From positions 124,001 to 188,000 of the forward strand of contig NZ_CP062159.1 in NCBI RefSeq assembly GCF_014844035.1: a stretch of DNA of 64,000 bases. Reading direction: 5' to 3'. The position numbers were made by a program, and so were the translations under genes. This stretch comes from Flavobacterium sp. MDT1-60 (GTDB lineage: Bacteria > Bacteroidota > Bacteroidia > Flavobacteriales > Flavobacteriaceae). Below the pieces are notes generated by a model. It was given only the letters and a program-made list of their open reading frames with translations. It had not been told where the DNA came from and searched no databases. Shown here in pieces: positions 1 through 64,000 of the stretch; the stretch's first letter is position 1; every line of letters starts with the position of its first letter.

Positions 1-126
1 ACATTAGAAGAAATTGGAGAAACTTTCGACTTAACCCGTGAACGTGTACGTCAGATTAAAGAAAAAGCAATTCGCAGATTAAAACATACTTCAAGAAGTA
101 AAATTCTTAAAACTTATCTTGGGTAA
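1..126 (+). CDS. rpoD: RNA polymerase primary sigma factor RpoD, C-terminal end (partial)
   Basis: The frame is open from the first base to the TAA at 124-126 and encodes the last 41 residues of a sigma-70 protein. It contains the region 4.2 helix-turn-helix ([18 protein letters not shown]), which reads the -35/-33 promoter element, followed by the usual short tail ending in KTYLG. The rest of the gene lies upstream of the window. The strong match to region 4.2 of housekeeping sigma factors makes rpoD far more likely than an alternative sigma, although region 2 is not visible. A strong intrinsic terminator follows at 266-296. Confidence 0.88.
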
Positions 127-150
127 AAAACCGACAAAATCCAATATTAT

Positions 151-190
151 AAATTCCAAATCCCAATTATTTTATTGGAATTTGGAATTT
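151..190. repeat. Palindromic intergenic repeat (AAATTCCAAAT family)
   Basis: Arms 151-167 and 174-190 are reverse complements with one mismatch and could form a hairpin just after rpoD. The same sequence type recurs as a perfect 16-bp palindrome at 18019-18062, as a single arm near 26643-26660, and inside a coding region near 63290-63320. It is therefore a dispersed repeat and not a gene-specific terminator. The rest of the 127-459 intergenic stretch holds a weaker hairpin at about 223-252, the rpoD terminator, another repeat and the rpe promoter. Confidence 0.65.
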
Positions 191-265
191 ATTGCGAAAC
201 TACTTATATTGGACCTTAAAGCAAACAACAGTTTGATTGACTGTTCGTTTTTTGATTGATGATTG

Positions 266-296
266 AAACTCCGGCTGATTACCGGAGTTTTTTATT
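266..296 (+). terminator. Intrinsic terminator downstream of rpoD
   Basis: A perfect 9-bp GC-containing stem (AAACTCCGG 266-274 with CCGGAGTTT 282-290), a 7-nt loop and a run of T follow rpoD by 140 bp. Confidence 0.8.
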
Positions 297-340
297 GGTC
301 TTAAATGAAAGGTTTTTTATCTTTTGGAATGTTGTAAAAA

Positions 341-417
341 CGCAAAGTTCACAAAGCTTTGCGAACTTTTGCGGTTAAATAAACTTTGCATAAATCCTTG
401 CGAACTTTGCGGTTAAA
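341..417. repeat. CGCAAAGTT-type palindromic and direct repeat
   Basis: Positions 341-356 and 357-373 form an imperfect palindrome built on CGCAAAGTTC. The unit GCGAACTTTGCGGTTAAA occurs at 361-378 (with one extra T) and again at 400-417. Related CGCAAAGTT units occur at 49474-49645 and 58650-58747, so this belongs to a dispersed intergenic family. It runs directly into the rpe promoter and may overlap its -33 element. Confidence 0.6.
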
Positions 418-431
418 AAAAATTATCTTTG
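398..431 (+). promoter_or_regulatory. Bacteroidota-type promoter of rpe
   Basis: The -7 element TATCTTTG (consensus TAnnTTTG) lies at 424-431, 29 bp before the rpe ATG. TTG at 398-400 is the better spaced -33 candidate (23-bp gap); TTTG at 406-409 leaves only 14 bp. Confidence 0.55.
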
Positions 432-459
432 CAAAAAAACAACTACACACAACTACACA

Positions 460-1122
460 ATGAAGAATACACTTATTGCTCCTTCTGTTCTTGCCGCTGA
501 TTTTGCTAATTTGCAACGTGATATCGAAATGATTAACAACAGTCAGGCTGATTGGTTTCATATTGATATTATGGATGGAGTTTTTGTTCCGAATATTTCT
601 TTCGGAATGCCTGTTTTGGAAGCCATTTCAAGACATGCTAAAAAAACAATCGACGTACATTTAATGATAATTGATCCGGACCGTTACATAAAAACCTTTG
701 CAGATTTAGGCGCAAACATTTTAACTGTACATTATGAGGCTTGTCCGCACTTGCACAGAACTTTGCAAGCTATTAAAGCTGAAGGAATGAAAGCAGGAGT
801 TGCGATTAATCCTCATACTAATATTGATTTATTAGAAGATGTAATCAACGACATAGACTTAGTGCTTATTATGAGTGTAAACCCTGGTTTTGGAGGACAA
901 TCATTCATCGAAAATACTTATGCTAAAGTTGCGAAACTTAAAGCTTTAATTACACGTAAAAATGCTTCAACTATTATTGAAATTGACGGCGGTGTAACCA
1001 GCAAAAATGCAAAACAATTAGTAGAAGCCGGAGCCGATGTTTTAGTTGCCGGAAGCTTTGTTTTTAAAACAGAGAATCCTGCTCAAACTATTGCTGAATT
1101 AAAAGCTCTTACTACTTTTTAA
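460..1122 (+). CDS. rpe: Ribulose-phosphate 3-epimerase
   Basis: This cytosolic TIM-barrel enzyme interconverts ribulose 5-phosphate and xylulose 5-phosphate in the pentose phosphate pathway. The 220 residues match the family length. Visible signatures are HIDIMDG at 34-40 followed by FVPN, the metal-binding HLM at 67-69, MSVNPGFGG at 138-146 (phosphate-binding region) and the C-terminal IDGG, whose Asp176 is the expected second catalytic acid. The ATG at 460 follows a good TAnnTTTG promoter by 29 bp. The 3' end overlaps the convergent nuclease gene by 24 bp, so no separate terminator fits between them. Confidence 0.96.
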   Translation: MKNTLIAPSVLAADFANLQRDIEMINNSQADWFHIDIMDGVFVPNISFGMPVLEAISRHAKKTIDVHLMIIDPDRYIKTFADLGANILTVHYEACPHLHRTLQAIKAEGMKAGVAINPHTNIDLLEDVINDIDLVLIMSVNPGFGGQSFIENTYAKVAKLKALITRKNASTIIEIDGGVTSKNAKQLVEAGADVLVAGSFVFKTENPAQTIAELKALTTF

Positions 1123-1887
1123 ATTTTTCAAATTCGGAAAGAAATCAATTCCGGTCATTTTTTCTAAAGTTTCAATCGGAACTACGAAATCATAAAGTGA
1201 CTTATCGCTATCTTCATTCGGAACCAAAAAAGCAATTGCCTTATGCTCTTTTCCTGATTTAGCCAAAATGATTTTATAAAAATATTTAGGAACAGATACT
1301 TCTTCTGTTCCTATTTTTTTATCTGAATCTTTCAAAATTCCGCCAGTTACTATGTAAATATCGCTATACTTTCCAGCCCAGTAACGTACTTTTTGTTCTA
1401 ATCTATTCCAGACACCGCTATTAAAATCATGTTTTTGAGGAGAAATATTTGAAGTAAAAAAAGTATCCGTATAAGCACTTTTATCAAACTCCATATCACC
1501 GGCAGGACAAAGATGTCCTTTATCATAACCTGATTTTTTATAGTTTCTCCAATCAGCAGAGCCTGTTGTTACTTTTGGATCTTCGATAAAATACGGTCTT
1601 TTAAAATCGTTATTTTTGAGATATTCTTTCTTTAACTCATAAGCAACCCATTCAGCCTGCTCGAATTTTTCATTATAAGACAGTGTATAATATTTATGTT
1701 TTACAATTTGTTTCGTTGTCGAAGTTGGCAAATAAGAAAAAGTATAAACCGAATCTGTATGACTCTGATTGGAGACAAAATTGGATTCAGTCTCTTTCAA
1801 ATCATTTTTAACATTACTATTTATCATTTCTTTTTTACAGGAAATCGATAGCAAAATCATCAAACCAAACAAAATATAATTTCTCAT
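1099..1887 (-). CDS. Secreted DNA/RNA non-specific endonuclease (NUC1 family), lipoprotein
   Basis: This is a sugar-nonspecific metal-dependent nuclease of the Serratia NucA/EndoG type. A hydrophobic leader ends in SISCKK with Cys17 as lipobox cysteine, so it is probably anchored in the cell envelope. The active-site block DKGHLCPAGDM begins near residue 122 and supplies the general-base His125. The conserved metal-ligand Asn is probably in VWNRLE near residue 161. The family motif is usually DRGH, so DKGH is a mild variant. Its likely role is scavenging or degrading external nucleic acid. It is convergent with rpe and overlaps it by 24 bp. Confidence 0.88.
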   Translation of the reverse strand: MRNYILFGLMILLSISCKKEMINSNVKNDLKETESNFVSNQSHTDSVYTFSYLPTSTTKQIVKHKYYTLSYNEKFEQAEWVAYELKKEYLKNNDFKRPYFIEDPKVTTGSADWRNYKKSGYDKGHLCPAGDMEFDKSAYTDTFFTSNISPQKHDFNSGVWNRLEQKVRYWAGKYSDIYIVTGGILKDSDKKIGTEEVSVPKYFYKIILAKSGKEHKAIAFLVPNEDSDKSLYDFVVPIETLEKMTGIDFFPNLKNLKSSKSF

Positions 1888-1917
1888 CTACAGAATATCT
1901 TTATTAATTAAACTTAC

Positions 1918-1956
1918 AAAAAAAACGCTCAGAAAAATAAATTTTCCAGAGCGTTT
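1918..1956 (-). terminator. Intrinsic terminator for the prc gene
   Basis: Arms AAACGCTC (1923-1930) and GAGCGTTT (1949-1956) form a stem with an inner AAAA/TTTT extension. On the minus strand it is followed by an eight-base T run (1918-1925). It sits immediately after the stop of the minus-strand protease gene. Confidence 0.75.
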
Positions 1957-1983
1957 AATAACAAATTTATGCTTTCTCTAAAA

Positions 1984-4169
1984 TTAAGATTTTACTAATT
2001 TATCTTTTTTCATTTTAGGCGTAACACTATTTTTAACTAAACCTTTAGTTTGTAAATCATCTAATACGTTTAATGCTTCTTCTACATAGACATCTTTTGC
2101 TAACGACTGATGCCATGCCTCTCTTTTTTCTTTTAAAGTAGCGTCGCTATTCATTTCAAGTTCTTCGTAAGGCAAAGATTTAAAAACCAAATTATTTTTG
2201 TAATCTGCAATTGGTTTGTACTTTTTACCTTCGTTTTCAACTTGATCCTGAGTTGCTTTAAAACTATTGATATTTAAACTATAGGTATTTTCTTTATTTT
2301 TAACATCAATCCATTTAGCATTATCCTCAATTAATTTAAACTGAGCATTACCTGCAATTCTACTTCTGCTGTTTGCAATCGCCTGATTAAATTTCTCATT
2401 TGAAGTCCAGGTGTTATAATCTGCCGGATCAATTTTATCCCATGGCATTGCATTATCAATATCACGCTCCCCCATTTTTAAGTAAGCATAACGATCCGGC
2501 ATAACCACATCACTATGAACACCTTCTAACTGAGTTGAACCACCATTAATTCTGTAGAACTTTTGACCAGTAATTTTCAAAGCACCTAAATCCCCATAAC
2601 TTGCATTACGAACAAACTGATTTAGATCTAAAACGTTTTGCACCGTACCTTTTCCGTAAGTTTGTTTACTTCCAATAATTACTCCTCGTTTGTAATCCTG
2701 AATTGCAGCTGCTAAAATCTCTGAAGCCGAAGCCGAGAAGCTGTTCACCATAATTACTAATGGACCGTCCCACTCGATTTTTTTATCTTTATCGTATAAA
2801 ACTTCTTTCTTTTTTCCTGCAGATTTTACCTGAACAATTGGCCCCTCTTCAATAAATAAACCTGCAATATCCACTACTGTCGATAAAGATCCACCACCAT
2901 CATCACGAACATCAAGTACAATTCCGTTAATATCTTCTTTTTTCAGTCTTTCAACTTCAAGAGCGATATCTTTTCCGGCATCACGGCCATCTTTATTTTC
3001 AAAATCAATATAAAATTTAGGCAAATAAATCACCCCATATTTCAATCCGTTTCTTTCTACAAGACTAGATTTAGCATATGTTTCCTCAATTTCAACTACA
3101 TCTCTAATGATTGAAATTACTTTAATCGTTCCGTCAACTTTTTTAACTGTAAGCTTTACTTCAGTTCCTTTATGACCTTTGATTTTTTTCACGACATCAT
3201 CAAGACGCATTCCCACAACATCAACCGGCTCTTCGTTTCCTTGCGCTACTTTCAAAATCATGTCGCCTGCCTCAAGTTCTTTTCCTTTCCATGCTGGTCC
3301 GCCGGAAATCAATTCGTCAATTTGAGTAAAATCATTTTTCTTGGTTAATCTTGCTCCAATACCTTCTAATTTTCCGCTGATATTAACATCAAAACGATCT
3401 TTTTCCTCTGGTGCAAAATAGCTTGTATGCGGATCGAAACGTGTCATAATCGAATTTACGTACACAGAAAACCAATCTTCTTTATTCAAATCTTTAATTA
3501 AACTAAAATTATCATCTAAAGATTTAAAGAACTCTCACGAGTTTCTTTTTCCAAAGCTTCAAAAGATTTTGCTTTGTAAGCAGCATCTGTTTTCTTTTTA
3601 TCTTCTTCTAATTTTTGTTTAGTAACAAGAGATGAAAGGGTAGATAATTTAATCTGTTTTCTCCATCTTTCATTAATTTCAGTTGCATTCTTAGCATACG
3701 GAAGATGCTCATAATCCGCATTAAAAGTTTCGTCAACGTTATAATTGAACGGTTGAGCCAAAATCGTTTTGTAACGTTTTTTGCTCTCTTCCATTCTCTT
3801 CATCAATCTCGTATAAGTCAGATTGAAAAACGTCAGGTCTTTATTCAAAAACTGGTCATCTAATTGTAGCTCATATTGCTTAAATTCATCAATATCAGAC
3901 TGCAAAAAGAACCTTTTTGAAGGATCTAAAGCATCAATATAATCTTTAAAAATTCCTTTAGAGAATTCATCATTTATTTCAGCCGGACTGTAATGTCCTT
4001 TTTCAATAACAAAGGCAAGTAATTCTAAAAGTGTTTTATCTCTATTTGGATCCGGATCTACTGACTTATCTGCATTAATTTTAAAAGCAAATAATGTTAA
4101 TGACAAGCATAATACGGCTATAAGTATTTTATAATTTCTTTTCATCAATTTAATAATAGCATTCATCAA
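1984..4169 (-). pseudogene. prc: Tail-specific (carboxy-terminal processing) protease, single-base frameshift
   Basis: This is a periplasmic S41 protease that degrades or trims proteins at their C-termini. An N-terminal piece (4169-3516, 217 aa) has a signal anchor and the Tsp-type N-terminal domain. A C-terminal piece (3489-1984, 501 aa) carries DPHTSYFAPEEKDRF, a PDZ domain, the nucleophile block SFSASASEIL, the catalytic lysine in YGKGTVQ, and a C-terminal DUF3340-like region. Near 3526-3535 the frame changes: the first piece ends in RESSLNL, while another frame continues FFKSLDDN up to NKEDWF. One missing base restores about 728 residues, the usual family length. All catalytic residues are present, so this may be a sequencing error. 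The start could instead be the ATG at 4145 (MKRNYK). Confidence 0.85.
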
Positions 4170-4324
4170 TTTTTTAATCTAAGTTACGGTAAAAACTATG
4201 CCAAGACAGCCAAGTTCACTATAATTTTTTGTTAAAGGTATAAAAATGTTTGATGTACGAAAACGTTCTTTAATTTAGTTGACAATTTTTATTTATTTGT
4301 TAGTATTCTACCATAATCTGTTAC

Positions 4325-4332
4325 TACATTTG
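4325..4332 (+). promoter_or_regulatory. Candidate -7 element for surE
   Basis: TACATTTG fits TAnnTTTG and lies 45 bp before the surE ATG in the divergent prc-surE gap. The nearest TTTG upstream (4296-4299) is 25 bp away, longer than usual, so the -33 element is uncertain. Confidence 0.4.
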
Positions 4333-4377
4333 CTTTAACAAGCTTTAATTTTGACAAATCAAAAATGAAATCCAGGC

Positions 4378-5157
4378 ATGAAAAATGAAAAACCTTTAAT
4401 ATTAGTTACTAATGACGATGGAATTTTAGCACCCGGAATCAGAGCTTTGATAAGTGTGATGGAAACTATTGGCGATGTAATCGTGGTTGCCCCTGACAAG
4501 CCTCAAAGCGCAATGGGACATGCCATTACCATCAATAATACCTTATTTCTGGATAAAATTTCAAAGGAAAATGACGTTACTACCGAATACAGCTGTTCCG
4601 GAACGCCTGTAGATTGTGTAAAACTGGCGGTAAATGAAATCCTGCACAGGAAACCTGATTTGTGTGTATCAGGAATCAATCACGGTTCAAATTCTTCTAT
4701 AAATGTAATTTATTCCGGAACAATGAGTGCCGCAGTTGAGGCAGGAATTGAAGGCATTCAGGCAATTGGTTTTTCTTTATTAGATTTTGACTGGAATGCC
4801 GATTTTGAGCCCGTTAAATCATTTGTCAAAAAAATCACACTCGAAACCCTTGCCAATAAACTTCCAACCGGGGTGGTTTTAAACGTTAATTTTCCAAAAT
4901 TAAAGGAAAAAGAAATTAAAGGAATAAAAATTTGCCGTCAGGCGAAAGCTTATTATGCTCAAAAATTTGACAAACGCCAAACTCCTTATGGAAAAGATTA
5001 TTATTGGCTTACCGGAAAATTCACAAACGAAGATAAGGGAGAAGACACTGATGAATGGGCCCTGGAAAATGGCTACATTTCAGTCGTTCCTGTACAATTT
5101 GATTTAACAGCACATCATACTATGCAACAACTTAATACCTGGAAATTAAATGAATAA
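4378..5157 (+). CDS. surE: 5'/3'-nucleotidase SurE
   Basis: SurE is a cytosolic divalent-metal-dependent phosphatase acting on nucleoside 5'- and 3'-monophosphates and is linked to stress survival. The 259 residues match the family. The N-terminal TNDDGILAPG (residues 11-20) holds the metal-binding Asp13-Asp14 pair, GHA near residue 47 follows the conserved VAP block, and SGINHGSN near residue 100 supplies the metal-ligand Asn. It begins a tight group: the next ORF overlaps it by 8 bp and lpxB follows. The protease gene upstream is divergent. Confidence 0.95.
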   Translation: MKNEKPLILVTNDDGILAPGIRALISVMETIGDVIVVAPDKPQSAMGHAITINNTLFLDKISKENDVTTEYSCSGTPVDCVKLAVNEILHRKPDLCVSGINHGSNSSINVIYSGTMSAAVEAGIEGIQAIGFSLLDFDWNADFEPVKSFVKKITLETLANKLPTGVVLNVNFPKLKEKEIKGIKICRQAKAYYAQKFDKRQTPYGKDYYWLTGKFTNEDKGEDTDEWALENGYISVVPVQFDLTAHHTMQQLNTWKLNE

Positions 5158-5422
5158 AAAAGACATTCTTATTGGTTTTATTATCGGAATATTTACTGCT
5201 CTTCTTGGAAGCTATTTGTTTATCACATTCTTTACCACTTTTGATCTTTCATCAGGAATTGAGACCATTAAACATTATGGCTATTTAGGAAAGATAATTA
5301 CTCTGGGCACTCTTTTAGATCTTGCAGTATTTTTAATTTTATTAAAAAAAGATAAAGAATTGATGGCGCGAGGAGTTGTTTTAGCCGTGATTGTTCTGGC
5401 AATTTCAACTTTGTTCATTTAA
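5150..5422 (+). CDS. Small three-helix membrane protein of unknown function
   Basis: The 90-residue product has hydrophobic segments at about 7-28, 47-64 and 73-90, separated by short loops, with a basic KKDKE loop between the last two. No catalytic motif is visible and I do not assign a function. The ATG overlaps the end of surE by 8 bp, which implies translational coupling, and lpxB starts 68 bp downstream. The position between surE and lpxB suggests an envelope role, but this is inference only. Confidence 0.75.
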   Translation: MNKKDILIGFIIGIFTALLGSYLFITFFTTFDLSSGIETIKHYGYLGKIITLGTLLDLAVFLILLKKDKELMARGVVLAVIVLAISTLFI

Positions 5423-5426
5423 ATAT

Positions 5427-5434
5427 TATCTTTG
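5427..5434 (+). promoter_or_regulatory. Candidate -7 element for lpxB
   Basis: TATCTTTG fits TAnnTTTG and lies 56 bp before the chosen lpxB ATG at 5490. It supports that start over an upstream in-frame ATG at 5391, which lies inside the preceding gene. The -33 element is not clear. Confidence 0.45.
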
Positions 5435-5489
5435 TACTGCAAAAAAATTCTGCTCTTTAATAACAGAAACAGTTCTCAAAAAAATTCAT

Positions 5490-6608
5490 ATGAAATATTA
5501 CATCATTGCTGGTGAAGCTTCTGGAGATTTACATGGTTCCAATTTAATGAAAGCATTATATGAGGAGGATCCTCAGGCTGATATTAGATTTTGGGGTGGC
5601 GATTTAATGCAAAAGACGGGCGGGACTCTAGTAAAACACTATCGTGAATTGGCATTTATGGGTTTTATTGAAGTTGTTTTTAATTTGAAAACTATTTTAA
5701 GCAATATTACTTTTTGCAAAAAAGATATTTTGGAGTTCAAACCAGATGTTATCATATTTATTGATTATCCTGGTTTTAATATGCGTATTGCAAAATGGGC
5801 TAAAGAACTGAACTATAAAACGCATTACTATATTTCGCCCCAAATCTGGGCTTGGAAAGAAAACAGAATCAAAGCCATCAAACAAGATGTCGATAAAATG
5901 TTTGTGATTTTACCTTTCGAAAAAAGCTTTTATGAAGACAAACATCATTTTCCTGTCGATTTTGTGGGACATCCTTTGATTGATGCCATTCAGAATCAAC
6001 CTTCTTTTGATGAAACTGTTTTTAGGAAAGAACATCAATTAGGTGAAAAACCTATTATTGCTGTTTTACCGGGAAGCCGTAAGCAGGAAATCACAAAAAT
6101 GTTAAGCGTAATGCTAAGTGTTGTTGATGATTTTCAGGAATATGAATTTGTAATTGCCGGTGCTCCAAGTCAGGAGTACGAGTTTTATCAGCAATTTATC
6201 AGCAATAAAAACATCAAATTTGTCTCAAACAAAACATACGATTTATTACGTTCCTCAACAGCTGCGTTAGTAACATCCGGAACAGCAACATTAGAAACGG
6301 CTCTTTTTAAAGTTCCCGAAGTCGTTTGTTACAAAGGAAGCGCTGTCTCGTATCAAATTGCAAAACGGATTATTACACTAAAATATATTTCGCTTGTCAA
6401 TTTAATTATGGACCAAGAGATTGTAACCGAATTAATTCAGGCTGACTGCAACACCAAACGAATTAAAGAAGAACTTCAAAAGTTACTTGAACCGCACTAT
6501 CGAGAAAAACTGCTTAAAAATTATGATATTTTGGAACAGAAATTAGGCGGGGTTGGTGCCAGTAAGAAAACCGCAAAACTAATTGTAGCGGATTTAATGC
6601 AACATTAA
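5490..6608 (+). CDS. lpxB: Lipid-A-disaccharide synthase
   Basis: LpxB condenses UDP-2,3-diacylglucosamine with lipid X to make the lipid A disaccharide at the inner face of the cytoplasmic membrane. From the ATG at 5490 the product has 372 residues, the usual size. It begins MKYYIIAGEASGDLHG, with the family GEASGD block right at the N-terminus. YISPQIWAWK, FVGHPL, LPGSRKQE and SGTATLETAL follow in order, giving the GT-B fold and UDP-sugar site. An upstream in-frame ATG at 5391 would add 33 non-conserved residues and is rejected. The NlpC/P60 gene follows after 13 bp. Confidence 0.95.
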   Translation: MKYYIIAGEASGDLHGSNLMKALYEEDPQADIRFWGGDLMQKTGGTLVKHYRELAFMGFIEVVFNLKTILSNITFCKKDILEFKPDVIIFIDYPGFNMRIAKWAKELNYKTHYYISPQIWAWKENRIKAIKQDVDKMFVILPFEKSFYEDKHHFPVDFVGHPLIDAIQNQPSFDETVFRKEHQLGEKPIIAVLPGSRKQEITKMLSVMLSVVDDFQEYEFVIAGAPSQEYEFYQQFISNKNIKFVSNKTYDLLRSSTAALVTSGTATLETALFKVPEVVCYKGSAVSYQIAKRIITLKYISLVNLIMDQEIVTELIQADCNTKRIKEELQKLLEPHYREKLLKNYDILEQKLGGVGASKKTAKLIVADLMQH

Positions 6609-6621
6609 AAGACTTATTGTT

Positions 6622-7107
6622 TTGAAAAAAATACTTATTTTTCTTCTTCTCTCTATTGTTTTTACTTCTTGTAAGTCGATTTCAAATGCAGTAAACAATA
6701 GAGAAACTATACGGGAAAATAAATATATTGTCAATCATTTAGTTGAAAATGCAACTGATAATATTGGAGTAAAATACAAAGCCGGCGGAACAACAAAAAG
6801 CGGCTTTGATTGCTCAGGGTTAGTATTCACCACTTTCGAATCTGAAAATATAAAACTACCACGTAGCTCCAATGAGCAATCTAAAATTGGAAAAATAATC
6901 AATATTGACGATGCTCAAAAAGGCGATTTAATCTTCTTTAAAACCAATAAGAGTAAACAAATAAATCACGTTGGTTTGATAACAGAAGTAAAATCTGACG
7001 AGATAAAATTTGTACATTCTTCCACTTCAAAAGGAGTTATAATTTCATCGACAAAAGAACCTTATTATAAAAATTCGTTTGCTCAGATTAACAGAGTTGT
7101 CGAATAA
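6622..7107 (+). CDS. NlpC/P60 family lipoprotein, probable peptidoglycan endopeptidase
   Basis: The gene starts with TTG (MKKILIF) and encodes 161 residues. A signal peptide ends in IVFTSCKS with lipobox Cys17. The NlpC/P60 fold follows with the catalytic Cys64 in FDCSGLV, His116 in NHVGLI and a third polar residue near His132. Such enzymes cleave the D-Glu to diamino acid bond of peptidoglycan stems. The protein is short, with only the catalytic domain after the lipid anchor and no SH3 or LysM domain. It lies 13 bp after lpxB, probably in the same transcript. Confidence 0.9.
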   Translation: MKKILIFLLLSIVFTSCKSISNAVNNRETIRENKYIVNHLVENATDNIGVKYKAGGTTKSGFDCSGLVFTTFESENIKLPRSSNEQSKIGKIINIDDAQKGDLIFFKTNKSKQINHVGLITEVKSDEIKFVHSSTSKGVIISSTKEPYYKNSFAQINRVVE

Positions 7108-7159
7108 TATTATTTGAATAAATATTATTTTTCTTACAATTTTTTAATACTTTTAAGCC

Positions 7160-9189
7160 ATGAAAGTATTAGATTTTCCATTGGCTAAAATAACTTTTAG
7201 CTTCGTTTTTGGTATTGTGGCCGCGTATTATTGGCTACCTTCAATTACAATTTCCGTAAGATGTCTTTTCATTGGCATTTTATTTCTTTCAGCGCTTTAT
7301 CTTTTCTCAAAAAAAAATAAAAAGCTGAATATATTCTTCGGTTTAAGCACTTATTACACTTCATTTTGTATTGGCATAATTGCATTCTCAATCAACACCG
7401 ATTCTTTTCAAAACTCCAATTATACACATTATAAAACTGCATTCGAAAATCCGCATTGTATCGACATTACATTGCGCGAAAAACTAAAAAGCAACACTTA
7501 CAATGATCGTTACATTGCACTTATAAATAGCGTAGATAATAAATATTATTCCGGCAGAATCATCGTAAACATAGCAAAAGACAGTATCAAAAATTCTTTT
7601 GTTATTGGAAATAGCATCAGAACTAAAACCGTCCTTCAACATACTAATTCACCTAAAAATCCAAATCAATTTAATTATGCTCAATACCTTAGCAATAAAC
7701 AAATATATGCTCAAATCTATATTTCAAAAGCAGAAATTGTCCTCAATAAAAATGCAAAAAAAGACATCTGGTTTTATGCTTCACGCTTAAATACAAGGAT
7801 AGTTCACAATCTTGAAAAAGCAAAATTTAATAAAGAAGAAATGAATGTTGCGCTTGCATTAATCCTTGGTCAGCAGCAAGAAATCTCTTCAGATATTATT
7901 CAGGATTATCAATATTCCGGTGCAACTCACGTTTTGTCCGTTTCAGGATTGCATGTTGGTTTCATAATGTTATTTATATTGTTCATCCTCAAACCAATTC
8001 CAAACACTCAAAAAGGTTCTTTTATAAAATTAACCAGCATTATAATTTCATTAATGCTTTTCGCAATTATTTCAGGTCTTTCTCCACCAGTTTTGCGATC
8101 TGTTGTTATGTTTTCATTTTTGGCAATTGGCAATCATTTACATAGAAGTAGCAATATCTATCATACTTTATTGGTTTCTATTTTATTAATATTACTTTTC
8201 GAACCTTATTATTTATTTGATGCGGGATTTCAATTAAGTTATATCGCATTATTTTCGATACTTTGGCTGCAGCCACTATTAAAAAGCATATGGCCTCCTA
8301 AAAACAAAATAGTCAAATATATCTGGGAAGCATTAACTGTTTCATTTGCAGCTCAAATTGGTACATTTCCAATTTGCCTTTATTACTTTCACCAATTTCC
8401 GTCACTCTTTTTTGTAACCAATATTCTAATTCTACCTGTGCTATCCTTTATAATGATCGTTGGCATTGTAGTTATGCTTATTTCTGCATTCACAAGCTGC
8501 CCGCTAATTCTGATTCAAATTTTCGAAAAAAGCATTTATCTTTTAAATCAAATTATACATTATGTGGCTTCGTTTGAATCATTTGTAATCAAAAATATTA
8601 GTTTTAATTCTTATCACTTAATTTCTTTTTACTTGTTTTTGATTGCAGGCACTATTTGGTTTAAAAAGTCTTCTTATAATAAACTTATTATCGTCCTTAT
8701 CACAATAATTATGATTCAGCTTTCATTTGTTGAAACCAAAAAGAAATCGAAAGCAAGCAAGAATTAATTGTTTACAACGCAAAGAAAAAAACAGTCATCA
8801 CTAAAAGAATTGGTAAAGACATCAAACTTTTTACAAGTGATGTTCTTTCAGAAAAAGAATTAAAAAATAACGTTTTTGAAGCTTATTTGGTTGCAAATTT
8901 CGGAGTGTTGAAATCAGTAAATAAAATTAAAAACGTTCTGTTTTTTAATGGAAGGAAAATATTAATAATAGATAATTCCGGTATCTCTGAAAATAGAATT
9001 AAACCGGACATTCTGTTGTTGACAGCCTCTCCAAAAATAAACCTGAACCGTGTTTTAGAAGACTTACAACCAAAAATAGTTATTGCGGACGGCTCTAATT
9101 CGTACTCACTTCAAAATACTGGAAAAGTTCCTGTCATAAAAAAAGAATCCCTTTTCATTCTACAAATGAAAAGGGATTCTACAAATTAA
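7160..9189 (+). pseudogene. comEC: ComEC/Rec2 DNA-uptake channel, single-base frameshift
   Basis: ComEC forms the inner-membrane channel that imports single-stranded DNA during transformation. The first 535 residues (7160-8767) contain an N-terminal hydrophobic pair, a DUF4131-like soluble segment, and the Competence domain with GATHVLSVSGLHVGF followed by many helices. The frame then stops at KASKN. Adding one base in the A run at 8744-8746 gives IESKQELIVYNAKKK and continues to TAA at 9187-9189, adding about 142 residues that form the C-terminal domain. The restored 676-residue length suits flavobacterial ComEC. The final codons overlap a perfect 16-bp terminator stem. Either a homopolymer sequencing error or a real truncation is possible. 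Confidence 0.85.
9138..9180 (-). terminator. Convergent terminator between comEC and the thioredoxin-like gene
   Basis: A perfect 16-bp stem (9144-9159 with 9165-9180, loop CTACA) has a seven-base T run on the minus strand at 9138-9144. It ends the minus-strand gene at 9201 and lies inside the last codons of comEC. Confidence 0.8.
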
Positions 9190-9200
9190 ACTGAAGATGA

Positions 9201-9650
9201 TTATTCCGGATTCAAAATCAGATTAGATTGTTTTAGCCACGCAATTGCTCCTCCTGGTCTATATGGAAGTTTACCTAACAAATTGAAAGTCGTTTTCTCC
9301 TTTCTAACAGAACCTATGGTAAAACAAACCTCAGGTAATTCATCCACACCAAATGCTCCTTTTAATTTAGTATTCTGTTCTCTTTCAGCATCTGAAATCT
9401 TAGGATCTGACAAGTCAAGCTTTACTAAAATAACATTTTCTCGCGACCAAACTGCAAAATCTGGAGTATTAAATATTTCAGTTTGAATTTTTTGTGGTGC
9501 CCCTTCAATCGTAAAATATATTAAGAGCGGTTTTTTTTGTTCCATACCTGCAGCAACAGCATCTGTCATACTCGTTTTCCAAACTAAGTTTTGTGCATGC
9601 GTAAGAAATGTACCTAAAAAAAACAGTAGGAATAGTAATTTTTTGATCAT
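9201..9650 (-). CDS. Secreted thioredoxin-fold protein lacking the CxxC active site (copy 1)
   Basis: The 149-residue protein has a cleavable signal peptide ending THAQ and aligns over its whole length with the active thioredoxin at 10592-11062. Where that protein has DWCGWCIRLQNE, this one has GAPQKIQTE, so both redox cysteines and the surrounding turn are gone. The cis-proline region is retained as ELPEVCF, and the C-terminal PYRPGGAIAWL block matches the paralogues. It cannot act as a conventional disulfide oxidoreductase. A binding, chaperone or decoy role is possible but unproven. It is the last of three tandem copies, each separated by more than 200 bp and with its own terminator. Confidence 0.8.
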   Translation of the reverse strand: MIKKLLFLLFFLGTFLTHAQNLVWKTSMTDAVAAGMEQKKPLLIYFTIEGAPQKIQTEIFNTPDFAVWSRENVILVKLDLSDPKISDAEREQNTKLKGAFGVDELPEVCFTIGSVRKEKTTFNLLGKLPYRPGGAIAWLKQSNLILNPE

Positions 9651-9844
9651 AATAATTTGGGTTTTAAGTAGGTTTATGCGACTAAATTAATATAATATCT
9701 CTACCAAACAAGTGTTATTTAGACAAAAAAGTTAATAAAAATACAAAAAAACGGAATTTATTAATAAAACATCAAATTTTTAAGGAAATGAAAAAAAATC
9801 ATGCAATAAATTACAAAACTCTTTGTAACAATTACAATCTATTT

Positions 9845-9884
9845 CAAAAAAAATCCCCTTTTACCAATCAGGTAAAAAGGGATT
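9845..9884 (-). terminator. Terminator after thioredoxin-like copy 2
   Basis: The stem 9852-9865 with 9871-9884 (one mismatch) is followed on the minus strand by a run of eight or more T (9845-9853). The stem resembles the one at 9144-9180 (AATCCCTTTT core), as if duplicated along with the gene. Confidence 0.75.
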
Positions 9885-9920
9885 ATACAGATTAAATTAA
9901 TCAACTTAATTCAAAGCTTA

Positions 9921-10373
9921 TTATTCACTTGGATGTAACAGTGCGTTTGATTCTGCAATCCACGCTTTTGCTCCACCAGGCCTATAGGCAATTTTCCCTA
10001 AGGCACTAAACGTTGTTTTGTTTTTTCGGATGGATGCCAGTGCAAAACACACTTCAGGTAATTCTTCGACACCAAAAGCATTCTTAAGTTTTATATTTTG
10101 TTCTTTATCACCATCTGATGCAGATGAGTCAGACAAATCAAGTTTTACTAAAATGACATTATCACGCGACCAGACTGCAAAGTCGGGCGTTTTAAATATT
10201 TCATTCTGAAGATTTTCTGCTACACCTGAGGCAGTGAATAAAATTAACATTGGTTTTCTTTGTTCATTACTGATAGCAATTGCGTCAGTCATATTAGTTC
10301 TCCAAACTAAGTTCTGAGCATGCGTAAAAAATGAACCTAAAAAAAATAGTAGGATAAGTAATTTTTTGGTCAT
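9921..10373 (-). CDS. Secreted thioredoxin-fold protein lacking the CxxC active site (copy 2)
   Basis: This 150-residue paralogue of the 9201-9650 product has an almost identical signal region (LLFFLGSFFTHAQNLVW) and shared blocks such as TPDFAVWSRDNVILVKLDLS. The active-site segment reads FTASGVAENLQNE, again without either cysteine of the WCGWC found in the third copy. The cis-proline region ELPEVCFA and the C-terminal YRPGGAKAW remain. The constraint on the rest of the fold suggests a retained non-redox function, not simple decay. It is secreted to the periplasm or outside the cell. No partner gene is apparent apart from its paralogues. Confidence 0.8.
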   Translation of the reverse strand: MTKKLLILLFFLGSFFTHAQNLVWRTNMTDAIAISNEQRKPMLILFTASGVAENLQNEIFKTPDFAVWSRDNVILVKLDLSDSSASDGDKEQNIKLKNAFGVEELPEVCFALASIRKNKTTFSALGKIAYRPGGAKAWIAESNALLHPSE

Positions 10374-10534
10374 ATTATTTCGATTTTGGTTAGATTAGTT
10401 AAGACGAAATTAACATATTATTTTAATTTTCCAATTTTAATTAATATAAAAAATACATAATGTGTTTTTTTAATTACAATAAAATAACAAATTAACAATT
10501 AGCCATAAAATTAAGGACACCTTTTCTTACTAAA

Positions 10535-10567
10535 CAAAAAAAATCCTTATACAAAGTATAAGGATTT
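10535..10567 (-). terminator. Terminator after the active thioredoxin gene
   Basis: A perfect 12-bp stem (10541-10552 with 10556-10567, loop AAA) is followed on the minus strand by a T run. It closes the gene at 10592-11062. Confidence 0.8.
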
Positions 10568-10591
10568 AAAGTATTTTAATCTTAATTTTAT

Positions 10592-11062
10592 CTAATTAGT
10601 GCTTTTTTGAGCCACAATTCCATTAGCAACTGCCAACCATGCACCAGGCCCACCGGCAACATATCCTGTCTGACCAAGACCTTTAAAGTTTACTTTTCCA
10701 TCTTTCGCTTCTGCACTTGTAAAATAAATGGTAGGGAATCCCTGAATTCCAAAAGCTTGTTGCAGTTCGTTATTCTGAGTTTTGATTTCAGGAGTTTGAG
10801 GTGTTCTTCTTGGATAATCTAATTCAACTAAAACTACATTTTCAGCGGCCCATTTTGTAAATTCAGGCGTTTTTAAAACTTCATTTTGCAAACGAATACA
10901 CCATCCACACCAATCGCTTCCTGTAAAAAACATCAACATTGGCTTATGCACTTTATTACTCTCAGTAATAGCTTCTCTTACATCAGTATACCATTTTAAC
11001 TCTTGAGATTGCATTGCAAACACATTGGTTAAAAAGAAAGTAATCAAAAATATTTTTTTCAT
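10592..11062 (-). CDS. Secreted thioredoxin family protein with WCGWC active site
   Basis: The 156-residue protein has a signal peptide (to about residue 18) and a thioredoxin fold with WCGWC at residues 51-55, so Cys52 and Cys55 form the redox pair. The cis-proline lies in GFPTIYF. It belongs to the thioredoxin_7/DsbD-gamma-like secreted group and probably reduces or isomerises disulfides in the periplasm. It is first of three tandem homologous genes on this strand; the two downstream copies have lost the cysteines. The POT transporter gene at 11115-12602 lies 52 bp upstream on the same strand, so co-transcription with the peptide cluster is possible. Confidence 0.88.
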   Translation of the reverse strand: MKKIFLITFFLTNVFAMQSQELKWYTDVREAITESNKVHKPMLMFFTGSDWCGWCIRLQNEVLKTPEFTKWAAENVVLVELDYPRRTPQTPEIKTQNNELQQAFGIQGFPTIYFTSAEAKDGKVNFKGLGQTGYVAGGPGAWLAVANGIVAQKSTN

Positions 11063-11114
11063 GCTGCTTTAATTTTCTACAAATTTAAACAAAATATCTA
11101 TTGGTAAATCTCGT

Positions 11115-12602
11115 CTATTTTACTTCTTGCATTAATTTTTTAATTAATGGTGTTGTCACAATCAAAACGATACCCGCAATAAGCGAATAAAGCGCCAACT
11201 GATAATACCCATCTGTATAGGCAATAAGTTTAGACATTAAAGTTGTTCCCGTATTTGCATTTGACATTTCTGAACCTAACTTTCCTGCCGCTAATTGACC
11301 AAAAGCACTTGAAAGAAACCATAACCCCATCATCATTCCAAACAAACGTTTAGGCGACAATTTAGTAATTACCGACATTCCAATTGGGCCAATACATAAT
11401 TCTCCAAGCGTGTAAATCAGGTATCCTAAAGCAAAAACATTTAAAGAGCTTAATCCTTCCGGATTAATAAAAAATCTGGCACTGTAAAAAATAAAGAAAC
11501 CAGCTGCCAATAATATAAAAGAAAGCCCAAATTTGATTACGGTATTAGGCTCAATTTTTCTTTTGTATAGAAAAATCCATAAAATACCAACCAGAGGACT
11601 AAAAATAATAACATACAAGGAGTTAATACTATTATTAACCACATTCGGATCAATATTAAAAAACAACAATTTGTCTGATAAATTGTCTTTTGCAAATAAG
11701 GACAAAGATCCTCCGGATTGCTCAGAAATTGCCATAAACATAAAATACCCAAAGATAAAAATGAAAGCCGCTAATAATTTATATTGCTGTTTTCTTTCCT
11801 TGATTTTCAATAATTCAAAGAAAAAATATCCTAGTGCAATCACCCCGATAGTATACATGAAATAATCGGTATAATCAGAATTTATTACCATGATATATAT
11901 AAACGGAATTACCACTATTGAACCAAGATAAACTGCAATCTCGTTCATTCTTCTTCTTTTAGGAGTTTGCCCTTCTAAAGGAGAGTTTCCAATTGGAGCC
12001 AAATGTTTTTTGGTTAAAAGAAATGTAACCACTCCAATAATCATAACAACAGCCGAAGAAAGGAAACATAAACTCCAGGAATAATTTTTCCCTAAGTAAA
12101 TCGGAATTGCACCTCCAAGCATTCCACCAATATTGATTCCGGCATAAAAAAGCCCATAACCAGCATCTCTGCGTCCGTCACTTTCATGATATAACTCTCC
12201 TACCATTGAAGATACGTTTGGCTTAAAAAAACCTGTTCCAATAATCGATAAAGTTATTCCGTAATAAAAGAAGTCATGAGGTGAAGCTGCAATAAGCAAA
12301 TTCCCCAAAATCATGATAATTCCACCAAAAAGTAATGATTTTTTGAAACCTAAAACTTTATCAGCAAAGATTCCACCAATAAAAGTAAAGGCATATACAA
12401 AAGCCTGAATAGCTCCGTATTGAAGATTAGCTTTTCCTTCAAGTAAACCTAATTGATCTACCATGAAAAAAGCCAAAACACCTCTCATTCCGTAGAAGCA
12501 AAAACGCTCCCACATTTCAACCAAAAACAAGTACCACAATTGTTTTGGGTACTTGCCTTTAAAATTTTGTATTTGCTCTAATGTAATTGTATTGCTTTCC
12601 AT
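11115..12602 (-). CDS. POT/PTR-family proton-coupled oligopeptide transporter (second gene)
   Basis: This 495-residue inner-membrane MFS protein imports di- and tripeptides with protons. The POT signature ExxERFxYYG appears as EMWERFCFYG at residues 29-38, and a second POT block FFKPNVSSMVGELY lies in helix 4/5. About 13 to 14 hydrophobic segments are visible. It follows the other POT gene by 1 bp and the dipeptidyl peptidase beyond it, so peptides released by the peptidase are likely substrates. The paralogues are clearly divergent in sequence and length, which suggests different peptide preferences and not a recent duplication. Confidence 0.93.
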   Translation of the reverse strand: MESNTITLEQIQNFKGKYPKQLWYLFLVEMWERFCFYGMRGVLAFFMVDQLGLLEGKANLQYGAIQAFVYAFTFIGGIFADKVLGFKKSLLFGGIIMILGNLLIAASPHDFFYYGITLSIIGTGFFKPNVSSMVGELYHESDGRRDAGYGLFYAGINIGGMLGGAIPIYLGKNYSWSLCFLSSAVVMIIGVVTFLLTKKHLAPIGNSPLEGQTPKRRRMNEIAVYLGSIVVIPFIYIMVINSDYTDYFMYTIGVIALGYFFFELLKIKERKQQYKLLAAFIFIFGYFMFMAISEQSGGSLSLFAKDNLSDKLLFFNIDPNVVNNSINSLYVIIFSPLVGILWIFLYKRKIEPNTVIKFGLSFILLAAGFFIFYSARFFINPEGLSSLNVFALGYLIYTLGELCIGPIGMSVITKLSPKRLFGMMMGLWFLSSAFGQLAAGKLGSEMSNANTGTTLMSKLIAYTDGYYQLALYSLIAGIVLIVTTPLIKKLMQEVK

Positions 12603-12603
12603 A

Positions 12604-14289
12604 TTATCTAACCCCGTGCATCATTTTTTTCAAGAACGGAGTCAAAGCAAATAATATAATTGCAGCGATACCTGTAAGAACTACAAATACCATAAAGAAC
12701 TCATATAAGTTATGAATTTCGAATCCGGCAAAAAAGTGATTATGCGCACTAATCTGATGTTTTTCTAAAAGAGATAATTGCTCTGCAGTTGGCACAATTT
12801 TATTATCTAAAACTGCCTGAAGATCGATTCCTAATTCTTTTGCTTTTGCAAATTTATCTCCGGTTGCAGGCAAGATAGAACCTAAAGTTCCTCCTAAAGC
12901 ATAACCCGAAGCATTTGACAAAAAGAATACTCCGTAAAGAAGCGAAGCAAAACGTTTTGGAGATAATTTACCCACCAATGATAACCCAATTGGAGATAAA
13001 CACAACTCAGCACATGTATTTAAGAAATACAATAAAATAAGCCATTTTACTAAAAGCAATCCAGAAGTTCCAATGTATGAAACCTGAGTTGCGATCATAA
13101 AGAAACTGATCGAAATTATTACTAAGCCCGCCGCCAATTTTACCGGCGAAATAGGTTCTCTATCTTTCGCTCTTAGAGTATCCCATAAAATACTAAAAGG
13201 CACTGCCATAATCACTACAAATAATCCATTAAAAATCTGAACCATTGATGGTGGCATTAAGTAACCAAAGAAATGTCTGTCGGTTTGATTATCTGCAATA
13301 AAAGTTAATGAAGAACCAGCCTGCTCAAATGCAGCCCAGAAGAAAATAATAAAAAATGACACTATATAAATTACAATAATTCTGTCTCTCTCAATTTTAG
13401 TCAATGAAGTATCAGAGATAATTAATCCGGCCAATGCCAATCCACTAGAATAGATTAAAGTATAAATTAAGTTTTGACCTACAACATAGTGGAAAAAGAA
13501 ACCTAATGCAATAAATGCAATTCCGGCAATAGTTAAAGCTTTATTAGAAAAATTAGCTTTTTGCGCTTCTCCTTCTTCAAAATCTGCTGCTACATTTTTA
13601 GAAGGCAATCCTCCTAATGGCCTTCCTTCCGGAGAAACCACATATTTATTTTTTAAGAAGTAAAAAAGAACTGTTCCGATAAGCATTGCCGCTGAAGCAG
13701 CTAAGAATCCCCATCTGAAAGCATGAATGTCTCTAATTCCGCCAGCATCTTTTACATCTCCCAACAAAGGACAAATAGACTGTCCTAAGAAAGCTCCCAT
13801 GTTAATTCCCATATAGAAAATCGTGAAAGCGGTATCCAATTTTGTTTTTTCTTGTTTCGGATATAAACTTCCCACCATACTTGAAATATTTGGCTTGAAG
13901 AATCCGTTACCAAAAACAATGACACCTAATCCACAGTACATAATAGCTTTAGCCATTTCTAAATTACCTTCAAAAATACTTCCACTAGTAAACAACAACA
14001 TTTGCCCTGTTGCCATCAATAACCCACCTAATAAGATACAATTTCTGTTTCCTAAAAAACGGTCAGCAACAAAACCGCCTAACATTGGCGTTAAATAGCA
14101 AAGCCCCAGAAAACCACCATAAATTAATGAAGCTTCTTCTTCTTTCATTAATAATGAGTTCACAAGAAATAAAGTCAATAAAGCTCGCATTCCATAAAAA
14201 TTGAATCTCTCCCACATCTCCGTTCCAAACAATACCCAAAGTCCTTTTGGATGCGCAGTTTTTACTTGAGTTTCTCCCATATTATTCAT
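12604..14289 (-). CDS. POT/PTR-family proton-coupled oligopeptide transporter (first gene)
   Basis: This 561-residue POT transporter has EMWERFNFYG near residue 24 and FFKPNISSMVGSLYP after helix 4. Its tail is longer than that of the neighbouring copy: a loop of about 45 residues between the last helices contains a Lys-rich, AELGIDLQAV-like stretch before the final helix. It sits 27 bp downstream of the dipeptidyl peptidase IV gene and 1 bp upstream of the second transporter, making a three-gene peptide-utilisation unit. The start chosen is the ATG at 14289 (MNNMGETQ); a second in-frame ATG at 14280 is also possible. Confidence 0.93.
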   Translation of the reverse strand: MNNMGETQVKTAHPKGLWVLFGTEMWERFNFYGMRALLTLFLVNSLLMKEEEASLIYGGFLGLCYLTPMLGGFVADRFLGNRNCILLGGLLMATGQMLLFTSGSIFEGNLEMAKAIMYCGLGVIVFGNGFFKPNISSMVGSLYPKQEKTKLDTAFTIFYMGINMGAFLGQSICPLLGDVKDAGGIRDIHAFRWGFLAASAAMLIGTVLFYFLKNKYVVSPEGRPLGGLPSKNVAADFEEGEAQKANFSNKALTIAGIAFIALGFFFHYVVGQNLIYTLIYSSGLALAGLIISDTSLTKIERDRIIVIYIVSFFIIFFWAAFEQAGSSLTFIADNQTDRHFFGYLMPPSMVQIFNGLFVVIMAVPFSILWDTLRAKDREPISPVKLAAGLVIISISFFMIATQVSYIGTSGLLLVKWLILLYFLNTCAELCLSPIGLSLVGKLSPKRFASLLYGVFFLSNASGYALGGTLGSILPATGDKFAKAKELGIDLQAVLDNKIVPTAEQLSLLEKHQISAHNHFFAGFEIHNLYEFFMVFVVLTGIAAIILFALTPFLKKMMHGVR

Positions 14290-14316
14290 TATTTATTTAA
14301 GGTTAAAAGATTTAGA

Positions 14317-16488
14317 TTATAAGTTTTCTTTGATAAAGTTAGTCATTTTATTATAAAGCTGAATTCTCGTTTTACCTCCAAAAATACCGTGATTTTTATC
14401 TGGATATATCTGAGAATCAAATTGTTTATTAGCCTGAATTAACGCTTCCATCATTTGCATTGAGTTTTGCACATGAACGTTGTCATCACCTGATCCGTGA
14501 ATCAATAAAAATTTACCTTTTAATTTATCAACGTGATTTATTGGAGAATTATGATCGTATCCGCTTGCATTTTCCTGCGGAGTCTGCATGTATCTTTCTG
14601 TATAAACACTGTCATAAAAACGCCAGTTTGTTACAGGAGCTACTGCAATTGCCATTTTGAAAACGTCGTTTCCTTGAAAAATACAGTTTGAAGCCATAAA
14701 ACCTCCATAACTCCATCCGAAGATTCCAATTCTTGAAGCATCAACATATGGATAAGCTCCAATTACTTTTGCGGCATCAATCTGATCTTCAACTTCATAT
14801 TTTCCGAGTTCTTTTTGAGTAACTTTTTTGAAATCAGCACCTTTAAAACCAGTTCCTCTTCCGTCAACACAAGCTACAATATAACCTTGCTGTGTAAGTG
14901 ACAAAAACCAATAATCATCAGAATTATTCCAGTCGTTATTTACTTGTTGAGATCCCGGACCAGAATATTGGTACATAAAAACAGGATATTTTTTAGAAGC
15001 ATCAAAATCTTTTGGCTTTAAAATCCATGCATTAAGTTCGTTTCCTTTAGCCGTTTTTAAAACGAAAAATTCTTTTGCAGGAAGATTATACGATTTTAGC
15101 TTATCAGCAAGTGCCTGATTATTTTCGATAACCTGTATTTTTTTTCCAGTTTTTGCCTCGTTTAAAGTATAAGTTGTAGGCTGTAAATTACTTGAGAAAG
15201 TATTAATGAAGTATTGGAAATTAGGGCTGAAAGTCGCAACGCTTGTTCCAACTTTTGTAGTTAAACGTAATTTATTTTTTCCGTCTAAACCAATTCTGTA
15301 AATATCTCTGTTGATTGAACCATTTTCTGTAGATTGATAGAAAATAGTTTTTGTTTTTTCGTCAAAACCGTAGTAAGATACCACTTCCCAGTTTCCTTTT
15401 GTAATCTGATTTTTAAGTTTTCCTGTTTTATCATATACATAAATATGATTAAAACCGTCTTTTTCGCTTGTCCAGATAAAGCTATTATCCTTTAAGAATG
15501 TCAAATTATCTGTAACATCTACATAAGCTTTGTCTTTTTCATTTAATACCACTTTTGCAGCAGCTGTGGTTCCGTCTACAAATAACAAATCAAGATTGTC
15601 CTGGTGGCGATTTAAAACCTGAGCCGATAATACATTATTATCATTTGTCCATTGTAGTCTGGCGATATAGAAATCATTATAATTTCCTAAATCAACCTTT
15701 TTAGTTGAATTTATAGTTGCATCATATATATGTAATGAAACTACTGAATTTTTTTCTCCTGCCTTTGGATATTTAAACGTTTCAATGGTTGGATATAAAT
15801 CTTTATGAAACATTGACATTGAAAATTCTGGAACAGCGCTTTCGTCAAAACGAATATAAGCTAGTTTTTTACTGTCTTTACTCCAGTCAAAAGCCCGGAC
15901 AAATGCAAATTCTTCTTCATAAACCCAATCCGTAATACCATTAATAATGGCGTTTTTCTTTCCATCAGTAGTAATTGCAGTCGATTTTTTAGAAGCTGCA
16001 TCATATACATAAAGGTTATTTTCTTTAGCATAAGCAATTTTAGTTCCGTCTGGTGAGAAAGTTGGCTCCTGAACCTGAAAATCAAAAAGTTTGATTAATG
16101 ACTTTGAAGCGATATCATATAAAAAATAATCTGCTGTAAAAGAGTGACGGAAGATTTTATTGGTATTGCATGCAATTAAAATCTTTTTTTCTGAAGCATC
16201 AAAAGTATAACTGTCAATTCCATTCGAAAGTTCTTTATGATTTTTTGTATCAATTAAATTAGAAACTTTTTTTAAGGTTGCAAAATCATATAAGTCGATC
16301 TGCATACTTCTGCTGGCCTGATCAGCATTTAAAACAGTATATTGATCTGTGTTTTTTAGTGATTGAAGTTCATCCATTCCTTTCGCCTTGAATGCCCCTC
16401 CATAAATGTTTTCGACAGTAATTTTTTGTTGTCCAAATACAGTAGCAACTAAAAATAAAAGTACTACCGTTATTTTACTTGTATTCAT
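14317..16488 (-). CDS. Dipeptidyl peptidase IV (S9B prolyl peptidase)
   Basis: The 723-residue exported enzyme removes X-Pro or X-Ala dipeptides from peptide N-termini. A signal peptide (to about residue 19) precedes an eight-bladed DPPIV_N propeller. The substrate-anchoring double-Glu motif DWVYEEEF lies near residue 190. The alpha/beta-hydrolase domain has nucleophile Ser593 in GWSYGGF, catalytic Asp at 668 (GSGDDNVH) and His700 in KNHG. It is first in an operon with two POT transporters (27 bp and 1 bp gaps), so the dipeptides it frees would be imported directly. The length is full and no defects are visible. Confidence 0.95.
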   Translation of the reverse strand: MNTSKITVVLLFLVATVFGQQKITVENIYGGAFKAKGMDELQSLKNTDQYTVLNADQASRSMQIDLYDFATLKKVSNLIDTKNHKELSNGIDSYTFDASEKKILIACNTNKIFRHSFTADYFLYDIASKSLIKLFDFQVQEPTFSPDGTKIAYAKENNLYVYDAASKKSTAITTDGKKNAIINGITDWVYEEEFAFVRAFDWSKDSKKLAYIRFDESAVPEFSMSMFHKDLYPTIETFKYPKAGEKNSVVSLHIYDATINSTKKVDLGNYNDFYIARLQWTNDNNVLSAQVLNRHQDNLDLLFVDGTTAAAKVVLNEKDKAYVDVTDNLTFLKDNSFIWTSEKDGFNHIYVYDKTGKLKNQITKGNWEVVSYYGFDEKTKTIFYQSTENGSINRDIYRIGLDGKNKLRLTTKVGTSVATFSPNFQYFINTFSSNLQPTTYTLNEAKTGKKIQVIENNQALADKLKSYNLPAKEFFVLKTAKGNELNAWILKPKDFDASKKYPVFMYQYSGPGSQQVNNDWNNSDDYWFLSLTQQGYIVACVDGRGTGFKGADFKKVTQKELGKYEVEDQIDAAKVIGAYPYVDASRIGIFGWSYGGFMASNCIFQGNDVFKMAIAVAPVTNWRFYDSVYTERYMQTPQENASGYDHNSPINHVDKLKGKFLLIHGSGDDNVHVQNSMQMMEALIQANKQFDSQIYPDKNHGIFGGKTRIQLYNKMTNFIKENL

Positions 16489-16608
16489 TAGAATTATTTT
16501 AAATATAAAAAGAGCCCAATTTTAGTAAAAAAAATAAACATAATACACATTTTAAGTGTTAAATGTTAAAAAAAATAACGATTGCGTACTTTTCAAACTT
16601 CAAATAGA

Positions 16609-16640
16609 TTGTAAACAAAACTCTTAAATTGGTATCTTTG
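16609..16640 (+). promoter_or_regulatory. Promoter of the HMG-CoA reductase gene
   Basis: TTG at 16609-16611 and TATCTTTG at 16633-16640 are separated by 21 bp, close to the Bacteroidota TTTG-N19-TAnnTTTG arrangement. The ATG lies 30 bp further on. Confidence 0.65.
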
Positions 16641-16669
16641 CCGCTACATTATTATTTAATATACTGAAA

Positions 16670-17983
16670 ATGAACAATGCTGTTGCCGGATTCTCTAAAT
16701 TATCCAAAAAAGAAAAAATAAACTGGATCGCCAATGAATATTTTTCTACCCCAAATGAGGCACTTAATATCATAAGAAATTACTGGAATTCAGATGAGAA
16801 GCTTCAACAATTGCATGATGAATTCATCGAAAACACGATCACAAATTTTTATATCCCACTTGGAGTTGCTCCTAATTTTTTAATCAACGGAAAATACAAA
16901 ACGATTCCAATGGCAATTGAAGAAAGTTCAGTTGTTGCCGCAGCTTCAAAATCAGCAAAATATTGGGCTACCCGTGGCGGGTTTAAAACAACAGTTATTA
17001 ATACCGAAAAAATTGGTCAGGTTCATTTTACATTTAATGGAGAGGCAGAAAAGCTACAATCTTTCTTTGATCAAATAAAACCTAAATTCTTTTCTGACAC
17101 ACAAAGCATTACCAAAAATATGCAGCAACGTGGAGGTGGAATTTTAGATATCAAACTTAAAGACAAAAGAAGTTTATTAGAAAATTACTTTCAGCTTCAT
17201 GCCACTTTCGAAACGAAAGACAGCATGGGTGCAAATTTCATTAATTCCTGTTTAGAGCAATTTGCGACAACTTTAAAAGAAGAATTTCAGCAGTCTGATC
17301 TCTTTTCAGAGGATGAAAACATTAAAGTAATTATGAGCATTTTATCCAATTATGTTCCGAATTGCCTTGTAAGAGCCGAAGTTTCCTGCCCAGTTAAAGA
17401 TTTAACTGAGAAACATATTACAGATCCGCAGGATTTTGCCGAGCGATTTGTTCAGGCTGTTCAAATTGCCGAAGTCGAACCTTTTAGAGCTGTAACACAT
17501 AATAAAGGTATTATGAACGGAGTCGATGCCGTAATTTTAGCCACTGGAAACGATTTTAGAGCAGTTGAAGCTGGTGTTCATGCTTACGCTTCGAGAAATG
17601 GTCAATACGCAAGTTTATCACATGCTAAAATAGAAAATGGGATTTTTACTTTTTGGTTAGAAATTCCACTTGCTTTAGGAACTGTTGGCGGACTTACTTC
17701 TTTACATCCGTTGGTAAAGCTATGTCTTGAAATGCTTGAAAAACCATCTGCACAAGAATTAATGGAAATCGTTGCGGTTGCAGGTCTGGCACAAAACTTT
17801 GCTGCTTTGCGTTCCTTAACAACAACAGGAATTCAGGAAGGACATATGAAAATGCACTTAAACAATATTATCAATCAATTTGAAGCCAACGAAGAAGAAC
17901 GTCATTTAATTAAATCACATTTTAAGAAAAATGTCGTTTCGCACAGCGCTGTTGTTGAATTTATCGAGAATTTACGAAAATAA
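16670..17983 (+). CDS. mvaA: Hydroxymethylglutaryl-CoA reductase, class II
   Basis: This enzyme reduces HMG-CoA to mevalonate, the committed step of the mevalonate isoprenoid pathway. The 437 residues match class II (bacterial) enzymes. Visible motifs are ENTITNFYIPLGVAPN (catalytic Glu region), PMAIEESSVVAAAS, DSMGANFIN, HNKGIMNGVDA (catalytic Lys), LATGNDFRAVEAG (catalytic Asp), GTVGGLTSLHP and QEGHMKMH with the C-terminal catalytic His. The GHMP kinase gene lies 114 bp downstream across a palindromic repeat. Mevalonate kinase and diphosphomevalonate decarboxylase are in this window at 54.8-57.5 kb, so the pathway is split between two loci. Confidence 0.94.
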   Translation: MNNAVAGFSKLSKKEKINWIANEYFSTPNEALNIIRNYWNSDEKLQQLHDEFIENTITNFYIPLGVAPNFLINGKYKTIPMAIEESSVVAAASKSAKYWATRGGFKTTVINTEKIGQVHFTFNGEAEKLQSFFDQIKPKFFSDTQSITKNMQQRGGGILDIKLKDKRSLLENYFQLHATFETKDSMGANFINSCLEQFATTLKEEFQQSDLFSEDENIKVIMSILSNYVPNCLVRAEVSCPVKDLTEKHITDPQDFAERFVQAVQIAEVEPFRAVTHNKGIMNGVDAVILATGNDFRAVEAGVHAYASRNGQYASLSHAKIENGIFTFWLEIPLALGTVGGLTSLHPLVKLCLEMLEKPSAQELMEIVAVAGLAQNFAALRSLTTTGIQEGHMKMHLNNIINQFEANEEERHLIKSHFKKNVVSHSAVVEFIENLRK

Positions 17984-18018
17984 CCGGATTGAAAAATTCC
18001 AAATATTAAAATTTAAAT

Positions 18019-18062
18019 AAATTCCAAATTCCAACCCCTACAATAATTGGAATTTGGAATTT
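18019..18062. repeat. Perfect 16-bp palindromic intergenic repeat
   Basis: Arms 18019-18034 and 18047-18062 are exact reverse complements with a 12-nt loop. The sequence is of the AAATTCCAAATTCCAA family, also seen at 151-190. It lies between the reductase and GHMP kinase genes and could act as a weak terminator or as a processing stem. Confidence 0.7.
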
Positions 18063-18097
18063 TAAAAATATTGGAATTTCCTTGAAATAATTATAGA

Positions 18098-19015
18098 ATG
18101 AAAGAGACCTTTTATAGTAACGGAAAACTTTTAATAACAGGCGAATATCTGGTTTTAGATGGGGCCAAAGCATTTGCATTACCAACAAAATTTGGTCAGG
18201 ATTTAGTTGTGGAAAATGGCTCAAACCAGGAAATATTATGGAAAAGTTACAATTTTGATGATCACTTGTGGTTCGAAGATACTATTACATTTTCTGAAAT
18301 AATAAATAATGTTGCGGCAAAAAGCGAAACTGTAAAAACAACCTTAACTAACATTTTACATGAAGCTTATCTTTTAAATCCCGATTTTATCAATAATTCT
18401 GAAGGATATAAAATCAGCACTCATCTTACTTTTCCAAAAAACTGGGGATTAGGAACTTCATCTACTTTATTAAATAATGTAGCGCAGTGGACCAAGATTG
18501 ATGCTTTTACTTTGCTTAAAAACAGTTTTGGAGGTAGTGGCTATGATATTGCCTGCGCTCAAAATAATACTCCTATTATTTATCGATTAGAGCAAAATCT
18601 GCCAATCGTAGAAAAGGTAGAATTTAATCCTGAATTTACTAAAAACATATTTTTTGTTTACCTAAATAAAAAACAAAGCAGCAAAATTGCCATCAAAGCT
18701 TATTACAACAACAAAAATGAAAATTTAGCAGAAAATATTCAGGATAATAATAAAATTACCAGAGCTATTCTGGAAGCAAAAACACTTAACGAATTTGCAC
18801 ATTTTGTAGAAAAACATGAAATACATTTGAGTAACATTCTGGAATTAAAAACCATTAAGGAAATTGCATTTCCAGATTTCAATGGAGTTGTAAAAAGTCT
18901 TGGTGCCTGGGGTGGTGATTTTGTAATGGCAATTTCAAAAGAAAATCCAAAAGAATATTTCACCTCACAAGGATATGAAACAATCCTTACTTATGACGAA
19001 ATGATTTTGCAGTAA
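18098..19015 (+). CDS. GYDIA-family GHMP kinase (probable mevalonate-pathway kinase)
   Basis: The 305-residue protein begins with a GHMP-type N-terminus (GKLLITGEYLVLDGAKAFAL). The ATP loop is degenerate (NWGLGTSSTLLNNVA near residues 113-127) and the family-naming GYDIACA occurs at about 149-155. The C-terminal GHMP motif is LGAWGGDFVMA. Its position after HMG-CoA reductase, with mevalonate kinase and decarboxylase elsewhere in the window, suggests it supplies the phosphomevalonate kinase step. That assignment is inference from context, since the family is usually annotated only as GHMP kinase. A perfect 22-bp terminator stem follows. Confidence 0.82.
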   Translation: MKETFYSNGKLLITGEYLVLDGAKAFALPTKFGQDLVVENGSNQEILWKSYNFDDHLWFEDTITFSEIINNVAAKSETVKTTLTNILHEAYLLNPDFINNSEGYKISTHLTFPKNWGLGTSSTLLNNVAQWTKIDAFTLLKNSFGGSGYDIACAQNNTPIIYRLEQNLPIVEKVEFNPEFTKNIFFVYLNKKQSSKIAIKAYYNNKNENLAENIQDNNKITRAILEAKTLNEFAHFVEKHEIHLSNILELKTIKEIAFPDFNGVVKSLGAWGGDFVMAISKENPKEYFTSQGYETILTYDEMILQ

Positions 19016-19036
19016 TAAAAATATCGGATAACCTAT

Positions 19037-19084
19037 CTTAAAAGCAAAAAAGTGAATTTAATAATTCACTTTTTTGCTTTTAAG
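19037..19084. terminator. Bidirectional terminator, perfect 22-bp stem
   Basis: Arms 19037-19058 and 19063-19084 are exact reverse complements with a 4-nt loop, and A/T runs on both sides of the stem serve both directions. It separates the convergent GHMP kinase and 19058-19501 genes. The last codons of the latter lie inside the stem. Confidence 0.85.
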
Positions 19085-19501
19085 ATCTTTTGTCTCCAGG
19101 CGACGAACCTTCTGGCTTTCCTGCTCATTAGATTCAATAAGCGTATTATGTAAACGTTCTGCCATTTTTTCTATACTATTATTAATAGAATCGTATACTA
19201 ATTCCATTCTGCGATGTTTCTCTTCTTTAACTGCTTTTAAAACATCTTCTACAAAAATCTTATCGTACTTTTCAGCAACAGAATCACGGGTATTCGTTAG
19301 TCTGATAACATAATCGTTACTTAAAATAGTAACCTTAAAATGCTGTTCTTCATTACTTAAATAGTACTTACCTCCCAACTCATCAACATTGATGTCGGTA
19401 CTGCTGACTTTTAAAAGTTCCGTTATTATTCCATAAATATGATTCTCTATTTTGGAATATACTCTGGGCTTTCTTTTAAAAAAATTAAACATAAAAAACA
19501 T
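19058..19501 (-). CDS. Small conserved-looking protein of unknown function
   Basis: The 147-residue soluble, highly charged product begins MFFMFNFFKRKPRVYSK and has no signal peptide. A second ATG at 19492 is an equally good start. The first half looks like a small alpha/beta domain (YYLSNEEQHFKVTILSNDYVIRLTNT). The second half is mostly helical and Glu/Lys rich, and could form a coiled coil (DVLKAVKEEKHRRMELVYDS). No catalytic motif is recognised. The C-terminal KSKKVNY is encoded within the bidirectional terminator stem. I cannot assign a function. Confidence 0.7.
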   Translation of the reverse strand: MFFMFNFFKRKPRVYSKIENHIYGIITELLKVSSTDINVDELGGKYYLSNEEQHFKVTILSNDYVIRLTNTRDSVAEKYDKIFVEDVLKAVKEEKHRRMELVYDSINNSIEKMAERLHNTLIESNEQESQKVRRLETKDLKSKKVNY

Positions 19502-19721
19502 TAAACACTTGATTATTAAGGTAATTTTCTATCATTTTTTCGCAATTTTTATTTAACATTCATTAAATCAAATCTACTTTCCTAGAACAAAAATTCGAGC
19601 AAATTAACTGTATAATTTTGAATATCACAAATTTTTTAAATTATATTTCGATTATTCCTATATAATTAAAGACAAATAAATAGATATTTATTACAAAAAC
19701 AAGTGGTAATCCTATTAAAGC

Positions 19722-19757
19722 AGAAAAACCCGAAACATTTAAAATGCTTCGGGTTTT
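19722..19757 (-). terminator. Terminator of the PpiD/SurA-like gene
   Basis: The stem 19725-19740 with 19742-19757 (CCCGAA core, one G-U pair) is followed on the minus strand by a short T run. It lies 22 bp after the stop of the isomerase gene. The 19502-19721 stretch holds nothing else that I can recognise. Confidence 0.65.
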
Positions 19758-19779
19758 CTTATATTTTATTAAGTACTAC

Positions 19780-21879
19780 TTAGTAGTTAAACTGTAGTCT
19801 GTTATCTTCAATTTTAGCATTGTTTTTCAACGCTGGTAAAATTCTGCTTGTATCAGATGCGCTTTGAGCTTTTACTTTTGCCACATATTCTGCATGGTTA
19901 GCAATTGCCGGAGCTTTTATAGTACTGATGTTTTTTACAACATATACACCTGTATTTCCTTCAATTGGAGCAGAAACTTTATTTGCAGTTAAAGCAAATG
20001 CATTTCCAACAACTTTTGGCTCTTGTCCAACTCCACCAGGTAAAACAGGATTATCCATTGTAACGTTAGCAGCTTGCTGAACAGCTACACCAGCACTTTT
20101 AGCAATAGCTTCAAGGCTTGATCCTGTCAATTTAGCTTTTAACATTTCAGCTTTTTTCTTATTTTTCAAGATTGGCTCAACATAAGGTCTGGCCATCGTA
20201 ACAGATACTAAACCTGATTTGTTTTCGCTTTTATATTGCGCAATTACGTGACCAATATTAGCTAATTCAAAACGTTTTACATCTCCAATGCTAGTTTCTT
20301 TGTCAAATGCCCATCTTACAATGTTACGTTGGTTTCCTAATGGACCAAACGCTTCATCCATCGCTTTTGCAGTTACCGGAGCAGCAACTTTTAAACCTAA
20401 TTCTTTTGCTGTAGCTGCAAAATCTTTATCAGCAGCATCCATTTCAAATTTAGTTGCCAATGTAAATACTTTATCAGAAGTAGCTTCAGATGGCTCAATT
20501 TTTTGAGCGATTGTAGCTAAACGAATTCCGTCTTGTTTATCTGTAATTTTGATAATGTGGAAACCAAAAGGAGTTTCTACTAAACCAACTTTTCCAATTC
20601 CGTTACTGAATACAAAATCATTGAATGGTTTTACCATTTGATTTGGACCAAAATAGCCTAAATCACCACCTTGTTGTGCAGATGAATCATCAGAACTTGT
20701 AAAAGCCAACATCATGAAACTATCAGGATTAGCCTGAACCTGAGCTAAAATTTCTTCAGCTTTAGCTTTAGCTTCTTCTTTAGTTCTCTTTTCTTTTTGA
20801 TTTGGAGTTTGAGATCCTTCGTAACCAATTAAGATATGACTTGCTTTTGCATTTACTCCAGCTTTAAATCCTAAAGATTTAGAAATAGCGTAGTATCTTC
20901 CAAAAACATAAGGTCCATAAATTGCTCCGGCAGGCAAACTGAATAATTTATCAGCATCTACTGCAGGTAAACTATTTTTAGGCACATATGTAGAATCATA
21001 AGGAACATCAGAATTTGCATTTACAAATTCTGCAACGTTTGTTGCGCTTCTGAAACCAGCTAAAGTATCATTTTTACCAGTTTTAGCATTGTAAACAACA
21101 CTTCCATTTAATAATCCTGTGATTTTAGCTTTAATTTCAGCTTCATCTTCTTTTGAAGCTTTATCTTCTACTAAAACATATTGAATCTCACGAGTTTCGT
21201 CCGCTTTGAATTTCTTCTCGTTTTTCTTCATGTAAGCTACAATCTCATCATCAGAAATTTTCACATCACTATCTTTAATAGAAGAATACAATGCACCAAC
21301 ATAAGCAAAGTTTACTTTGTTAGCTTCCATTTCGTATTTCAACTTTCCTTCACTAGCAGTTGTGTAAAGTCCAGATTTAATTAACGTATTGTAGATTTGA
21401 AATTTTGCGTTCAATTCAGCATCTTTTTCTTTTGCAGAAATATATTGAGCTGCTTCAGGGTTTGTTTTGAAATACTCTTTAAATTTCACAATATCAAACA
21501 TACCTGCTGCATTAAGGAACATTGGGTTTTTTCCAATATTCGGATCTGCTTTCAAAACTTCAATTAAGTGTTTTTCTCCAACTCTCAATCCTAATTTATC
21601 AAACTGAGCTGATAATAATGCGATTGAAACTTCTTGATCCCAAACTCTGTTTGCAGCTTCAGTGGAAGTAATTCCCTGCCCACTTTTTTCAACATTACTA
21701 ACTTTAACTCTAAAGTCTTCAAATGAAATATCCTTTCCATCGATGCTTCCCACATCTTTTGAACTTTGACCAAAAGTACCGCTGTTGAATAGATCTTGTA
21801 TTATAAATGCAAATAATGCAAGTGCAATAACTCCTATCAATAATGCGGAACGCTGTCTAATTTTTGCTAAAACTGCCAT
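19780..21879 (-). CDS. Membrane-anchored peptidyl-prolyl isomerase/chaperone (PpiD/SurA type)
   Basis: Taken from the ATG at 21879 (MAVLAKIRQRS) the protein has 699 residues. One transmembrane anchor lies at about 12-32, followed by a SurA_N-like helical chaperone domain, then a parvulin rotamase domain at about 345-455 (KASHILIGYEG, GGDLGYFGPNQMVKPF, ETPFGFHIIKI). A second divergent rotamase-like segment probably fills the C-terminus. PpiD-type proteins help outer-membrane and secreted proteins fold in the periplasm. An in-frame ATG 14 codons upstream would add charged residues before the anchor and is less likely. The neighbouring minus-strand genes are also envelope functions. Confidence 0.88.
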   Translation of the reverse strand: MAVLAKIRQRSALLIGVIALALFAFIIQDLFNSGTFGQSSKDVGSIDGKDISFEDFRVKVSNVEKSGQGITSTEAANRVWDQEVSIALLSAQFDKLGLRVGEKHLIEVLKADPNIGKNPMFLNAAGMFDIVKFKEYFKTNPEAAQYISAKEKDAELNAKFQIYNTLIKSGLYTTASEGKLKYEMEANKVNFAYVGALYSSIKDSDVKISDDEIVAYMKKNEKKFKADETREIQYVLVEDKASKEDEAEIKAKITGLLNGSVVYNAKTGKNDTLAGFRSATNVAEFVNANSDVPYDSTYVPKNSLPAVDADKLFSLPAGAIYGPYVFGRYYAISKSLGFKAGVNAKASHILIGYEGSQTPNQKEKRTKEEAKAKAEEILAQVQANPDSFMMLAFTSSDDSSAQQGGDLGYFGPNQMVKPFNDFVFSNGIGKVGLVETPFGFHIIKITDKQDGIRLATIAQKIEPSEATSDKVFTLATKFEMDAADKDFAATAKELGLKVAAPVTAKAMDEAFGPLGNQRNIVRWAFDKETSIGDVKRFELANIGHVIAQYKSENKSGLVSVTMARPYVEPILKNKKKAEMLKAKLTGSSLEAIAKSAGVAVQQAANVTMDNPVLPGGVGQEPKVVGNAFALTANKVSAPIEGNTGVYVVKNISTIKAPAIANHAEYVAKVKAQSASDTSRILPALKNNAKIEDNRLQFNY

Positions 21880-21987
21880 TTTTATTATCGTTAATTTTAT
21901 ATTCAGTTTGCGAAAATACAATTATCTAGTTAATAACAATACAACTAGCAATTTATTTTGCACAATTTTTTTAATTAATAAAAGAAA

Positions 21988-23247
21988 TCACTCTTTTACT
22001 GTCATTTTCACCAATTCAATTTTCTTATTTGTAGCTTCTTCTATCACGAAATGATAGTGATCTATTACAATTTCTTCCCCTTTCTGAGGAATTTCCTTCG
22101 TAAAGTTTACAATAAACCCTCCCAGAGTACCATATGAGTCTTCCTCAGGAATCATCAATTTATAGGTTTCATTTAAGTATTCCACATCTAATCTGGTAGA
22201 AAACAAATACTTACCATCTCCCAATTCCTGTTCGATTAATTCTTCATCTAAATCATGCTCATCTTCAATTTCTCCAAATAATTCCTCAACAATATCTTCG
22301 ATTGTAATAATTCCGGAAGTACCTCCGTATTCATCTAAAACAACCGCGACATTTTTTCTCTTTTTAATCAAAAGATTTAAAGCGTCTTTTATCAAAATAG
22401 TTTCAGGAACAAACTCAACTGTCATCAAAACTGATTTTATCGTCTTTGGTTTTTTAAATAAATCGAATGAATGCACATAACCTACAATATCATCGAGTGA
22501 GTTTTGACTGACTACAATCTTAGAATAACCAGTCTCTATAAAAAGTTCTTTAAGATCTGTTATACTATCAAATAAATCTATATCAACAATTTCAGTACGC
22601 GGCGTCATAATATCCCGCGCTTTTACACCTGAAAACTCTAATGCATTTTGGAAAATCTGAATTTCAGAATCGACTTCATCGTCATCTTCAACCGAATTCA
22701 TTTGCTCTGTAATATAATTTCCAAGCTCAATTTTACTAAAATACAATTGTACCTGATCGCCTTCTGTTTTAAAGAATTTTCTCAAAACAAAATCTGAAAT
22801 CCAGATAAAAAAGGTAGAGATATAATAGAATAATCTGTAAAACAAATACGCTGGAACAGCCAAAATCTTAATTAATGAATTTGCATAAATCTGAAAGAAA
22901 ACTTTAGGGAGAAATTCAGCCGTAATTAAAACGATAAAAGTTGAAATCAGGGTCTGAATCAATAAACTAGTGATGTCTGAAAAATGATATCCTAATTTAG
23001 TGATGCATCTTAAAACTAAATCACCCATGAAAAACCCGTAAATAACCAGGGCAACATTATTACCTATAAGCATTGCGGCAATAAACTTCGAAGGATTCTC
23101 TGTAAGTTTGGTTAGAATTTGAGAGGCAAAATTATCTTGCTTCTTTTCTATTCCAAGATAAATTTTGTTCGAGGAAATAAAAGCTATTTCCATTCCTGAA
23201 AAAAAGGCTGATAGTATTAAACATAGTATTATAATACTAATTTCCAT
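21988..23247 (-). CDS. CNNM/CorC family membrane protein (DUF21, CBS pair, CorC_HlyC domain)
   Basis: The 419-residue protein has an N-terminal DUF21/CNNM membrane domain (about 1-190, FFSGMEIAFISSNK in helix 1). A CBS pair follows at about 205-330 (GVKARDIMTPRTEI, LDEYGGTSGIITIEDIVEELFGEI). A C-terminal CorC_HlyC domain at about 340-415 contains YGTLGGFIV. Relatives are magnesium/cobalt efflux factors and are often labelled hemolysins; divalent-cation homeostasis is the better supported idea. It lies 2 bp after the small membrane ORF and close to lptC, suggesting a single envelope transcript. Confidence 0.9.
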   Translation of the reverse strand: MEISIIILCLILSAFFSGMEIAFISSNKIYLGIEKKQDNFASQILTKLTENPSKFIAAMLIGNNVALVIYGFFMGDLVLRCITKLGYHFSDITSLLIQTLISTFIVLITAEFLPKVFFQIYANSLIKILAVPAYLFYRLFYYISTFFIWISDFVLRKFFKTEGDQVQLYFSKIELGNYITEQMNSVEDDDEVDSEIQIFQNALEFSGVKARDIMTPRTEIVDIDLFDSITDLKELFIETGYSKIVVSQNSLDDIVGYVHSFDLFKKPKTIKSVLMTVEFVPETILIKDALNLLIKKRKNVAVVLDEYGGTSGIITIEDIVEELFGEIEDEHDLDEELIEQELGDGKYLFSTRLDVEYLNETYKLMIPEEDSYGTLGGFIVNFTKEIPQKGEEIVIDHYHFVIEEATNKKIELVKMTVKE

Positions 23248-23249
23248 TT

Positions 23250-23444
23250 TTACTGTTTTTTATTACGATCATCAAATTTCTTGACAAATTTTCTTCTGAA
23301 GAAAAACATAAAAACCGCCATTCCGGCAATTATAAAACTCAAAGCGTAATTCTCATTACCTTCATTTAACTTTATAACTCCATCATAAATAAAGTAGACT
23401 GCAAATGCGATGTAAACGTATTGTGTATATTTTAAGTAACCCAT
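23250..23444 (-). CDS. Small two-helix membrane protein of unknown function
   Basis: The 64-residue product has hydrophobic segments at about 6-23 and 34-49, then a basic tail (RRKFVKKFDDRNKKQ). No function is recognised. It is supported by its tight packing: 8 bp after lptC and 2 bp before the CNNM gene. The basic tail would lie in the cytoplasm by the positive-inside rule. Confidence 0.7.
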   Translation of the reverse strand: MGYLKYTQYVYIAFAVYFIYDGVIKLNEGNENYALSFIIAGMAVFMFFFRRKFVKKFDDRNKKQ

Positions 23445-23452
23445 AATCTGTT

Positions 23453-24004
23453 TTATTCGTTGGCTTCTAATTCGCCAGTTATTCGTTGTGAATTTATCAC
23501 TTTAAAATCTTTACTAAAGTCAATTCCCTGACCATTTGAAACTCCTTTAGCATCGGTAAGTTTAAATTTTCTTTCGGTATAAAACCATTCGTTTTTCTGG
23601 TCAAAATACAGTTGTTCTGTTTCGAGCATCTGGCCGGTTTCTGAAGTAATTTTTACTTTACCCTGTAAATCTATAATTCCGGTTTGTTTATAGGAAACCG
23701 CATAATTTGCTTTTATAAAAGTACGCTTTTGTTTTTTATCGTATAAGGTAACATCAATTCCTTTTGGGAATTCAGTAAATGGAAATTCAAGATTAGAATA
23801 ATCCAGCATTTTTCGGCTTTTCAAAACTCCTGTAATGCGTCCTGAATCAGTATATTTTATATTAACCGTGTCTGCATCACTGCCTGGAACAAATTCTGAA
23901 AAGTTAATTTTTTGAACCTCCTTAAAATTACTTTCGCATCCAAAAAACAGTGCCACAGTAAGAACTGTGACAGCGTGTATACTATATTTTTTTGGTAAAT
24001 TCAT
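23453..24004 (-). CDS. lptC: LPS export ABC transporter periplasmic protein LptC
   Basis: The 183-residue protein has an N-terminal signal sequence ending FFGCESN, so in this lineage it is a lipoprotein and not a simple membrane-anchored form. A beta-jellyroll LptC domain follows (GVLKSRKMLDYSN, YDKKQKRTFIKANYAV, LQGKVKITSETGQMLETEQLYFD). LptC passes lipopolysaccharide from the LptBFG extractor to the LptA bridge. It lies in a minus-strand group between an outer-membrane protein (52 bp upstream) and a small membrane ORF. Confidence 0.88.
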   Translation of the reverse strand: MNLPKKYSIHAVTVLTVALFFGCESNFKEVQKINFSEFVPGSDADTVNIKYTDSGRITGVLKSRKMLDYSNLEFPFTEFPKGIDVTLYDKKQKRTFIKANYAVSYKQTGIIDLQGKVKITSETGQMLETEQLYFDQKNEWFYTERKFKLTDAKGVSNGQGIDFSKDFKVINSQRITGELEANE

Positions 24005-24056
24005 TTGCCAAATGTAGTAAATTGTAATGAGCTTAAAAAAACAGAATAGTTTATGT

Positions 24057-25286
24057 TTAGTTGAATTTACTCTTAACGAACCATCTGTCGTTAAAAGAGA
24101 AGCTTAAACTAAAGTTCATATAATTTTCCTGAATCAAACCTGCAGATGTAGTTCCTCTTTTACCAAATTCAATACCTAAATTCACATTTGAAAATGATCC
24201 CGTAATAGGAAATCCAGCTCCCAAAGTCATTCCGACATCATTAATTGACTGGTTATTAATCACTAAACCAATTTTCTCATATTTTAAACCAGCTCTATAG
24301 GTAATTCTGCTGAAGTAACTTGAAAACGAAGTGTAATTTGGAATATAATATCCTCCAACTGCATATTTCGAATACTTCTCGTAACGTACATCATCACTAG
24401 AGTTATAGTAATTTGCGTATCGTCCATCACCCTGAAAAGCTAATGTAGTACCAACTAACCATTTTCTTGCCTCTCCAACACCAACGCCGATCGTTAATTT
24501 ATTAGGTAATTTTAAATTAGTTTCTGTTGATGGATATTCATAAGGATCCGGATCTCCGGAAACCGAAATAATTCTTGCATTATCCGATTTTAAAGTACTT
24601 GCAAAAGTGTAACTTAAACTAGTAAATAAAGTCGTTTTTTTATAAATCTTTCTTTGATACATAGTACCAATATTAAAATTCACACCAGATAACTCAGATT
24701 GGTTCGTTTCTCGGGTTACACTTGCAACGTCTGTAATACCTTCAATACTTGTTGTTGTAATTTGTCCAAAATTATATTGTACATCAGCTCCAATATTCCA
24801 ATTTGGTAAAATCTTATATCCTAAACCAAAGAATACCTTATTAACACCACCTTTTCCTTCAAACTGACTATTTGTTGCACCAGTTACATCAGAATTATTA
24901 TTTATAATTTTATATCCAACAGAAGATAACGGAACCAAACCAAAAGCAGCTCCAAATTTACCCATCGGAATTCCAACTGCTAAATAATCAAAAGTAGATC
25001 TTTGTGCTTTTGCAGATTCATTAGTATTTTTTAATGTAGATGTTCCAAAAGTTCCTCCAATCGTAAATGTAGTTTGTCTTAAACTCGCATAACTTGAAGG
25101 GTTATCAATATTCAAGTGAATACTATCCTGCTCTACTGATACGCCACCCATAGATCTGTTTTCAAGAGTACCTTTGAATCTTGCATCACCAATTCCGTAA
25201 AAAGAATAAGGAGAAGCTGTACCTTGCTGAGCAAATGAAACGAACGAGATAAGTAAACAAGCACTTATTATAATTTTTTTAATCAT
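24057..25286 (-). CDS. Outer-membrane beta-barrel protein (OmpP1/FadL-like), function unknown
   Basis: The 409-residue protein has a signal peptide (VSFAQQG at about 16-22). A barrel-like pattern of alternating strands follows, with many aromatic ends, and the last residues WFVKSKFN resemble a C-terminal barrel strand. The N-terminal block SPYSFYGIGDARFKGTLENRS is typical of FadL/OmpP1-like proteins of Bacteroidota. The cargo is unknown. Its ATG overlaps the end of coaX by 8 bp and lptC follows downstream, so it is part of the coaX-OMP-lptC-CNNM transcript. The genetic link to LptC makes an envelope-lipid role reasonable but unproven. Confidence 0.8.
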   Translation of the reverse strand: MIKKIIISACLLISFVSFAQQGTASPYSFYGIGDARFKGTLENRSMGGVSVEQDSIHLNIDNPSSYASLRQTTFTIGGTFGTSTLKNTNESAKAQRSTFDYLAVGIPMGKFGAAFGLVPLSSVGYKIINNNSDVTGATNSQFEGKGGVNKVFFGLGYKILPNWNIGADVQYNFGQITTTSIEGITDVASVTRETNQSELSGVNFNIGTMYQRKIYKKTTLFTSLSYTFASTLKSDNARIISVSGDPDPYEYPSTETNLKLPNKLTIGVGVGEARKWLVGTTLAFQGDGRYANYYNSSDDVRYEKYSKYAVGGYYIPNYTSFSSYFSRITYRAGLKYEKIGLVINNQSINDVGMTLGAGFPITGSFSNVNLGIEFGKRGTTSAGLIQENYMNFSLSFSFNDRWFVKSKFN

Positions 25287-26013
25287 TGTCGATTTTATAT
25301 TGAAATGTTTGGTTCAAACTTTCCAGAAGGAAATTTGAATTGGCAAATATGGTATTTTTTAATCGTTTAGCCAAAAATTCTGCATCGCCACCCGTTAAAA
25401 TTATTATAAAATTTGAAAAGTTCTCCCGATATTCATCGATAAAACCATCAATCTCATAGACGAACCCATTGACAACACCAGAATGAATCGCTTCTTTAGT
25501 AGAGTTTCCTATATAGGATTCAGGCGCATCTAATGTCAACAAAGGCAACTTGGCTGTGAAATTATGCAATGCTTCGTAACGCAATCGCAAACCTGGCGAA
25601 ATCGCTCCGCCCAGATAATTATCATTTTCGTCGATAAAATCGTAGGTTATGCAAGTTCCGGCATCAATCACTAATCTATTTTGTTTTGGGAATTGTAAAG
25701 TAGCTCCGGCAGCCAAAACCATTCGATCAATTCCTAATGTTTTTGGTGTTGCATATTTATTTATGAAAGGAAAAACATCTTCATGAGTTAAAAAATGAAT
25801 TTTTAGCTGATCTTCGAATGTCAAAAAAGACTGTTTTTCGACATTTCCAACCGAAGCAACAACCAAATCAGAGCAATTTTGAAATTTTTCTAAAATTTTT
25901 TTAATTTTTTTTTCGAGTTCATTTTTCTCAAAAACAAAATTTTCAAGAACAGTACTTCCCTCAAAGACAGCTGCTTTAATTCGAGTGTTTCCAACATCAA
26001 CTGTTAAAACCAT
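25279..26013 (-). CDS. coaX: Type III pantothenate kinase
   Basis: CoaX phosphorylates pantothenate in the first step of coenzyme A synthesis. From the ATG at 26013 the product has 244 residues, the usual family size. It begins MVLTVDVGNTRIKAAVF, with the ASKHA DVGNT phosphate loop. TLGIDRMVLAAGA (GxDR), VIDAGTCITYDFI and GGAISPGLRLRYEAL follow. A longer upstream frame runs antisense through the tRNA-Phe gene and is rejected. It is the first gene of a minus-strand transcript and overlaps the outer-membrane protein start by 8 bp. Confidence 0.95.
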   Translation of the reverse strand: MVLTVDVGNTRIKAAVFEGSTVLENFVFEKNELEKKIKKILEKFQNCSDLVVASVGNVEKQSFLTFEDQLKIHFLTHEDVFPFINKYATPKTLGIDRMVLAAGATLQFPKQNRLVIDAGTCITYDFIDENDNYLGGAISPGLRLRYEALHNFTAKLPLLTLDAPESYIGNSTKEAIHSGVVNGFVYEIDGFIDEYRENFSNFIIILTGGDAEFLAKRLKNTIFANSNFLLESLNQTFQYKIDND

Positions 26014-26065
26014 GTTTGTTTTTTTATAAACGCGAAGATACGAATTGATTTTTTTAAAAAAATGT

Positions 26066-26096
26066 TTTGGATAAACGAAAAATGATTCTATCTTTG
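26066..26096 (+). promoter_or_regulatory. Promoter of tRNA-Phe (canonical Bacteroidota form)
   Basis: TTTG at 26066-26069, a 19-bp spacer and TATCTTTG at 26089-26096 match the Bacteroidota housekeeping consensus exactly. The tRNA begins 22 bp downstream. Confidence 0.85.
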
Positions 26097-26117
26097 CACC
26101 CGCAATGAGCACAACAC

Positions 26118-26193
26118 GGTACCTTAGCTCAGATGGTAGAGCAATGGACTGAAAATCCATGTGTCCCTGGTTCGATCCCTGGAGGTACCACCA
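26118..26193 (+). tRNA. tRNA-Phe (GAA anticodon), CCA encoded
   Basis: This is a 76-nt cloverleaf. The acceptor GGTACCT (26118-26124) pairs with AGGTACC (26183-26189), followed by discriminator A and encoded CCA. The anticodon arm is ATGGA-CTGAAAA-TCCAT with anticodon GAA at 26151-26153, and the T arm is CCCTGGTTCGATCCCTGG-like. The promoter is canonical and an intrinsic terminator follows at 26196. The segment from about tRNA position 42 to the terminator is duplicated 370-381 bp downstream, on the far side of the GIY-YIG gene. Confidence 0.97.
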
Positions 26194-26195
26194 AA

Positions 26196-26222
26196 ACCCA
26201 CTCAACTGAGTGGGTTTTTTGT
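26196..26222 (+). terminator. Terminator of tRNA-Phe
   Basis: Stem ACCCACTC (26196-26203) with GAGTGGGT (26208-26215), then a T run. A near copy with one weakened pair recurs at 26577-26600 after the tRNA remnant. Confidence 0.85.
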
Positions 26223-26241
26223 TTTTAATATTTTTTTACAA

Positions 26242-26529
26242 ATGCATTACTTATATATTCTGTACTCGGATTCATCTCAAAAATTTTATATCGGAGAAAC
26301 AAACAATATTGAAGAGCGTATTTTAAAACATCAAAATCATTCTTACCAAAATTCTTTTACCAAAATTGCCAATGACTGGAGAGTCCTTTTAACTTTTGAT
26401 TGCTTAAACAGAGAAGAGGCCATTTATTTGGAAAAGTTTATCAAAAGAATGAAAAGTAAAACTTTTAATAACAAAATAATCACAGATCCGTCTATTATAA
26501 AAGACATTTTATCTAAAAGAAAATCATAA
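26242..26529 (+). CDS. GIY-YIG (URI domain) nuclease nested between tRNA-Phe and a tRNA-Phe remnant
   Basis: The 95-residue protein is a stand-alone GIY-YIG domain. The diagnostic pair appears as LYIL at residues 4-7 and FYIGETNNIEERI at 15-27, with the catalytic Arg probably in the latter. NREEAIYLEKFIKRMKS supplies the metal-binding Glu region near residue 64. I chose the ATG at 26242. The frame is also open upstream without a stop through the terminator and the tRNA 3' half to about 26140, so a longer GTG-started form (26161) is formally possible. The TAA at 26527-26529 touches the first base of the duplicated tRNA segment. The arrangement suggests a minimal homing element specific for the tRNA gene; substrate and activity are inferred. 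Confidence 0.88.
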   Translation: MHYLYILYSDSSQKFYIGETNNIEERILKHQNHSYQNSFTKIANDWRVLLTFDCLNREEAIYLEKFIKRMKSKTFNNKIITDPSIIKDILSKRKS

Positions 26530-26611
26530 TGTGTCCCTGGTTCTCCCGAAGCCTCGGTACTGGAGGTACCACCAAAACCAACTCAACTGAGTGGTTTTTT
26601 TGTTTTTAATA
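26529..26611 (+). mobile_element. Decayed duplicate of the tRNA-Phe 3' half plus terminator (probable displaced target end)
   Basis: ATGTGTCCCTGGTTC at 26529-26543 repeats 26159-26173 exactly. CTGGAGGTACCACCAAAACC at 26560-26579 repeats 26179-26198 exactly, including the encoded CCA. The terminator stem and its T-rich tail to TTTTTAATA are repeated with two changes. Between the two identical blocks the 5-bp T-loop part of the real tRNA is replaced by 16 bp (TCCCGAAGCCTCGGTA), so this copy cannot fold as a tRNA half. It marks the far end of the unit carrying the GIY-YIG gene. Confidence 0.85.
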
Positions 26612-27072
26612 CCTCGGGGGAAATTTAAATTCCATTTTTTTCTAAATTCCAAATTCCAATAAAGCTTAAGCACAAGGAACGCTAAGGTTTTCAAGGTTTT
26701 TATTAAACTTTGAAAACCTTGCTTTTTTTTAATAATACATGCATATTGGTGTCACAACAGTTGAAACCGTTGGCTATGTTCTTTCTTCTATAGATTCATT
26801 TTGATTCTTTTTAATTTTTGAACAAACAAAACTATTACGTGTTAGCATCTTATCGTAGAAAAAACATCTCGAACTTTGCGTATCACAGGCTTCGGGATGC
26901 GCTTTTCAAGGTTAAAATCTTCTACTTTGAAACTTAAATACTACTAAAAAGTGTAAAGTCAACAATTAAGTTGTTTTTGTTAAAAAAGTATCAACTAAAT
27001 AAAAAAATATCTTATATATTCGTAAAATCATACTTTACTATTTTATATACTATTAAAAACACATAGCGTTTT
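26612..27072. other. Non-coding stretch between the tRNA element and the MHS transporter
   Basis: No credible gene is seen. It holds an AAATTCCAAATTCC repeat arm near 26643-26660 and a strong terminator at 26684-26730. A short hairpin GCGTATC/GATGCGC (26878-26884 with 26896-26902) is followed by four T, inside a longer possible pairing of GTAGAA (26855-26860) with TTCTAC (26920-26925). This could be a small structured RNA or repeat debris. Confidence 0.5.
26684..26730 (+). terminator. Strong intrinsic terminator downstream of the GIY-YIG unit
   Basis: The 16-bp stem 26684-26699 with 26705-26720 (one G-U pair, 5-nt loop) is followed by eight T at 26723-26730. Confidence 0.75.
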
Positions 27073-28569
27073 ATGAGCAAAAATTCGACTAAAGGCATTT
27101 GGAAAGTTATTTCGGCTTCCTCGATGGGAACAATGATTGAATGGTATGATTTCTATATTTTTGGCAGCTTAGCTGTTGTAATTTCTACCAAATTTTTTCC
27201 AAGTGATAATCCAACAGCTGCATTTTTATCGACATTAGCCACTTTCGCTGCCGGATTTGTAGTTCGTCCTTTTGGTGCTTTGTTTTTTGGAAGACTTGGT
27301 GATATTATTGGCCGTAAATATACTTTTATGGCTACCTTATTATTAATGGGTGGCTCTACGTTTTTAATAGGATGTATTCCGAGTTATGAAACTATAGGCT
27401 TTTTAGCCCCTTTATTAGTCCTAATTCTACGTTTACTACAAGGACTTGCTCTTGGTGGTGAATACGGAGGTGCCGCGACTTATGTTGCAGAACATGCTCC
27501 CGCTGGACAAAAAGGGTATTGGACTTCCTGGATTCAAACCACAGCTACTGTTGGTTTGTTCATTTCGTTAATGGTGATACTGGCAACTAAAAATATTCTT
27601 TCAGCTGAAGATTTTGATACCTGGGGATGGCGTGTTCCGTTTTGGGTTTCTATTGTTATGGTTGGGGTTTCTTATTTAATCCGAAAAAATATGGACGAAT
27701 CTCCTGTATTTGCCAAGGCTAAAAAAGAAGGAACAACGAGTACAAATCCGCTTAAAGAAAGTTTTGGAAACCGATATAATTTAAAATTTGTTTTATTAGC
27801 CCTTTTTGGAGCAACAATGGGACAAGGTGTTGTTTGGTATACGGGACAGTTCTATGCCATGAGTTTTATGAAAACCGTTATGAATGTAGATTCTTCACAA
27901 GTTGACGGACTTTTAGGAATTGCACTTTTAATAGGAACACCATTTTTTATTGTCTTTGGATGGCTGAGCGACAAAGTAGGTCGAAAATACATTATGATGT
28001 TCGGAATGTTACTCGCGATTTTATCTTACAGATCTATTTATAAGGAAATGTACAACACCACTAATGTGAGTTACAAAACCGAAATCGTTGAAAAAACAAC
28101 GAAAAATATTGAGACAACGAAGAATAATGACACGGTAACAACTATCTCTAAAACCTATACAGACGGAACCGCATATATAGAAAAGAAAACAGATTTTGCC
28201 AATAAAAAAGCATCTCAAAGTACTATTTCAATCAAAATAAATTCTGAAGATGAGTGGGCGTTAATTTTTTGGGTTTTTATCCAAGTGTTATTTGTAACAA
28301 TGGTTTACGGACCAATTGCTGCATTTTTAGTAGAAATGTTTCCCACAAAAATCAGATACACTTCGATGTCGCTGCCATATCATGTTGGAAATGGAATTTT
28401 TGGAGGTTTGCTTCCTGCAATTTCAACCTACTTTGTAACACATGCAAAAGCCAGTGGAAAACCCGACTTTTATCTTGACGGACTTTGGTACCCAATAATT
28501 ATTGCTTCAGTCTGCTTTGTAATAGGAATGATTTACATCGATAATAAAAACAAAACGAATCACCTTTAA
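27073..28569 (+). CDS. MHS-family (ProP-like) MFS metabolite:H+ symporter
   Basis: The 498-residue protein carries the MHS signatures MIEWYDFYIFGSLA (helix 1), RPFGALFFGRLGDIIGRKYT (loop 2-3) and LALGGEYGGAATYVAEHAP (helix 4 and loop). It imports an organic acid or compatible solute with protons; the substrate cannot be told from sequence. Between helix 8 (IMMFGMLLAIL) and helix 9 there is an unusual hydrophilic loop of about 75 residues, rich in Thr, Lys and Glu and predicted to face the periplasm. A 74-residue membrane protein follows after 12 bp and is probably a partner or co-regulated subunit. Confidence 0.9.
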   Translation: MSKNSTKGIWKVISASSMGTMIEWYDFYIFGSLAVVISTKFFPSDNPTAAFLSTLATFAAGFVVRPFGALFFGRLGDIIGRKYTFMATLLLMGGSTFLIGCIPSYETIGFLAPLLVLILRLLQGLALGGEYGGAATYVAEHAPAGQKGYWTSWIQTTATVGLFISLMVILATKNILSAEDFDTWGWRVPFWVSIVMVGVSYLIRKNMDESPVFAKAKKEGTTSTNPLKESFGNRYNLKFVLLALFGATMGQGVVWYTGQFYAMSFMKTVMNVDSSQVDGLLGIALLIGTPFFIVFGWLSDKVGRKYIMMFGMLLAILSYRSIYKEMYNTTNVSYKTEIVEKTTKNIETTKNNDTVTTISKTYTDGTAYIEKKTDFANKKASQSTISIKINSEDEWALIFWVFIQVLFVTMVYGPIAAFLVEMFPTKIRYTSMSLPYHVGNGIFGGLLPAISTYFVTHAKASGKPDFYLDGLWYPIIIASVCFVIGMIYIDNKNKTNHL

Positions 28570-28581
28570 AACCTACATAAT

Positions 28582-28806
28582 ATGAATACAGTTAAAAAAA
28601 TTTTAGGTGTTTTGTGGATTATACTATCCATTGCCGCGGCTTATTTTTGTGTCTTTGAATTTGGTTTGCCCAAATTTCTATCGGACCAGCAGGATGATTT
28701 AGTCTTTGGAATTATTATCCTATTTATTCTTACCCCATTAATCGTTTTAGGCTTGGGAACTTTTGGTTATTTTTCTGTGATTGGAGAATACGATCAGAAA
28801 AAATAA
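28582..28806 (+). CDS. Small two-helix membrane protein linked to the MHS transporter (DUF6814-like)
   Basis: The 74-residue protein has hydrophobic segments at about 9-25 and 45-66 and a short charged tail (GEYDQKK). It resembles small proteins encoded next to MFS symporters in Flavobacteria (a DUF6814-like family, by recognition only). It starts 12 bp after the transporter gene, so co-translation is expected. A role as an accessory or stabilising subunit is inference. Confidence 0.72.
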   Translation: MNTVKKILGVLWIILSIAAAYFCVFEFGLPKFLSDQQDDLVFGIIILFILTPLIVLGLGTFGYFSVIGEYDQKK

Positions 28807-28825
28807 CCAAATTAACTTAAAAACT

Positions 28826-28858
28826 GAAAGGGCTGTCAAAAAAATTGACAGCCCTTTC
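28826..28858. terminator. Convergent terminator-like stem
   Basis: A perfect 14-bp stem (28826-28839 with 28845-28858, loop of five A) separates the MHS operon from the convergent amylase gene. No long T run follows on the plus strand. Confidence 0.65.
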
Positions 28859-28914
28859 GCATTACTAAACTAACCAAACATTCATCATTAGAAATAATGA
28901 CTGTAGTTTTAATT

Positions 28915-31788
28915 TTATTTTTTAATAAATTTCATAATCTGAACTTTATTATTTTCATCAATTGCTTTCACAATATATAATCCAGTTTTTAATTCGCTTA
29001 CACCAAATTGAAAATCTGTATTTCCATTCGGAGCAAAACTTTTCACCAATTGACCAGACATTCCATAAACCTGAACTTTTGTTGTTGCAATATTTAAGGT
29101 AAAATGGTGTAAAACCGGATTTGGATATAAATTAACCGAGTTCTCTTTTTCAAATTCAGGAATCGCCAGATTGGCTGTTTTATTTCCGTAGATTCTATAT
29201 TCGCCCGGTCCTAAATTAATTGTAGCATTTACATCGGTCACATTTATAGAAGTATTATCCATTAAATTATACCAGGTTCCAGTATATTGAAAACCAGTAG
29301 GAACATTTTGAGCCGTCACATCAAAATTGGCTAAAATTAAAACATCTTTTAATTGTGTTGAAGCCAAAGTGCTGTTTGTAATTTTCACATTTACCATTAA
29401 GGTATTTGCATTTGCCATTGTAGCTGTTCCAAGAAATACTGGCTCTGTTACCTTTAGGTTAATCATTTTAGCCCAATCGTAATAAATTTTATTTCGATTT
29501 GTATCTCCTAACCAATTTTCATTCCACTGAGGCTGTGGTTTTGTATCTAATTTACAATCGCCTGAAAGAGTTGGCGAAGCATCATTTACACTTCCGTCTT
29601 TACATGTAAAAATAGAATCATCCCAGCCTAATTCACCGAAATGCCAAATCATTTTTGGACCGGGAATCAACAATGAAACTGCTCCAATCGCCGACATTCT
29701 TGACAATCCGGTATTCAATGTTTTTACATTGTAAGTTCCTGCCGAATTACCATATTGCACATTTTTATACATCAAACGTTCTTCATCATGACTTTCAGCA
29801 TAGCCCATTAAACGGTTTGTTGTAAAACCACGGCTGGAGCTCATCATTCTCGAGATATTATTGCTTGTAGCATATCCCATTGACAATTGGCTGTACTGGT
29901 CTGTCATTTTCCCCCACATCATCACTCCCTTGCTTGGCGTTTCAGTGATTCTGTAGTTTGCCCATTCCTGTTCTTCAGTATCAGATCCTAAATGTTCAAA
30001 AATAGTATAATGCGTAGGGTCTAAACTCCATGAATAATCGGCATATTTCTTTAAAACCGCAACTCTGTCCGGACGATATCCGTTTGTACAAGATTCATCT
30101 GCAGCAGTACATTCCTGGGTAAATCCTTTGGTTAAATCCCAACGAAAACCATCAATTTTATATTCTTCAATCCATTGTTTGATAACGCGATCTACATAAT
30201 ATTGCGTTCTTGCCGACTGATGATTAAAATCTTCACCTACACTATAACTGTGTTTCGCAACAGTATTAAAATACGGATTCTCTGTTGTTGGTGACCCAAA
30301 ACCATCTCCATCGGGATCATTCATCCACATTCTTACCATAGGATTTCTTCCGAAAGCATGGTTTAAAGCAACATCAAGGATAACGGCAATTCCGTTTTGA
30401 TGACATAAATCGATAAGCTCTTTCAATTTATCCGAAGTACCATAAAATTTATCCAAAGCCATGTGAAATGAAGTATTATAACCCCAACTTTCATTGCCTT
30501 CAAATTCCATTACCGGCATCAGTTCTATTGCATTTATTTTAAGTGTTTTAAAATAGCTTATTCTGTCAATTAAACTTTGGTAATTTCTTGCAGCATCAAA
30601 ATCACGGACCAAAACTTCATAAACAACCAATTTATCTTTTTCAGGTTTTGTAAAATTAGTTACTTGCCAATTGTATGGCGTTTGCCCTGTTTTCAGAACA
30701 GTAACCTCAAAATTCTGACCTGCCGGATAAGCTGGCATATTTGGATAAGAAGCCGCAGGAATCGAAGAATCATCATAAGGTGATAAAACTAAAGTCGAGT
30801 AAGGATCGGCCGTTTTAACCATTGAAGGTGAATTTGCCAATGGAGTTGCATCAACTACCCAATATTGATAGGTATTATTTACGCCAGAAACCAATCCGTT
30901 TAATTCTAGCCAAAATTTACCAGAAACAGGATCTTTTTTCATTGCGTGCGTTGGTGTAGGCTGCCAGCTATTGAAACTTCCGGCAACATAGACAAAATCT
31001 TTTAAGGGCGCATCTAAAACTAAAGTCGCTTTTGTTGCGTCTGTTGCATTATAATTTATTCCGTCAACTAAACCTGCAGGCATAGCTTCAGAAACTGTAT
31101 TTGGATTTACTATTACAGAAAACTTTTTTGAGATTGTTACAGTTCCCTGCACCACTACTAATTCATAATTTTGATTAGCAGTAACATTGGTTGCTGTATA
31201 CGAATAACCCGATGTACTGGCATTCGCATCAATCGTAGTTCCGTTAGCTTTTAATGTATAACTGGCTACACCGTTTGTATTTGTAGCTGCAATATTAAAA
31301 TTAGATCCGGAGCCAATAATTGTAGCGCTATTTTCAGTTGGCGAAGTCAGTGTTACCTGAAAAGAGCCCACTTCGACTAAAATATCCTGAGACTTCTTAT
31401 CTCCGGTTCCATTTTTTGCTTTTATTAAAAAACCAATTTTACCAATTCCTGTAGTATTATAATACACTGTTGGCGTTATTGTTTTCGTGTAAGTATCAGA
31501 ACCTGCATTATATGTAAATTTACTAGCTTCGCTTGAAGCCTCCCAACTTCCATTATTTGGAGTTCCCTTTTGAGTTGTATCATTTGTGTCAAAAGCCCAA
31601 GCCCATAGATACAGAGAATTATCAGTAACTCCCCAAGAACTTTCATCCAGATTATTTCCATTAATAGTAATGGTAATTGGAGTCGTTTCTTCAAAAGTTG
31701 ACGGACTTACTGACCAGGTAACTTGTTTCAGCTGCGCAAACGAAAATACTGAAAACAAAAAGAAAAATAATAGTATAATTTTTTTCAT
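28915..31788 (-). CDS. Secreted GH13 alpha-amylase with T9SS sorting domain
   Basis: The 957-residue enzyme hydrolyses alpha-1,4-glucans outside the cell. It has a signal peptide (FSFAQ at about 15-19), an N-terminal E-set/starch-binding region, and a CBM48-like domain near 255-320 (YVAGSFNSWQP). The GH13 barrel at about 380-800 has DVALNHAFG (region I), GFRWDLTKGF with the nucleophile Asp (region II), IFEHLGSD with the acid Glu (region III) and ESHDEERL (region IV). The last ~70 residues begin NLYPNPV and end LKTGLYIVKAIDENN, a type A T9SS sorting domain, so it is secreted and probably surface attached. It is last in the susCDE transcript, behind a terminator at 31805-31828. Confidence 0.94.
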   Translation of the reverse strand: MKKIILLFFFLFSVFSFAQLKQVTWSVSPSTFEETTPITITINGNNLDESSWGVTDNSLYLWAWAFDTNDTTQKGTPNNGSWEASSEASKFTYNAGSDTYTKTITPTVYYNTTGIGKIGFLIKAKNGTGDKKSQDILVEVGSFQVTLTSPTENSATIIGSGSNFNIAATNTNGVASYTLKANGTTIDANASTSGYSYTATNVTANQNYELVVVQGTVTISKKFSVIVNPNTVSEAMPAGLVDGINYNATDATKATLVLDAPLKDFVYVAGSFNSWQPTPTHAMKKDPVSGKFWLELNGLVSGVNNTYQYWVVDATPLANSPSMVKTADPYSTLVLSPYDDSSIPAASYPNMPAYPAGQNFEVTVLKTGQTPYNWQVTNFTKPEKDKLVVYEVLVRDFDAARNYQSLIDRISYFKTLKINAIELMPVMEFEGNESWGYNTSFHMALDKFYGTSDKLKELIDLCHQNGIAVILDVALNHAFGRNPMVRMWMNDPDGDGFGSPTTENPYFNTVAKHSYSVGEDFNHQSARTQYYVDRVIKQWIEEYKIDGFRWDLTKGFTQECTAADESCTNGYRPDRVAVLKKYADYSWSLDPTHYTIFEHLGSDTEEQEWANYRITETPSKGVMMWGKMTDQYSQLSMGYATSNNISRMMSSSRGFTTNRLMGYAESHDEERLMYKNVQYGNSAGTYNVKTLNTGLSRMSAIGAVSLLIPGPKMIWHFGELGWDDSIFTCKDGSVNDASPTLSGDCKLDTKPQPQWNENWLGDTNRNKIYYDWAKMINLKVTEPVFLGTATMANANTLMVNVKITNSTLASTQLKDVLILANFDVTAQNVPTGFQYTGTWYNLMDNTSINVTDVNATINLGPGEYRIYGNKTANLAIPEFEKENSVNLYPNPVLHHFTLNIATTKVQVYGMSGQLVKSFAPNGNTDFQFGVSELKTGLYIVKAIDENNKVQIMKFIKK

Positions 31789-31804
31789 AATTAATCTTTT
31801 TATT

Positions 31805-31828
31805 AAAAAAGGCTATCCGTAGATAGCC
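31805..31828 (-). terminator. Terminator or attenuator between susE-like and amylase genes
   Basis: The stem GGCTATC (31811-31817) with GATAGCC (31822-31828) is followed on the minus strand by six T (31805-31810). As the amylase start is only 17 bp further on, it probably allows partial read-through and lowers amylase relative to susCDE. Confidence 0.65.
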
Positions 31829-31846
31829 TCTTTTTAATTTAACTCA

Positions 31847-32941
31847 TTACTGTTTTACCATAGTGTAAGTATAATTTCTTGGATTACTTAAATCCAGAGT
31901 AATTAAGAAGGTTCCAGCAGTGGTCCCAATATTAGTTCCACCATCTTCTAATTTACCGTCAGCTCCAGTATCTCCAAAATTGAAATCCCAGCTATTATTT
32001 GCTCTAAATTTCAAACCATTATCAGGAGCGGATTGAGCCGTTAAAACAACTGTAATTGTCCATTTTTTAGTAGCTGGATTGTATGCCATAGGAGTATCAG
32101 CATCCCATCCTCCAGGAGTAGCATTACCAACAATACCCCATGAAAGTTTAGTTGCAGAATATGTTAATTTTGCAGGATCAGTGTCTGCTTTAATTTTATA
32201 GTAACCCGGAGCAGCAATTGATAAGTTTCCTCCCGTTGTACTAATGGTACCAGCTGTTGCACCTACTCCATAATTTGTCCCGTCCCAATTTGCCTGAGTA
32301 GACAATTTAAATCCTTTTCCATCTTGAGTACCATCTTGTGCAGTTGCAAAATATACATAACCTTCAAAAGCAGTTTTTCCGTAACCTTCAGCTAACAATG
32401 TTGGAGCAGAAGAATGTGCCCAGTCTGCACCATAACCACTTGCATTTTGATATCCACCTGGGAGCCATAATTTTGGAGTTTCAGTAGTATAAGGAGTTAT
32501 AACAATACCAGCAACGTTAGAATACATAACGTTTGTCGCTACGGTTGATTTAACACGTACTTCAAAATCTGCGGCTACAAATGGAGCTGCTTTTAAAGCT
32601 AATGCAGCACCATTTAATTTTGCTACAGAAACTGAAACCTGATTTGCAGATTTTACCGTTCCTAATTCCTGAGGTGTTTTAAAAGAATTCCCTTTTGAAT
32701 CAACCTCAACCGTATAAGTTACTTCAACATCCCCACCATAATTAGCAGATTTCCATGTGAAACGCTCGATTTGTGAATCAGCGTTAGCTGGAGATAATAC
32801 ATAAGCCGAACCAGCTAAAGGAGCTGTTAAAACAGGAGAATCAATTCCTTCGATAACAGGTCTATCTTGTACGTCTTCAACGCTGCATGATATTGCAACT
32901 AATGCTAATAAAGCAATTAATGATTTAGTTATATTTTTCAT
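31847..32941 (-). CDS. susE: SusE/SusF-like outer-membrane starch-binding lipoprotein
   Basis: The 364-residue lipoprotein has a leader ending AISCSVED with lipobox Cys19. An N-terminal Ig-like SusE domain (SPVLTAPLAGSAYVLSP, then FTWKSANYGGDVEVTYTVEVD) is followed by two similar beta-sandwich modules. Each is rich in Trp and Asn, with matching blocks GYYKIKADTDPAKLTYS and TKKWTITV...FRANNSWDFNFGD. Such modules bind amylose helices on the cell surface but have no catalytic activity. It lies 21 bp after susD. The symbol is by position and architecture; SusF-type naming would also fit. Confidence 0.85.
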   Translation of the reverse strand: MKNITKSLIALLALVAISCSVEDVQDRPVIEGIDSPVLTAPLAGSAYVLSPANADSQIERFTWKSANYGGDVEVTYTVEVDSKGNSFKTPQELGTVKSANQVSVSVAKLNGAALALKAAPFVAADFEVRVKSTVATNVMYSNVAGIVITPYTTETPKLWLPGGYQNASGYGADWAHSSAPTLLAEGYGKTAFEGYVYFATAQDGTQDGKGFKLSTQANWDGTNYGVGATAGTISTTGGNLSIAAPGYYKIKADTDPAKLTYSATKLSWGIVGNATPGGWDADTPMAYNPATKKWTITVVLTAQSAPDNGLKFRANNSWDFNFGDTGADGKLEDGGTNIGTTAGTFLITLDLSNPRNYTYTMVKQ

Positions 32942-32962
32942 TTTGGTATATTTTTAGTTAAT

Positions 32963-34558
32963 TTAGTATCCAGGATTTTGTTTTAATTTTTGATTTGAAG
33001 CTAATACCCCTGCCGGGATTGGGAATAAATCCCTGTAAGATTGAGTCGAAGTACCTGAGGCAACATTCCCTTTCCAAGGCCATAAATAAGCACCTCCGGT
33101 AAATTTTCCGAAACGAACCAAATCAGTTCTACGGTGTCCTTCCCAATGAAGTTCTCTTCCTCTTTCATCTAAAATGAAATTTAAGTTAAGATCCGTTTGA
33201 GTTATGATATTACCTTTTGCTCTGGTTCTTAAAGCATTTACATAAGTAGTTGCAGTTCCTAAACTACCTCCTGCTCCTCTAACTGCACATTCTGCATACA
33301 TTAAGTAAGCATCAGCTAATCTGAAAATTGGAAAATCAGTATCTGCAAAATTTCCGGCTTTATCTGATCCCTGAACACCATTAACATCAACATTTTTAAA
33401 CTTCTGAATAGCATATCCGTCTGTAAATGAACCAAGATCTGCAATTTCTTTAGATTGACCAGCTGTGTAAAATTGTCCACGAGTATCTACTGTATTAGCA
33501 TCAAATTTATTTACAAAAGCTGATGTTGTTCTAATACCTCCCCAGCCACCGTTGATACCAAACTGAGCTATAGGCATACTTCCTCCCACTGGTGCATGAA
33601 CTAAAAATGTTGTTCCTCCATAAGTTTGAGTTTTAATTCCGTCAAAAGCAACAGCAAAAATAAATTCATTTTGCGCTCCATTTTTATCATTATCAGCTAA
33701 AAACAACTGGTTGTAGTTATTATGAATAGAATAACCAGAACTAATAACTTTTTGAATTAATGGAAGTGCTCCTACATAATTATCTGTACCAATATAAACT
33801 TTAGCATTCATATACAATTTAGCATGCAGCATCCATGCAGCCGCCTGATCAGCACGATATAATTCATTTGTTTTTGGTGCTTTTAATAATTGTTCAACAG
33901 CTGTAAGCTCTTCATCAATAAACTTATACAATTCAGCTCTTGTAGCATACTCAGGATAATAGAATGTAGTTGGTGAATCTTCAGTTACTAAAGATCCGGC
34001 TCCAAAAGTATCTACTAAATGCCAGTATGTTAATGCTCTTAAAAAACGAGCTTCTGCACGATACACTTTAATATCTGCTAATACTGCAGCATCTGTTACT
34101 CCTCTTCCTGCTAATTTTTCATCTGTCGTTTGTCTTAAAAACTCATTACAGTTCACGATTTGAAAAGAAAAACGTGCAAATGTAGCGGCAATAAAAGTAT
34201 CTGATGATGACCATGTTTGCGAATGAAAATCTTTAATCGTACCATCATTCCAGGCAATAACAGCTTCATCAGTTGTTAATTCCTGCATCATCCAGAAACC
34301 TCTGATATATTGGCTTGTTCCTTCGTCAATTCCTGAAATATCAGGACTTCCTGCTGGGCCTTGTTGTCCTGTAGTTGCAAAACCAGCATATAATTTAGCT
34401 AAGTTTCCTTTGTAAGCGGCAGGATCTGCAAAAAGTTCGTCACTGCTTACAGAATCTCCCGTATCTGGTGATTGGTTTAAATCATCTGTACATGATGAAA
34501 ACAACATCGTCATCATAAACAAAGAAATACCCATTATTTTTATTTGTATCTTTTTCAT
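32963..34558 (-). CDS. susD: SusD-family starch-binding outer-membrane lipoprotein
   Basis: The 531-residue lipoprotein (leader ending MLFSSCTDDLNQSP, Cys23) is the lid of the SusCD importer. The N-terminal SusD-like domain contains TPR helices around ARFSFQIVNCNEFLRQT and YRAEARFLRALTYWHLVDTFG. The C-terminal SusD/RagB domain has FPIFRLADAYLMYAECAVRG, LRTRAKGN and LDERGRELHWEGHRRTDLVRFGKF, all strong family signatures. It follows susC by 17 bp. With SusC it binds maltooligosaccharides at the cell surface and closes over the barrel for TonB-dependent import. Confidence 0.96.
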   Translation of the reverse strand: MKKIQIKIMGISLFMMTMLFSSCTDDLNQSPDTGDSVSSDELFADPAAYKGNLAKLYAGFATTGQQGPAGSPDISGIDEGTSQYIRGFWMMQELTTDEAVIAWNDGTIKDFHSQTWSSSDTFIAATFARFSFQIVNCNEFLRQTTDEKLAGRGVTDAAVLADIKVYRAEARFLRALTYWHLVDTFGAGSLVTEDSPTTFYYPEYATRAELYKFIDEELTAVEQLLKAPKTNELYRADQAAAWMLHAKLYMNAKVYIGTDNYVGALPLIQKVISSGYSIHNNYNQLFLADNDKNGAQNEFIFAVAFDGIKTQTYGGTTFLVHAPVGGSMPIAQFGINGGWGGIRTTSAFVNKFDANTVDTRGQFYTAGQSKEIADLGSFTDGYAIQKFKNVDVNGVQGSDKAGNFADTDFPIFRLADAYLMYAECAVRGAGGSLGTATTYVNALRTRAKGNIITQTDLNLNFILDERGRELHWEGHRRTDLVRFGKFTGGAYLWPWKGNVASGTSTQSYRDLFPIPAGVLASNQKLKQNPGY

Positions 34559-34575
34559 TTTTCTTGTTATTTGAA

Positions 34576-37516
34576 TTAGAAGTTAGCGTTTAATCCTAAC
34601 GTAAAAGTAATTGGACGAGGATAAATGTTGTTATCTACACCTCCTGAAATTTCAGGATTCAATCCGTCATATTTTGTAATTGTCAAAACATTTTGAGCCG
34701 ATGCTGTTAATTTCAGCATTGAAACACCTTTTATTTTTTGAGTAAAAGTATATCCAATTGCAACGTTATCAAGTCTCACGAAAGAAGCATCTTGTACGTA
34801 GTAATCAGAGTGTAATTGAAAGTCGCTTGATTTTTTAAATCCCGTTTCCAAAAGATTTTCAACACCATTTGATAAATCGCTTTGTCTAGTTAGAATATTG
34901 TTATAAGTACCAGAACCAGAATCAACATTATTGTACATATAGTTACCCCATGAACCTCTCCAGTTCATAGACATATCCCAGCTTTTGTAAGTTAAGCTAG
35001 TATAGAATCCGTAAAAAATATCAGCTGCAGGTTTGTGAAAACGGTATCTGTCATCAGCATTTACAATTCCGTCTTTATTGCGATCCACAAAAACACCATC
35101 TAAAGGTTTTCCGTCTGCACCATACGCTTGTTCGTATACATAAAATGAGCTTGGCGCATAACCAACCTGATGATTTTGAATTTTATTTCCTGTTCCTCCA
35201 GAAATATCACCTACATCAATACCCGGAGTATTATCTTGAGTAGTAGTTAATTTTGTGATTTTTGAATCCTGGAAAGTAATATTCCCTCCAATTCTCCACT
35301 CTAAATTATTATTTTGTACCGGAACTACTTCAGCAGACAATTCAATTCCTTTATTTTTAATACTACCAACATTATAGTTATCATAATTAGAAAATCCGAA
35401 AAATGCGGGGTTTTGAGTATATAATAATAAATCATCAGTTGTTCTTTGATAAACATCTGCACTACCTGTAATTCTATTATTGAAAAGTCCAAAATCTAAT
35501 CCAACATTTACTGTTGTAGTTTCTTCCCATTTCAGGTTGCTATTGTATGGCTGTGGTCTGTAGGTTGTATAAAATGTATTTCCTATTTGATATTGAGCCG
35601 CACTATTTGATGCTAAATATAATGGCAAAGAAGGATAACTTACTCCAATATTTTGCTGTCCAGTTATACCCCAGCCTCCTCTTAATTTTAATGAAGTAAT
35701 ATCGCTAACATCTTTTAAGAAACTTTCTTCATTCAATTTCCAAGCTACAGAAGCTGCCGGGAAATTTGACCATCGATTTGCTTCTGCAAATCTTGAAGTT
35801 CCATCACGTCTTAGGGAAAGAGTTACTAAATATTTATCAGCAACACTAATATTAGCTCTTCCAAAGAAAGACTGTAAATTAATATGTGTTGGAGTAAATA
35901 ATTCTACTGTATTCAAATTATTCTCAAAATTGTAGTTTGATTTATTTTTCTCTTCTCTAAAATCTTGATAAGTATAACCTGCTGTAACATCTAACTGCGT
36001 ATCAATTGCCTCAATTCTTTTGTTATAGTTAAGATACAGATCCATTACTTTATTATTTCTCTTTTCTGTATTCTCATAAGTATTATTATATCCAGATCCC
36101 TTAAGACCATTTAAATAATCTGAGTTAGTACCACCATAACCTCTACCATTCATTTGATCATAACCAAAATTTGCAACAGCTTTTAATTCCGGCAAAAAGT
36201 GTAATTTATAATCTAATTGAATATTTCCGATACTTCTATAAAAAGTACCTAGGTTATTTTGCTGATTAATCATAGCTACTGGATTTTTTACAGCTAGCTG
36301 ATTAAATTCTGTTGGACTTGTCAACCATTGAAAATAAGTACCATCAGCATTTTTTACAGCTTGAGTAGGATCATAAGCAATAGCAGACCCAACTGCACCA
36401 GTATTACTGTAATTACTATTTATTACAGATGTATTATTATTTACCTGAACTTTTAAATGCTTATCAAAAAAGTCACCTGTAAGCGAAACTCCTAATGTAG
36501 TTCTCTCAAAATTATCTCTTAACAAAACACCGTTTAAATTCGTATATCCAACAGATGCGCGATAAGCAATATTGTCTTGACCACCGCTAGCAGATATGTT
36601 TTGATCCGTACCCATGGCAGTTCTGTAAATTTCGTCCTGCCAGTTTGTATTTGCAGAACCTAATAAAGCTTGTTGCGCAGCAGTTCCGTTTGCAGTTACA
36701 AAATCTCTAAATTGGCCGCTTGACAAAGCATCAACCTTTTCGGTAACTTCTGAAACCTGGAAGTTTCCGTTATAGCTAATTTTAATGTCTCCGGCTTTAC
36801 CTTTTTTAGTAGTTATAATAATTACTCCATTAGAAGCTCTTGAACCATAAATAGCCGTAGCTGAAGCATCTTTTAAAACAGAAATAGATTCAATATCATT
36901 TTGGTTAATAGTAGACAAGGGATTTCTACCTCCTTCAACTCCTCCAGCTGCAACCGGAACACCATCAATTACATACAATGGATCGTTGCTGGCACTAAGA
37001 GAAGAACCACTTCTAATTCTTACCACTGGATCAGCTCCTGGAGAACCACCTCCGTTTATGATCTGTAAACCAGCTACTCTACCTTGAATCATTTGATCTG
37101 CAGACGTTACAGGTCCTTTATTAAAATCTTTAGTTGTTAATACTGTCACTGCACCTGTTGCGTCTTTTTTCTTAACAGTACCGTAACCTACTTGTACCAC
37201 AACTTCTTTAAGTTGGTTCGTATCTTCTTCTAAAGAAACATTTAGTGTTTTTTTGCCCATTGAAATCAATGGTTTGCGTTTTGTATCCAATAAAAGAAAC
37301 AACAATTTTGTTTCCGCTTTTAACATTTGATAGTTGGTAATTACCATCAAATCCTGTTGATGCACCGCTTGGAGCACCTTGTACATTTACATTTACTCCC
37401 GGTATTGGCTGTCCCGTTGCTTTATCGACAACGGTCCCGCTTAAAGTGTTTTGAGCTAACACAGAAAACGGCAACAATAGGAATAAAAATAACAACTTTT
37501 TGTAAATTGTTTTCAT
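34576..37516 (-). pseudogene. susC: SusC-type TonB-dependent maltooligosaccharide importer, +1 frameshift at an A7 run
   Basis: SusC forms the 22-strand outer-membrane barrel that imports oligosaccharides captured by SusD. The start (37516) encodes a signal peptide ending VLAQ, then a carboxypeptidase-like domain (LSGTVVDKATGQPIPGVNV). After FNGQ the frame runs into KNTKCFFRRR and stops. In another frame the protein resumes as KTLNVSLEEDTNQLKEVVV, the plug (GRVAGLQIINGGG, YVIDGVPVAAGG) and the barrel, ending LGLNANF. On the coding strand there are seven A (T7 at 37248-37254); six would give FNGQKTLNV and a normal product of about 979 residues. This may be a sequencing error, a phase-variable tract or a site of polymerase slippage. 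Confidence 0.9.
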
Positions 37517-37581
37517 ACTTTTTGTTTAAATTAGTTTGAGTTTGTGATTGTTAGTTAAGTTTTTAATTTTACTTCGAATTT

Positions 37582-37610
37582 CAAAATTAGGAATTTATTA
37601 ACATGCTCAA
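37582..37610 (-). promoter_or_regulatory. Promoter of the sus operon
   Basis: On the minus strand TTG (37610-37608), an 18-bp spacer and TAATTTTG (37589-37582) match the Bacteroidota consensus. It lies about 66 bp upstream of the susC ATG. Confidence 0.65.
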
Positions 37611-37617
37611 CCGCAGA

Positions 37618-37643
37618 CAATTTTAATTGGGTTACGAAAACGT
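37618..37643. promoter_or_regulatory. Candidate LacI-type operator in the susC-lacI gap
   Basis: The palindrome CAATTTTAATTG (37618-37629) lies just upstream of the susC -33 element. A second short inverted repeat, ACGAAAACGT (37634-37643), follows. LacI-family operators often have an AACG-type half-site, so either could bind the adjacent regulator. This is pattern-based only. The rest of 37517-37751 holds the susC promoter and no gene. Confidence 0.3.
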
Positions 37644-37751
37644 GGTAGTGTTGAAAACTTTCTATTTTTTGTAATCTTTTAAGTCAAAAAATGCTAAATC
37701 AGAAAATAAAAGATACCTTTATTATTAATTAGATTTTTTTCAATAATACAC

Positions 37752-38783
37752 ATGAAACGTAAAATCACTTTAAAACAGATTGCAAAGGAACTAGACGTCT
37801 CTATTTCAACTGTCTCAAAATCACTAAGAAACAGTTTAGAAATAGGGGAAGAAACGCGCTTAAAAGTGCAGGCTTTTGCAAAGTTTTACAACTATAAACC
37901 CAACAATATTGCCCTTAGTTTAAAAAATCGAAAAACCAAAAGTATTGGTATTATCATTCCGGAAATTGTACATTATTTTTTCTCCACTGTAATCAACGGA
38001 ATCGAACAGGTTGCTAACGAAAATGGTTATAGTGTCGTAATATGTTTATCTGATGATTCTTTCGACAAAGAAGTCCTAAACATGGAGATGTTGGCCAACG
38101 GAAGTATCGATGGTTTTATCATGTCTCTTTCTAAAGAAACCCAGTATAAAGGCGACTTTCACCACATTACAGAAGTTATAAATCAGGGAATGCCGGTTGT
38201 AATGTTCGACCGCGTGACCAATGATATTTTATGCGATAAAGTTATTATTGATGATAAAGCTGCTGCTTATGAAGCGGTTCAAAGCTTAATTGATAATGGC
38301 AGAAAAAAGATCGCATTAGTTACTACTGTCGATTACGTAAGTGTTGGAAAATTAAGAACAGATGGTTACGAAAAAGCACTTTTGGACAACGGATTACCTT
38401 TTAACGAAGATTTAATCATCAAAATTGAAGATGTCGATACCTGCGAAATTACAATTAGTCAGCTTTTACATGACAGAGCTTTTGATGCCGTTTTTGCGGT
38501 AAACGAACTTTTTGCAGTAACAATTATCAAAACAGCCAACAAAATGGGACTTAAAGTTCCTGAAGATTTAGCCGTAATCGCTTTTACCGACGGAATTATT
38601 TCTAAATACTCAACACCAAGCATTACAACCGTAAGTCAAAGTGGTGAAAAAATGGGTAATAAAGCAGCTAAAATGCTAATTGAAAGGTTGGAAGCCGGAC
38701 ATGATGATGACGAAGAAGAAAACGAAAATTATACTACTGAAGTTATAGAAACACACTTAATAAAAAGAGAATCTACTGACTAA
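37752..38783 (+). CDS. LacI/GalR-family transcriptional regulator of the starch locus
   Basis: The 343-residue protein has an N-terminal LacI helix-turn-helix (TLKQIAKELDVSISTVSKSL at about 4-23) and the hinge-binding segment YKPNNIALSLKNRKT. A periplasmic-binding-like effector domain starts at SIGIIIPEIVHYFF. The C-terminus is acidic (AGHDDDEEENENY). It is divergent from susC and first of the plus-strand sugar genes, so it probably controls both arms in response to maltose or a derivative. Many flavobacterial starch loci use such a LacI protein, unlike the SusR system of Bacteroides. Confidence 0.93.
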   Translation: MKRKITLKQIAKELDVSISTVSKSLRNSLEIGEETRLKVQAFAKFYNYKPNNIALSLKNRKTKSIGIIIPEIVHYFFSTVINGIEQVANENGYSVVICLSDDSFDKEVLNMEMLANGSIDGFIMSLSKETQYKGDFHHITEVINQGMPVVMFDRVTNDILCDKVIIDDKAAAYEAVQSLIDNGRKKIALVTTVDYVSVGKLRTDGYEKALLDNGLPFNEDLIIKIEDVDTCEITISQLLHDRAFDAVFAVNELFAVTIIKTANKMGLKVPEDLAVIAFTDGIISKYSTPSITTVSQSGEKMGNKAAKMLIERLEAGHDDDEEENENYTTEVIETHLIKRESTD

Positions 38784-38916
38784 AAATCTTAAAATCAACG
38801 CTTTCTAAAGCCATAAAAAATATTTATGACTTTTTTGTTAGCATATATCTAAAAATAATTTATACTTTTACGGCCGTCAAAGCTTTTACTTTTACTTCGA
38901 AAAAACAGTAAGTTTT

Positions 38917-38935
38917 GATAAGCAAAGCGCTTATC
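38917..38935 (+). promoter_or_regulatory. Candidate operator upstream of the maltose transporter
   Basis: The perfect inverted repeat GATAAGC (38917-38923) / GCTTATC (38929-38935) lies 27 bp before the transporter ATG. It may be the binding site of the LacI-type regulator or a leader hairpin. No clean TAnnTTTG promoter is seen in 38784-38961; TACTTTTA at 38863-38870 is a weak -7 candidate. Confidence 0.35.
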
Positions 38936-38961
38936 GTCTAATTAATTTTTTAATTACGATA

Positions 38962-40317
38962 ATGGAAAAGCGTAAATTAAGTTTCTGGGAAATTTGGAAC
39001 ATGAGTTTCGGTTTCTTGGGAATACAAATGGGATTTGCACTTCAAAATGCAAATGCCAGCAGGATTCTTCAAATTTTTGGTGCCGACGTACATGAACTGT
39101 CATGGTTCTGGATTATTGCTCCCCTTATGGGATTAATAGTACAGCCCGTTATTGGTCATTACAGTGATAAAACCTGGGGACGTTTCGGAAGACGAAAGCC
39201 CTTTTTTCTTGTAGGTGCGATTTTAGCTTCAGTTGGATTAATCTTAATGCCTCAGGCTAATATTTTCATTTCTGTCCTGCCTGCTTTATGGGTTGGAGCC
39301 GGAATGTTAATGATCATGGACGCTTCTTTTAATATTGCTATGGAGCCATTTCGTGCTCTTGTTGGTGATAATTTAAGAACAGATCAGCGTACTGCAGGAT
39401 TCAGTATCCAAACTTCTTTAATTGGTTTTGGAGCTGTAATTGGTTCAGCTTTACCATATGTTTTAACAAAATGGTTTGACATTTCAAACAATGCCATTCC
39501 CGGAAGTATTCCTTTAAACCTTAAATTATCATTTATCATTGGAGCAGCAGTTTTAATTGGTTCCATTCTGGTAACACTTTTTACAACTAAAGAATATACT
39601 CCGGAAGAATTGGCCAATTTTGAAGATCCTCAAAGTGAAATTGATGTTCCTTCTGACGAAAAATCAAAATTAACAGACATCTTTACCGATTTTGCAAAGA
39701 TGCCAACCACGATGCGTCAGCTTAGTTGGGTTCAGTTTTTCTCCTGGTTTGGATTATTCGGAATGTGGGTATTTACAACGCCCGCAATTGCACATCACAT
39801 TTACGGATTGCCATTAGATGATACTTCAAGCCAACAGTATCAGGATGCCGGAGATTGGGTTGGAATTTTATTTGGAGTTTACAATTTAGTTTCTGCCATT
39901 ATCGCTTTGTTTTTCTTACCGTTTATCGCTAAAAAAATCGGCCGTAAATCAACTCATGCCATATCGCTTATCATTGGAGGAATCGGATTAATTTCCATTT
40001 ATTTTATGCCGAATGAAGATTGGGTTGTATTGCCTATGATTTTAATTGGAGTTGCCTGGGCAAGTATTTTGGCTATGCCATACGCTATTCTTGCAGGATC
40101 AATTGCTCCTAAAAAAATGGGGGTTTACATGGGAATTTTCAACTTCTTTGTTGTTATTCCACAAATTGTAAATGCACTAATTGGAGGTCCAATTGTAAAA
40201 TATCTTTACAATGGCGATGCCATTTACGCATTGATAACAAGCGGTGTAAGTTTTTTAATTGCCGCTCTTTTGGTCTATAAAGTAAAAGACGTAGACGATA
40301 CTATTCAAAAATCATAA
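38962..40317 (+). CDS. MFS disaccharide transporter (maltose; SLC45/GPH-like)
   Basis: The 451-residue inner-membrane protein has 12 hydrophobic segments. The N-terminal MSFGFLGIQMGFALQNAN and loop 2-3 HYSDKTWGRFGRRKPFFLVG mark the SLC45-like sugar:H+ symporters related to sucrose and maltose carriers. It is predicted to bring maltose, freed in the periplasm, into the cytoplasm for phosphorolysis. It sits between the LacI regulator and beta-phosphoglucomutase (18 bp gap). Confidence 0.92.
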   Translation: MEKRKLSFWEIWNMSFGFLGIQMGFALQNANASRILQIFGADVHELSWFWIIAPLMGLIVQPVIGHYSDKTWGRFGRRKPFFLVGAILASVGLILMPQANIFISVLPALWVGAGMLMIMDASFNIAMEPFRALVGDNLRTDQRTAGFSIQTSLIGFGAVIGSALPYVLTKWFDISNNAIPGSIPLNLKLSFIIGAAVLIGSILVTLFTTKEYTPEELANFEDPQSEIDVPSDEKSKLTDIFTDFAKMPTTMRQLSWVQFFSWFGLFGMWVFTTPAIAHHIYGLPLDDTSSQQYQDAGDWVGILFGVYNLVSAIIALFFLPFIAKKIGRKSTHAISLIIGGIGLISIYFMPNEDWVVLPMILIGVAWASILAMPYAILAGSIAPKKMGVYMGIFNFFVVIPQIVNALIGGPIVKYLYNGDAIYALITSGVSFLIAALLVYKVKDVDDTIQKS

Positions 40318-40335
40318 ATAAGAATTTCCCTTATA

Positions 40336-40986
40336 ATGAAAAAAGCATTCATATTCGATCTTGATGGCGTAATCGTTGATACCGCCAAATACCATTTTTT
40401 AGCCTGGCAGAAAATTGCTCAGTCTTTAAACATAAATTTTACACACGAAGACAACGAACTGCTTAAAGGCGTTAGCCGTGTACGTTCGTTAGATATTATA
40501 CTTGGATTAGGAAATGTTCAGGCTTCGCAGGAAGACAAGGACAAATGGTTAATTCAAAAAAATGAAGATTACTTATCTTATTTAGTTGACATGGACGAAA
40601 GCGAGATTCTTCCTGGAGTTTTTAAAATTCTGCAATTATTAAAAGATAAAAACCAGGGAATTGCGTTGGGTTCTGCGAGTAAAAACGCCCGACCAATCCT
40701 TGAAAAAACTGGAATCCTTTCGTATTTTGATGTTATTGTTGACGGAAACGACGTTACCAACGCCAAACCAGATCCGGAGGTTTTCTTAAAAGCGGCTCAA
40801 TTATTAAATATTGATCCAAAAAATGCAATTGTATTTGAAGATTCTGTTGCCGGAATTCAGGCAGCAAACATAGGAGAAATGGTAAGTGTTGGAATTGGTG
40901 AGGAAACAATTTTACATGAAGCTGATTATATTTTTAAAGATTTTACCCAAATCGAAACAAGCTTTATTGAAAAATTAATCAATTAG
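40336..40986 (+). CDS. pgmB: Beta-phosphoglucomutase
   Basis: The 216-residue HAD enzyme converts beta-D-glucose 1-phosphate to glucose 6-phosphate through an aspartyl-phosphate. FDLDGVIVDTAKYHFLAWQ at residues 7-25 carries the nucleophile Asp and the acid/base Asp two residues later, and HFLAW is typical of the PGMB cap start. LKGVSRVRSLD is the substrate-specific cap loop. GSASKNARPIL (HAD motif II), KPDPEVF (motif III Lys) and VFEDSVAGIQAA (motif IV) follow. Its place between the maltose carrier and the GH65 phosphorylase fixes the substrate: beta-G1P from inverting maltose phosphorolysis. Confidence 0.95.
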   Translation: MKKAFIFDLDGVIVDTAKYHFLAWQKIAQSLNINFTHEDNELLKGVSRVRSLDIILGLGNVQASQEDKDKWLIQKNEDYLSYLVDMDESEILPGVFKILQLLKDKNQGIALGSASKNARPILEKTGILSYFDVIVDGNDVTNAKPDPEVFLKAAQLLNIDPKNAIVFEDSVAGIQAANIGEMVSVGIGEETILHEADYIFKDFTQIETSFIEKLIN

Positions 40987-41004
40987 AAAATGTGCCAATG
41001 AGGC

Positions 41005-41079
41005 AATTAGATAATTTCCTAAATGCAAATTATCTAATTATCTAATTGACGAATTATCTAATTTAAAAATTATCTAATT
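41005..41079. repeat. Cluster of five AATTATCTAATT repeats
   Basis: AATTATCTAATT occurs at 41028-41039, 41036-41047 (overlapping), 41052-41063 and 41068-41079, and its reverse complement AATTAGATAATT at 41005-41016. The cluster fills the 99-bp gap between the mutase and the GH65 gene. Confidence 0.7.
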
Positions 41080-41085
41080 TAAAAA

Positions 41086-45523
<4,438 letters not shown>

Positions 45524-45532
45524 TTTCTTAAA

Positions 45533-45570
45533 GGCAAGTAATCTCCCCCAGGATTGCTTGTCTTTTTTTT
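45533..45570 (+). terminator. Intrinsic terminator after susB
   Basis: The stem GGCAAGTAATC (45533-45543) with GATTGCTTGTC (45552-45562), allowing G-U pairs, is followed by eight T. Confidence 0.75.
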
Positions 45571-45592
45571 AATAACATCTTTTTTGTCACAT

Positions 45593-45634
45593 CGAGCGGA
45601 GTCGAGATGCCGCAAAAGTTCTCGACTCCGCTCG
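45593..45634. repeat. Dispersed palindrome CGAGCGGAGTCGAGA
   Basis: Arms 45593-45607 and 45620-45634 are exact 15-bp reverse complements with a 12-nt loop. The element is visibly richer in GC than its surroundings and sits between the susB terminator and the next GH13 gene. By recognition it resembles REP-like elements scattered in Flavobacterium genomes; copy number was not checked. Confidence 0.65.
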
Positions 45635-45667
45635 AACTGACAATGAAGATAATTACATCCAGATATT

Positions 45668-47542
45668 ATGAACATCCAAAAAAAATCATTCCAAACCAAC
45701 CACATATTCTACATAATACTCCTATTCATCCTAATATTTTCTGCTTCCGCGAAAGCGCAAATCCAGAAAGTAGAACCACCATTTTGGTACGCCGGAATGA
45801 AAAATTCGGAATTGCAGATTATGTTTTACGGAAAAAATATCGCACAATATGAAGCTTCGGTTTCTAATAATGTGGTGATTAAAAATGTCGAAAAAACAGA
45901 AAACCCAAACTATCTTTTTGTTACGATTGAAACACAAAATATCAAAGCTTCTGAATTGGTTTTCTCTTTTAAAACCAACAACAAAGTTGCCTTTACTCAA
46001 AAATACTCCCTTAAAGAAAGAAGAGCCAATTCGGCTGACCGAAAAAGCTACGATTCTTCAGACCTGATTTACCTAATTATGCCGGATCGTTTTGTTAACG
46101 GAAATCCGAAAAATGACAGCAATGCTTCTTTAACTGAAAAAGGAAATCGTCAGGAACCGGCCGGGCGTCATGGTGGAGATATCGAAGGAATTATCAAAAA
46201 CTTAGATTATATTTCGTCTTTAGGTGCAACTACAATCTGGAACACGCCTTTATGCGAAGACAACGACAAACAACATTCATATCATGGATATGCACAGTCT
46301 GACGTTTACAAAATAGATCCTCGTTACGGAACGAACGAAGATTACGTTCGTTTATCATCAGAATTGCATAAGAAAAATATGAAACTGGTAATGGATTATG
46401 TTACGAATCACTGGGGAATTACCCACTGGATGATGAAAGACATACCAACCAAAACCTGGTTCAATCAATTTGAAAATTTCACGCAAACACACCACAGACG
46501 TGAGGTAATTACAGATATTCATGCTTCAAAAATAGATCAGGAAGTTTGTGTTGATGGCTGGTTTGTACCTTCTATGCCAGACTTGAATTTAAGAAATCCT
46601 TTAGTGGCTAAATACTTAACTCAAAATGCCATCTGGTGGATAGAATTTGCTAATCTTGATGGGTTTAGAGTCGATACTTATAATTACTCTGACCAAACGG
46701 CAATGGCCAATTGGGCAAAATCAATTACGAATGAATATCCTAATTTTAATATTGTTGGTGAAATCTGGATGCACAATCAGGCGAATTTAGCCTATTGGCA
46801 AAAAGACAGTAAAATTGGTGCGATCGAAAACTACAATTCGAATTTACCAAGTGTAATGGATTTTACGCTTCAAAGTCAGGTTACTTCTGCTTTCAACGAA
46901 GACGAACCAAACTGGGACAGCGGGTTAATTAAATTCTATAACAATTTTGCAATGGATTATTTATATCCAAATACAAATAACATTTTAGTTTTTGCCGAAA
47001 ATCATGACACTGATCGTATGAACGATAACTTTAAATACGATTTTCCAAAATATAAACTGGCGATGACTTTATTGGCTACAGTTCGTGGAATTCCACAAGT
47101 TTATTACGGTTCAGAAATTGGAATGGGTGGCGAAAAAAGTAAAGGCGACGCAGATATTCGTCAGGATTTTCCTGGCGGATGGGATGGCGATAAAAACAAT
47201 GCATTAACCGCAGCAGGAAGAACAGCTCAACAAGCACAATATTTTGATTTTACTTCAAAATTATTCAATTGGAGAAAATCTAATGAAGCTATTCATACGG
47301 GGAAAATGACGCACTATATTCCGGAAAACAACACGTATGTTTATTTCAGATATAATGATGTGAAAACGGTTATGGTCGTTTTTAATAACAATGCAAAAGC
47401 ACAAACTGTGAAGACAAATCGTTTTAAAGAAAATATCAAAAACTTTAAATCAGGAAAAGATGTTTTGACTGGAAAAACATTCGATTTAGCTACTGAAATT
47501 ACATTGGAACCAAAATCAGCTCTGGTTTTAGAATTGGAATAG
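45668..47542 (+). CDS. susA: GH13 cyclomaltodextrinase/neopullulanase-type enzyme (SusA-like)
   Basis: The 624-residue exported enzyme has a long N-terminal signal segment (hydrophobic to about residue 28, ending SASAKAQ). A cyclomaltodextrinase N-domain (VEPPFWYAGMKNSELQIMFY) precedes the GH13 barrel with LVMDYVTNH (region I), GFRVDTYNYSD (nucleophile Asp, region II), IVGEIWMHNQ (acid Glu, region III) and AENHDTDRM (region IV). A short C-terminal beta domain ends the protein. It is expected to trim maltooligosaccharides in the periplasm. No T9SS tail is present, unlike the 28915-31788 amylase. A palindromic repeat separates it from susB. Confidence 0.92.
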   Translation: MNIQKKSFQTNHIFYIILLFILIFSASAKAQIQKVEPPFWYAGMKNSELQIMFYGKNIAQYEASVSNNVVIKNVEKTENPNYLFVTIETQNIKASELVFSFKTNNKVAFTQKYSLKERRANSADRKSYDSSDLIYLIMPDRFVNGNPKNDSNASLTEKGNRQEPAGRHGGDIEGIIKNLDYISSLGATTIWNTPLCEDNDKQHSYHGYAQSDVYKIDPRYGTNEDYVRLSSELHKKNMKLVMDYVTNHWGITHWMMKDIPTKTWFNQFENFTQTHHRREVITDIHASKIDQEVCVDGWFVPSMPDLNLRNPLVAKYLTQNAIWWIEFANLDGFRVDTYNYSDQTAMANWAKSITNEYPNFNIVGEIWMHNQANLAYWQKDSKIGAIENYNSNLPSVMDFTLQSQVTSAFNEDEPNWDSGLIKFYNNFAMDYLYPNTNNILVFAENHDTDRMNDNFKYDFPKYKLAMTLLATVRGIPQVYYGSEIGMGGEKSKGDADIRQDFPGGWDGDKNNALTAAGRTAQQAQYFDFTSKLFNWRKSNEAIHTGKMTHYIPENNTYVYFRYNDVKTVMVVFNNNAKAQTVKTNRFKENIKNFKSGKDVLTGKTFDLATEITLEPKSALVLELE

Positions 47543-47564
47543 ATATTACATAAATTTTATCGTA

Positions 47565-47770
47565 GAGGCGCACAGCAGTGCGTCTCCGCAAAGTTTTTTA
47601 GCCACAGATTGTAGGATTTACACAGATTTGTTTGCCACGACACGAGCGAAAGCCAACTGGCGAAGCAATTTCACAAATTTCCACGAATTAATTCATCAGA
47701 TTTAAATTTGTGAAAATTTGTGAAATTCGTGGCAAAAGAAAAAATCATTTTAATCTTGTAATCTGTGGCT
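47565..47770. repeat. Composite palindromic repeat region
   Basis: A stem GAGGCGCAC/GTGCGTCTC (47565-47573 with 47578-47586) is followed by a nested palindrome. Its outer arms AGCCACAGATT (47600-47610) pair with AATCTGTGGCT (47760-47770), and inner arms 47667-47680 pair exactly with 47714-47727. CCACGAATT/AATTCGTGG pairs at 47681-47689 and 47724-47732 compete with these. It fills the 267-bp gap between the two GH13 genes; no gene is seen in it. Confidence 0.65.
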
Positions 47771-47809
47771 TATTTTTTCAACACAATGCATCTAAAATAT
47801 TCCTAAATA

Positions 47810-49477
47810 ATGAAAAAATACACTTTCCTTTTTTTATCTTTAGTATTCTTAATCACGAGTTGTTCTGGCTCAAAATCAGTTTCAATGAATAACGAAAATA
47901 CTTCAAAAACACCTTTCGTCTGGGAAGGAGCTAATGTTTACTTTTTACTTACCGATCGTTTTTATAATGGAAATACGGCAAACGATTTAAATTTCAACAG
48001 AACCAAAACACCTGCAAAACTACGCGGATTTGAAGGCGGAGATATTATTGGAATTACAAAAAAAATCGAATCTGGTTATTTTGAGCGATTGGGAATAAAT
48101 GCCATTTGGCTTACGCCGATTGTAGAGCAAATTCATGATGGTGTTGATGAAGGAACGGGTCTTAGTTATGGATTTCATGGTTATTGGGCGAGAGACTGGA
48201 CGGCTTTAGATCCGAATTTCGGAACAAAAGAAGATTTGGCAAAATTGGTTCAAAAAGCCCATGAAAAGGGTATCCGAATTATTCTCGACGGCGTTATCAA
48301 CCATACCGGCCCCGTAACTCCCGAAGATCCCGTTTGGCCTGCTGACTGGGTTAGAACCGGAGTCGTTTGCGATTACAAATCGTTTGAAAATACAACAATG
48401 TGTACTTTAGTCGATAATCTTCCGGATGTACGAACAGAAAGTACGCAGGAAGTTCAACTCCCTCCTTTTTTGATTGAAAAATGGAAAAAAGAAAACCGTT
48501 ATGAAAAAGAAATGGCTTCATTGGATGAATTTTTCAAACGAACCAATTATCCAAGAACACCAAAATATTACATCATAAAATGGCTGACAGATTATATAGT
48601 TGAATTCGGAATTGACGGGTACAGAGCTGATACCGTAAAACATACCAACGAAGATGTTTGGGCCGATTTTAAAAAGGAATGTGATTATGCTTTCGAAACC
48701 TGGAAGAAACATCATCCGTTACAAGTTTTAGATCAAAACCCATTTTATACGATTGCTGAAGTTTATGGCTACGGAATCAGCGGTGGTCAGGATTATGATT
48801 TTGGAGATAGAAAAGTAAATTATTTCCAAAACGGATTCAACAGCATGATTAATTTTGAATTCAAATGGAACTCGGCCCAAAACAATTATGAAGGTTTATT
48901 TTCGAAATATTCGAATGCTTTAAACAACGAATTAAAAGGATATTCTGTCCTCAATTATATGTCTTCTCACGACGATGGGCAGCCGTTTGATGCGAACAGA
49001 ACAAAAAGCATCGAAGCCGGAACCAAATTATTATTATCTCCTGGAATGTCACAAGTTTATTATGGTGATGAATCCGGAAGATCTTTAGTTGTGGAAGGCA
49101 CTAACGGCGATGCAACTTTACGTTCCAACATGAACTGGGATGATATTCTGAACAATCAGGAAACAAAAAAAACACTTTTGCATTGGCAGAAATTAGGACA
49201 ATTCAGAAAAAACCATCCTGCAATTGGCGCCGGAATTCATCAGCAAATTAGTTCAGAACCTTATGTTTTCTCCAGAACTTTCTCTAAAGGAGCTTTCGAA
49301 GATAAAGTCGTTATTGGTTTAGATTTACCAAAAGCCAAAAAAGAAATTCCTGTAAATTCTATCTTCGAAAACGGAACAAAATTAAGAGACGCTTATTCAG
49401 ATCAAAACGTCGAAGTTATCGATGGAAAAGTTACCATTGATAGTGATTTCGATGTCGTTTTATTGGAACGTACTTAA
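47810..49477 (+). CDS. GH13 alpha-amylase lipoprotein (SusG-like position)
   Basis: The 555-residue lipoprotein has a leader ending FLITSCSGS with Cys18 as the probable lipid site. The GH13 barrel shows GVINHTG (region I), GIDGYRADTVKHTNED (nucleophile Asp, region II), TIAEVYGYG (acid Glu, region III) and YMSSHDDGQP (region IV). Long insertions between regions I and II (about residues 170-235) set it apart from the neighbouring SusA-like enzyme. It probably acts at the cell surface or outer-membrane inner face on starch or maltodextrin. Its stop codon lies inside a large nested palindrome that runs to 49645. Confidence 0.92.
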   Translation: MKKYTFLFLSLVFLITSCSGSKSVSMNNENTSKTPFVWEGANVYFLLTDRFYNGNTANDLNFNRTKTPAKLRGFEGGDIIGITKKIESGYFERLGINAIWLTPIVEQIHDGVDEGTGLSYGFHGYWARDWTALDPNFGTKEDLAKLVQKAHEKGIRIILDGVINHTGPVTPEDPVWPADWVRTGVVCDYKSFENTTMCTLVDNLPDVRTESTQEVQLPPFLIEKWKKENRYEKEMASLDEFFKRTNYPRTPKYYIIKWLTDYIVEFGIDGYRADTVKHTNEDVWADFKKECDYAFETWKKHHPLQVLDQNPFYTIAEVYGYGISGGQDYDFGDRKVNYFQNGFNSMINFEFKWNSAQNNYEGLFSKYSNALNNELKGYSVLNYMSSHDDGQPFDANRTKSIEAGTKLLLSPGMSQVYYGDESGRSLVVEGTNGDATLRSNMNWDDILNNQETKKTLLHWQKLGQFRKNHPAIGAGIHQQISSEPYVFSRTFSKGAFEDKVVIGLDLPKAKKEIPVNSIFENGTKLRDAYSDQNVEVIDGKVTIDSDFDVVLLERT

Positions 49478-49645
49478 CCGCAAAGAGCGCAAAGTTTTAC
49501 GCTAGGTTCGCAAAGTTTTTTAGCCACGAATTCACGAATTTAAATCTTCAAAGATTGTCAAAAAATAATTCGTGAATTCGTGGCCATTTAATTTTTATAA
49601 ATTCCTTGCGACCTTTGCGTAAAACTTTGCGACCTTTGCGGTTAA
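49474..49645. repeat. Large nested palindrome (two intergenic repeat families)
   Basis: Outer arms 49474-49502 and 49617-49645 are reverse complements with two mismatches over 29 bp (CGCAAAGTT family). Inside them, arms 49523-49540 and 49567-49584 are an exact 18-bp palindrome (GCCACGAATTCACGAATT). The whole unit spans 172 bp between the GH13 and GDPD genes and includes the GH13 stop codon. It could form a long cruciform or RNA stem. Confidence 0.8.
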
Positions 49646-49656
49646 ACTCTATAGAC

Positions 49657-50334
49657 ATGCTAAAGATTGCACATCGTGGTGCCAAAGGATACGAACCTGA
49701 AAACACCTTACAGGCTTTTCAAAAAGCATTAGACTTAAATGCTGATGGAATCGAACTCGACGTTCACTTAAGTGCTGACGGACATATAATCGTAATTCAC
49801 GACGAAACCATCGATAAAATGACCAACGGAAAAGGTTTTGTAAATACCTTATCTTTGCCCGAATTAAAATCATTTTTGATTGCTGAAAAGCATGAAATTC
49901 CAACTTTAAAAGAAGTTTTTGATCTCGTAGACAAAAAATGCCTGATCAATATCGAGTTGAAAAATTTCGATACTTTCCCTAAAGTTGTTTCTTTAATTGA
50001 AGAATATGTTTCAGAGAAAAATTGGAAATACGATCATTTTATTGTCTCTAGTTTTGATTGGAATGCCTTGCAACATGTTCATGATTTAAATCAAAATATT
50101 CCGATTGGCGTATTAACCGAAACAAATTTGAATTTAGCTTTGGCTTTCGCCGAAACAATAAAAGCAAAGGCCATTAATCCCTATTATCATTTATTGAATT
50201 TGGAAAATACTCAGGAAATAAAAGAAAAAGGATTTCTGGTTTTGCCATGGACAGTAAACATTGAAGAAGATATTCAAAAAATAAAAAACTATAAAGTTGA
50301 CGGAATCATCACTGATTTTCCTGATAAAATATAA
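49657..50334 (+). CDS. Glycerophosphodiester phosphodiesterase family protein
   Basis: From the ATG at 49657 the product is 225 residues long with no signal peptide. The GDPD signature HRGAKGYEPENTLQAF is at about 6-21, ADGIELDVHLSADG supplies the metal-ligand Glu and Asp, and HDETIDKMTNGKG holds the catalytic His. IELKN and the C-terminal PWTVN and VDGIITDFPD complete the TIM barrel. It hydrolyses glycerophosphodiesters to glycerol 3-phosphate and an alcohol in the cytosol. An upstream in-frame start at 49606 lies in the repeat and is rejected. Confidence 0.93.
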   Translation: MLKIAHRGAKGYEPENTLQAFQKALDLNADGIELDVHLSADGHIIVIHDETIDKMTNGKGFVNTLSLPELKSFLIAEKHEIPTLKEVFDLVDKKCLINIELKNFDTFPKVVSLIEEYVSEKNWKYDHFIVSSFDWNALQHVHDLNQNIPIGVLTETNLNLALAFAETIKAKAINPYYHLLNLENTQEIKEKGFLVLPWTVNIEEDIQKIKNYKVDGIITDFPDKI

Positions 50335-50342
50335 AAAATATA

Positions 50343-50392
50343 GCCACAGATTTCACAGATTTTAAATCCTTCTAATCTGTGAAATCTGTGGC
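50343..50392. repeat. Perfect 19-bp palindrome (GCCACAGATTTCACAGATT)
   Basis: Arms 50343-50361 and 50374-50392 are exact reverse complements with a 12-nt loop. A further GCCAATTCGTAAAATTCGTGGC-like segment follows to about 50429. It belongs to the same family as 47600-47770 and 49474-49645. Confidence 0.75.
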
Positions 50393-50439
50393 AGAAAAAA
50401 TTAGTGCCAATTCGTAAAATTCGTGGCTAACCAAAAAAT

Positions 50440-51648
50440 ATGATTCAAAATTTCGACATCCTAATTGTTGGCGGAGGCGCTGCAGGTTTTTTTACAGCGA
50501 TAAATATCGCAGAGAAAAATCCGAAACTAAAAATTGCCATTTTAGAAAGAGGAAAAGAAGTACTTTCTAAAGTCCGCGTTTCCGGTGGAGGACGATGCAA
50601 CGTAACTCACGCTTGTTTTGAACCGAATGAATTGGTCAAATTTTATCCGCGTGGCGAAAAAGAACTTCGCGGACCTTTTCATCAATTCTGTTCCGGAGAT
50701 ACTATAGAATGGTTCGAGAAACATGGCGTTGAACTAAAAATTGAAGACGATGGAAGGATGTTTCCCGTTTCAAATTCTTCTCAAACGATAATCGATTGTT
50801 TCCTAAAAGCAACCGAAAAATTAGGCATCAAAGTGTTGACAGGACAAAGTGTACAATCGATTTACAAAGCAGAAAATCATTGGAAAATCGACACACAAAA
50901 CGATAAATTTATTGCCGAAAAATTAGTTCTGGCAACCGGAAGCAATCCTAAAATTTGGGAAATGCTTCAGGAGAAAGGACATGCGATTGTAAGTCCTGTC
51001 CCTTCCCTATTTACTTTCAACATCAAAGATCCACGAATTAAAGAATTGCCTGGTGTTGCAGCACAAGTTACTGTTACTGTAAAAGATACCAAACTAGAAT
51101 CAACCGGACCTTTGTTAATCACACATTGGGGAATGAGCGGTCCTGTTATTTTAAAACTTTCGGCCTGGGGGGCGCGCATTTTGCACGATAAGAATTATCA
51201 GTTTACGATTTATGTGAATTGGTTAAACGATGTCGACACTGAAGATGCCGAAAAAATCCTCAAAGACTTAAAACAGGAACACGCTAAAAAATCAGTTTCT
51301 AAAAAATCTCCTTTCGATTTTCCGAATCGTTTATGGGAAAGTTTGGTTTTAGCTTCTGAAATTGAAGCGGAAACAAAATGGGCTGATTTATCTAAAATAC
51401 AATTACAAAATTTGGCTGCTCAATTGACAAAAGCAAAATTCCAGGTCAACGGAAAAAGTACTTTTAAAGAGGAATTCGTTACTGCGGGTGGAATTGATTT
51501 AAAAGAAATCAACTTTAAAACCATGGAAAGCAAATTGCATCAAAATCTTTATTTTGCCGGAGAAATTGTAAATATCGACGCCATTACAGGAGGTTTTAAC
51601 TTTCAAAATGCCTGGACAAGCGGATTTATTTTAGCCAATAATATTTAA
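50440..51648 (+). CDS. NAD(P)/FAD-dependent oxidoreductase, HI0933/BaiN family
   Basis: The 402-residue flavoprotein has the Rossmann FAD motif ILIVGGGAAGFFTAINIA at about 7-24, then KVRVSGGGRCNVTHACF, the family hallmark, and LVLATGS before the second nucleotide-binding part. The C-terminal block FAGEIVNIDAITGGFNFQNA closes the FAD site. Family members (HI0933, YhiN, BaiN) are poorly characterised flavin reductases; BaiN relatives act on bile-acid intermediates but that should not be carried over. It lies 5 bp before the HAD phosphatase gene, so they are probably co-transcribed. Confidence 0.9.
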   Translation: MIQNFDILIVGGGAAGFFTAINIAEKNPKLKIAILERGKEVLSKVRVSGGGRCNVTHACFEPNELVKFYPRGEKELRGPFHQFCSGDTIEWFEKHGVELKIEDDGRMFPVSNSSQTIIDCFLKATEKLGIKVLTGQSVQSIYKAENHWKIDTQNDKFIAEKLVLATGSNPKIWEMLQEKGHAIVSPVPSLFTFNIKDPRIKELPGVAAQVTVTVKDTKLESTGPLLITHWGMSGPVILKLSAWGARILHDKNYQFTIYVNWLNDVDTEDAEKILKDLKQEHAKKSVSKKSPFDFPNRLWESLVLASEIEAETKWADLSKIQLQNLAAQLTKAKFQVNGKSTFKEEFVTAGGIDLKEINFKTMESKLHQNLYFAGEIVNIDAITGGFNFQNAWTSGFILANNI

Positions 51649-51653
51649 TAGGA

Positions 51654-52301
51654 ATGAAATACAAAGGAATTATTTTTGATTTAGACGGAACCTTAGTCAA
51701 CTCATTAGAAGACATTTCAGACGCCATGAATACCGTGCTCACTGATCTAAACTACCCAACACATACTTATGAAGCTTATCAATATTTTATTGGAAGCGGA
51801 TTGCGAAATCTGGTAAGCAAAGCATTGCCTGCATCAAACAATTCGGAGAATGAAATCGAAGTTTGTTTTCAAAATATGATTACTGAATATCGTAAAATTT
51901 GTACGCTGAAAACAAAGCCTTACGCAGGTATTGTTGAATTGCTGGATGATTTAGTTTCAAGAGATATCAAATTGGCCGTTTTCTCTAACAAAGCAGACGA
52001 ACTTACTAAAAAAATAGCATCCGAAATATTCCCGGATTATTTTAATACCGCCGTTGGTTTAAGTACCGAAGCCCTTAAAAAACCAAATCCGTTTGAAGCA
52101 ATAGAAATAAGCAAAAACTGGAATTTAAAAACAGAAGAAATCATCTTCATAGGCGATTCAGATATTGATATGTTAACGGCAACGAATGCTAATATGTTTC
52201 CGCTTGGTGTTTCATGGGGTTATCGAACTGAAGAGGAATTGATTGCCAGTGGTGCTAAATTAGTAATCAATAATCCCGCAGATTTAATTGAAATACTTTA
52301 A
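51654..52301 (+). CDS. HAD-family phosphatase, phosphoglycolate phosphatase-like
   Basis: The 215-residue enzyme has IFDLDGTLVNSLEDI at residues 7-21 with the two catalytic Asp, AVFSNKADELTK (motif II), KKPNPFEA (motif III Lys) and IFIGDSDIDMLTATNA (motif IV). The layout and GWSYRTEEEL-like tail match the Gph group, which removes phosphate from 2-phosphoglycolate, but HAD specificity is hard to predict from sequence. It lies 5 bp downstream of the flavoprotein gene. Confidence 0.88.
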   Translation: MKYKGIIFDLDGTLVNSLEDISDAMNTVLTDLNYPTHTYEAYQYFIGSGLRNLVSKALPASNNSENEIEVCFQNMITEYRKICTLKTKPYAGIVELLDDLVSRDIKLAVFSNKADELTKKIASEIFPDYFNTAVGLSTEALKKPNPFEAIEISKNWNLKTEEIIFIGDSDIDMLTATNANMFPLGVSWGYRTEEELIASGAKLVINNPADLIEIL

Positions 52302-52308
52302 AAGTTTT

Positions 52309-52351
52309 CAGTCTCAGTTTTCAGTTGTATTGTGACTGAAAACTGAGACTG
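52309..52351. repeat. Palindromic repeat CAGTCTCAGTTTTCAGT
   Basis: Arms 52309-52325 and 52335-52351 form an exact 17-bp stem with a 9-nt loop just after the phosphatase gene. GACTGAAAACTG-type units continue to about 52377. It could serve as a terminator-like stem but lacks a T run. Confidence 0.7.
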
Positions 52352-52470
52352 AGACTGAAAACTGCAATCGCGACTGAATACTAAAAAAACGAATTAACAA
52401 GAATTTACAGATTCTGTAAGTTTTCGTTAAGACAATTCTAATAATTTTACTATCAACTAAATATCCTTAG

Positions 52471-53202
52471 ATGAAAGTAAAATTACTTACCACAATTTCT
52501 TTTTTCACTTACCAGCTTTCTATTTCTCAAACAGAAAAATTACTTCACGGAAAAGTTGTTTCTCAAAATCTTGTTCTTAAAGATGTTGAAGTTATTAATA
52601 AAACGGCGCAAACAAGTACAAGAACAAATACTTTAGGAGAATTCACGATTTCGGTAAAAGCACAGGACAGTTTAATTTTTTTCGCAAAAGACTATCTATT
52701 TACAAAATTAAAAATCACTTCCAAAGAAATTGAAACCAACAATATTGTTGTAAATATGATTCTAAAAGCGGAAGAACTGGATGAAGTTTTAATTGCCAAA
52801 ATGCAATTGCCAAAAGTAAGCTATGATGCAGAAGCTATCGGTGAAATTATAATAGATAAACAACTCAAAGATCTTAGTGGTTACACTTTTGTACAAAACG
52901 GATCCGTTAAAAACGAGTTAAACATCAAAAAAGTTGGCTCAACAATTTTAGATTTGTTTCAAAAAGAAAAAGAAAAACCAAAAAAAGAAATTCCCAAAAT
53001 TGATTTTAGACAATTAATTAACACAACATGTCCAGCAGATTTCTTTGCAAAAGATTTAAAATTAAATTCTGAAGAAAAAGAGCTTTTCCTGCAATTTTGC
53101 GATGCTGATCCAAAATCGAAAACACTTTTAGAAAATCCAAATGTTCTGGCTACAATGGATTTTTTGTATGCTAAAAATGAAGAATTTAAGAAGCTGAAAT
53201 AA
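52471..53202 (+). CDS. Secreted carboxypeptidase-like regulatory domain protein
   Basis: The 243-residue protein begins with a signal peptide (to about ISQT, residues 18-20). A CarboxypepD_reg-like beta-sandwich of the SusC N-terminal type follows (LHGKVVSQNLVLKDVEVINK, TNTLGEFTISV, KDYLFTKLKI). Instead of a plug and barrel it continues into about 130 mainly helical, charged residues with no known motif. It may be a stand-alone periplasmic adaptor. The 3' end overlaps the convergent TPR gene by 17 bp. Confidence 0.8.
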   Translation: MKVKLLTTISFFTYQLSISQTEKLLHGKVVSQNLVLKDVEVINKTAQTSTRTNTLGEFTISVKAQDSLIFFAKDYLFTKLKITSKEIETNNIVVNMILKAEELDEVLIAKMQLPKVSYDAEAIGEIIIDKQLKDLSGYTFVQNGSVKNELNIKKVGSTILDLFQKEKEKPKKEIPKIDFRQLINTTCPADFFAKDLKLNSEEKELFLQFCDADPKSKTLLENPNVLATMDFLYAKNEEFKKLK

Positions 53203-54166
53203 CCTTTTTAAATTTCCTCCATCGTAAGAAAAACACAATTAAAGCCGCTAATAATAGTATACAAATTACAGATAAAACGATTAAACTCGTTTCGATTTGA
53301 TAAACATAATCTAAATCAATTCCTTTTTTAGTTTCTCTTAAAATACTAAGTTTAGTGCCAAACTCTATTGTTTTTTTTCGATAATATTCTCCTTTACCTT
53401 GGGCACTAATAATCATTCTTGCAACAATTAAATCGCCGTCAAAACCATATTCTCTTGCAGTCCTATAAATTTGAAGCGCATTTTCATGTTCTCCTTTTAA
53501 TTGTACAAGATTTCCCAATTCGAAAAGTAAAATCGAAATAATTTTATCTTTTGGTTCTATAAAAGACATTCGTTCGTTTACCTGAAAATAGACTTCATTT
53601 ACAAGTTTATCAATGTCTTCTTTCGATAATTTGGTTTCAGGAACGCCTGTAGTTCCGAAATTTGTATTGATTAAAAACTGCCCGGAAACATTAGGTAAAT
53701 TTTTGATTTTCGCTTCTAATATTTTCAAATGAAGCCATTCAGAACCATTGTGCGATTCTGGATTTATTTCGATAGCTTTTTTAATCCAATTATATGCTTT
53801 TTGATTTTCTCCCATTAACTCGTAAAGAGTTCCAAGATTTGAGGCCGTTGAATATCGATTAGGCTTAATTTTTTCAATGTTCAAATACAATTTTAATGCT
53901 TCGTCATGCTTTTTTTGAACAATTAAAACATATCCTTTATCAGACAAATAATCTATATCATTTGTCTTTTTGTATAAGCTATCAAGCTGTTTTATCATCT
54001 CAGGGAATTCACTTGTAGAAAAATGATGCCCATGCGGAACGAGTCCTCTGTGATCAATATAAACATAAGCACCATTCTTAAGAATCTTGGTTTCACCATT
54101 CAAACAAGCGAAACTTTTAAACGAAACCATAAGCAAGACAACAACAAGAGCCCTAAATCTATTCAT
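53186..54166 (-). CDS. Exported TPR-repeat protein with C-terminal membrane anchor
   Basis: The 326-residue protein has a signal peptide ending SFACLNG. TPR-like helices run through about 55-160 (YVLIVQKKHDEALKLYLN, ASNLGTLYELMGENQKAYNW) and 205-250 (ALQIYRTAREYGF). A single hydrophobic helix at about 290-312 is followed by a basic RWRKFKKV tail. It would sit in the periplasm, held to the inner membrane by its C-terminus, and probably mediates protein contacts. No enzymatic motif is present. It overlaps the 3' end of the preceding convergent gene. Confidence 0.8.
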   Translation of the reverse strand: MNRFRALVVVLLMVSFKSFACLNGETKILKNGAYVYIDHRGLVPHGHHFSTSEFPEMIKQLDSLYKKTNDIDYLSDKGYVLIVQKKHDEALKLYLNIEKIKPNRYSTASNLGTLYELMGENQKAYNWIKKAIEINPESHNGSEWLHLKILEAKIKNLPNVSGQFLINTNFGTTGVPETKLSKEDIDKLVNEVYFQVNERMSFIEPKDKIISILLFELGNLVQLKGEHENALQIYRTAREYGFDGDLIVARMIISAQGKGEYYRKKTIEFGTKLSILRETKKGIDLDYVYQIETSLIVLSVICILLLAALIVFFLRWRKFKKVISAS

Positions 54167-54224
54167 AAAGTAAAATGTATTGATTAAACCTGAAACTTGA
54201 AACTAAAAAAACCAGAAACAAATT

Positions 54225-54701
54225 TTACTTATTCAACCACCAAATACTGGCATTCAAAACCGCTGCAAACGCAACCCAAGCCAAATATGGAATCAGTAAA
54301 TAACCTGCAGTTTTATTGATTTTGGTGAATTTTAAATACGTTTCATAAATCATCAGCCATAAAAGCGCAATTTCGATTAAAGCCAAAAGCGGATTTTTTA
54401 ATCCGAAGAATAAATAAGACCAAATGGCATTCAGCGTTAACTGAATAATAAAGAAAAAAAGTGCTTTTTTTACAGCTTCATTTTGTTCTTTGATTTTATC
54501 CCACACTAATCCGGTAGCGACTGCCATTAAAATATAAAGTAATGTCCACATTGGCATAAAAATCCAATTTGGCGGATTAAAAATTGGCTTTATTAAAGCT
54601 GGATACCATGTTTCTACACTTGGTCTTGTTACTGTACTGGCAGAATACCCTACTGCTAAACAAACCAATAAAGCTATTGCAATTTTTATGTATTTATTCA
54701 T
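54225..54701 (-). CDS. tspO: TspO/MBR family membrane protein
   Basis: From the ATG at 54701 the protein has 158 residues and five predicted helices, the TspO fold. Typical blocks are WYPALIKPIFNPPNWIFMPMWTLLYILMA split across helices 1-2, and NAIWSYLFFGLKNPLLALIEI. TspO binds tetrapyrroles and related compounds and acts in stress or pigment regulation. An ATG ten codons upstream gives a weaker N-terminus. It is divergent from the mevalonate decarboxylase gene (152 bp). Confidence 0.92.
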   Translation of the reverse strand: MNKYIKIAIALLVCLAVGYSASTVTRPSVETWYPALIKPIFNPPNWIFMPMWTLLYILMAVATGLVWDKIKEQNEAVKKALFFFIIQLTLNAIWSYLFFGLKNPLLALIEIALLWLMIYETYLKFTKINKTAGYLLIPYLAWVAFAAVLNASIWWLNK

Positions 54702-54828
54702 TTTATTAAATTTTGAATCAAAAATAGTCAAAAGAAAAATTGTACGCTATATAAGTATTACAAGTTCATTTTAGAAAAGCAGCTTTATATTTTCTTATAT
54801 TACTTATATGGTGAAAAAATTTAAAAAC

Positions 54829-54836
54829 TATCTTTG
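54829..54836 (+). promoter_or_regulatory. -7 element of the mevalonate decarboxylase promoter
   Basis: TATCTTTG fits TAnnTTTG and lies 17 bp before the ATG at 54854, implying a very short leader. No good TTTG is seen at the -33 distance. Confidence 0.5.
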
Positions 54837-54853
54837 CCAAAATTTTATATTTC

Positions 54854-55957
54854 ATGTTTACAGCAACTGATTTTATTCCTAAAAAATATACTTCTACAAT
54901 CGAAAACGGAAATTTTGAGTGGAGCGCTCCCAGCAATATTGCACTAGTAAAATATTGGGGAAAAAAAGACAATCAAATTCCGGCAAATCCTTCGGTGAGT
55001 TTTACTTTGAATAATTGTAAAACCATTACGAAGTTGGGTTTTACGAAAAAAGACATTTCGACTTCGCTCAATGTGACAGAAAATGTTTTTTCATTTGATT
55101 TATTGTTTGAAGGAAAGCCAAAAGAGGATTTCAAACCGAAAATTCAGAAGTTTTTAGAAAGAATTGAAGTTTATCTTCCGTTTTTGAAGGATTATCATTT
55201 TACGATTGATACTCAGAATACGTTTCCGCACAGTTCAGGAATTGCTTCTTCGGCCTCTGGAATGGCGGCTTTAGCAATGAATTTCATGAGTTTGGAGAAA
55301 GAACTGAATCCGGAAATGACAGATGATTATTTCTATCAAAAAGCATCTTTTTTAGCGCGTTTAGGTTCTGGAAGTGCCTGCCGAAGTGTAAAAGGAAAAG
55401 TTGTGGCTTGGGGAAAACAGGCAAATATTGAAGGAAGTTCAGATTTATTTGGAGTTGAATTTCCATATACTATTCATGAAAATTTCAAGAATTACCAGGA
55501 TACTATTCTATTGGTTGATAAAGGCGAAAAACAGGTTTCGAGCACCGTTGGTCACGATTTAATGCACAATCATCCCTATGCAGAAAGACGTTTTGCTCAG
55601 GCACATGAAAATTTAGATCAACTAGTTGCCATTTTCGAAAACGGTAACCTGGAAGAATTTATTAAAGTGGTCGAAAGTGAAGCCTTGACTTTACACGCCA
55701 TGATGATGACATCGATGCCGTATTTCATTTTGATGAAACCAAACACTTTGCAAATCATAAATACTATTTGGAAATTCAGAAACGAAACTCAGATTCCGGT
55801 TTGTTTTACGCTTGATGCCGGAGCAAATGTGCATGTACTTTATCCCGAAAACGTTAGCGAAAAAGTATTACAATTTATTAAGGACGAATTAGTTGTATTT
55901 TGTCAGAATGGTCAGTACATTTGCGATGAAATTGGAAGCGGCTCAATGAAGAGATAA
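54854..55957 (+). CDS. mvaD: Diphosphomevalonate decarboxylase
   Basis: The enzyme converts mevalonate 5-diphosphate to isopentenyl diphosphate with ATP hydrolysis. The 367 residues show the family start SAPSNIALVKYWGKKD, NPSVSFTLN, the GHMP loop FPHSSGIASSASGMAALA, LARLGSGSACRSVKG and the C-terminal CFTLDAGANVHVLYP. The N-terminus is slightly longer than usual, but a TAnnTTTG promoter just upstream supports the ATG at 54854. Mevalonate kinase lies downstream, separated by an inserted toxin-antitoxin pair. Confidence 0.95.
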   Translation: MFTATDFIPKKYTSTIENGNFEWSAPSNIALVKYWGKKDNQIPANPSVSFTLNNCKTITKLGFTKKDISTSLNVTENVFSFDLLFEGKPKEDFKPKIQKFLERIEVYLPFLKDYHFTIDTQNTFPHSSGIASSASGMAALAMNFMSLEKELNPEMTDDYFYQKASFLARLGSGSACRSVKGKVVAWGKQANIEGSSDLFGVEFPYTIHENFKNYQDTILLVDKGEKQVSSTVGHDLMHNHPYAERRFAQAHENLDQLVAIFENGNLEEFIKVVESEALTLHAMMMTSMPYFILMKPNTLQIINTIWKFRNETQIPVCFTLDAGANVHVLYPENVSEKVLQFIKDELVVFCQNGQYICDEIGSGSMKR

Positions 55958-55986
55958 TTTTCGTATCTTTAATTAAAATTTTGATT

Positions 55987-56204
55987 ATGGACATTCAATT
56001 AGAAAAACGCGAAGTGATCGATATTCTGGAAGGTACAGATGATCTTTCCATCATTTTAGCGGTCAAAAAATTGTTAACCCAAAAGAAAAAGATTGGTGGG
56101 ATGATTTGACTGATGAACAAAAAGATGAAATTAAAGAAGGGAAAAGACAGATTGAACGAGGTGAATTTGTTTTGTATGAAGATATGATGAAAAAGCATCG
56201 TTAA
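55987..56204 (+). pseudogene. Antitoxin of a type II toxin-antitoxin pair, single-base frameshift
   Basis: The ATG at 55987 opens a frame reading MDIQLEKREVIDILEGTDDL that stops after KKKIGGMI. In another frame DWWDDLTDEQKDEIKEGKRQ continues to KKHR and TAA at 56202-56204. One extra A in the A5 run at 56086-56090 would join them into a 72-residue protein, KKKDWWDDLT. Small acidic proteins with such DEQKDEIKEG tails commonly precede RelE/ParE toxins in Bacteroidota. The stop overlaps the toxin ATG by one base (TAATG), typical of translational coupling. Confidence 0.78.
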
Positions 56205-56509
56205 TGAAAAGAACGATAATCTTTTCAAAAAATGCAGAAAAAAGTTTATTTGAATTATTTGAGTACCTAGAAATTAAATGGTCAAAAAAAGTAAAAGATA
56301 AATTTATATCAAATCTGGACAAAGTAATTTATCTAATACAAATAGAACCTGAAATTTTTCCTAAATCAGAACTAAATAAAAACTATCACAAATGCGTCTT
56401 GTCAAAACAAACAACAATCTATTATAAATTCAACACAAAAAGAGTTGAAATAATTGCATTTTTCGACACACGACAAGACCCAAATAAAATTAAGAAAGAC
56501 ATAAAATAA
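56204..56509 (+). CDS. ParE/RelE-superfamily toxin
   Basis: The 101-residue protein begins MKRTIIFSKNAEKSLFELFEYL, the alpha-hairpin typical of ParE toxins. The beta-sheet core follows (HKCVLSKQTTIYYKFN, KRVEIIAFFDTRQDPNKI), and RQDPNK is the common ParE C-terminal motif. ParE toxins poison gyrase and RelE relatives cleave mRNA; the sequence is nearer ParE. The gene looks intact while its antitoxin is frameshifted. It sits between mvaD and mevalonate kinase, 2 bp from the latter. Confidence 0.87.
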   Translation: MKRTIIFSKNAEKSLFELFEYLEIKWSKKVKDKFISNLDKVIYLIQIEPEIFPKSELNKNYHKCVLSKQTTIYYKFNTKRVEIIAFFDTRQDPNKIKKDIK

Positions 56510-56511
56510 AT

Positions 56512-57450
56512 ATGAAAGGACCATTATTTTACTCAAAAATATTACTCTTTGGAGAATACGGAATCATTCGTGACTCTAAAGGACTTTCTATTCCTTATAA
56601 TTTTTATAATGGTGCTTTGAAGAAAATCGAAGATCCTTCGACGGAAGCAATAGCATCAAATGCCAGTTTAAAACGTTTTGCAACTTACCTTGAAACTTTA
56701 CAGACAGAACAACCGGATTTGGTTGCTTTTGATTTGGCAGCTTTAAAAAATGATGTTGACACAGGAATGTATTTTGACTCAAGTATTCCGCAAGGATACG
56801 GAGTGGGAAGTAGCGGAGCTTTAGTTGCTGCTATTTATGACAAATATGCAACTCACAAAATAACAGTTTTAGAGAATTTAACTCGTGAAAAACTGTTGCA
56901 ATTAAAAAATATCTTTTCTCAAATGGAGAGTTTTTTCCACGGAAAAAGTTCTGGTTTAGACCCTTTAAACAGTTATTTAAGCATTCCGATTTTAATCAAT
57001 TCTAAAGATAATATTGAAGCCACCGGAATTCCGACTCAAAGTTTTGACGGAAAAGGTGCTGTTTTTTTATTAGACTCAGGAATTGTAGGCGAAACGGCTC
57101 CAATGGTAAACATTTTCATGGAAAACCTAAAAGACAAAGGTTTCCGTGCGATGCTTAAAAACCAATTTGTGAAATATACAGACGCCTGCGTAGAAAACTT
57201 TTTGCATGGCGACATGAAGTCTTTGTTTACCAATACTAAAAAGCTTTCTAAAGTTGTTTTGAATAACTTCAAACCAATGATCCCAGAGCAATTTCACGGA
57301 ATCTGGCAAAACGGAATTGACACTAACGATTATTATTTAAAACTTTGTGGTTCTGGCGGTGGCGGCTACATTCTTGGTTTCACCGAAGATTTAGAGCGTG
57401 CTAAAGCTTCTTTAAAAGACTATAAACTAGAAGTAGTTTATCAGTTCTAA
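56512..57450 (+). CDS. Mevalonate kinase (GHMP family)
   Basis: The 312-residue enzyme phosphorylates mevalonate to mevalonate 5-phosphate. It starts YSKILLFGEYGIIRDSKGLS, has the ATP loop SSIPQGYGVGSSGALVAAIY near 91-110, SSGLDPLNSYLS with the catalytic Asp region, and the third GHMP motif CGSGGGGYILGF near the end. It follows the ParE toxin by 2 bp, so its expression probably depends on the mvaD or toxin-antitoxin transcript. The pathway partners are mvaD upstream and HMG-CoA reductase and the GYDIA kinase at 16.7-19.0 kb. Confidence 0.92.
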   Translation: MKGPLFYSKILLFGEYGIIRDSKGLSIPYNFYNGALKKIEDPSTEAIASNASLKRFATYLETLQTEQPDLVAFDLAALKNDVDTGMYFDSSIPQGYGVGSSGALVAAIYDKYATHKITVLENLTREKLLQLKNIFSQMESFFHGKSSGLDPLNSYLSIPILINSKDNIEATGIPTQSFDGKGAVFLLDSGIVGETAPMVNIFMENLKDKGFRAMLKNQFVKYTDACVENFLHGDMKSLFTNTKKLSKVVLNNFKPMIPEQFHGIWQNGIDTNDYYLKLCGSGGGGYILGFTEDLERAKASLKDYKLEVVYQF

Positions 57451-57685
57451 AAATCAAGTTTCATTAGGAAATAGATTTATTTGAATACTTTAAAAAAATA
57501 TTTAAATACAATTTTACCATCATTACTTCTTTTAGATTTAATTTTTTAGGACCAATAATTTTATTGCTTAGTAGTGTAGAAACGAATTAGTAACCGTATC
57601 TAAATTGTTAAAATTAACTTTAACTAAAATACAACTTCAGCAAAAAATCTTAAATTACGTCAAAATCCCAAACTTAAATTTGAAA

Positions 57686-58642
57686 ATGTTAAGCAGACAG
57701 CACAAACTTTTAGTTATGAAAATTGTTAGTTTGTTCTCTGTGGTAAGAGGCTATAACATTCCAATTATTGTTTTGGCACAATATTTATCTGCTATTTTTA
57801 TACTGGCTCCGGAAAAAAGAGCACTTGATATTCTCCTTGATTTCAATTTATTTTTAATCGTTTTTGCTTCGGCAATTACAATTGCTTCAGGGTATATTAT
57901 CAATAATTTTTATGACAGCCAGAAAGATTTAATCAATCGTCCAAACAAATCGATGCTGGATCGTTTGGTAAGCCAGAAAACAAAATTGTCGGTTTATTTT
58001 ACTTTGAATTTTCTGGCGGTTTTAATGGCTTTCATTGTTTCGTGGCGCGCTTTTTTATTCTTTTCAGCTTATATTTTTCTGATTTGGTTTTACTCACATA
58101 AAATAAAAAAATATCCAATTGTTGGTAATTTGACTGCTGCTTTTCTGGCCGTTATTCCCTTTTTTGCAATTCTTTTATATTTCTACAACAAGATTTTATT
58201 TGAAGAAATTGAAGACCATATGAGTCATTTTATGGTAATTTCGGCACATGCGATTTTCTTATTTTTATTATTGCTGATTCGGGAAATGATAAAGGATTTA
58301 GAAAATTTAAAAGGTGATTTAGCCAACAATTACAGAACAATTCCGATACTTTATAACGAAACGGTTTCTAAACAAATTATTACGGTTTTGACTATTTTGA
58401 CTGTACTTCCTGTTTATGTTTTGATCAACATTTACGATGTTGGCTATATGGACATTTACTTTTATGTATGCTTTGGTGTTTTGCTTTTTTTCCTTATTTA
58501 TTTATGGAAATCGAATTCTAAGGGACAATATTTACTGCTTCACAATGTCTTGAAATTCCTGATTGTTTCGGGTGTTTGTTGCATTGTTTTGATTAATCCT
58601 AGTGTTTTGTGGCATGGGAAAGCTTTAATTTCAAAATTCTAG
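57686..58642 (+). CDS. UbiA-family prenyltransferase
   Basis: From the ATG at 57686 (MLSRQHKL) the protein has 318 residues and about eight to nine membrane helices. The prenyl-diphosphate/Mg site IINNFYDSQKDLINRPNK is the NxxxDxxxD motif of the UbiA family. A second, weaker Asp motif is EMIKDLENLKGD. It resembles proteins annotated as geranylgeranylglycerol-phosphate geranylgeranyltransferases in Bacteroidota, but menaquinone-type substrates are possible. The position after mevalonate kinase fits use of isoprenoid diphosphates. An earlier TTG start at 57605 gives an atypical N-terminus. The 57451-57685 gap holds nothing I recognise. Confidence 0.88.
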   Translation: MLSRQHKLLVMKIVSLFSVVRGYNIPIIVLAQYLSAIFILAPEKRALDILLDFNLFLIVFASAITIASGYIINNFYDSQKDLINRPNKSMLDRLVSQKTKLSVYFTLNFLAVLMAFIVSWRAFLFFSAYIFLIWFYSHKIKKYPIVGNLTAAFLAVIPFFAILLYFYNKILFEEIEDHMSHFMVISAHAIFLFLLLLIREMIKDLENLKGDLANNYRTIPILYNETVSKQIITVLTILTVLPVYVLINIYDVGYMDIYFYVCFGVLLFFLIYLWKSNSKGQYLLLHNVLKFLIVSGVCCIVLINPSVLWHGKALISKF

Positions 58643-58649
58643 TTTAAGT

Positions 58650-58747
58650 TATTTCACAAAGATTCACGAAGATTTCGCAAAGATTCACAAAGCTCTTTTA
58701 AAAACTTTGCGAATCTCTGTGTGAACTTGGTGAATCTCTGTGGAATA
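58650..58747. repeat. Imperfect 43-bp-arm palindrome (CACAAAGATTCAC family)
   Basis: Arms 58650-58692 and 58705-58747 are reverse complements with scattered mismatches. Units CACAAAGATTCACGAAGATT are related to the CGCAAAGTT repeats at 341-417 and 49474-49645. It fills part of the gap between the prenyltransferase and pseudouridine synthase genes; the remainder holds only the promoter at 58858. Confidence 0.7.
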
Positions 58748-58857
58748 ACAACAATTCAAAGTGACCAAAAAGTCCAAATACAACTCTCTCAAACCCCAAA
58801 AAACAATAGCTATTAATCTAAGAACAATGAACTTAAGATTATTTAGCAAGAATAAAC

Positions 58858-58865
58858 TATCTTTG
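58858..58865 (+). promoter_or_regulatory. -7 element of the pseudouridine synthase promoter
   Basis: TATCTTTG, matching TAnnTTTG, lies 17 bp before the ATG at 58883. The -33 element is unclear. Confidence 0.5.
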
Positions 58866-58882
58866 CACAAATTACAGAATTT

Positions 58883-59791
58883 ATGAACAATAAGGAAGGC
58901 AATAATAAAAGAGGCGGTTCGAGACCAAACAGTTCGAAATCAAACTCTAGCAAGCCAAAACCTCCTATGGCAAAGCGTGCGCAAGGGCCAAAAAAAGTGA
59001 AGCCGGCTGTTAAAGCTGCTGAAGAAGAAAAAGCAGAAAAAATTAAAAAACAGAATCAGGCTCCGAAAAGACAGAAAGCTGCAGACGAGATTCGTTTGAA
59101 CAAATACATCTCTAATTCAGGTGTATGCTCGCGTCGTGATGCCGATATATACATTCAGTCTGGAAACGTTAAAGTAAATGGCGTTCCGGTTACTGAAATG
59201 GGTTATTTAGTAAAATTAGACGATGTTGTGAATTTTGACGGTGTTACTTTAACTCCTGAAAAGAAAGAATACATCTTGTTGAACAAACCTAAAAACTTTA
59301 CCACTGCACTTGACGAAGGTCAGGAATACCGTAACGTTTTAGAATTGGTTCGTGGTTCTACCACAGCAAAAATTGCTCCGATTGGAAGAATGGACAAAAA
59401 CACAACTGGTTTATTGTTGTTCACCAACGATACAGATATGATTCGTAAATTTACTTTACCGAGTCAGAAATCGTCTAAAATTTATCAGGTTTCACTAGAC
59501 AAAAACTTAAAATTTGAGGATTTAGAAAAAATCAGCAAAGGTTTGGTTCTTGACGGACACCGCGTATTTGTTGAAGAAGTTAGTTATATTGATAATGAAC
59601 CAAAGAGCGAAATTGGCCTTAAATTACGTTCATCGAATGTAAAAGTGGTTCGCGCTATTTTCGAAAACTTCGATTATGATGTTTTACGTATAGATCGTGT
59701 TTCTTTTGCAGGTTTAACCAAAAAGAATCTACCAAGAGGTAACTGGCGCTTTTTGACCGAACAAGAAATTATTAATTTGAAAAACGTTTAA
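58883..59791 (+). CDS. RluB/RsuA-family 23S/16S rRNA pseudouridine synthase
   Basis: The 302-residue enzyme isomerises a uridine in rRNA. After a disordered, Lys/Ser/Pro-rich leader of about 70 residues comes an S4 RNA-binding domain (IRLNKYISNSGVCSRRDAD at about 71-89, then VKVNGVPV). The RsuA/RluB catalytic domain follows, with GRMDKNTTGLLLFTND holding the catalytic Asp. LRIDRVSFAGLTKKNLPRGNWRFL is the family C-terminal signature, closer to RluB/RluE than RsuA. The basic leader is common in Bacteroidota versions. A terminator follows at 59816. Confidence 0.93.
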   Translation: MNNKEGNNKRGGSRPNSSKSNSSKPKPPMAKRAQGPKKVKPAVKAAEEEKAEKIKKQNQAPKRQKAADEIRLNKYISNSGVCSRRDADIYIQSGNVKVNGVPVTEMGYLVKLDDVVNFDGVTLTPEKKEYILLNKPKNFTTALDEGQEYRNVLELVRGSTTAKIAPIGRMDKNTTGLLLFTNDTDMIRKFTLPSQKSSKIYQVSLDKNLKFEDLEKISKGLVLDGHRVFVEEVSYIDNEPKSEIGLKLRSSNVKVVRAIFENFDYDVLRIDRVSFAGLTKKNLPRGNWRFLTEQEIINLKNV

Positions 59792-59815
59792 TAAACAATT
59801 CAAATTCAAGAATAT

Positions 59816-59854
59816 AAATCCTGTTTTACTTTTGTAAGATGGGATTTTTTTTAT
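59816..59854 (+). terminator. Terminator after the pseudouridine synthase gene
   Basis: The imperfect stem 59816-59829 with 59834-59847 (AAATCC/GGATTT base) is followed by a run of eight T. Confidence 0.65.
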
Positions 59855-59857
59855 TAT

Positions 59858-60460
59858 TTAGAAACTGAAAAAGTTGTGTCCGAAAAGGGTAAAAATAGAT
59901 CTTCCCATGGTTTGATTTTTGTCTTCAACTACTTCATGACATGAAAATCCTAAGATAATTTTGATTCCGGGTTGAATGCTGTTTAAAATTTCTCTTTTTT
60001 GTTCTTCAAGAAGTAATTTTAAACTATCTAGTAACTGAATGTTGTTCTTAAGGTAAGAAACTACTAGTAATGCTGAGAAGTTAAGTATTTCTCTTGCGGT
60101 TTCGCTTTTAATTCCGACTTCGTTTGAAATCATTTCAGAAATTCTTCCTTTCTTTTCAGTAAAGATTCCTTTCAATAAAACGTTTCCTTCTAAACGGTAA
60201 CAGTCGTCAACTGATAAGATTCGACCTGATGTAAAATCGACTTCCTGGTAAAAAGTGGAATCATCTGCAATTAATGTGGTAAGTTCTTTGTAGAAACCCG
60301 ACTCCTCGGCCCTATTATACAACCCCATTAAAACGGTTCCGATTGAGACATCGATCCCTTTTATTAAAAGTGCATCATTTTCAAAATAAAATTTGTTCAA
60401 TTTTGAAACAACATTAGAAGAAATAAAACGTCTAAGTTCAATTTGTAGGTTAGGAGTCAT
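59858..60460 (-). CDS. DUF937-like protein of unknown function
   Basis: The 200-residue soluble protein has mostly helical segments with a two-part repeat pattern typical of DUF937 (VSIGTVLMGLYNRAEESGFYKELTTLI and EILNFSALLVVSYLKNNIQ). There is no signal peptide or membrane helix. The biochemical role of the family is unknown. It is convergent with the pseudouridine synthase gene. The 283-bp gap upstream (60461-60743) is very A/T rich and shows no gene or strong promoter. Confidence 0.7.
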   Translation of the reverse strand: MTPNLQIELRRFISSNVVSKLNKFYFENDALLIKGIDVSIGTVLMGLYNRAEESGFYKELTTLIADDSTFYQEVDFTSGRILSVDDCYRLEGNVLLKGIFTEKKGRISEMISNEVGIKSETAREILNFSALLVVSYLKNNIQLLDSLKLLLEEQKREILNSIQPGIKIILGFSCHEVVEDKNQTMGRSIFTLFGHNFFSF

Positions 60461-60743
60461 AATTTAATCATTTAAAAATTATTTAAATTAATTCAAAATA
60501 ATCGATAAAAGGGGCTTTTTTATCGTTTATCAGGATAAAAATATAAAATATTTTAACATTTCCAAAGATTAAGTTAATAATTTAATAGTGAATTTAACAT
60601 TTATTTTGGTCGAAAACTTCGTACTGCCAATAAACATAACCCTTTCGTTATCAAAATAAAAAGAAATTTTTTTTTCAAAAAAGTGAGAACTTGACATCAA
60701 ACTTTATAAAAAATAGGAAAAAACTTAGGGCGATGTTACATAA

Positions 60744-61244
60744 TTAAAACAATAAGTTTCGATATTCCCATGTTACATGTATAAAAATACCTAGAAAAAT
60801 AATACAAAACATAAAATTAATAAAACTTGAAGCCAGAAATCCAAGTAATGATCCAGTCGCTGCTTTTAATGCTCTTTTATGGTTTTTAGAATCATAAATA
60901 AGTTCTCCAATAAGTGCCCCAACAAATGGTCCGATGATAACGCCAAATGGAATTGGAGACAGAATCCCTACAATTAAACCAATGTTGGTTCCCCAAATTC
61001 CGTACGAACTACCGCCAAATTTTTTGGTTCCTTTTGCGGGAATTATGTAATCAAGAACTGTAATTACAATAGTTATTAAAAGAGTTATGCCCAGAACCCA
61101 ATAATTATTTTCGACCGCCTTTGTTAAATACAATAATAGCAGTCCAACCCAGCAACTCGATAAACCAGGTAAAACAGGCAGAAAACTACCAAAAATTCCA
61201 ACAAGAATGCAGATAAAACCAAGCGTGAACAGTAGTAAATCCAT
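60744..61244 (-). CDS. DUF456 family membrane protein
   Basis: From the ATG at 61244 (MDLLLF) the product has 166 residues and about five hydrophobic segments. The Gly-rich block FGSFLPVLPGLSSCWVGLLL and the repeat-like GPFVGALIGELI and KAATGSLLGFLASSFI are typical of DUF456 (Glycine-zipper-like) proteins, whose function is unknown. A longer frame from 61292 runs into the divergent gene and is rejected. The divergent start is 47 bp away. Confidence 0.85.
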   Translation of the reverse strand: MDLLLFTLGFICILVGIFGSFLPVLPGLSSCWVGLLLLYLTKAVENNYWVLGITLLITIVITVLDYIIPAKGTKKFGGSSYGIWGTNIGLIVGILSPIPFGVIIGPFVGALIGELIYDSKNHKRALKAATGSLLGFLASSFINFMFCIIFLGIFIHVTWEYRNLLF

Positions 61245-61255
61245 ATATTTTTTTG

Positions 61256-61263
61256 TAAATTTG
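61256..61263 (+). promoter_or_regulatory. Candidate -7 element for the small secreted protein gene
   Basis: TAAATTTG fits TAnnTTTG and lies 28 bp before the ATG at 61292. Confidence 0.4.
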
Positions 61264-61291
61264 TCTTGTAAGCCGTCAGAAAAATTAGACA

Positions 61292-61675
61292 ATGCGCAGA
61301 CTTTTAAAATTATTTTTTATTTGTTTTTTGATCTTTTCGATCAACGATATTGCATATGCACAAGTTAAAAAACTATCTGTTGGTGACCAATTACTTCAGG
61401 ACAGTATTTATAAAAGTAATAAGAAAAAAGTATTAAATTTTTCGATAAAGGAATTTGATGCACTTTTCTTCGAGTATTTTAATCGAAAAAATGACCCGGG
61501 TATTACTTTAACAAAAACTGAGTTTTACAACTATACAGTTCAGATCGCTACTTTTTCAGATCGTTTGGCACATTTATATCCTGATCAGAAAGAAATTGCG
61601 GCAACAAACAAAGAAAAATGGCTTTCAGAAAACTACGAAGAATATTTGCAATACAAAGCATCTCAAAAAAAATAA
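61292..61675 (+). CDS. Small secreted protein of unknown function
   Basis: The 127-residue product has a signal peptide ending DIAYAQ (residue 24) and a mature part of about 100 mainly helical, charged residues (FSIKEFDALFFEYFNRKNDPG, FYNYTVQIATFSDRL). No cysteine or catalytic motif is seen after the leader. It is divergent from DUF456 and 44 bp upstream of a lipoprotein gene, probably co-transcribed with it. Confidence 0.75.
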   Translation: MRRLLKLFFICFLIFSINDIAYAQVKKLSVGDQLLQDSIYKSNKKKVLNFSIKEFDALFFEYFNRKNDPGITLTKTEFYNYTVQIATFSDRLAHLYPDQKEIAATNKEKWLSENYEEYLQYKASQKK

Positions 61676-61719
61676 TCGTATTTTTATAATCTAATTCGTT
61701 TACAATCAATATTAAGGCC

Positions 61720-62205
61720 TTGAAGCAGTTTCCTATTTTTTTAGTTTTTATCCTTTTCAATTCTTGTCAATATCTTGACAAGCAGATTCCGTCTGAAAAA
61801 GAATTACTTCAAAAAGAATTAAAAGCAATTAACTGGAAAGAAGTTGACGAATATCCGTCAGTTGCCGAATGCGAAAAAATAGCCGACAAAAAACTGCGCC
61901 AGCAATGTTTTTTTGAGGTTATGGGACAACTCATTGAAGCGAAATTAGACATTGATACTTTGTCAATCCTATACCCGGAACTTGACACGATTGAAGTTAA
62001 AGTAACCGTTTTCCCGAATGCAACGATGAAATTCGAACCTCAGTTTCCTAAAGATTCTGTTGCTTATGATACCATCAAAATCGACAGTATTCTGCACGCT
62101 CGTTTAGTTGATTTCCCAAAAGTGAATCCGGCAATTAAACGTGGAATTCCGGTTAAAACACAATTTATTTTGCCTGTTATTATCAAGGCTAAAGATCAGA
62201 AATGA
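61720..62205 (+). CDS. Lipoprotein with a TonB C-terminal-like fold
   Basis: The gene starts with TTG and encodes 161 residues. A leader ends FILFNSCQYLDK with Cys16 as probable lipid site. The last 60 residues (FPNATMKFEPQFPK to RGIPVKTQFILPVIIKA) look like the beta-alpha-beta of a TonB C-terminal domain, whose family ends in a similar PA-x-x-G-xPV-x-x-x-F-x-(I/L)-P pattern. A lipoprotein that carries only this domain cannot energise transport in the usual way. It may be a periplasmic binding module. This resemblance is by eye. Confidence 0.7.
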   Translation: MKQFPIFLVFILFNSCQYLDKQIPSEKELLQKELKAINWKEVDEYPSVAECEKIADKKLRQQCFFEVMGQLIEAKLDIDTLSILYPELDTIEVKVTVFPNATMKFEPQFPKDSVAYDTIKIDSILHARLVDFPKVNPAIKRGIPVKTQFILPVIIKAKDQK

Positions 62206-62290
62206 TTTTTTTTCACCATATAAGTGATATAAGATCATTTAATTACTAGTTTTTTTTAGGAGCTTTTTACTTCGTCAGTCGCTATCGCTC

Positions 62291-62371
62291 GTGCCCTGCT
62301 GTCCTTCCAAATCTTTTGTGTCCGCCGCGACGGACACAAAAGGATTTTCCCTCCCATCAGGGCTAGGGCAC
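62291..62371. repeat. GC-rich nested stem-loop element
   Basis: The inner stem 62309-62324 pairs with 62331-62347 (one bulge; core TTTTGTGTCCG/CGGACACAAAA, loop CCGCGA). Outer arms GTGCCCT (62291-62297) and AGGGCAC (62365-62371) enclose it. GC content is clearly above the surroundings. By recognition it resembles the GCCCTGAT...ATCCTTTT elements scattered in Flavobacteria. It fills most of the 254-bp gap between the convergent lipoprotein and glycosyltransferase genes; no gene is seen. Confidence 0.7.
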
Positions 62372-62459
62372 TCTTTTTCAAAAGACATTTAGTTTATTTG
62401 TCATCCCAAGAAACAAAGGATCATACGATTACCCTTTTTAATTGTTGGAATTTAAAATT

Positions 62460-63563
62460 TTAAACTTTAAACCTTCTTCCCTTCCATTCATAAGAACCAA
62501 ATAAACTATACAAAACCACAGCCGAACTAAAAAAAGGATAAAGCAAACTGCTTAAAAACAAGCTTTTTATTCGGGTGCTCGTCAAAAATTGATTCGTGAT
62601 ATAAAGCAAACCAAAATCTATCCCGAATTTAAAAAAGGCAAACAACACAAAAATTGGATACGACCAAATTCCGAATAGTAAAAAGAAAAATCCAATTACA
62701 AAACTTAGATTTCCGAAAAAAACAATCAATCCCAAGGACTTTCCAAAACTGCTTTTATACGAACTTGTTTTGGCTGCCCAGCGCACTCTCTGATAAAATA
62801 ACGATTTCCAATTTTCTGTTGGCTTTGTAATTACGATCGCTTCTTCTGCTTTTAAATAATGAACTTCTCCCGGGAATTCCTCTACTGCTTTTTGAAGTAA
62901 AAAAACATCGTCACCACTTGCAATTTTATTGTTTCCATCAAAACCATTAAGCTTTTCAAACAATGATTTTGTGTAGGCAAAATTAGCTCCATTACACATA
63001 AAAGCTTTATTAAGTCCGAAGCTTCCAATGGTTGTGCCTTGCAAACTCGTTAAATCTAATTGCTGAAAATGATGCAAGAACGAATTTTTACATTCATATG
63101 AAACGGCGCTCGCAAGCATTGAAACCTGATTTTCCTGAATATAATTATCGAAGGTTAAAAGCCAGTTTTGAGGAACAATACAGTCGGCGTCAGTCGTAAT
63201 AACCCAATTGGTTTTTACATGTTGCATCGCGGTTGAAATAGCATCTTTTTTAGGAGAATTTGACACCCTAATGTTATCTACAATCTTAACTTGGAATTTG
63301 CAATTTAAAATTTGGAATTTCTCTCGAGAGTTATCATCAACTAAAATTACTTCGAATAAATCTGTTGGATAATTTAGTTTTGAAAAGCTATTTAAAAGAT
63401 TTGGAAGATTCTCTTCTTCATCCCGAAATGGAACTATAATCGTAAAACTAGTTTGCGGTTTTAAATCTGTTTTTTGATATTTTTTTATTCGGCTAAAACC
63501 AAAAATCAACAGAGCAATGCTGCAACAGTAAATGGCTAATATGACAAATAATACCAAAATCAT
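62460..63563 (-). CDS. GT2 family glycosyltransferase, membrane-bound
   Basis: The 367-residue protein has an N-terminal hydrophobic helix (1-22), a GT-A domain (TIIVPFRDEEENLPNLLNSF, EVILVDDNS) with the DxD-type TTDADC near residue 138, and ASGDDVFLLQKAV. The acceptor-site block QRVRWAAK is the processive-GT QxxRW motif, and about three helices fill the C-terminus. It adds sugars to an unknown acceptor. Between VDDNS and the next conserved helix it carries KFQILNCKFQ, encoded by an AAATTCCAAATT-type intergenic repeat (about 63290-63320) kept in frame. It overlaps the upstream gene by 4 bp (ATGA). Confidence 0.88.
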   Translation of the reverse strand: MILVLFVILAIYCCSIALLIFGFSRIKKYQKTDLKPQTSFTIIVPFRDEEENLPNLLNSFSKLNYPTDLFEVILVDDNSREKFQILNCKFQVKIVDNIRVSNSPKKDAISTAMQHVKTNWVITTDADCIVPQNWLLTFDNYIQENQVSMLASAVSYECKNSFLHHFQQLDLTSLQGTTIGSFGLNKAFMCNGANFAYTKSLFEKLNGFDGNNKIASGDDVFLLQKAVEEFPGEVHYLKAEEAIVITKPTENWKSLFYQRVRWAAKTSSYKSSFGKSLGLIVFFGNLSFVIGFFFLLFGIWSYPIFVLFAFFKFGIDFGLLYITNQFLTSTRIKSLFLSSLLYPFFSSAVVLYSLFGSYEWKGRRFKV

Positions 63564-64000
63564 TCGGCAGTTTTTGTTTTAAAATTCAACACATAATAAC
63601 TTCCCCAAACCACTGGTAAAACCACATTTAAAAACCACATTAGCGTACTTATAAAAACAACAATCCATTCGTTTACATGCAAAATTCCGAAGAAATAAAC
63701 CGCAACACTTCCTTTTACAGCAAAATCTAAAAACTGAAAGGTCGGTAATGATGAAGCTAAAAAATATACAACCGCAATCGTCGAAATCAAGGTTAAATAA
63801 GGCAAATCAACATCAAAAGCCAAAAACAAAAAGTAATATTGATGCGAGAAAACCAAATATCTTAAAATCCCCAAAAGAATATTTTTACGATGAATTGGTT
63901 TCGGAATTTCATTGATTTTCTGAATTAGTTTTTCAATTGAATATCCTTTGATTTTTATTTTTTTTAAGAAAATAGAAGAAAGAAGAAAGAAGAAAGATAA
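63560..64000 (-). CDS. Multi-spanning membrane protein, lysylphosphatidylglycerol synthase TM-like (partial)
   Basis: The frame is open from the stop at 63560-63562 to the window edge, so the N-terminal part is missing. The visible 146 residues hold about four helices, with KINEIPKPIHRKNIL before the third-last group and VVLPVVWGSYYVLN at the end. This pattern resembles the UPF0104/YbhN or lysylphosphatidylglycerol-synthase membrane region. A TTG at 63872 would give only 104 residues, but the frame continues upstream through it, so that start is rejected. The 4-bp overlap with the glycosyltransferase suggests they act together in envelope glycan or lipid modification. Confidence 0.7.
   Translation of the reverse strand, partial: LSFFFLLSSIFLKKIKIKGYSIEKLIQKINEIPKPIHRKNILLGILRYLVFSHQYYFLFLAFDVDLPYLTLISTIAVVYFLASSLPTFQFLDFAVKGSVAVYFFGILHVNEWIVVFISTLMWFLNVVLPVVWGSYYVLNFKTKTAE

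What the first reader, a model, noticed from the sequence alone, without database searches (positions are those of the whole stretch)
26118..26611. Minimal GIY-YIG homing element in tRNA-Phe that rebuilds the tRNA 3' half
A 95-residue GIY-YIG nuclease gene lies exactly between the functional tRNA-Phe 3' half plus terminator and a second copy of the same segment. Blocks 26159-26173 and 26179-26198 recur at 26529-26543 and 26560-26579, followed by a copied terminator. The ORF stop touches the first repeated base. The duplication starts in the 3' strand of the anticodon stem, so an incoming unit would have cut the tRNA gene there, supplied its own 3' half and terminator, and displaced the host end. 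Integrases do this at tRNA genes, but a one-gene nuclease unit doing so without an integrase would be a different and very small mobile system. From memory, similar small GIY-YIG genes occur near tRNAs in other Bacteroidota, which suggests a family.
Basis: partly seen in the sequence, partly recalled or inferred. Interest (0 to 1): 0.78.

Follow-up and report, generated by a model that had tools for sequence, protein, structure and literature searches.

The report
Tiny nuclease element rebuilding tRNA genes
A one-gene DNA element of a few hundred bases sits at a bacterial tRNA gene, gives that gene a new end and pushes the old end aside with a small hairpin in it; it belongs to a large, apparently undescribed family of such elements.

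Summary
A 95-aa GIY-YIG gene (26242-26529) lies between intact tRNA-Phe plus terminator and a broken 3' copy plus terminator.

Of 240 GIY loci collected (mostly Bacteroidota), 173 follow an intact tRNA, 15 show the mirror arrangement (broken 5' half, GIY, intact tRNA), and 43 of the other 52 have tRNA fragments. GIY clades follow the tRNA isoacceptor (25 label changes; shuffled mean 126). Arrays reach 8 units. GC-rich hairpins occur in 131 of 158 broken 3' copies (9 of 158 shuffled).

Displacement is seen directly at a tRNA-Met locus. In seven relatives the tRNA runs straight into its native terminator; in the filled genome that terminator follows the hairpin-bearing remnant, while the unit brings its own. 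Near-identical units sit at two tRNA-Met genes of one genome. Yet the Phe group mostly co-diverges with its neighbour gene.

Best reading: a free-standing homing-type element that restores the tRNA gene it splits, a bacterial counterpart of fungal mitochondrial mORFs. Cleavage is untested. Nine paper searches found no description.

The parts
26118..26193 (+). intact tRNA-Phe(GAA)
   Evidence: ARAGORN; Rfam tRNA 66.6 bits on the same sequence in L007
26193..26230 (+). proximal terminator hairpin (arms 26193-26204 / 26207-26218) and T run, followed by an 11-nt linker to the ATG
26242..26529 (+). 95-aa single-domain GIY-YIG nuclease gene
   Evidence: PF01541; Y5, Y16, G18, R26, H30 and E64 in at least 125 of 127 relatives; model pLDDT 90.7
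26529..26543 (+). left part of the broken tRNA-Phe 3' copy, first base shared with the stop codon
   Evidence: identical to 26159-26173
26544..26559 (+). hairpin sequence TCCCGAAGCCTCGGTA replacing T-loop bases GATCC; one base off the inverted repeat found in 17 of 49 Phe remnant contexts
26560..26574 (+). right part of the broken copy (tRNA 3' end)
26575..26611 (+). second (distal) terminator copy
   Evidence: the 52-nt repeat covering it is 96% identical to the proximal one

Best explanation
A free-standing, homing-type mobile element with one gene. Shown by comparison: a unit consists of [tRNA 3' end, own terminator, GIY-YIG gene, short tRNA segment, hairpin] and lies between the tRNA and the displaced native tRNA 3' end with the native terminator; empty sites, arrays and near-identical copies at two tRNA genes of one genome exist. 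Inferred: an isoacceptor-specific nuclease breaks an empty tRNA gene near the place where the hairpin lies in the remnant; repair copies the unit from a filled allele, with the tRNA 5' part and the last ~25 nt of the tRNA as homology arms. The tRNA thus stays whole with the element's end and the host's own end is pushed downstream (in the mirror class, upstream). Unequal recombination between tRNA copies makes arrays and could restore empty sites. The hairpin spoils the nuclease site, or the fold, of the spare copy. How the intact tRNA gene escapes cleavage is not explained.
For: Precise empty sites: in seven relatives (L396-L399, L401-L403) tRNA-Met is followed at once by a GGGACAAAGA-type terminator and no GIY, while in the filled genome that terminator follows the hairpin-bearing remnant. 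Own terminator: ACACCACTT type proximal in 12 of 21 filled Met loci and in 0 of 38 unit-free ones; the AGCTTCAG type of unit-free relatives is distal in 6 of those 12. In Ala the CCGTA..TACGG type is distal in 10 of 24 filled loci and proximal in none. Two units 97.8% identical over 462 bp at different tRNA-Met genes of one genome, similarity ending at the tRNA 3' end. Transfers: Maribacter L301/L302 (GIY pS 0.15, neighbour gene 0.46); Ala L098/L260. tRNA-specific clades: 25 changes, shuffled mean 126, minimum 118. Purifying selection: dN/dS 0.09, the neighbour gene also 0.09. Empty Phe site in G053.
Against: GIY and coaX mostly diverge together in the Phe group (r 0.68 over 253 pairs; 5 of 20 splits shared, 0.2 by permutation), so movement between species is rare there. 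The intact tRNA keeps the presumed target. Remnants without GIY exist. At the window the two terminators are alike. No cleavage or mobility has been measured. No phage, plasmid or viral carrier was found with the window protein.
Confidence: 0.68

Rival explanations
1. Miniature integrative islets: the tRNA 3' repeats are attL and attR of a tyrosine integrase supplied in trans, and the GIY gene is cargo.
For: Duplicated tRNA 3' ends around an insert are the usual mark of integrase islands (general knowledge). In the own genome an integrase gene (PF00589) adjoins the Ala unit L004, whose tRNA-Ala lies about 23 kb away. Upstream sides are exchanged in L396 and L398, which points to islands at the same tRNA.
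Against: Pfam found no integrase in the four window genes around the unit that I scanned. In the mirror class the 5' half is the broken copy. GIY clades follow the tRNA type and every array unit carries its own GIY. A hairpin inside the att-like copy is not expected.
Confidence: 0.12
2. A host-retained gene: the unit is kept because it serves the cell, for example by guarding tRNA attachment sites against islands or by tuning tRNA copies, and spreads mainly by descent.
For: Co-divergence with coaX, dN/dS 0.09, wide occurrence (131 of 199 family genomes).
Against: Empty and decayed sites, copies at two tRNA genes in one genome, arrays of up to 8, transfers.
Confidence: 0.12
3. The protein works on RNA or on folded tRNA-like transcripts (a tRNA-specific nuclease or regulator), and the hairpin shields its own message.
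For: Hairpin stems are kept with a variable middle and recur in different tRNA types and in the mirror class. SLX1, whose PDB titles name branched DNA, is among the nearest solved folds, though with weak E-values (0.08 and above by Foldseek; 6e-4 to 8e-3 by profile).
Against: It does not by itself explain the exact displacement of native DNA. The arm-shuffle test for covariation was weak in Phe (127 pairs, shuffled mean 120.8, maximum 133) and Met; only the small Asn set reached the shuffle maximum.
Confidence: 0.06

Closest known systems
Fungal mitochondrial mobile ORFs (mORFs) in atp6/atp9/cox2/nad3 of Glomus and atp6 of Allomyces (PMC3630166, passages read)
   Same: A nuclease gene lies between a supplied new 3' gene end and the displaced native 3' end; the gene stays functional; relatives have the uninterrupted gene.
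   Different: There: mitochondrial protein genes, mostly LAGLIDADG (GIY-YIG in atp9). Here: bacterial tRNA genes, a single-domain GIY-YIG of about 80-100 aa, hairpins in the displaced end, arrays, tRNA-specific clades and a mirror 5' class.
Phage T-even SegB (PMC13096335, passages read)
   Same: Free-standing GIY-YIG homing endonuclease associated with tRNA genes; its locus amplifies in tandem with tRNA.
   Different: SegB is a phage gene, reported without isotype preference and acting on phage tRNA regions. Here each clade keeps to one tRNA type in bacterial chromosomes; no phage hit.
tRNA-targeting integrase islands (general knowledge)
   Same: A new tRNA 3' part is supplied and the old one displaced.
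   Different: No integrase in the unit, units of a few hundred bases, a hairpin in the displaced copy, a mirror 5' class.
UPF0213 single-domain GIY-YIG proteins (1zg2, 1ywl)
   Same: Nearest solved sequences and fold: 1zg2 at 2e-12 by profile and 4.5e-4 by Foldseek.
   Different: L001 and L002, the own-genome single-domain relatives that I liken to UPF0213 by size (not tested), fall outside the tRNA-linked clades and have no tRNA nearby.

Membership tests
Free-standing homing endonuclease gene | intact nuclease domain with its catalytic residues, under selection | tested here: met
Free-standing homing endonuclease gene | alleles without the gene at the same site in relatives | tested here: met
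Free-standing homing endonuclease gene | insertion destroys the enzyme's own target | tested here: inconclusive
   the broken copy carries a hairpin in 131 of 158, but the intact tRNA remains and the target is unknown
Free-standing homing endonuclease gene | break-driven copying into empty alleles | not testable with these tools
   only footprints seen
mORF-type gene-end-replacing element | element supplies a new gene end and the native end lies beyond the nuclease gene | tested here: met
mORF-type gene-end-replacing element | located in mitochondrial protein genes | tested here: not met
   tRNA genes in bacterial genomes
Integrase island at a tRNA gene | integrase encoded in the element | tested here: not met
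   the unit holds only the GIY ORF; no integrase domain in the four neighbouring genes scanned
SegB | phage gene next to phage tRNAs | tested here: not met
   no match to the window protein in phages or viral contigs
UPF0213 | sequence and fold relation | tested here: met
   a relation only, membership is not claimed

The most novel reading that the evidence does not exclude
A distinct class of minimal tRNA-gene element in which the hairpin is not a scar but a working cis part: the isoacceptor-specific GIY-YIG enzyme acts on the hairpin (as cruciform or dyad) to start copying of the unit into tRNA genes and its tandem growth, and either half of the tRNA, 3' or 5', can be the rebuilt one.
Probability: 0.25. 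Interest if true: 0.93.

Novelty: new variant of a known kind. Interest (0 to 1): 0.83.

Why it matters
If mobile as inferred, it is a very small autonomous element (one gene of about 80-100 codons, units of some 315-405 bp in arrays) that is widespread in a major bacterial phylum and lives in essential genes by giving back a working copy. The isoacceptor-specific clades make the choice of target by a nuclease testable by comparison, the arrays offer a record of repeated events, and the family explains tRNA-like pseudogenes and runs of small GIY-YIG ORFs in these genomes. It would also give a bacterial model for gene-end-replacing elements known so far (to my knowledge) from fungal mitochondria.

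Tried and rejected
Chance duplication or a stray ORF: rejected. Palindromes tied to GIY genome-wide: genus genomes with a strong GIY hit have more TCCCGANNNNTCGGGA per Mb (medians 2.35 versus 0.76; partial rho 0.37; 299 genomes), but this is not corrected for relatedness and has exceptions both ways (G093 and G128 without a hit have 40 and 36; 19 strong-GIY genomes have 0-1), so I do not rest on it. Of 15 such palindrome loci of the own genome that I read (43 sites in all), one, L214, is the Ala unit and three, L203-L205, lie within about 2 kb of the Asp unit; the others showed no tRNA setting by eye. Hairpin covariation by arm shuffling was weak. Carriage by phages, plasmids or viral contigs: no match, window protein only. 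Defence families: three weak PADLOC hits for the window protein, none for three paralogues. The side on which the intact tRNA lies changes 10 times on the tree (shuffled mean 14.6, minimum 12), so it is only weakly clade-bound. Selection bias: the profiles were built from tRNA-linked members and the loci are mostly the best-scoring rows, so the shares hold for relatives of these proteins, not for GIY-YIG genes at large. 39 further regions that I picked from listed rows, many of them lower-scoring (two overlap), had an ARAGORN tRNA on the same strand in 34 of 39; my notebook entry 5 says 'all', which is wrong, and its 37 and entry 6's 25 should read 38 and 24. Occurrence outside Bacteroidota is little tested: three Balneolaceae loci lie behind tRNA-Asp, one with a clear hairpin remnant, one possible, one decayed; of three Gardnerella-type hits the one read is a long, different protein.

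Full report
OBSERVATION. The copy is interrupted at 26544-26559 by TCCCGAAGCCTCGGTA, one mismatch from TCCCGANNNNTCGGGA and the only such match in the window. The exact pattern has 43 sites in the 5.56 Mb genome against 1 for the reversed control. Neighbours are a type III pantothenate kinase (coaX), an MFS transporter and an LptC-like gene; no integrase domain was found in the four genes scanned.

IN THE SAME GENOME. Of 11 PF01541 matches, 6 have tRNA sequence beside them: the window (Phe), L008 (Asn) and L005 (Asp) behind intact tRNAs, and L003 (Met), L004 (Ala) and L009 (Met-like) behind tRNA 3' fragments. L001, L002, L006, L010 and L011 have no intact tRNA in the 3.2 kb read, and L001 and L002 no fragment either. 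L010 and L011 are exonuclease fusions; L006 looks like UvrC by eye. L004 is explained by an island: an integrase gene adjoins it and the tRNA-Ala lies about 23 kb away.

THE FAMILY. A profile of five own paralogues matches 248 of 299 genus genomes at 1e-5, weaker relatives such as L001 and L002 included. A profile of 31 matches 131 of 199 family genomes and 180 of 296 phylum genomes at 1e-10. In all loci held, identical copies counted once, 240 rows carry a hit: 173 lie within 150 bp behind an intact tRNA, 15 are in the mirror arrangement and 52 unassigned (an array can be split over rows by the removal of identical copies). Of the 52, 43 have a tRNA fragment scoring >=32 on a side (shuffled maximum 27.7); the 9 others include L001 and L002. 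In the genus set the first unit starts 36-93 bp behind the tRNA (median 55; 90 loci with an intact tRNA within 100 bp). The tRNAs of the 173 are Phe 39, Met 31, Asn 28, Ala 25, Asp 17, Val 13, Gly 8, Arg 5, Pro 3 and one each of Leu, Thr, Ser and His. In 129 genus proteins the Met, Asp, Ala, Phe and Asn groups each form one clade (support 0.83, 0.98, 0.99, 0.91, 0.97), with the single Leu protein beside Phe. Over 186 proteins the tRNA label changes 25 times; 200 shuffles gave mean 126.3, minimum 118. Arrays reach 7 and 8 units in L348 and L349. Named hosts include Flavobacterium, Maribacter, Aureibaculum and Psychroflexus.

THE HAIRPIN. Of 158 broken 3' copies, 131 hold a perfect GC-rich inverted repeat with stem >=6 in the 70 nt around the GIY end; 9 of 158 shuffled copies and 4 of 152 far flanks do. 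The window's own copy is among the 27 that fail this strict test, because of its one mismatch. The place depends on the tRNA type: T loop in Phe, between anticodon and T stems in Asn, 3' anticodon stem and variable region in Met, anticodon arm in Ala and Val (reading by eye). Among Phe remnants 49 contexts have 21 variants, most of the form YCCCGA-N4-TCGGGR. Some ORFs end inside the tRNA segment (Ala, GGCTAG) or inside the hairpin (Asp, CCCGACTAGTCGGG).

THE MIRROR CLASS. In L222-L224 the order is upstream region, tRNA-Asn nucleotides 1-14, TCCCGATAGCTATCGGGA, GGTTAGAGCA, GIY, intact tRNA-Asn. L335, L352, L357 and L362-L364 show the like for Ser, Pro and Arg, several as arrays. So the rule is one intact tRNA and one hairpin-broken partial copy, on either side of GIY. 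Some of the 15 labels rest on modest scores (30 to 105). With the strict repeat search 9 of the 15 have stem >=6, 3 have stem 4-5 and 3 none.

DISPLACEMENT. In G083, L099 reads tRNA-Met, a terminator with ACACCACTTCACAAGTGGTGT, GIY, a remnant with TCCGCCACGGCGGA, then TAATTGGGACAAAGAAG. In seven relatives with flanks 75-95% identical the tRNA is followed at once by this last sequence (five) or a near variant of it (L402, L403), with no GIY (20 of 150 genomes searched had the flank). Five of the seven share the upstream side of L099; L396 and L398 have the other side, so this region has also been shuffled. A further relative, L400 (92%), showed no exact tRNA-Met. Over Met loci the ACACCACTT terminator is proximal in 12 of 21 filled sites and in 0 of 38 unit-free tRNA-Met genes. 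The AGCTTCAG type, common in unit-free relatives, is distal in 6 of the 12, another type in 2, undetermined in 4. In some loci, such as L050 and the window, both terminators are of one kind, which does not discriminate. In Ala the CCGTA..TACGG type is distal in 10 of 24 filled loci and never proximal, and is present in 4 of 18 unit-free tRNA-Ala genes (5 of the 23 printed carry GIY). In three Ala loci (L015, L025, L036) proximal and distal are alike. The empty Phe site of G053 has a terminator different from both of the window's. Maribacter L301 (Phe) has two kinds, the proximal one repeated between its two units.

MOVEMENT. Two units in G083, ~70 kb apart on one contig at different tRNA-Met genes, are 97.8% identical over 462 bp; similarity ends two bases past the tRNA 3' end on the right and about 20 bp before the tRNA on the left. 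Ala units L098 and L260 are 96-98% identical, with 72-88% upstream and 81-95% downstream in 100-bp bins. Maribacter L301 against L302: GIY pS 0.15, coaX pS 0.46, while over all pairs GIY pS exceeds coaX pS by 0.10 (SD 0.11). Against frequent transfer: GIY and coaX identities correlate (r 0.68, 253 pairs of 23 loci); 5 of 20 splits agree (0.2 by permutation), and 2 of 5 well supported GIY splits conflict with supported coaX splits. Median dN/dS is 0.09 for GIY and 0.09 for coaX in 157 close pairs. Losses and decay are seen in L122 (no unit) and L327 (first 16 codons left). Remnants without GIY exist.

PROTEIN. Y5, Y16, G18, R26, H30 and E64 are present in at least 125 of 127 relatives. The model is confident (pLDDT 90.7, pTM 0.80). 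By fold only UPF0213 1zg2 passes 1e-3 (4.5e-4); SLX1, I-TevI and UvrC follow at E 0.08-0.8. By profile UPF0213 2e-12 and SLX1 6e-4 to 8e-3. No match of the window protein in phage, plasmid or viral collections.

MECHANISM AND LITERATURE. The anatomy fits break-induced copying with the tRNA's own ends as homology arms. Shown: filled and empty structures, tract ends, terminators. Inferred: cleavage, its place, and drive. Unexplained: why the intact tRNA is not a target. Nine paper searches (open-licence PMC papers only) listed nothing on such elements in bacteria; I saw listings, and passages of PMC3630166 and PMC13096335. Fungal mORFs work alike in end replacement; SegB is alike in tRNA association and amplification.

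Noticed in passing
own genome G000:C1:1041608-1065164 (L004, L385): An integrase gene and about 23 kb separate tRNA-Ala from its GIY unit: an island seems to have entered the same tRNA and carried the unit to its far end.
   Followed up: partly
L005, own genome G000:C1:209494-212706, and 43 sites genome-wide: TCCCGANNNNTCGGGA palindromes are scattered through intergenic DNA of this and many Flavobacterium genomes (0 to 181 per genome), also inside other repeats; their origin is unknown.
   Followed up: partly
L182 (G000:C1:5132900-5133900), L179, L184, L186: Hairpin-bearing tRNA-Met remnants behind an intact tRNA without any GIY gene: decayed units, or non-autonomous ones.
   Followed up: partly
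L294 (Psychroflexus sediminis): A Phe-clade GIY protein lies between a tRNA-Cys copy with a T-loop hairpin and an intact tRNA-Cys, which looks like a change of target.
   Followed up: no
L225, L235, L317: ARAGORN calls some hairpin remnants tRNA-Stop, tRNA-SeC or tRNA-Trp, so annotations may hold false tRNAs from these elements.
   Followed up: no
L004:1258-1335: A Flavo-1 RNA (RF01705, 75.8 bits) lies next to the displaced Ala unit.
   Followed up: no
L327 (Flavobacterium sp. LC2016-23): The GIY gene behind tRNA-Phe is reduced to its first 16 codons, a recent loss.
   Followed up: partly
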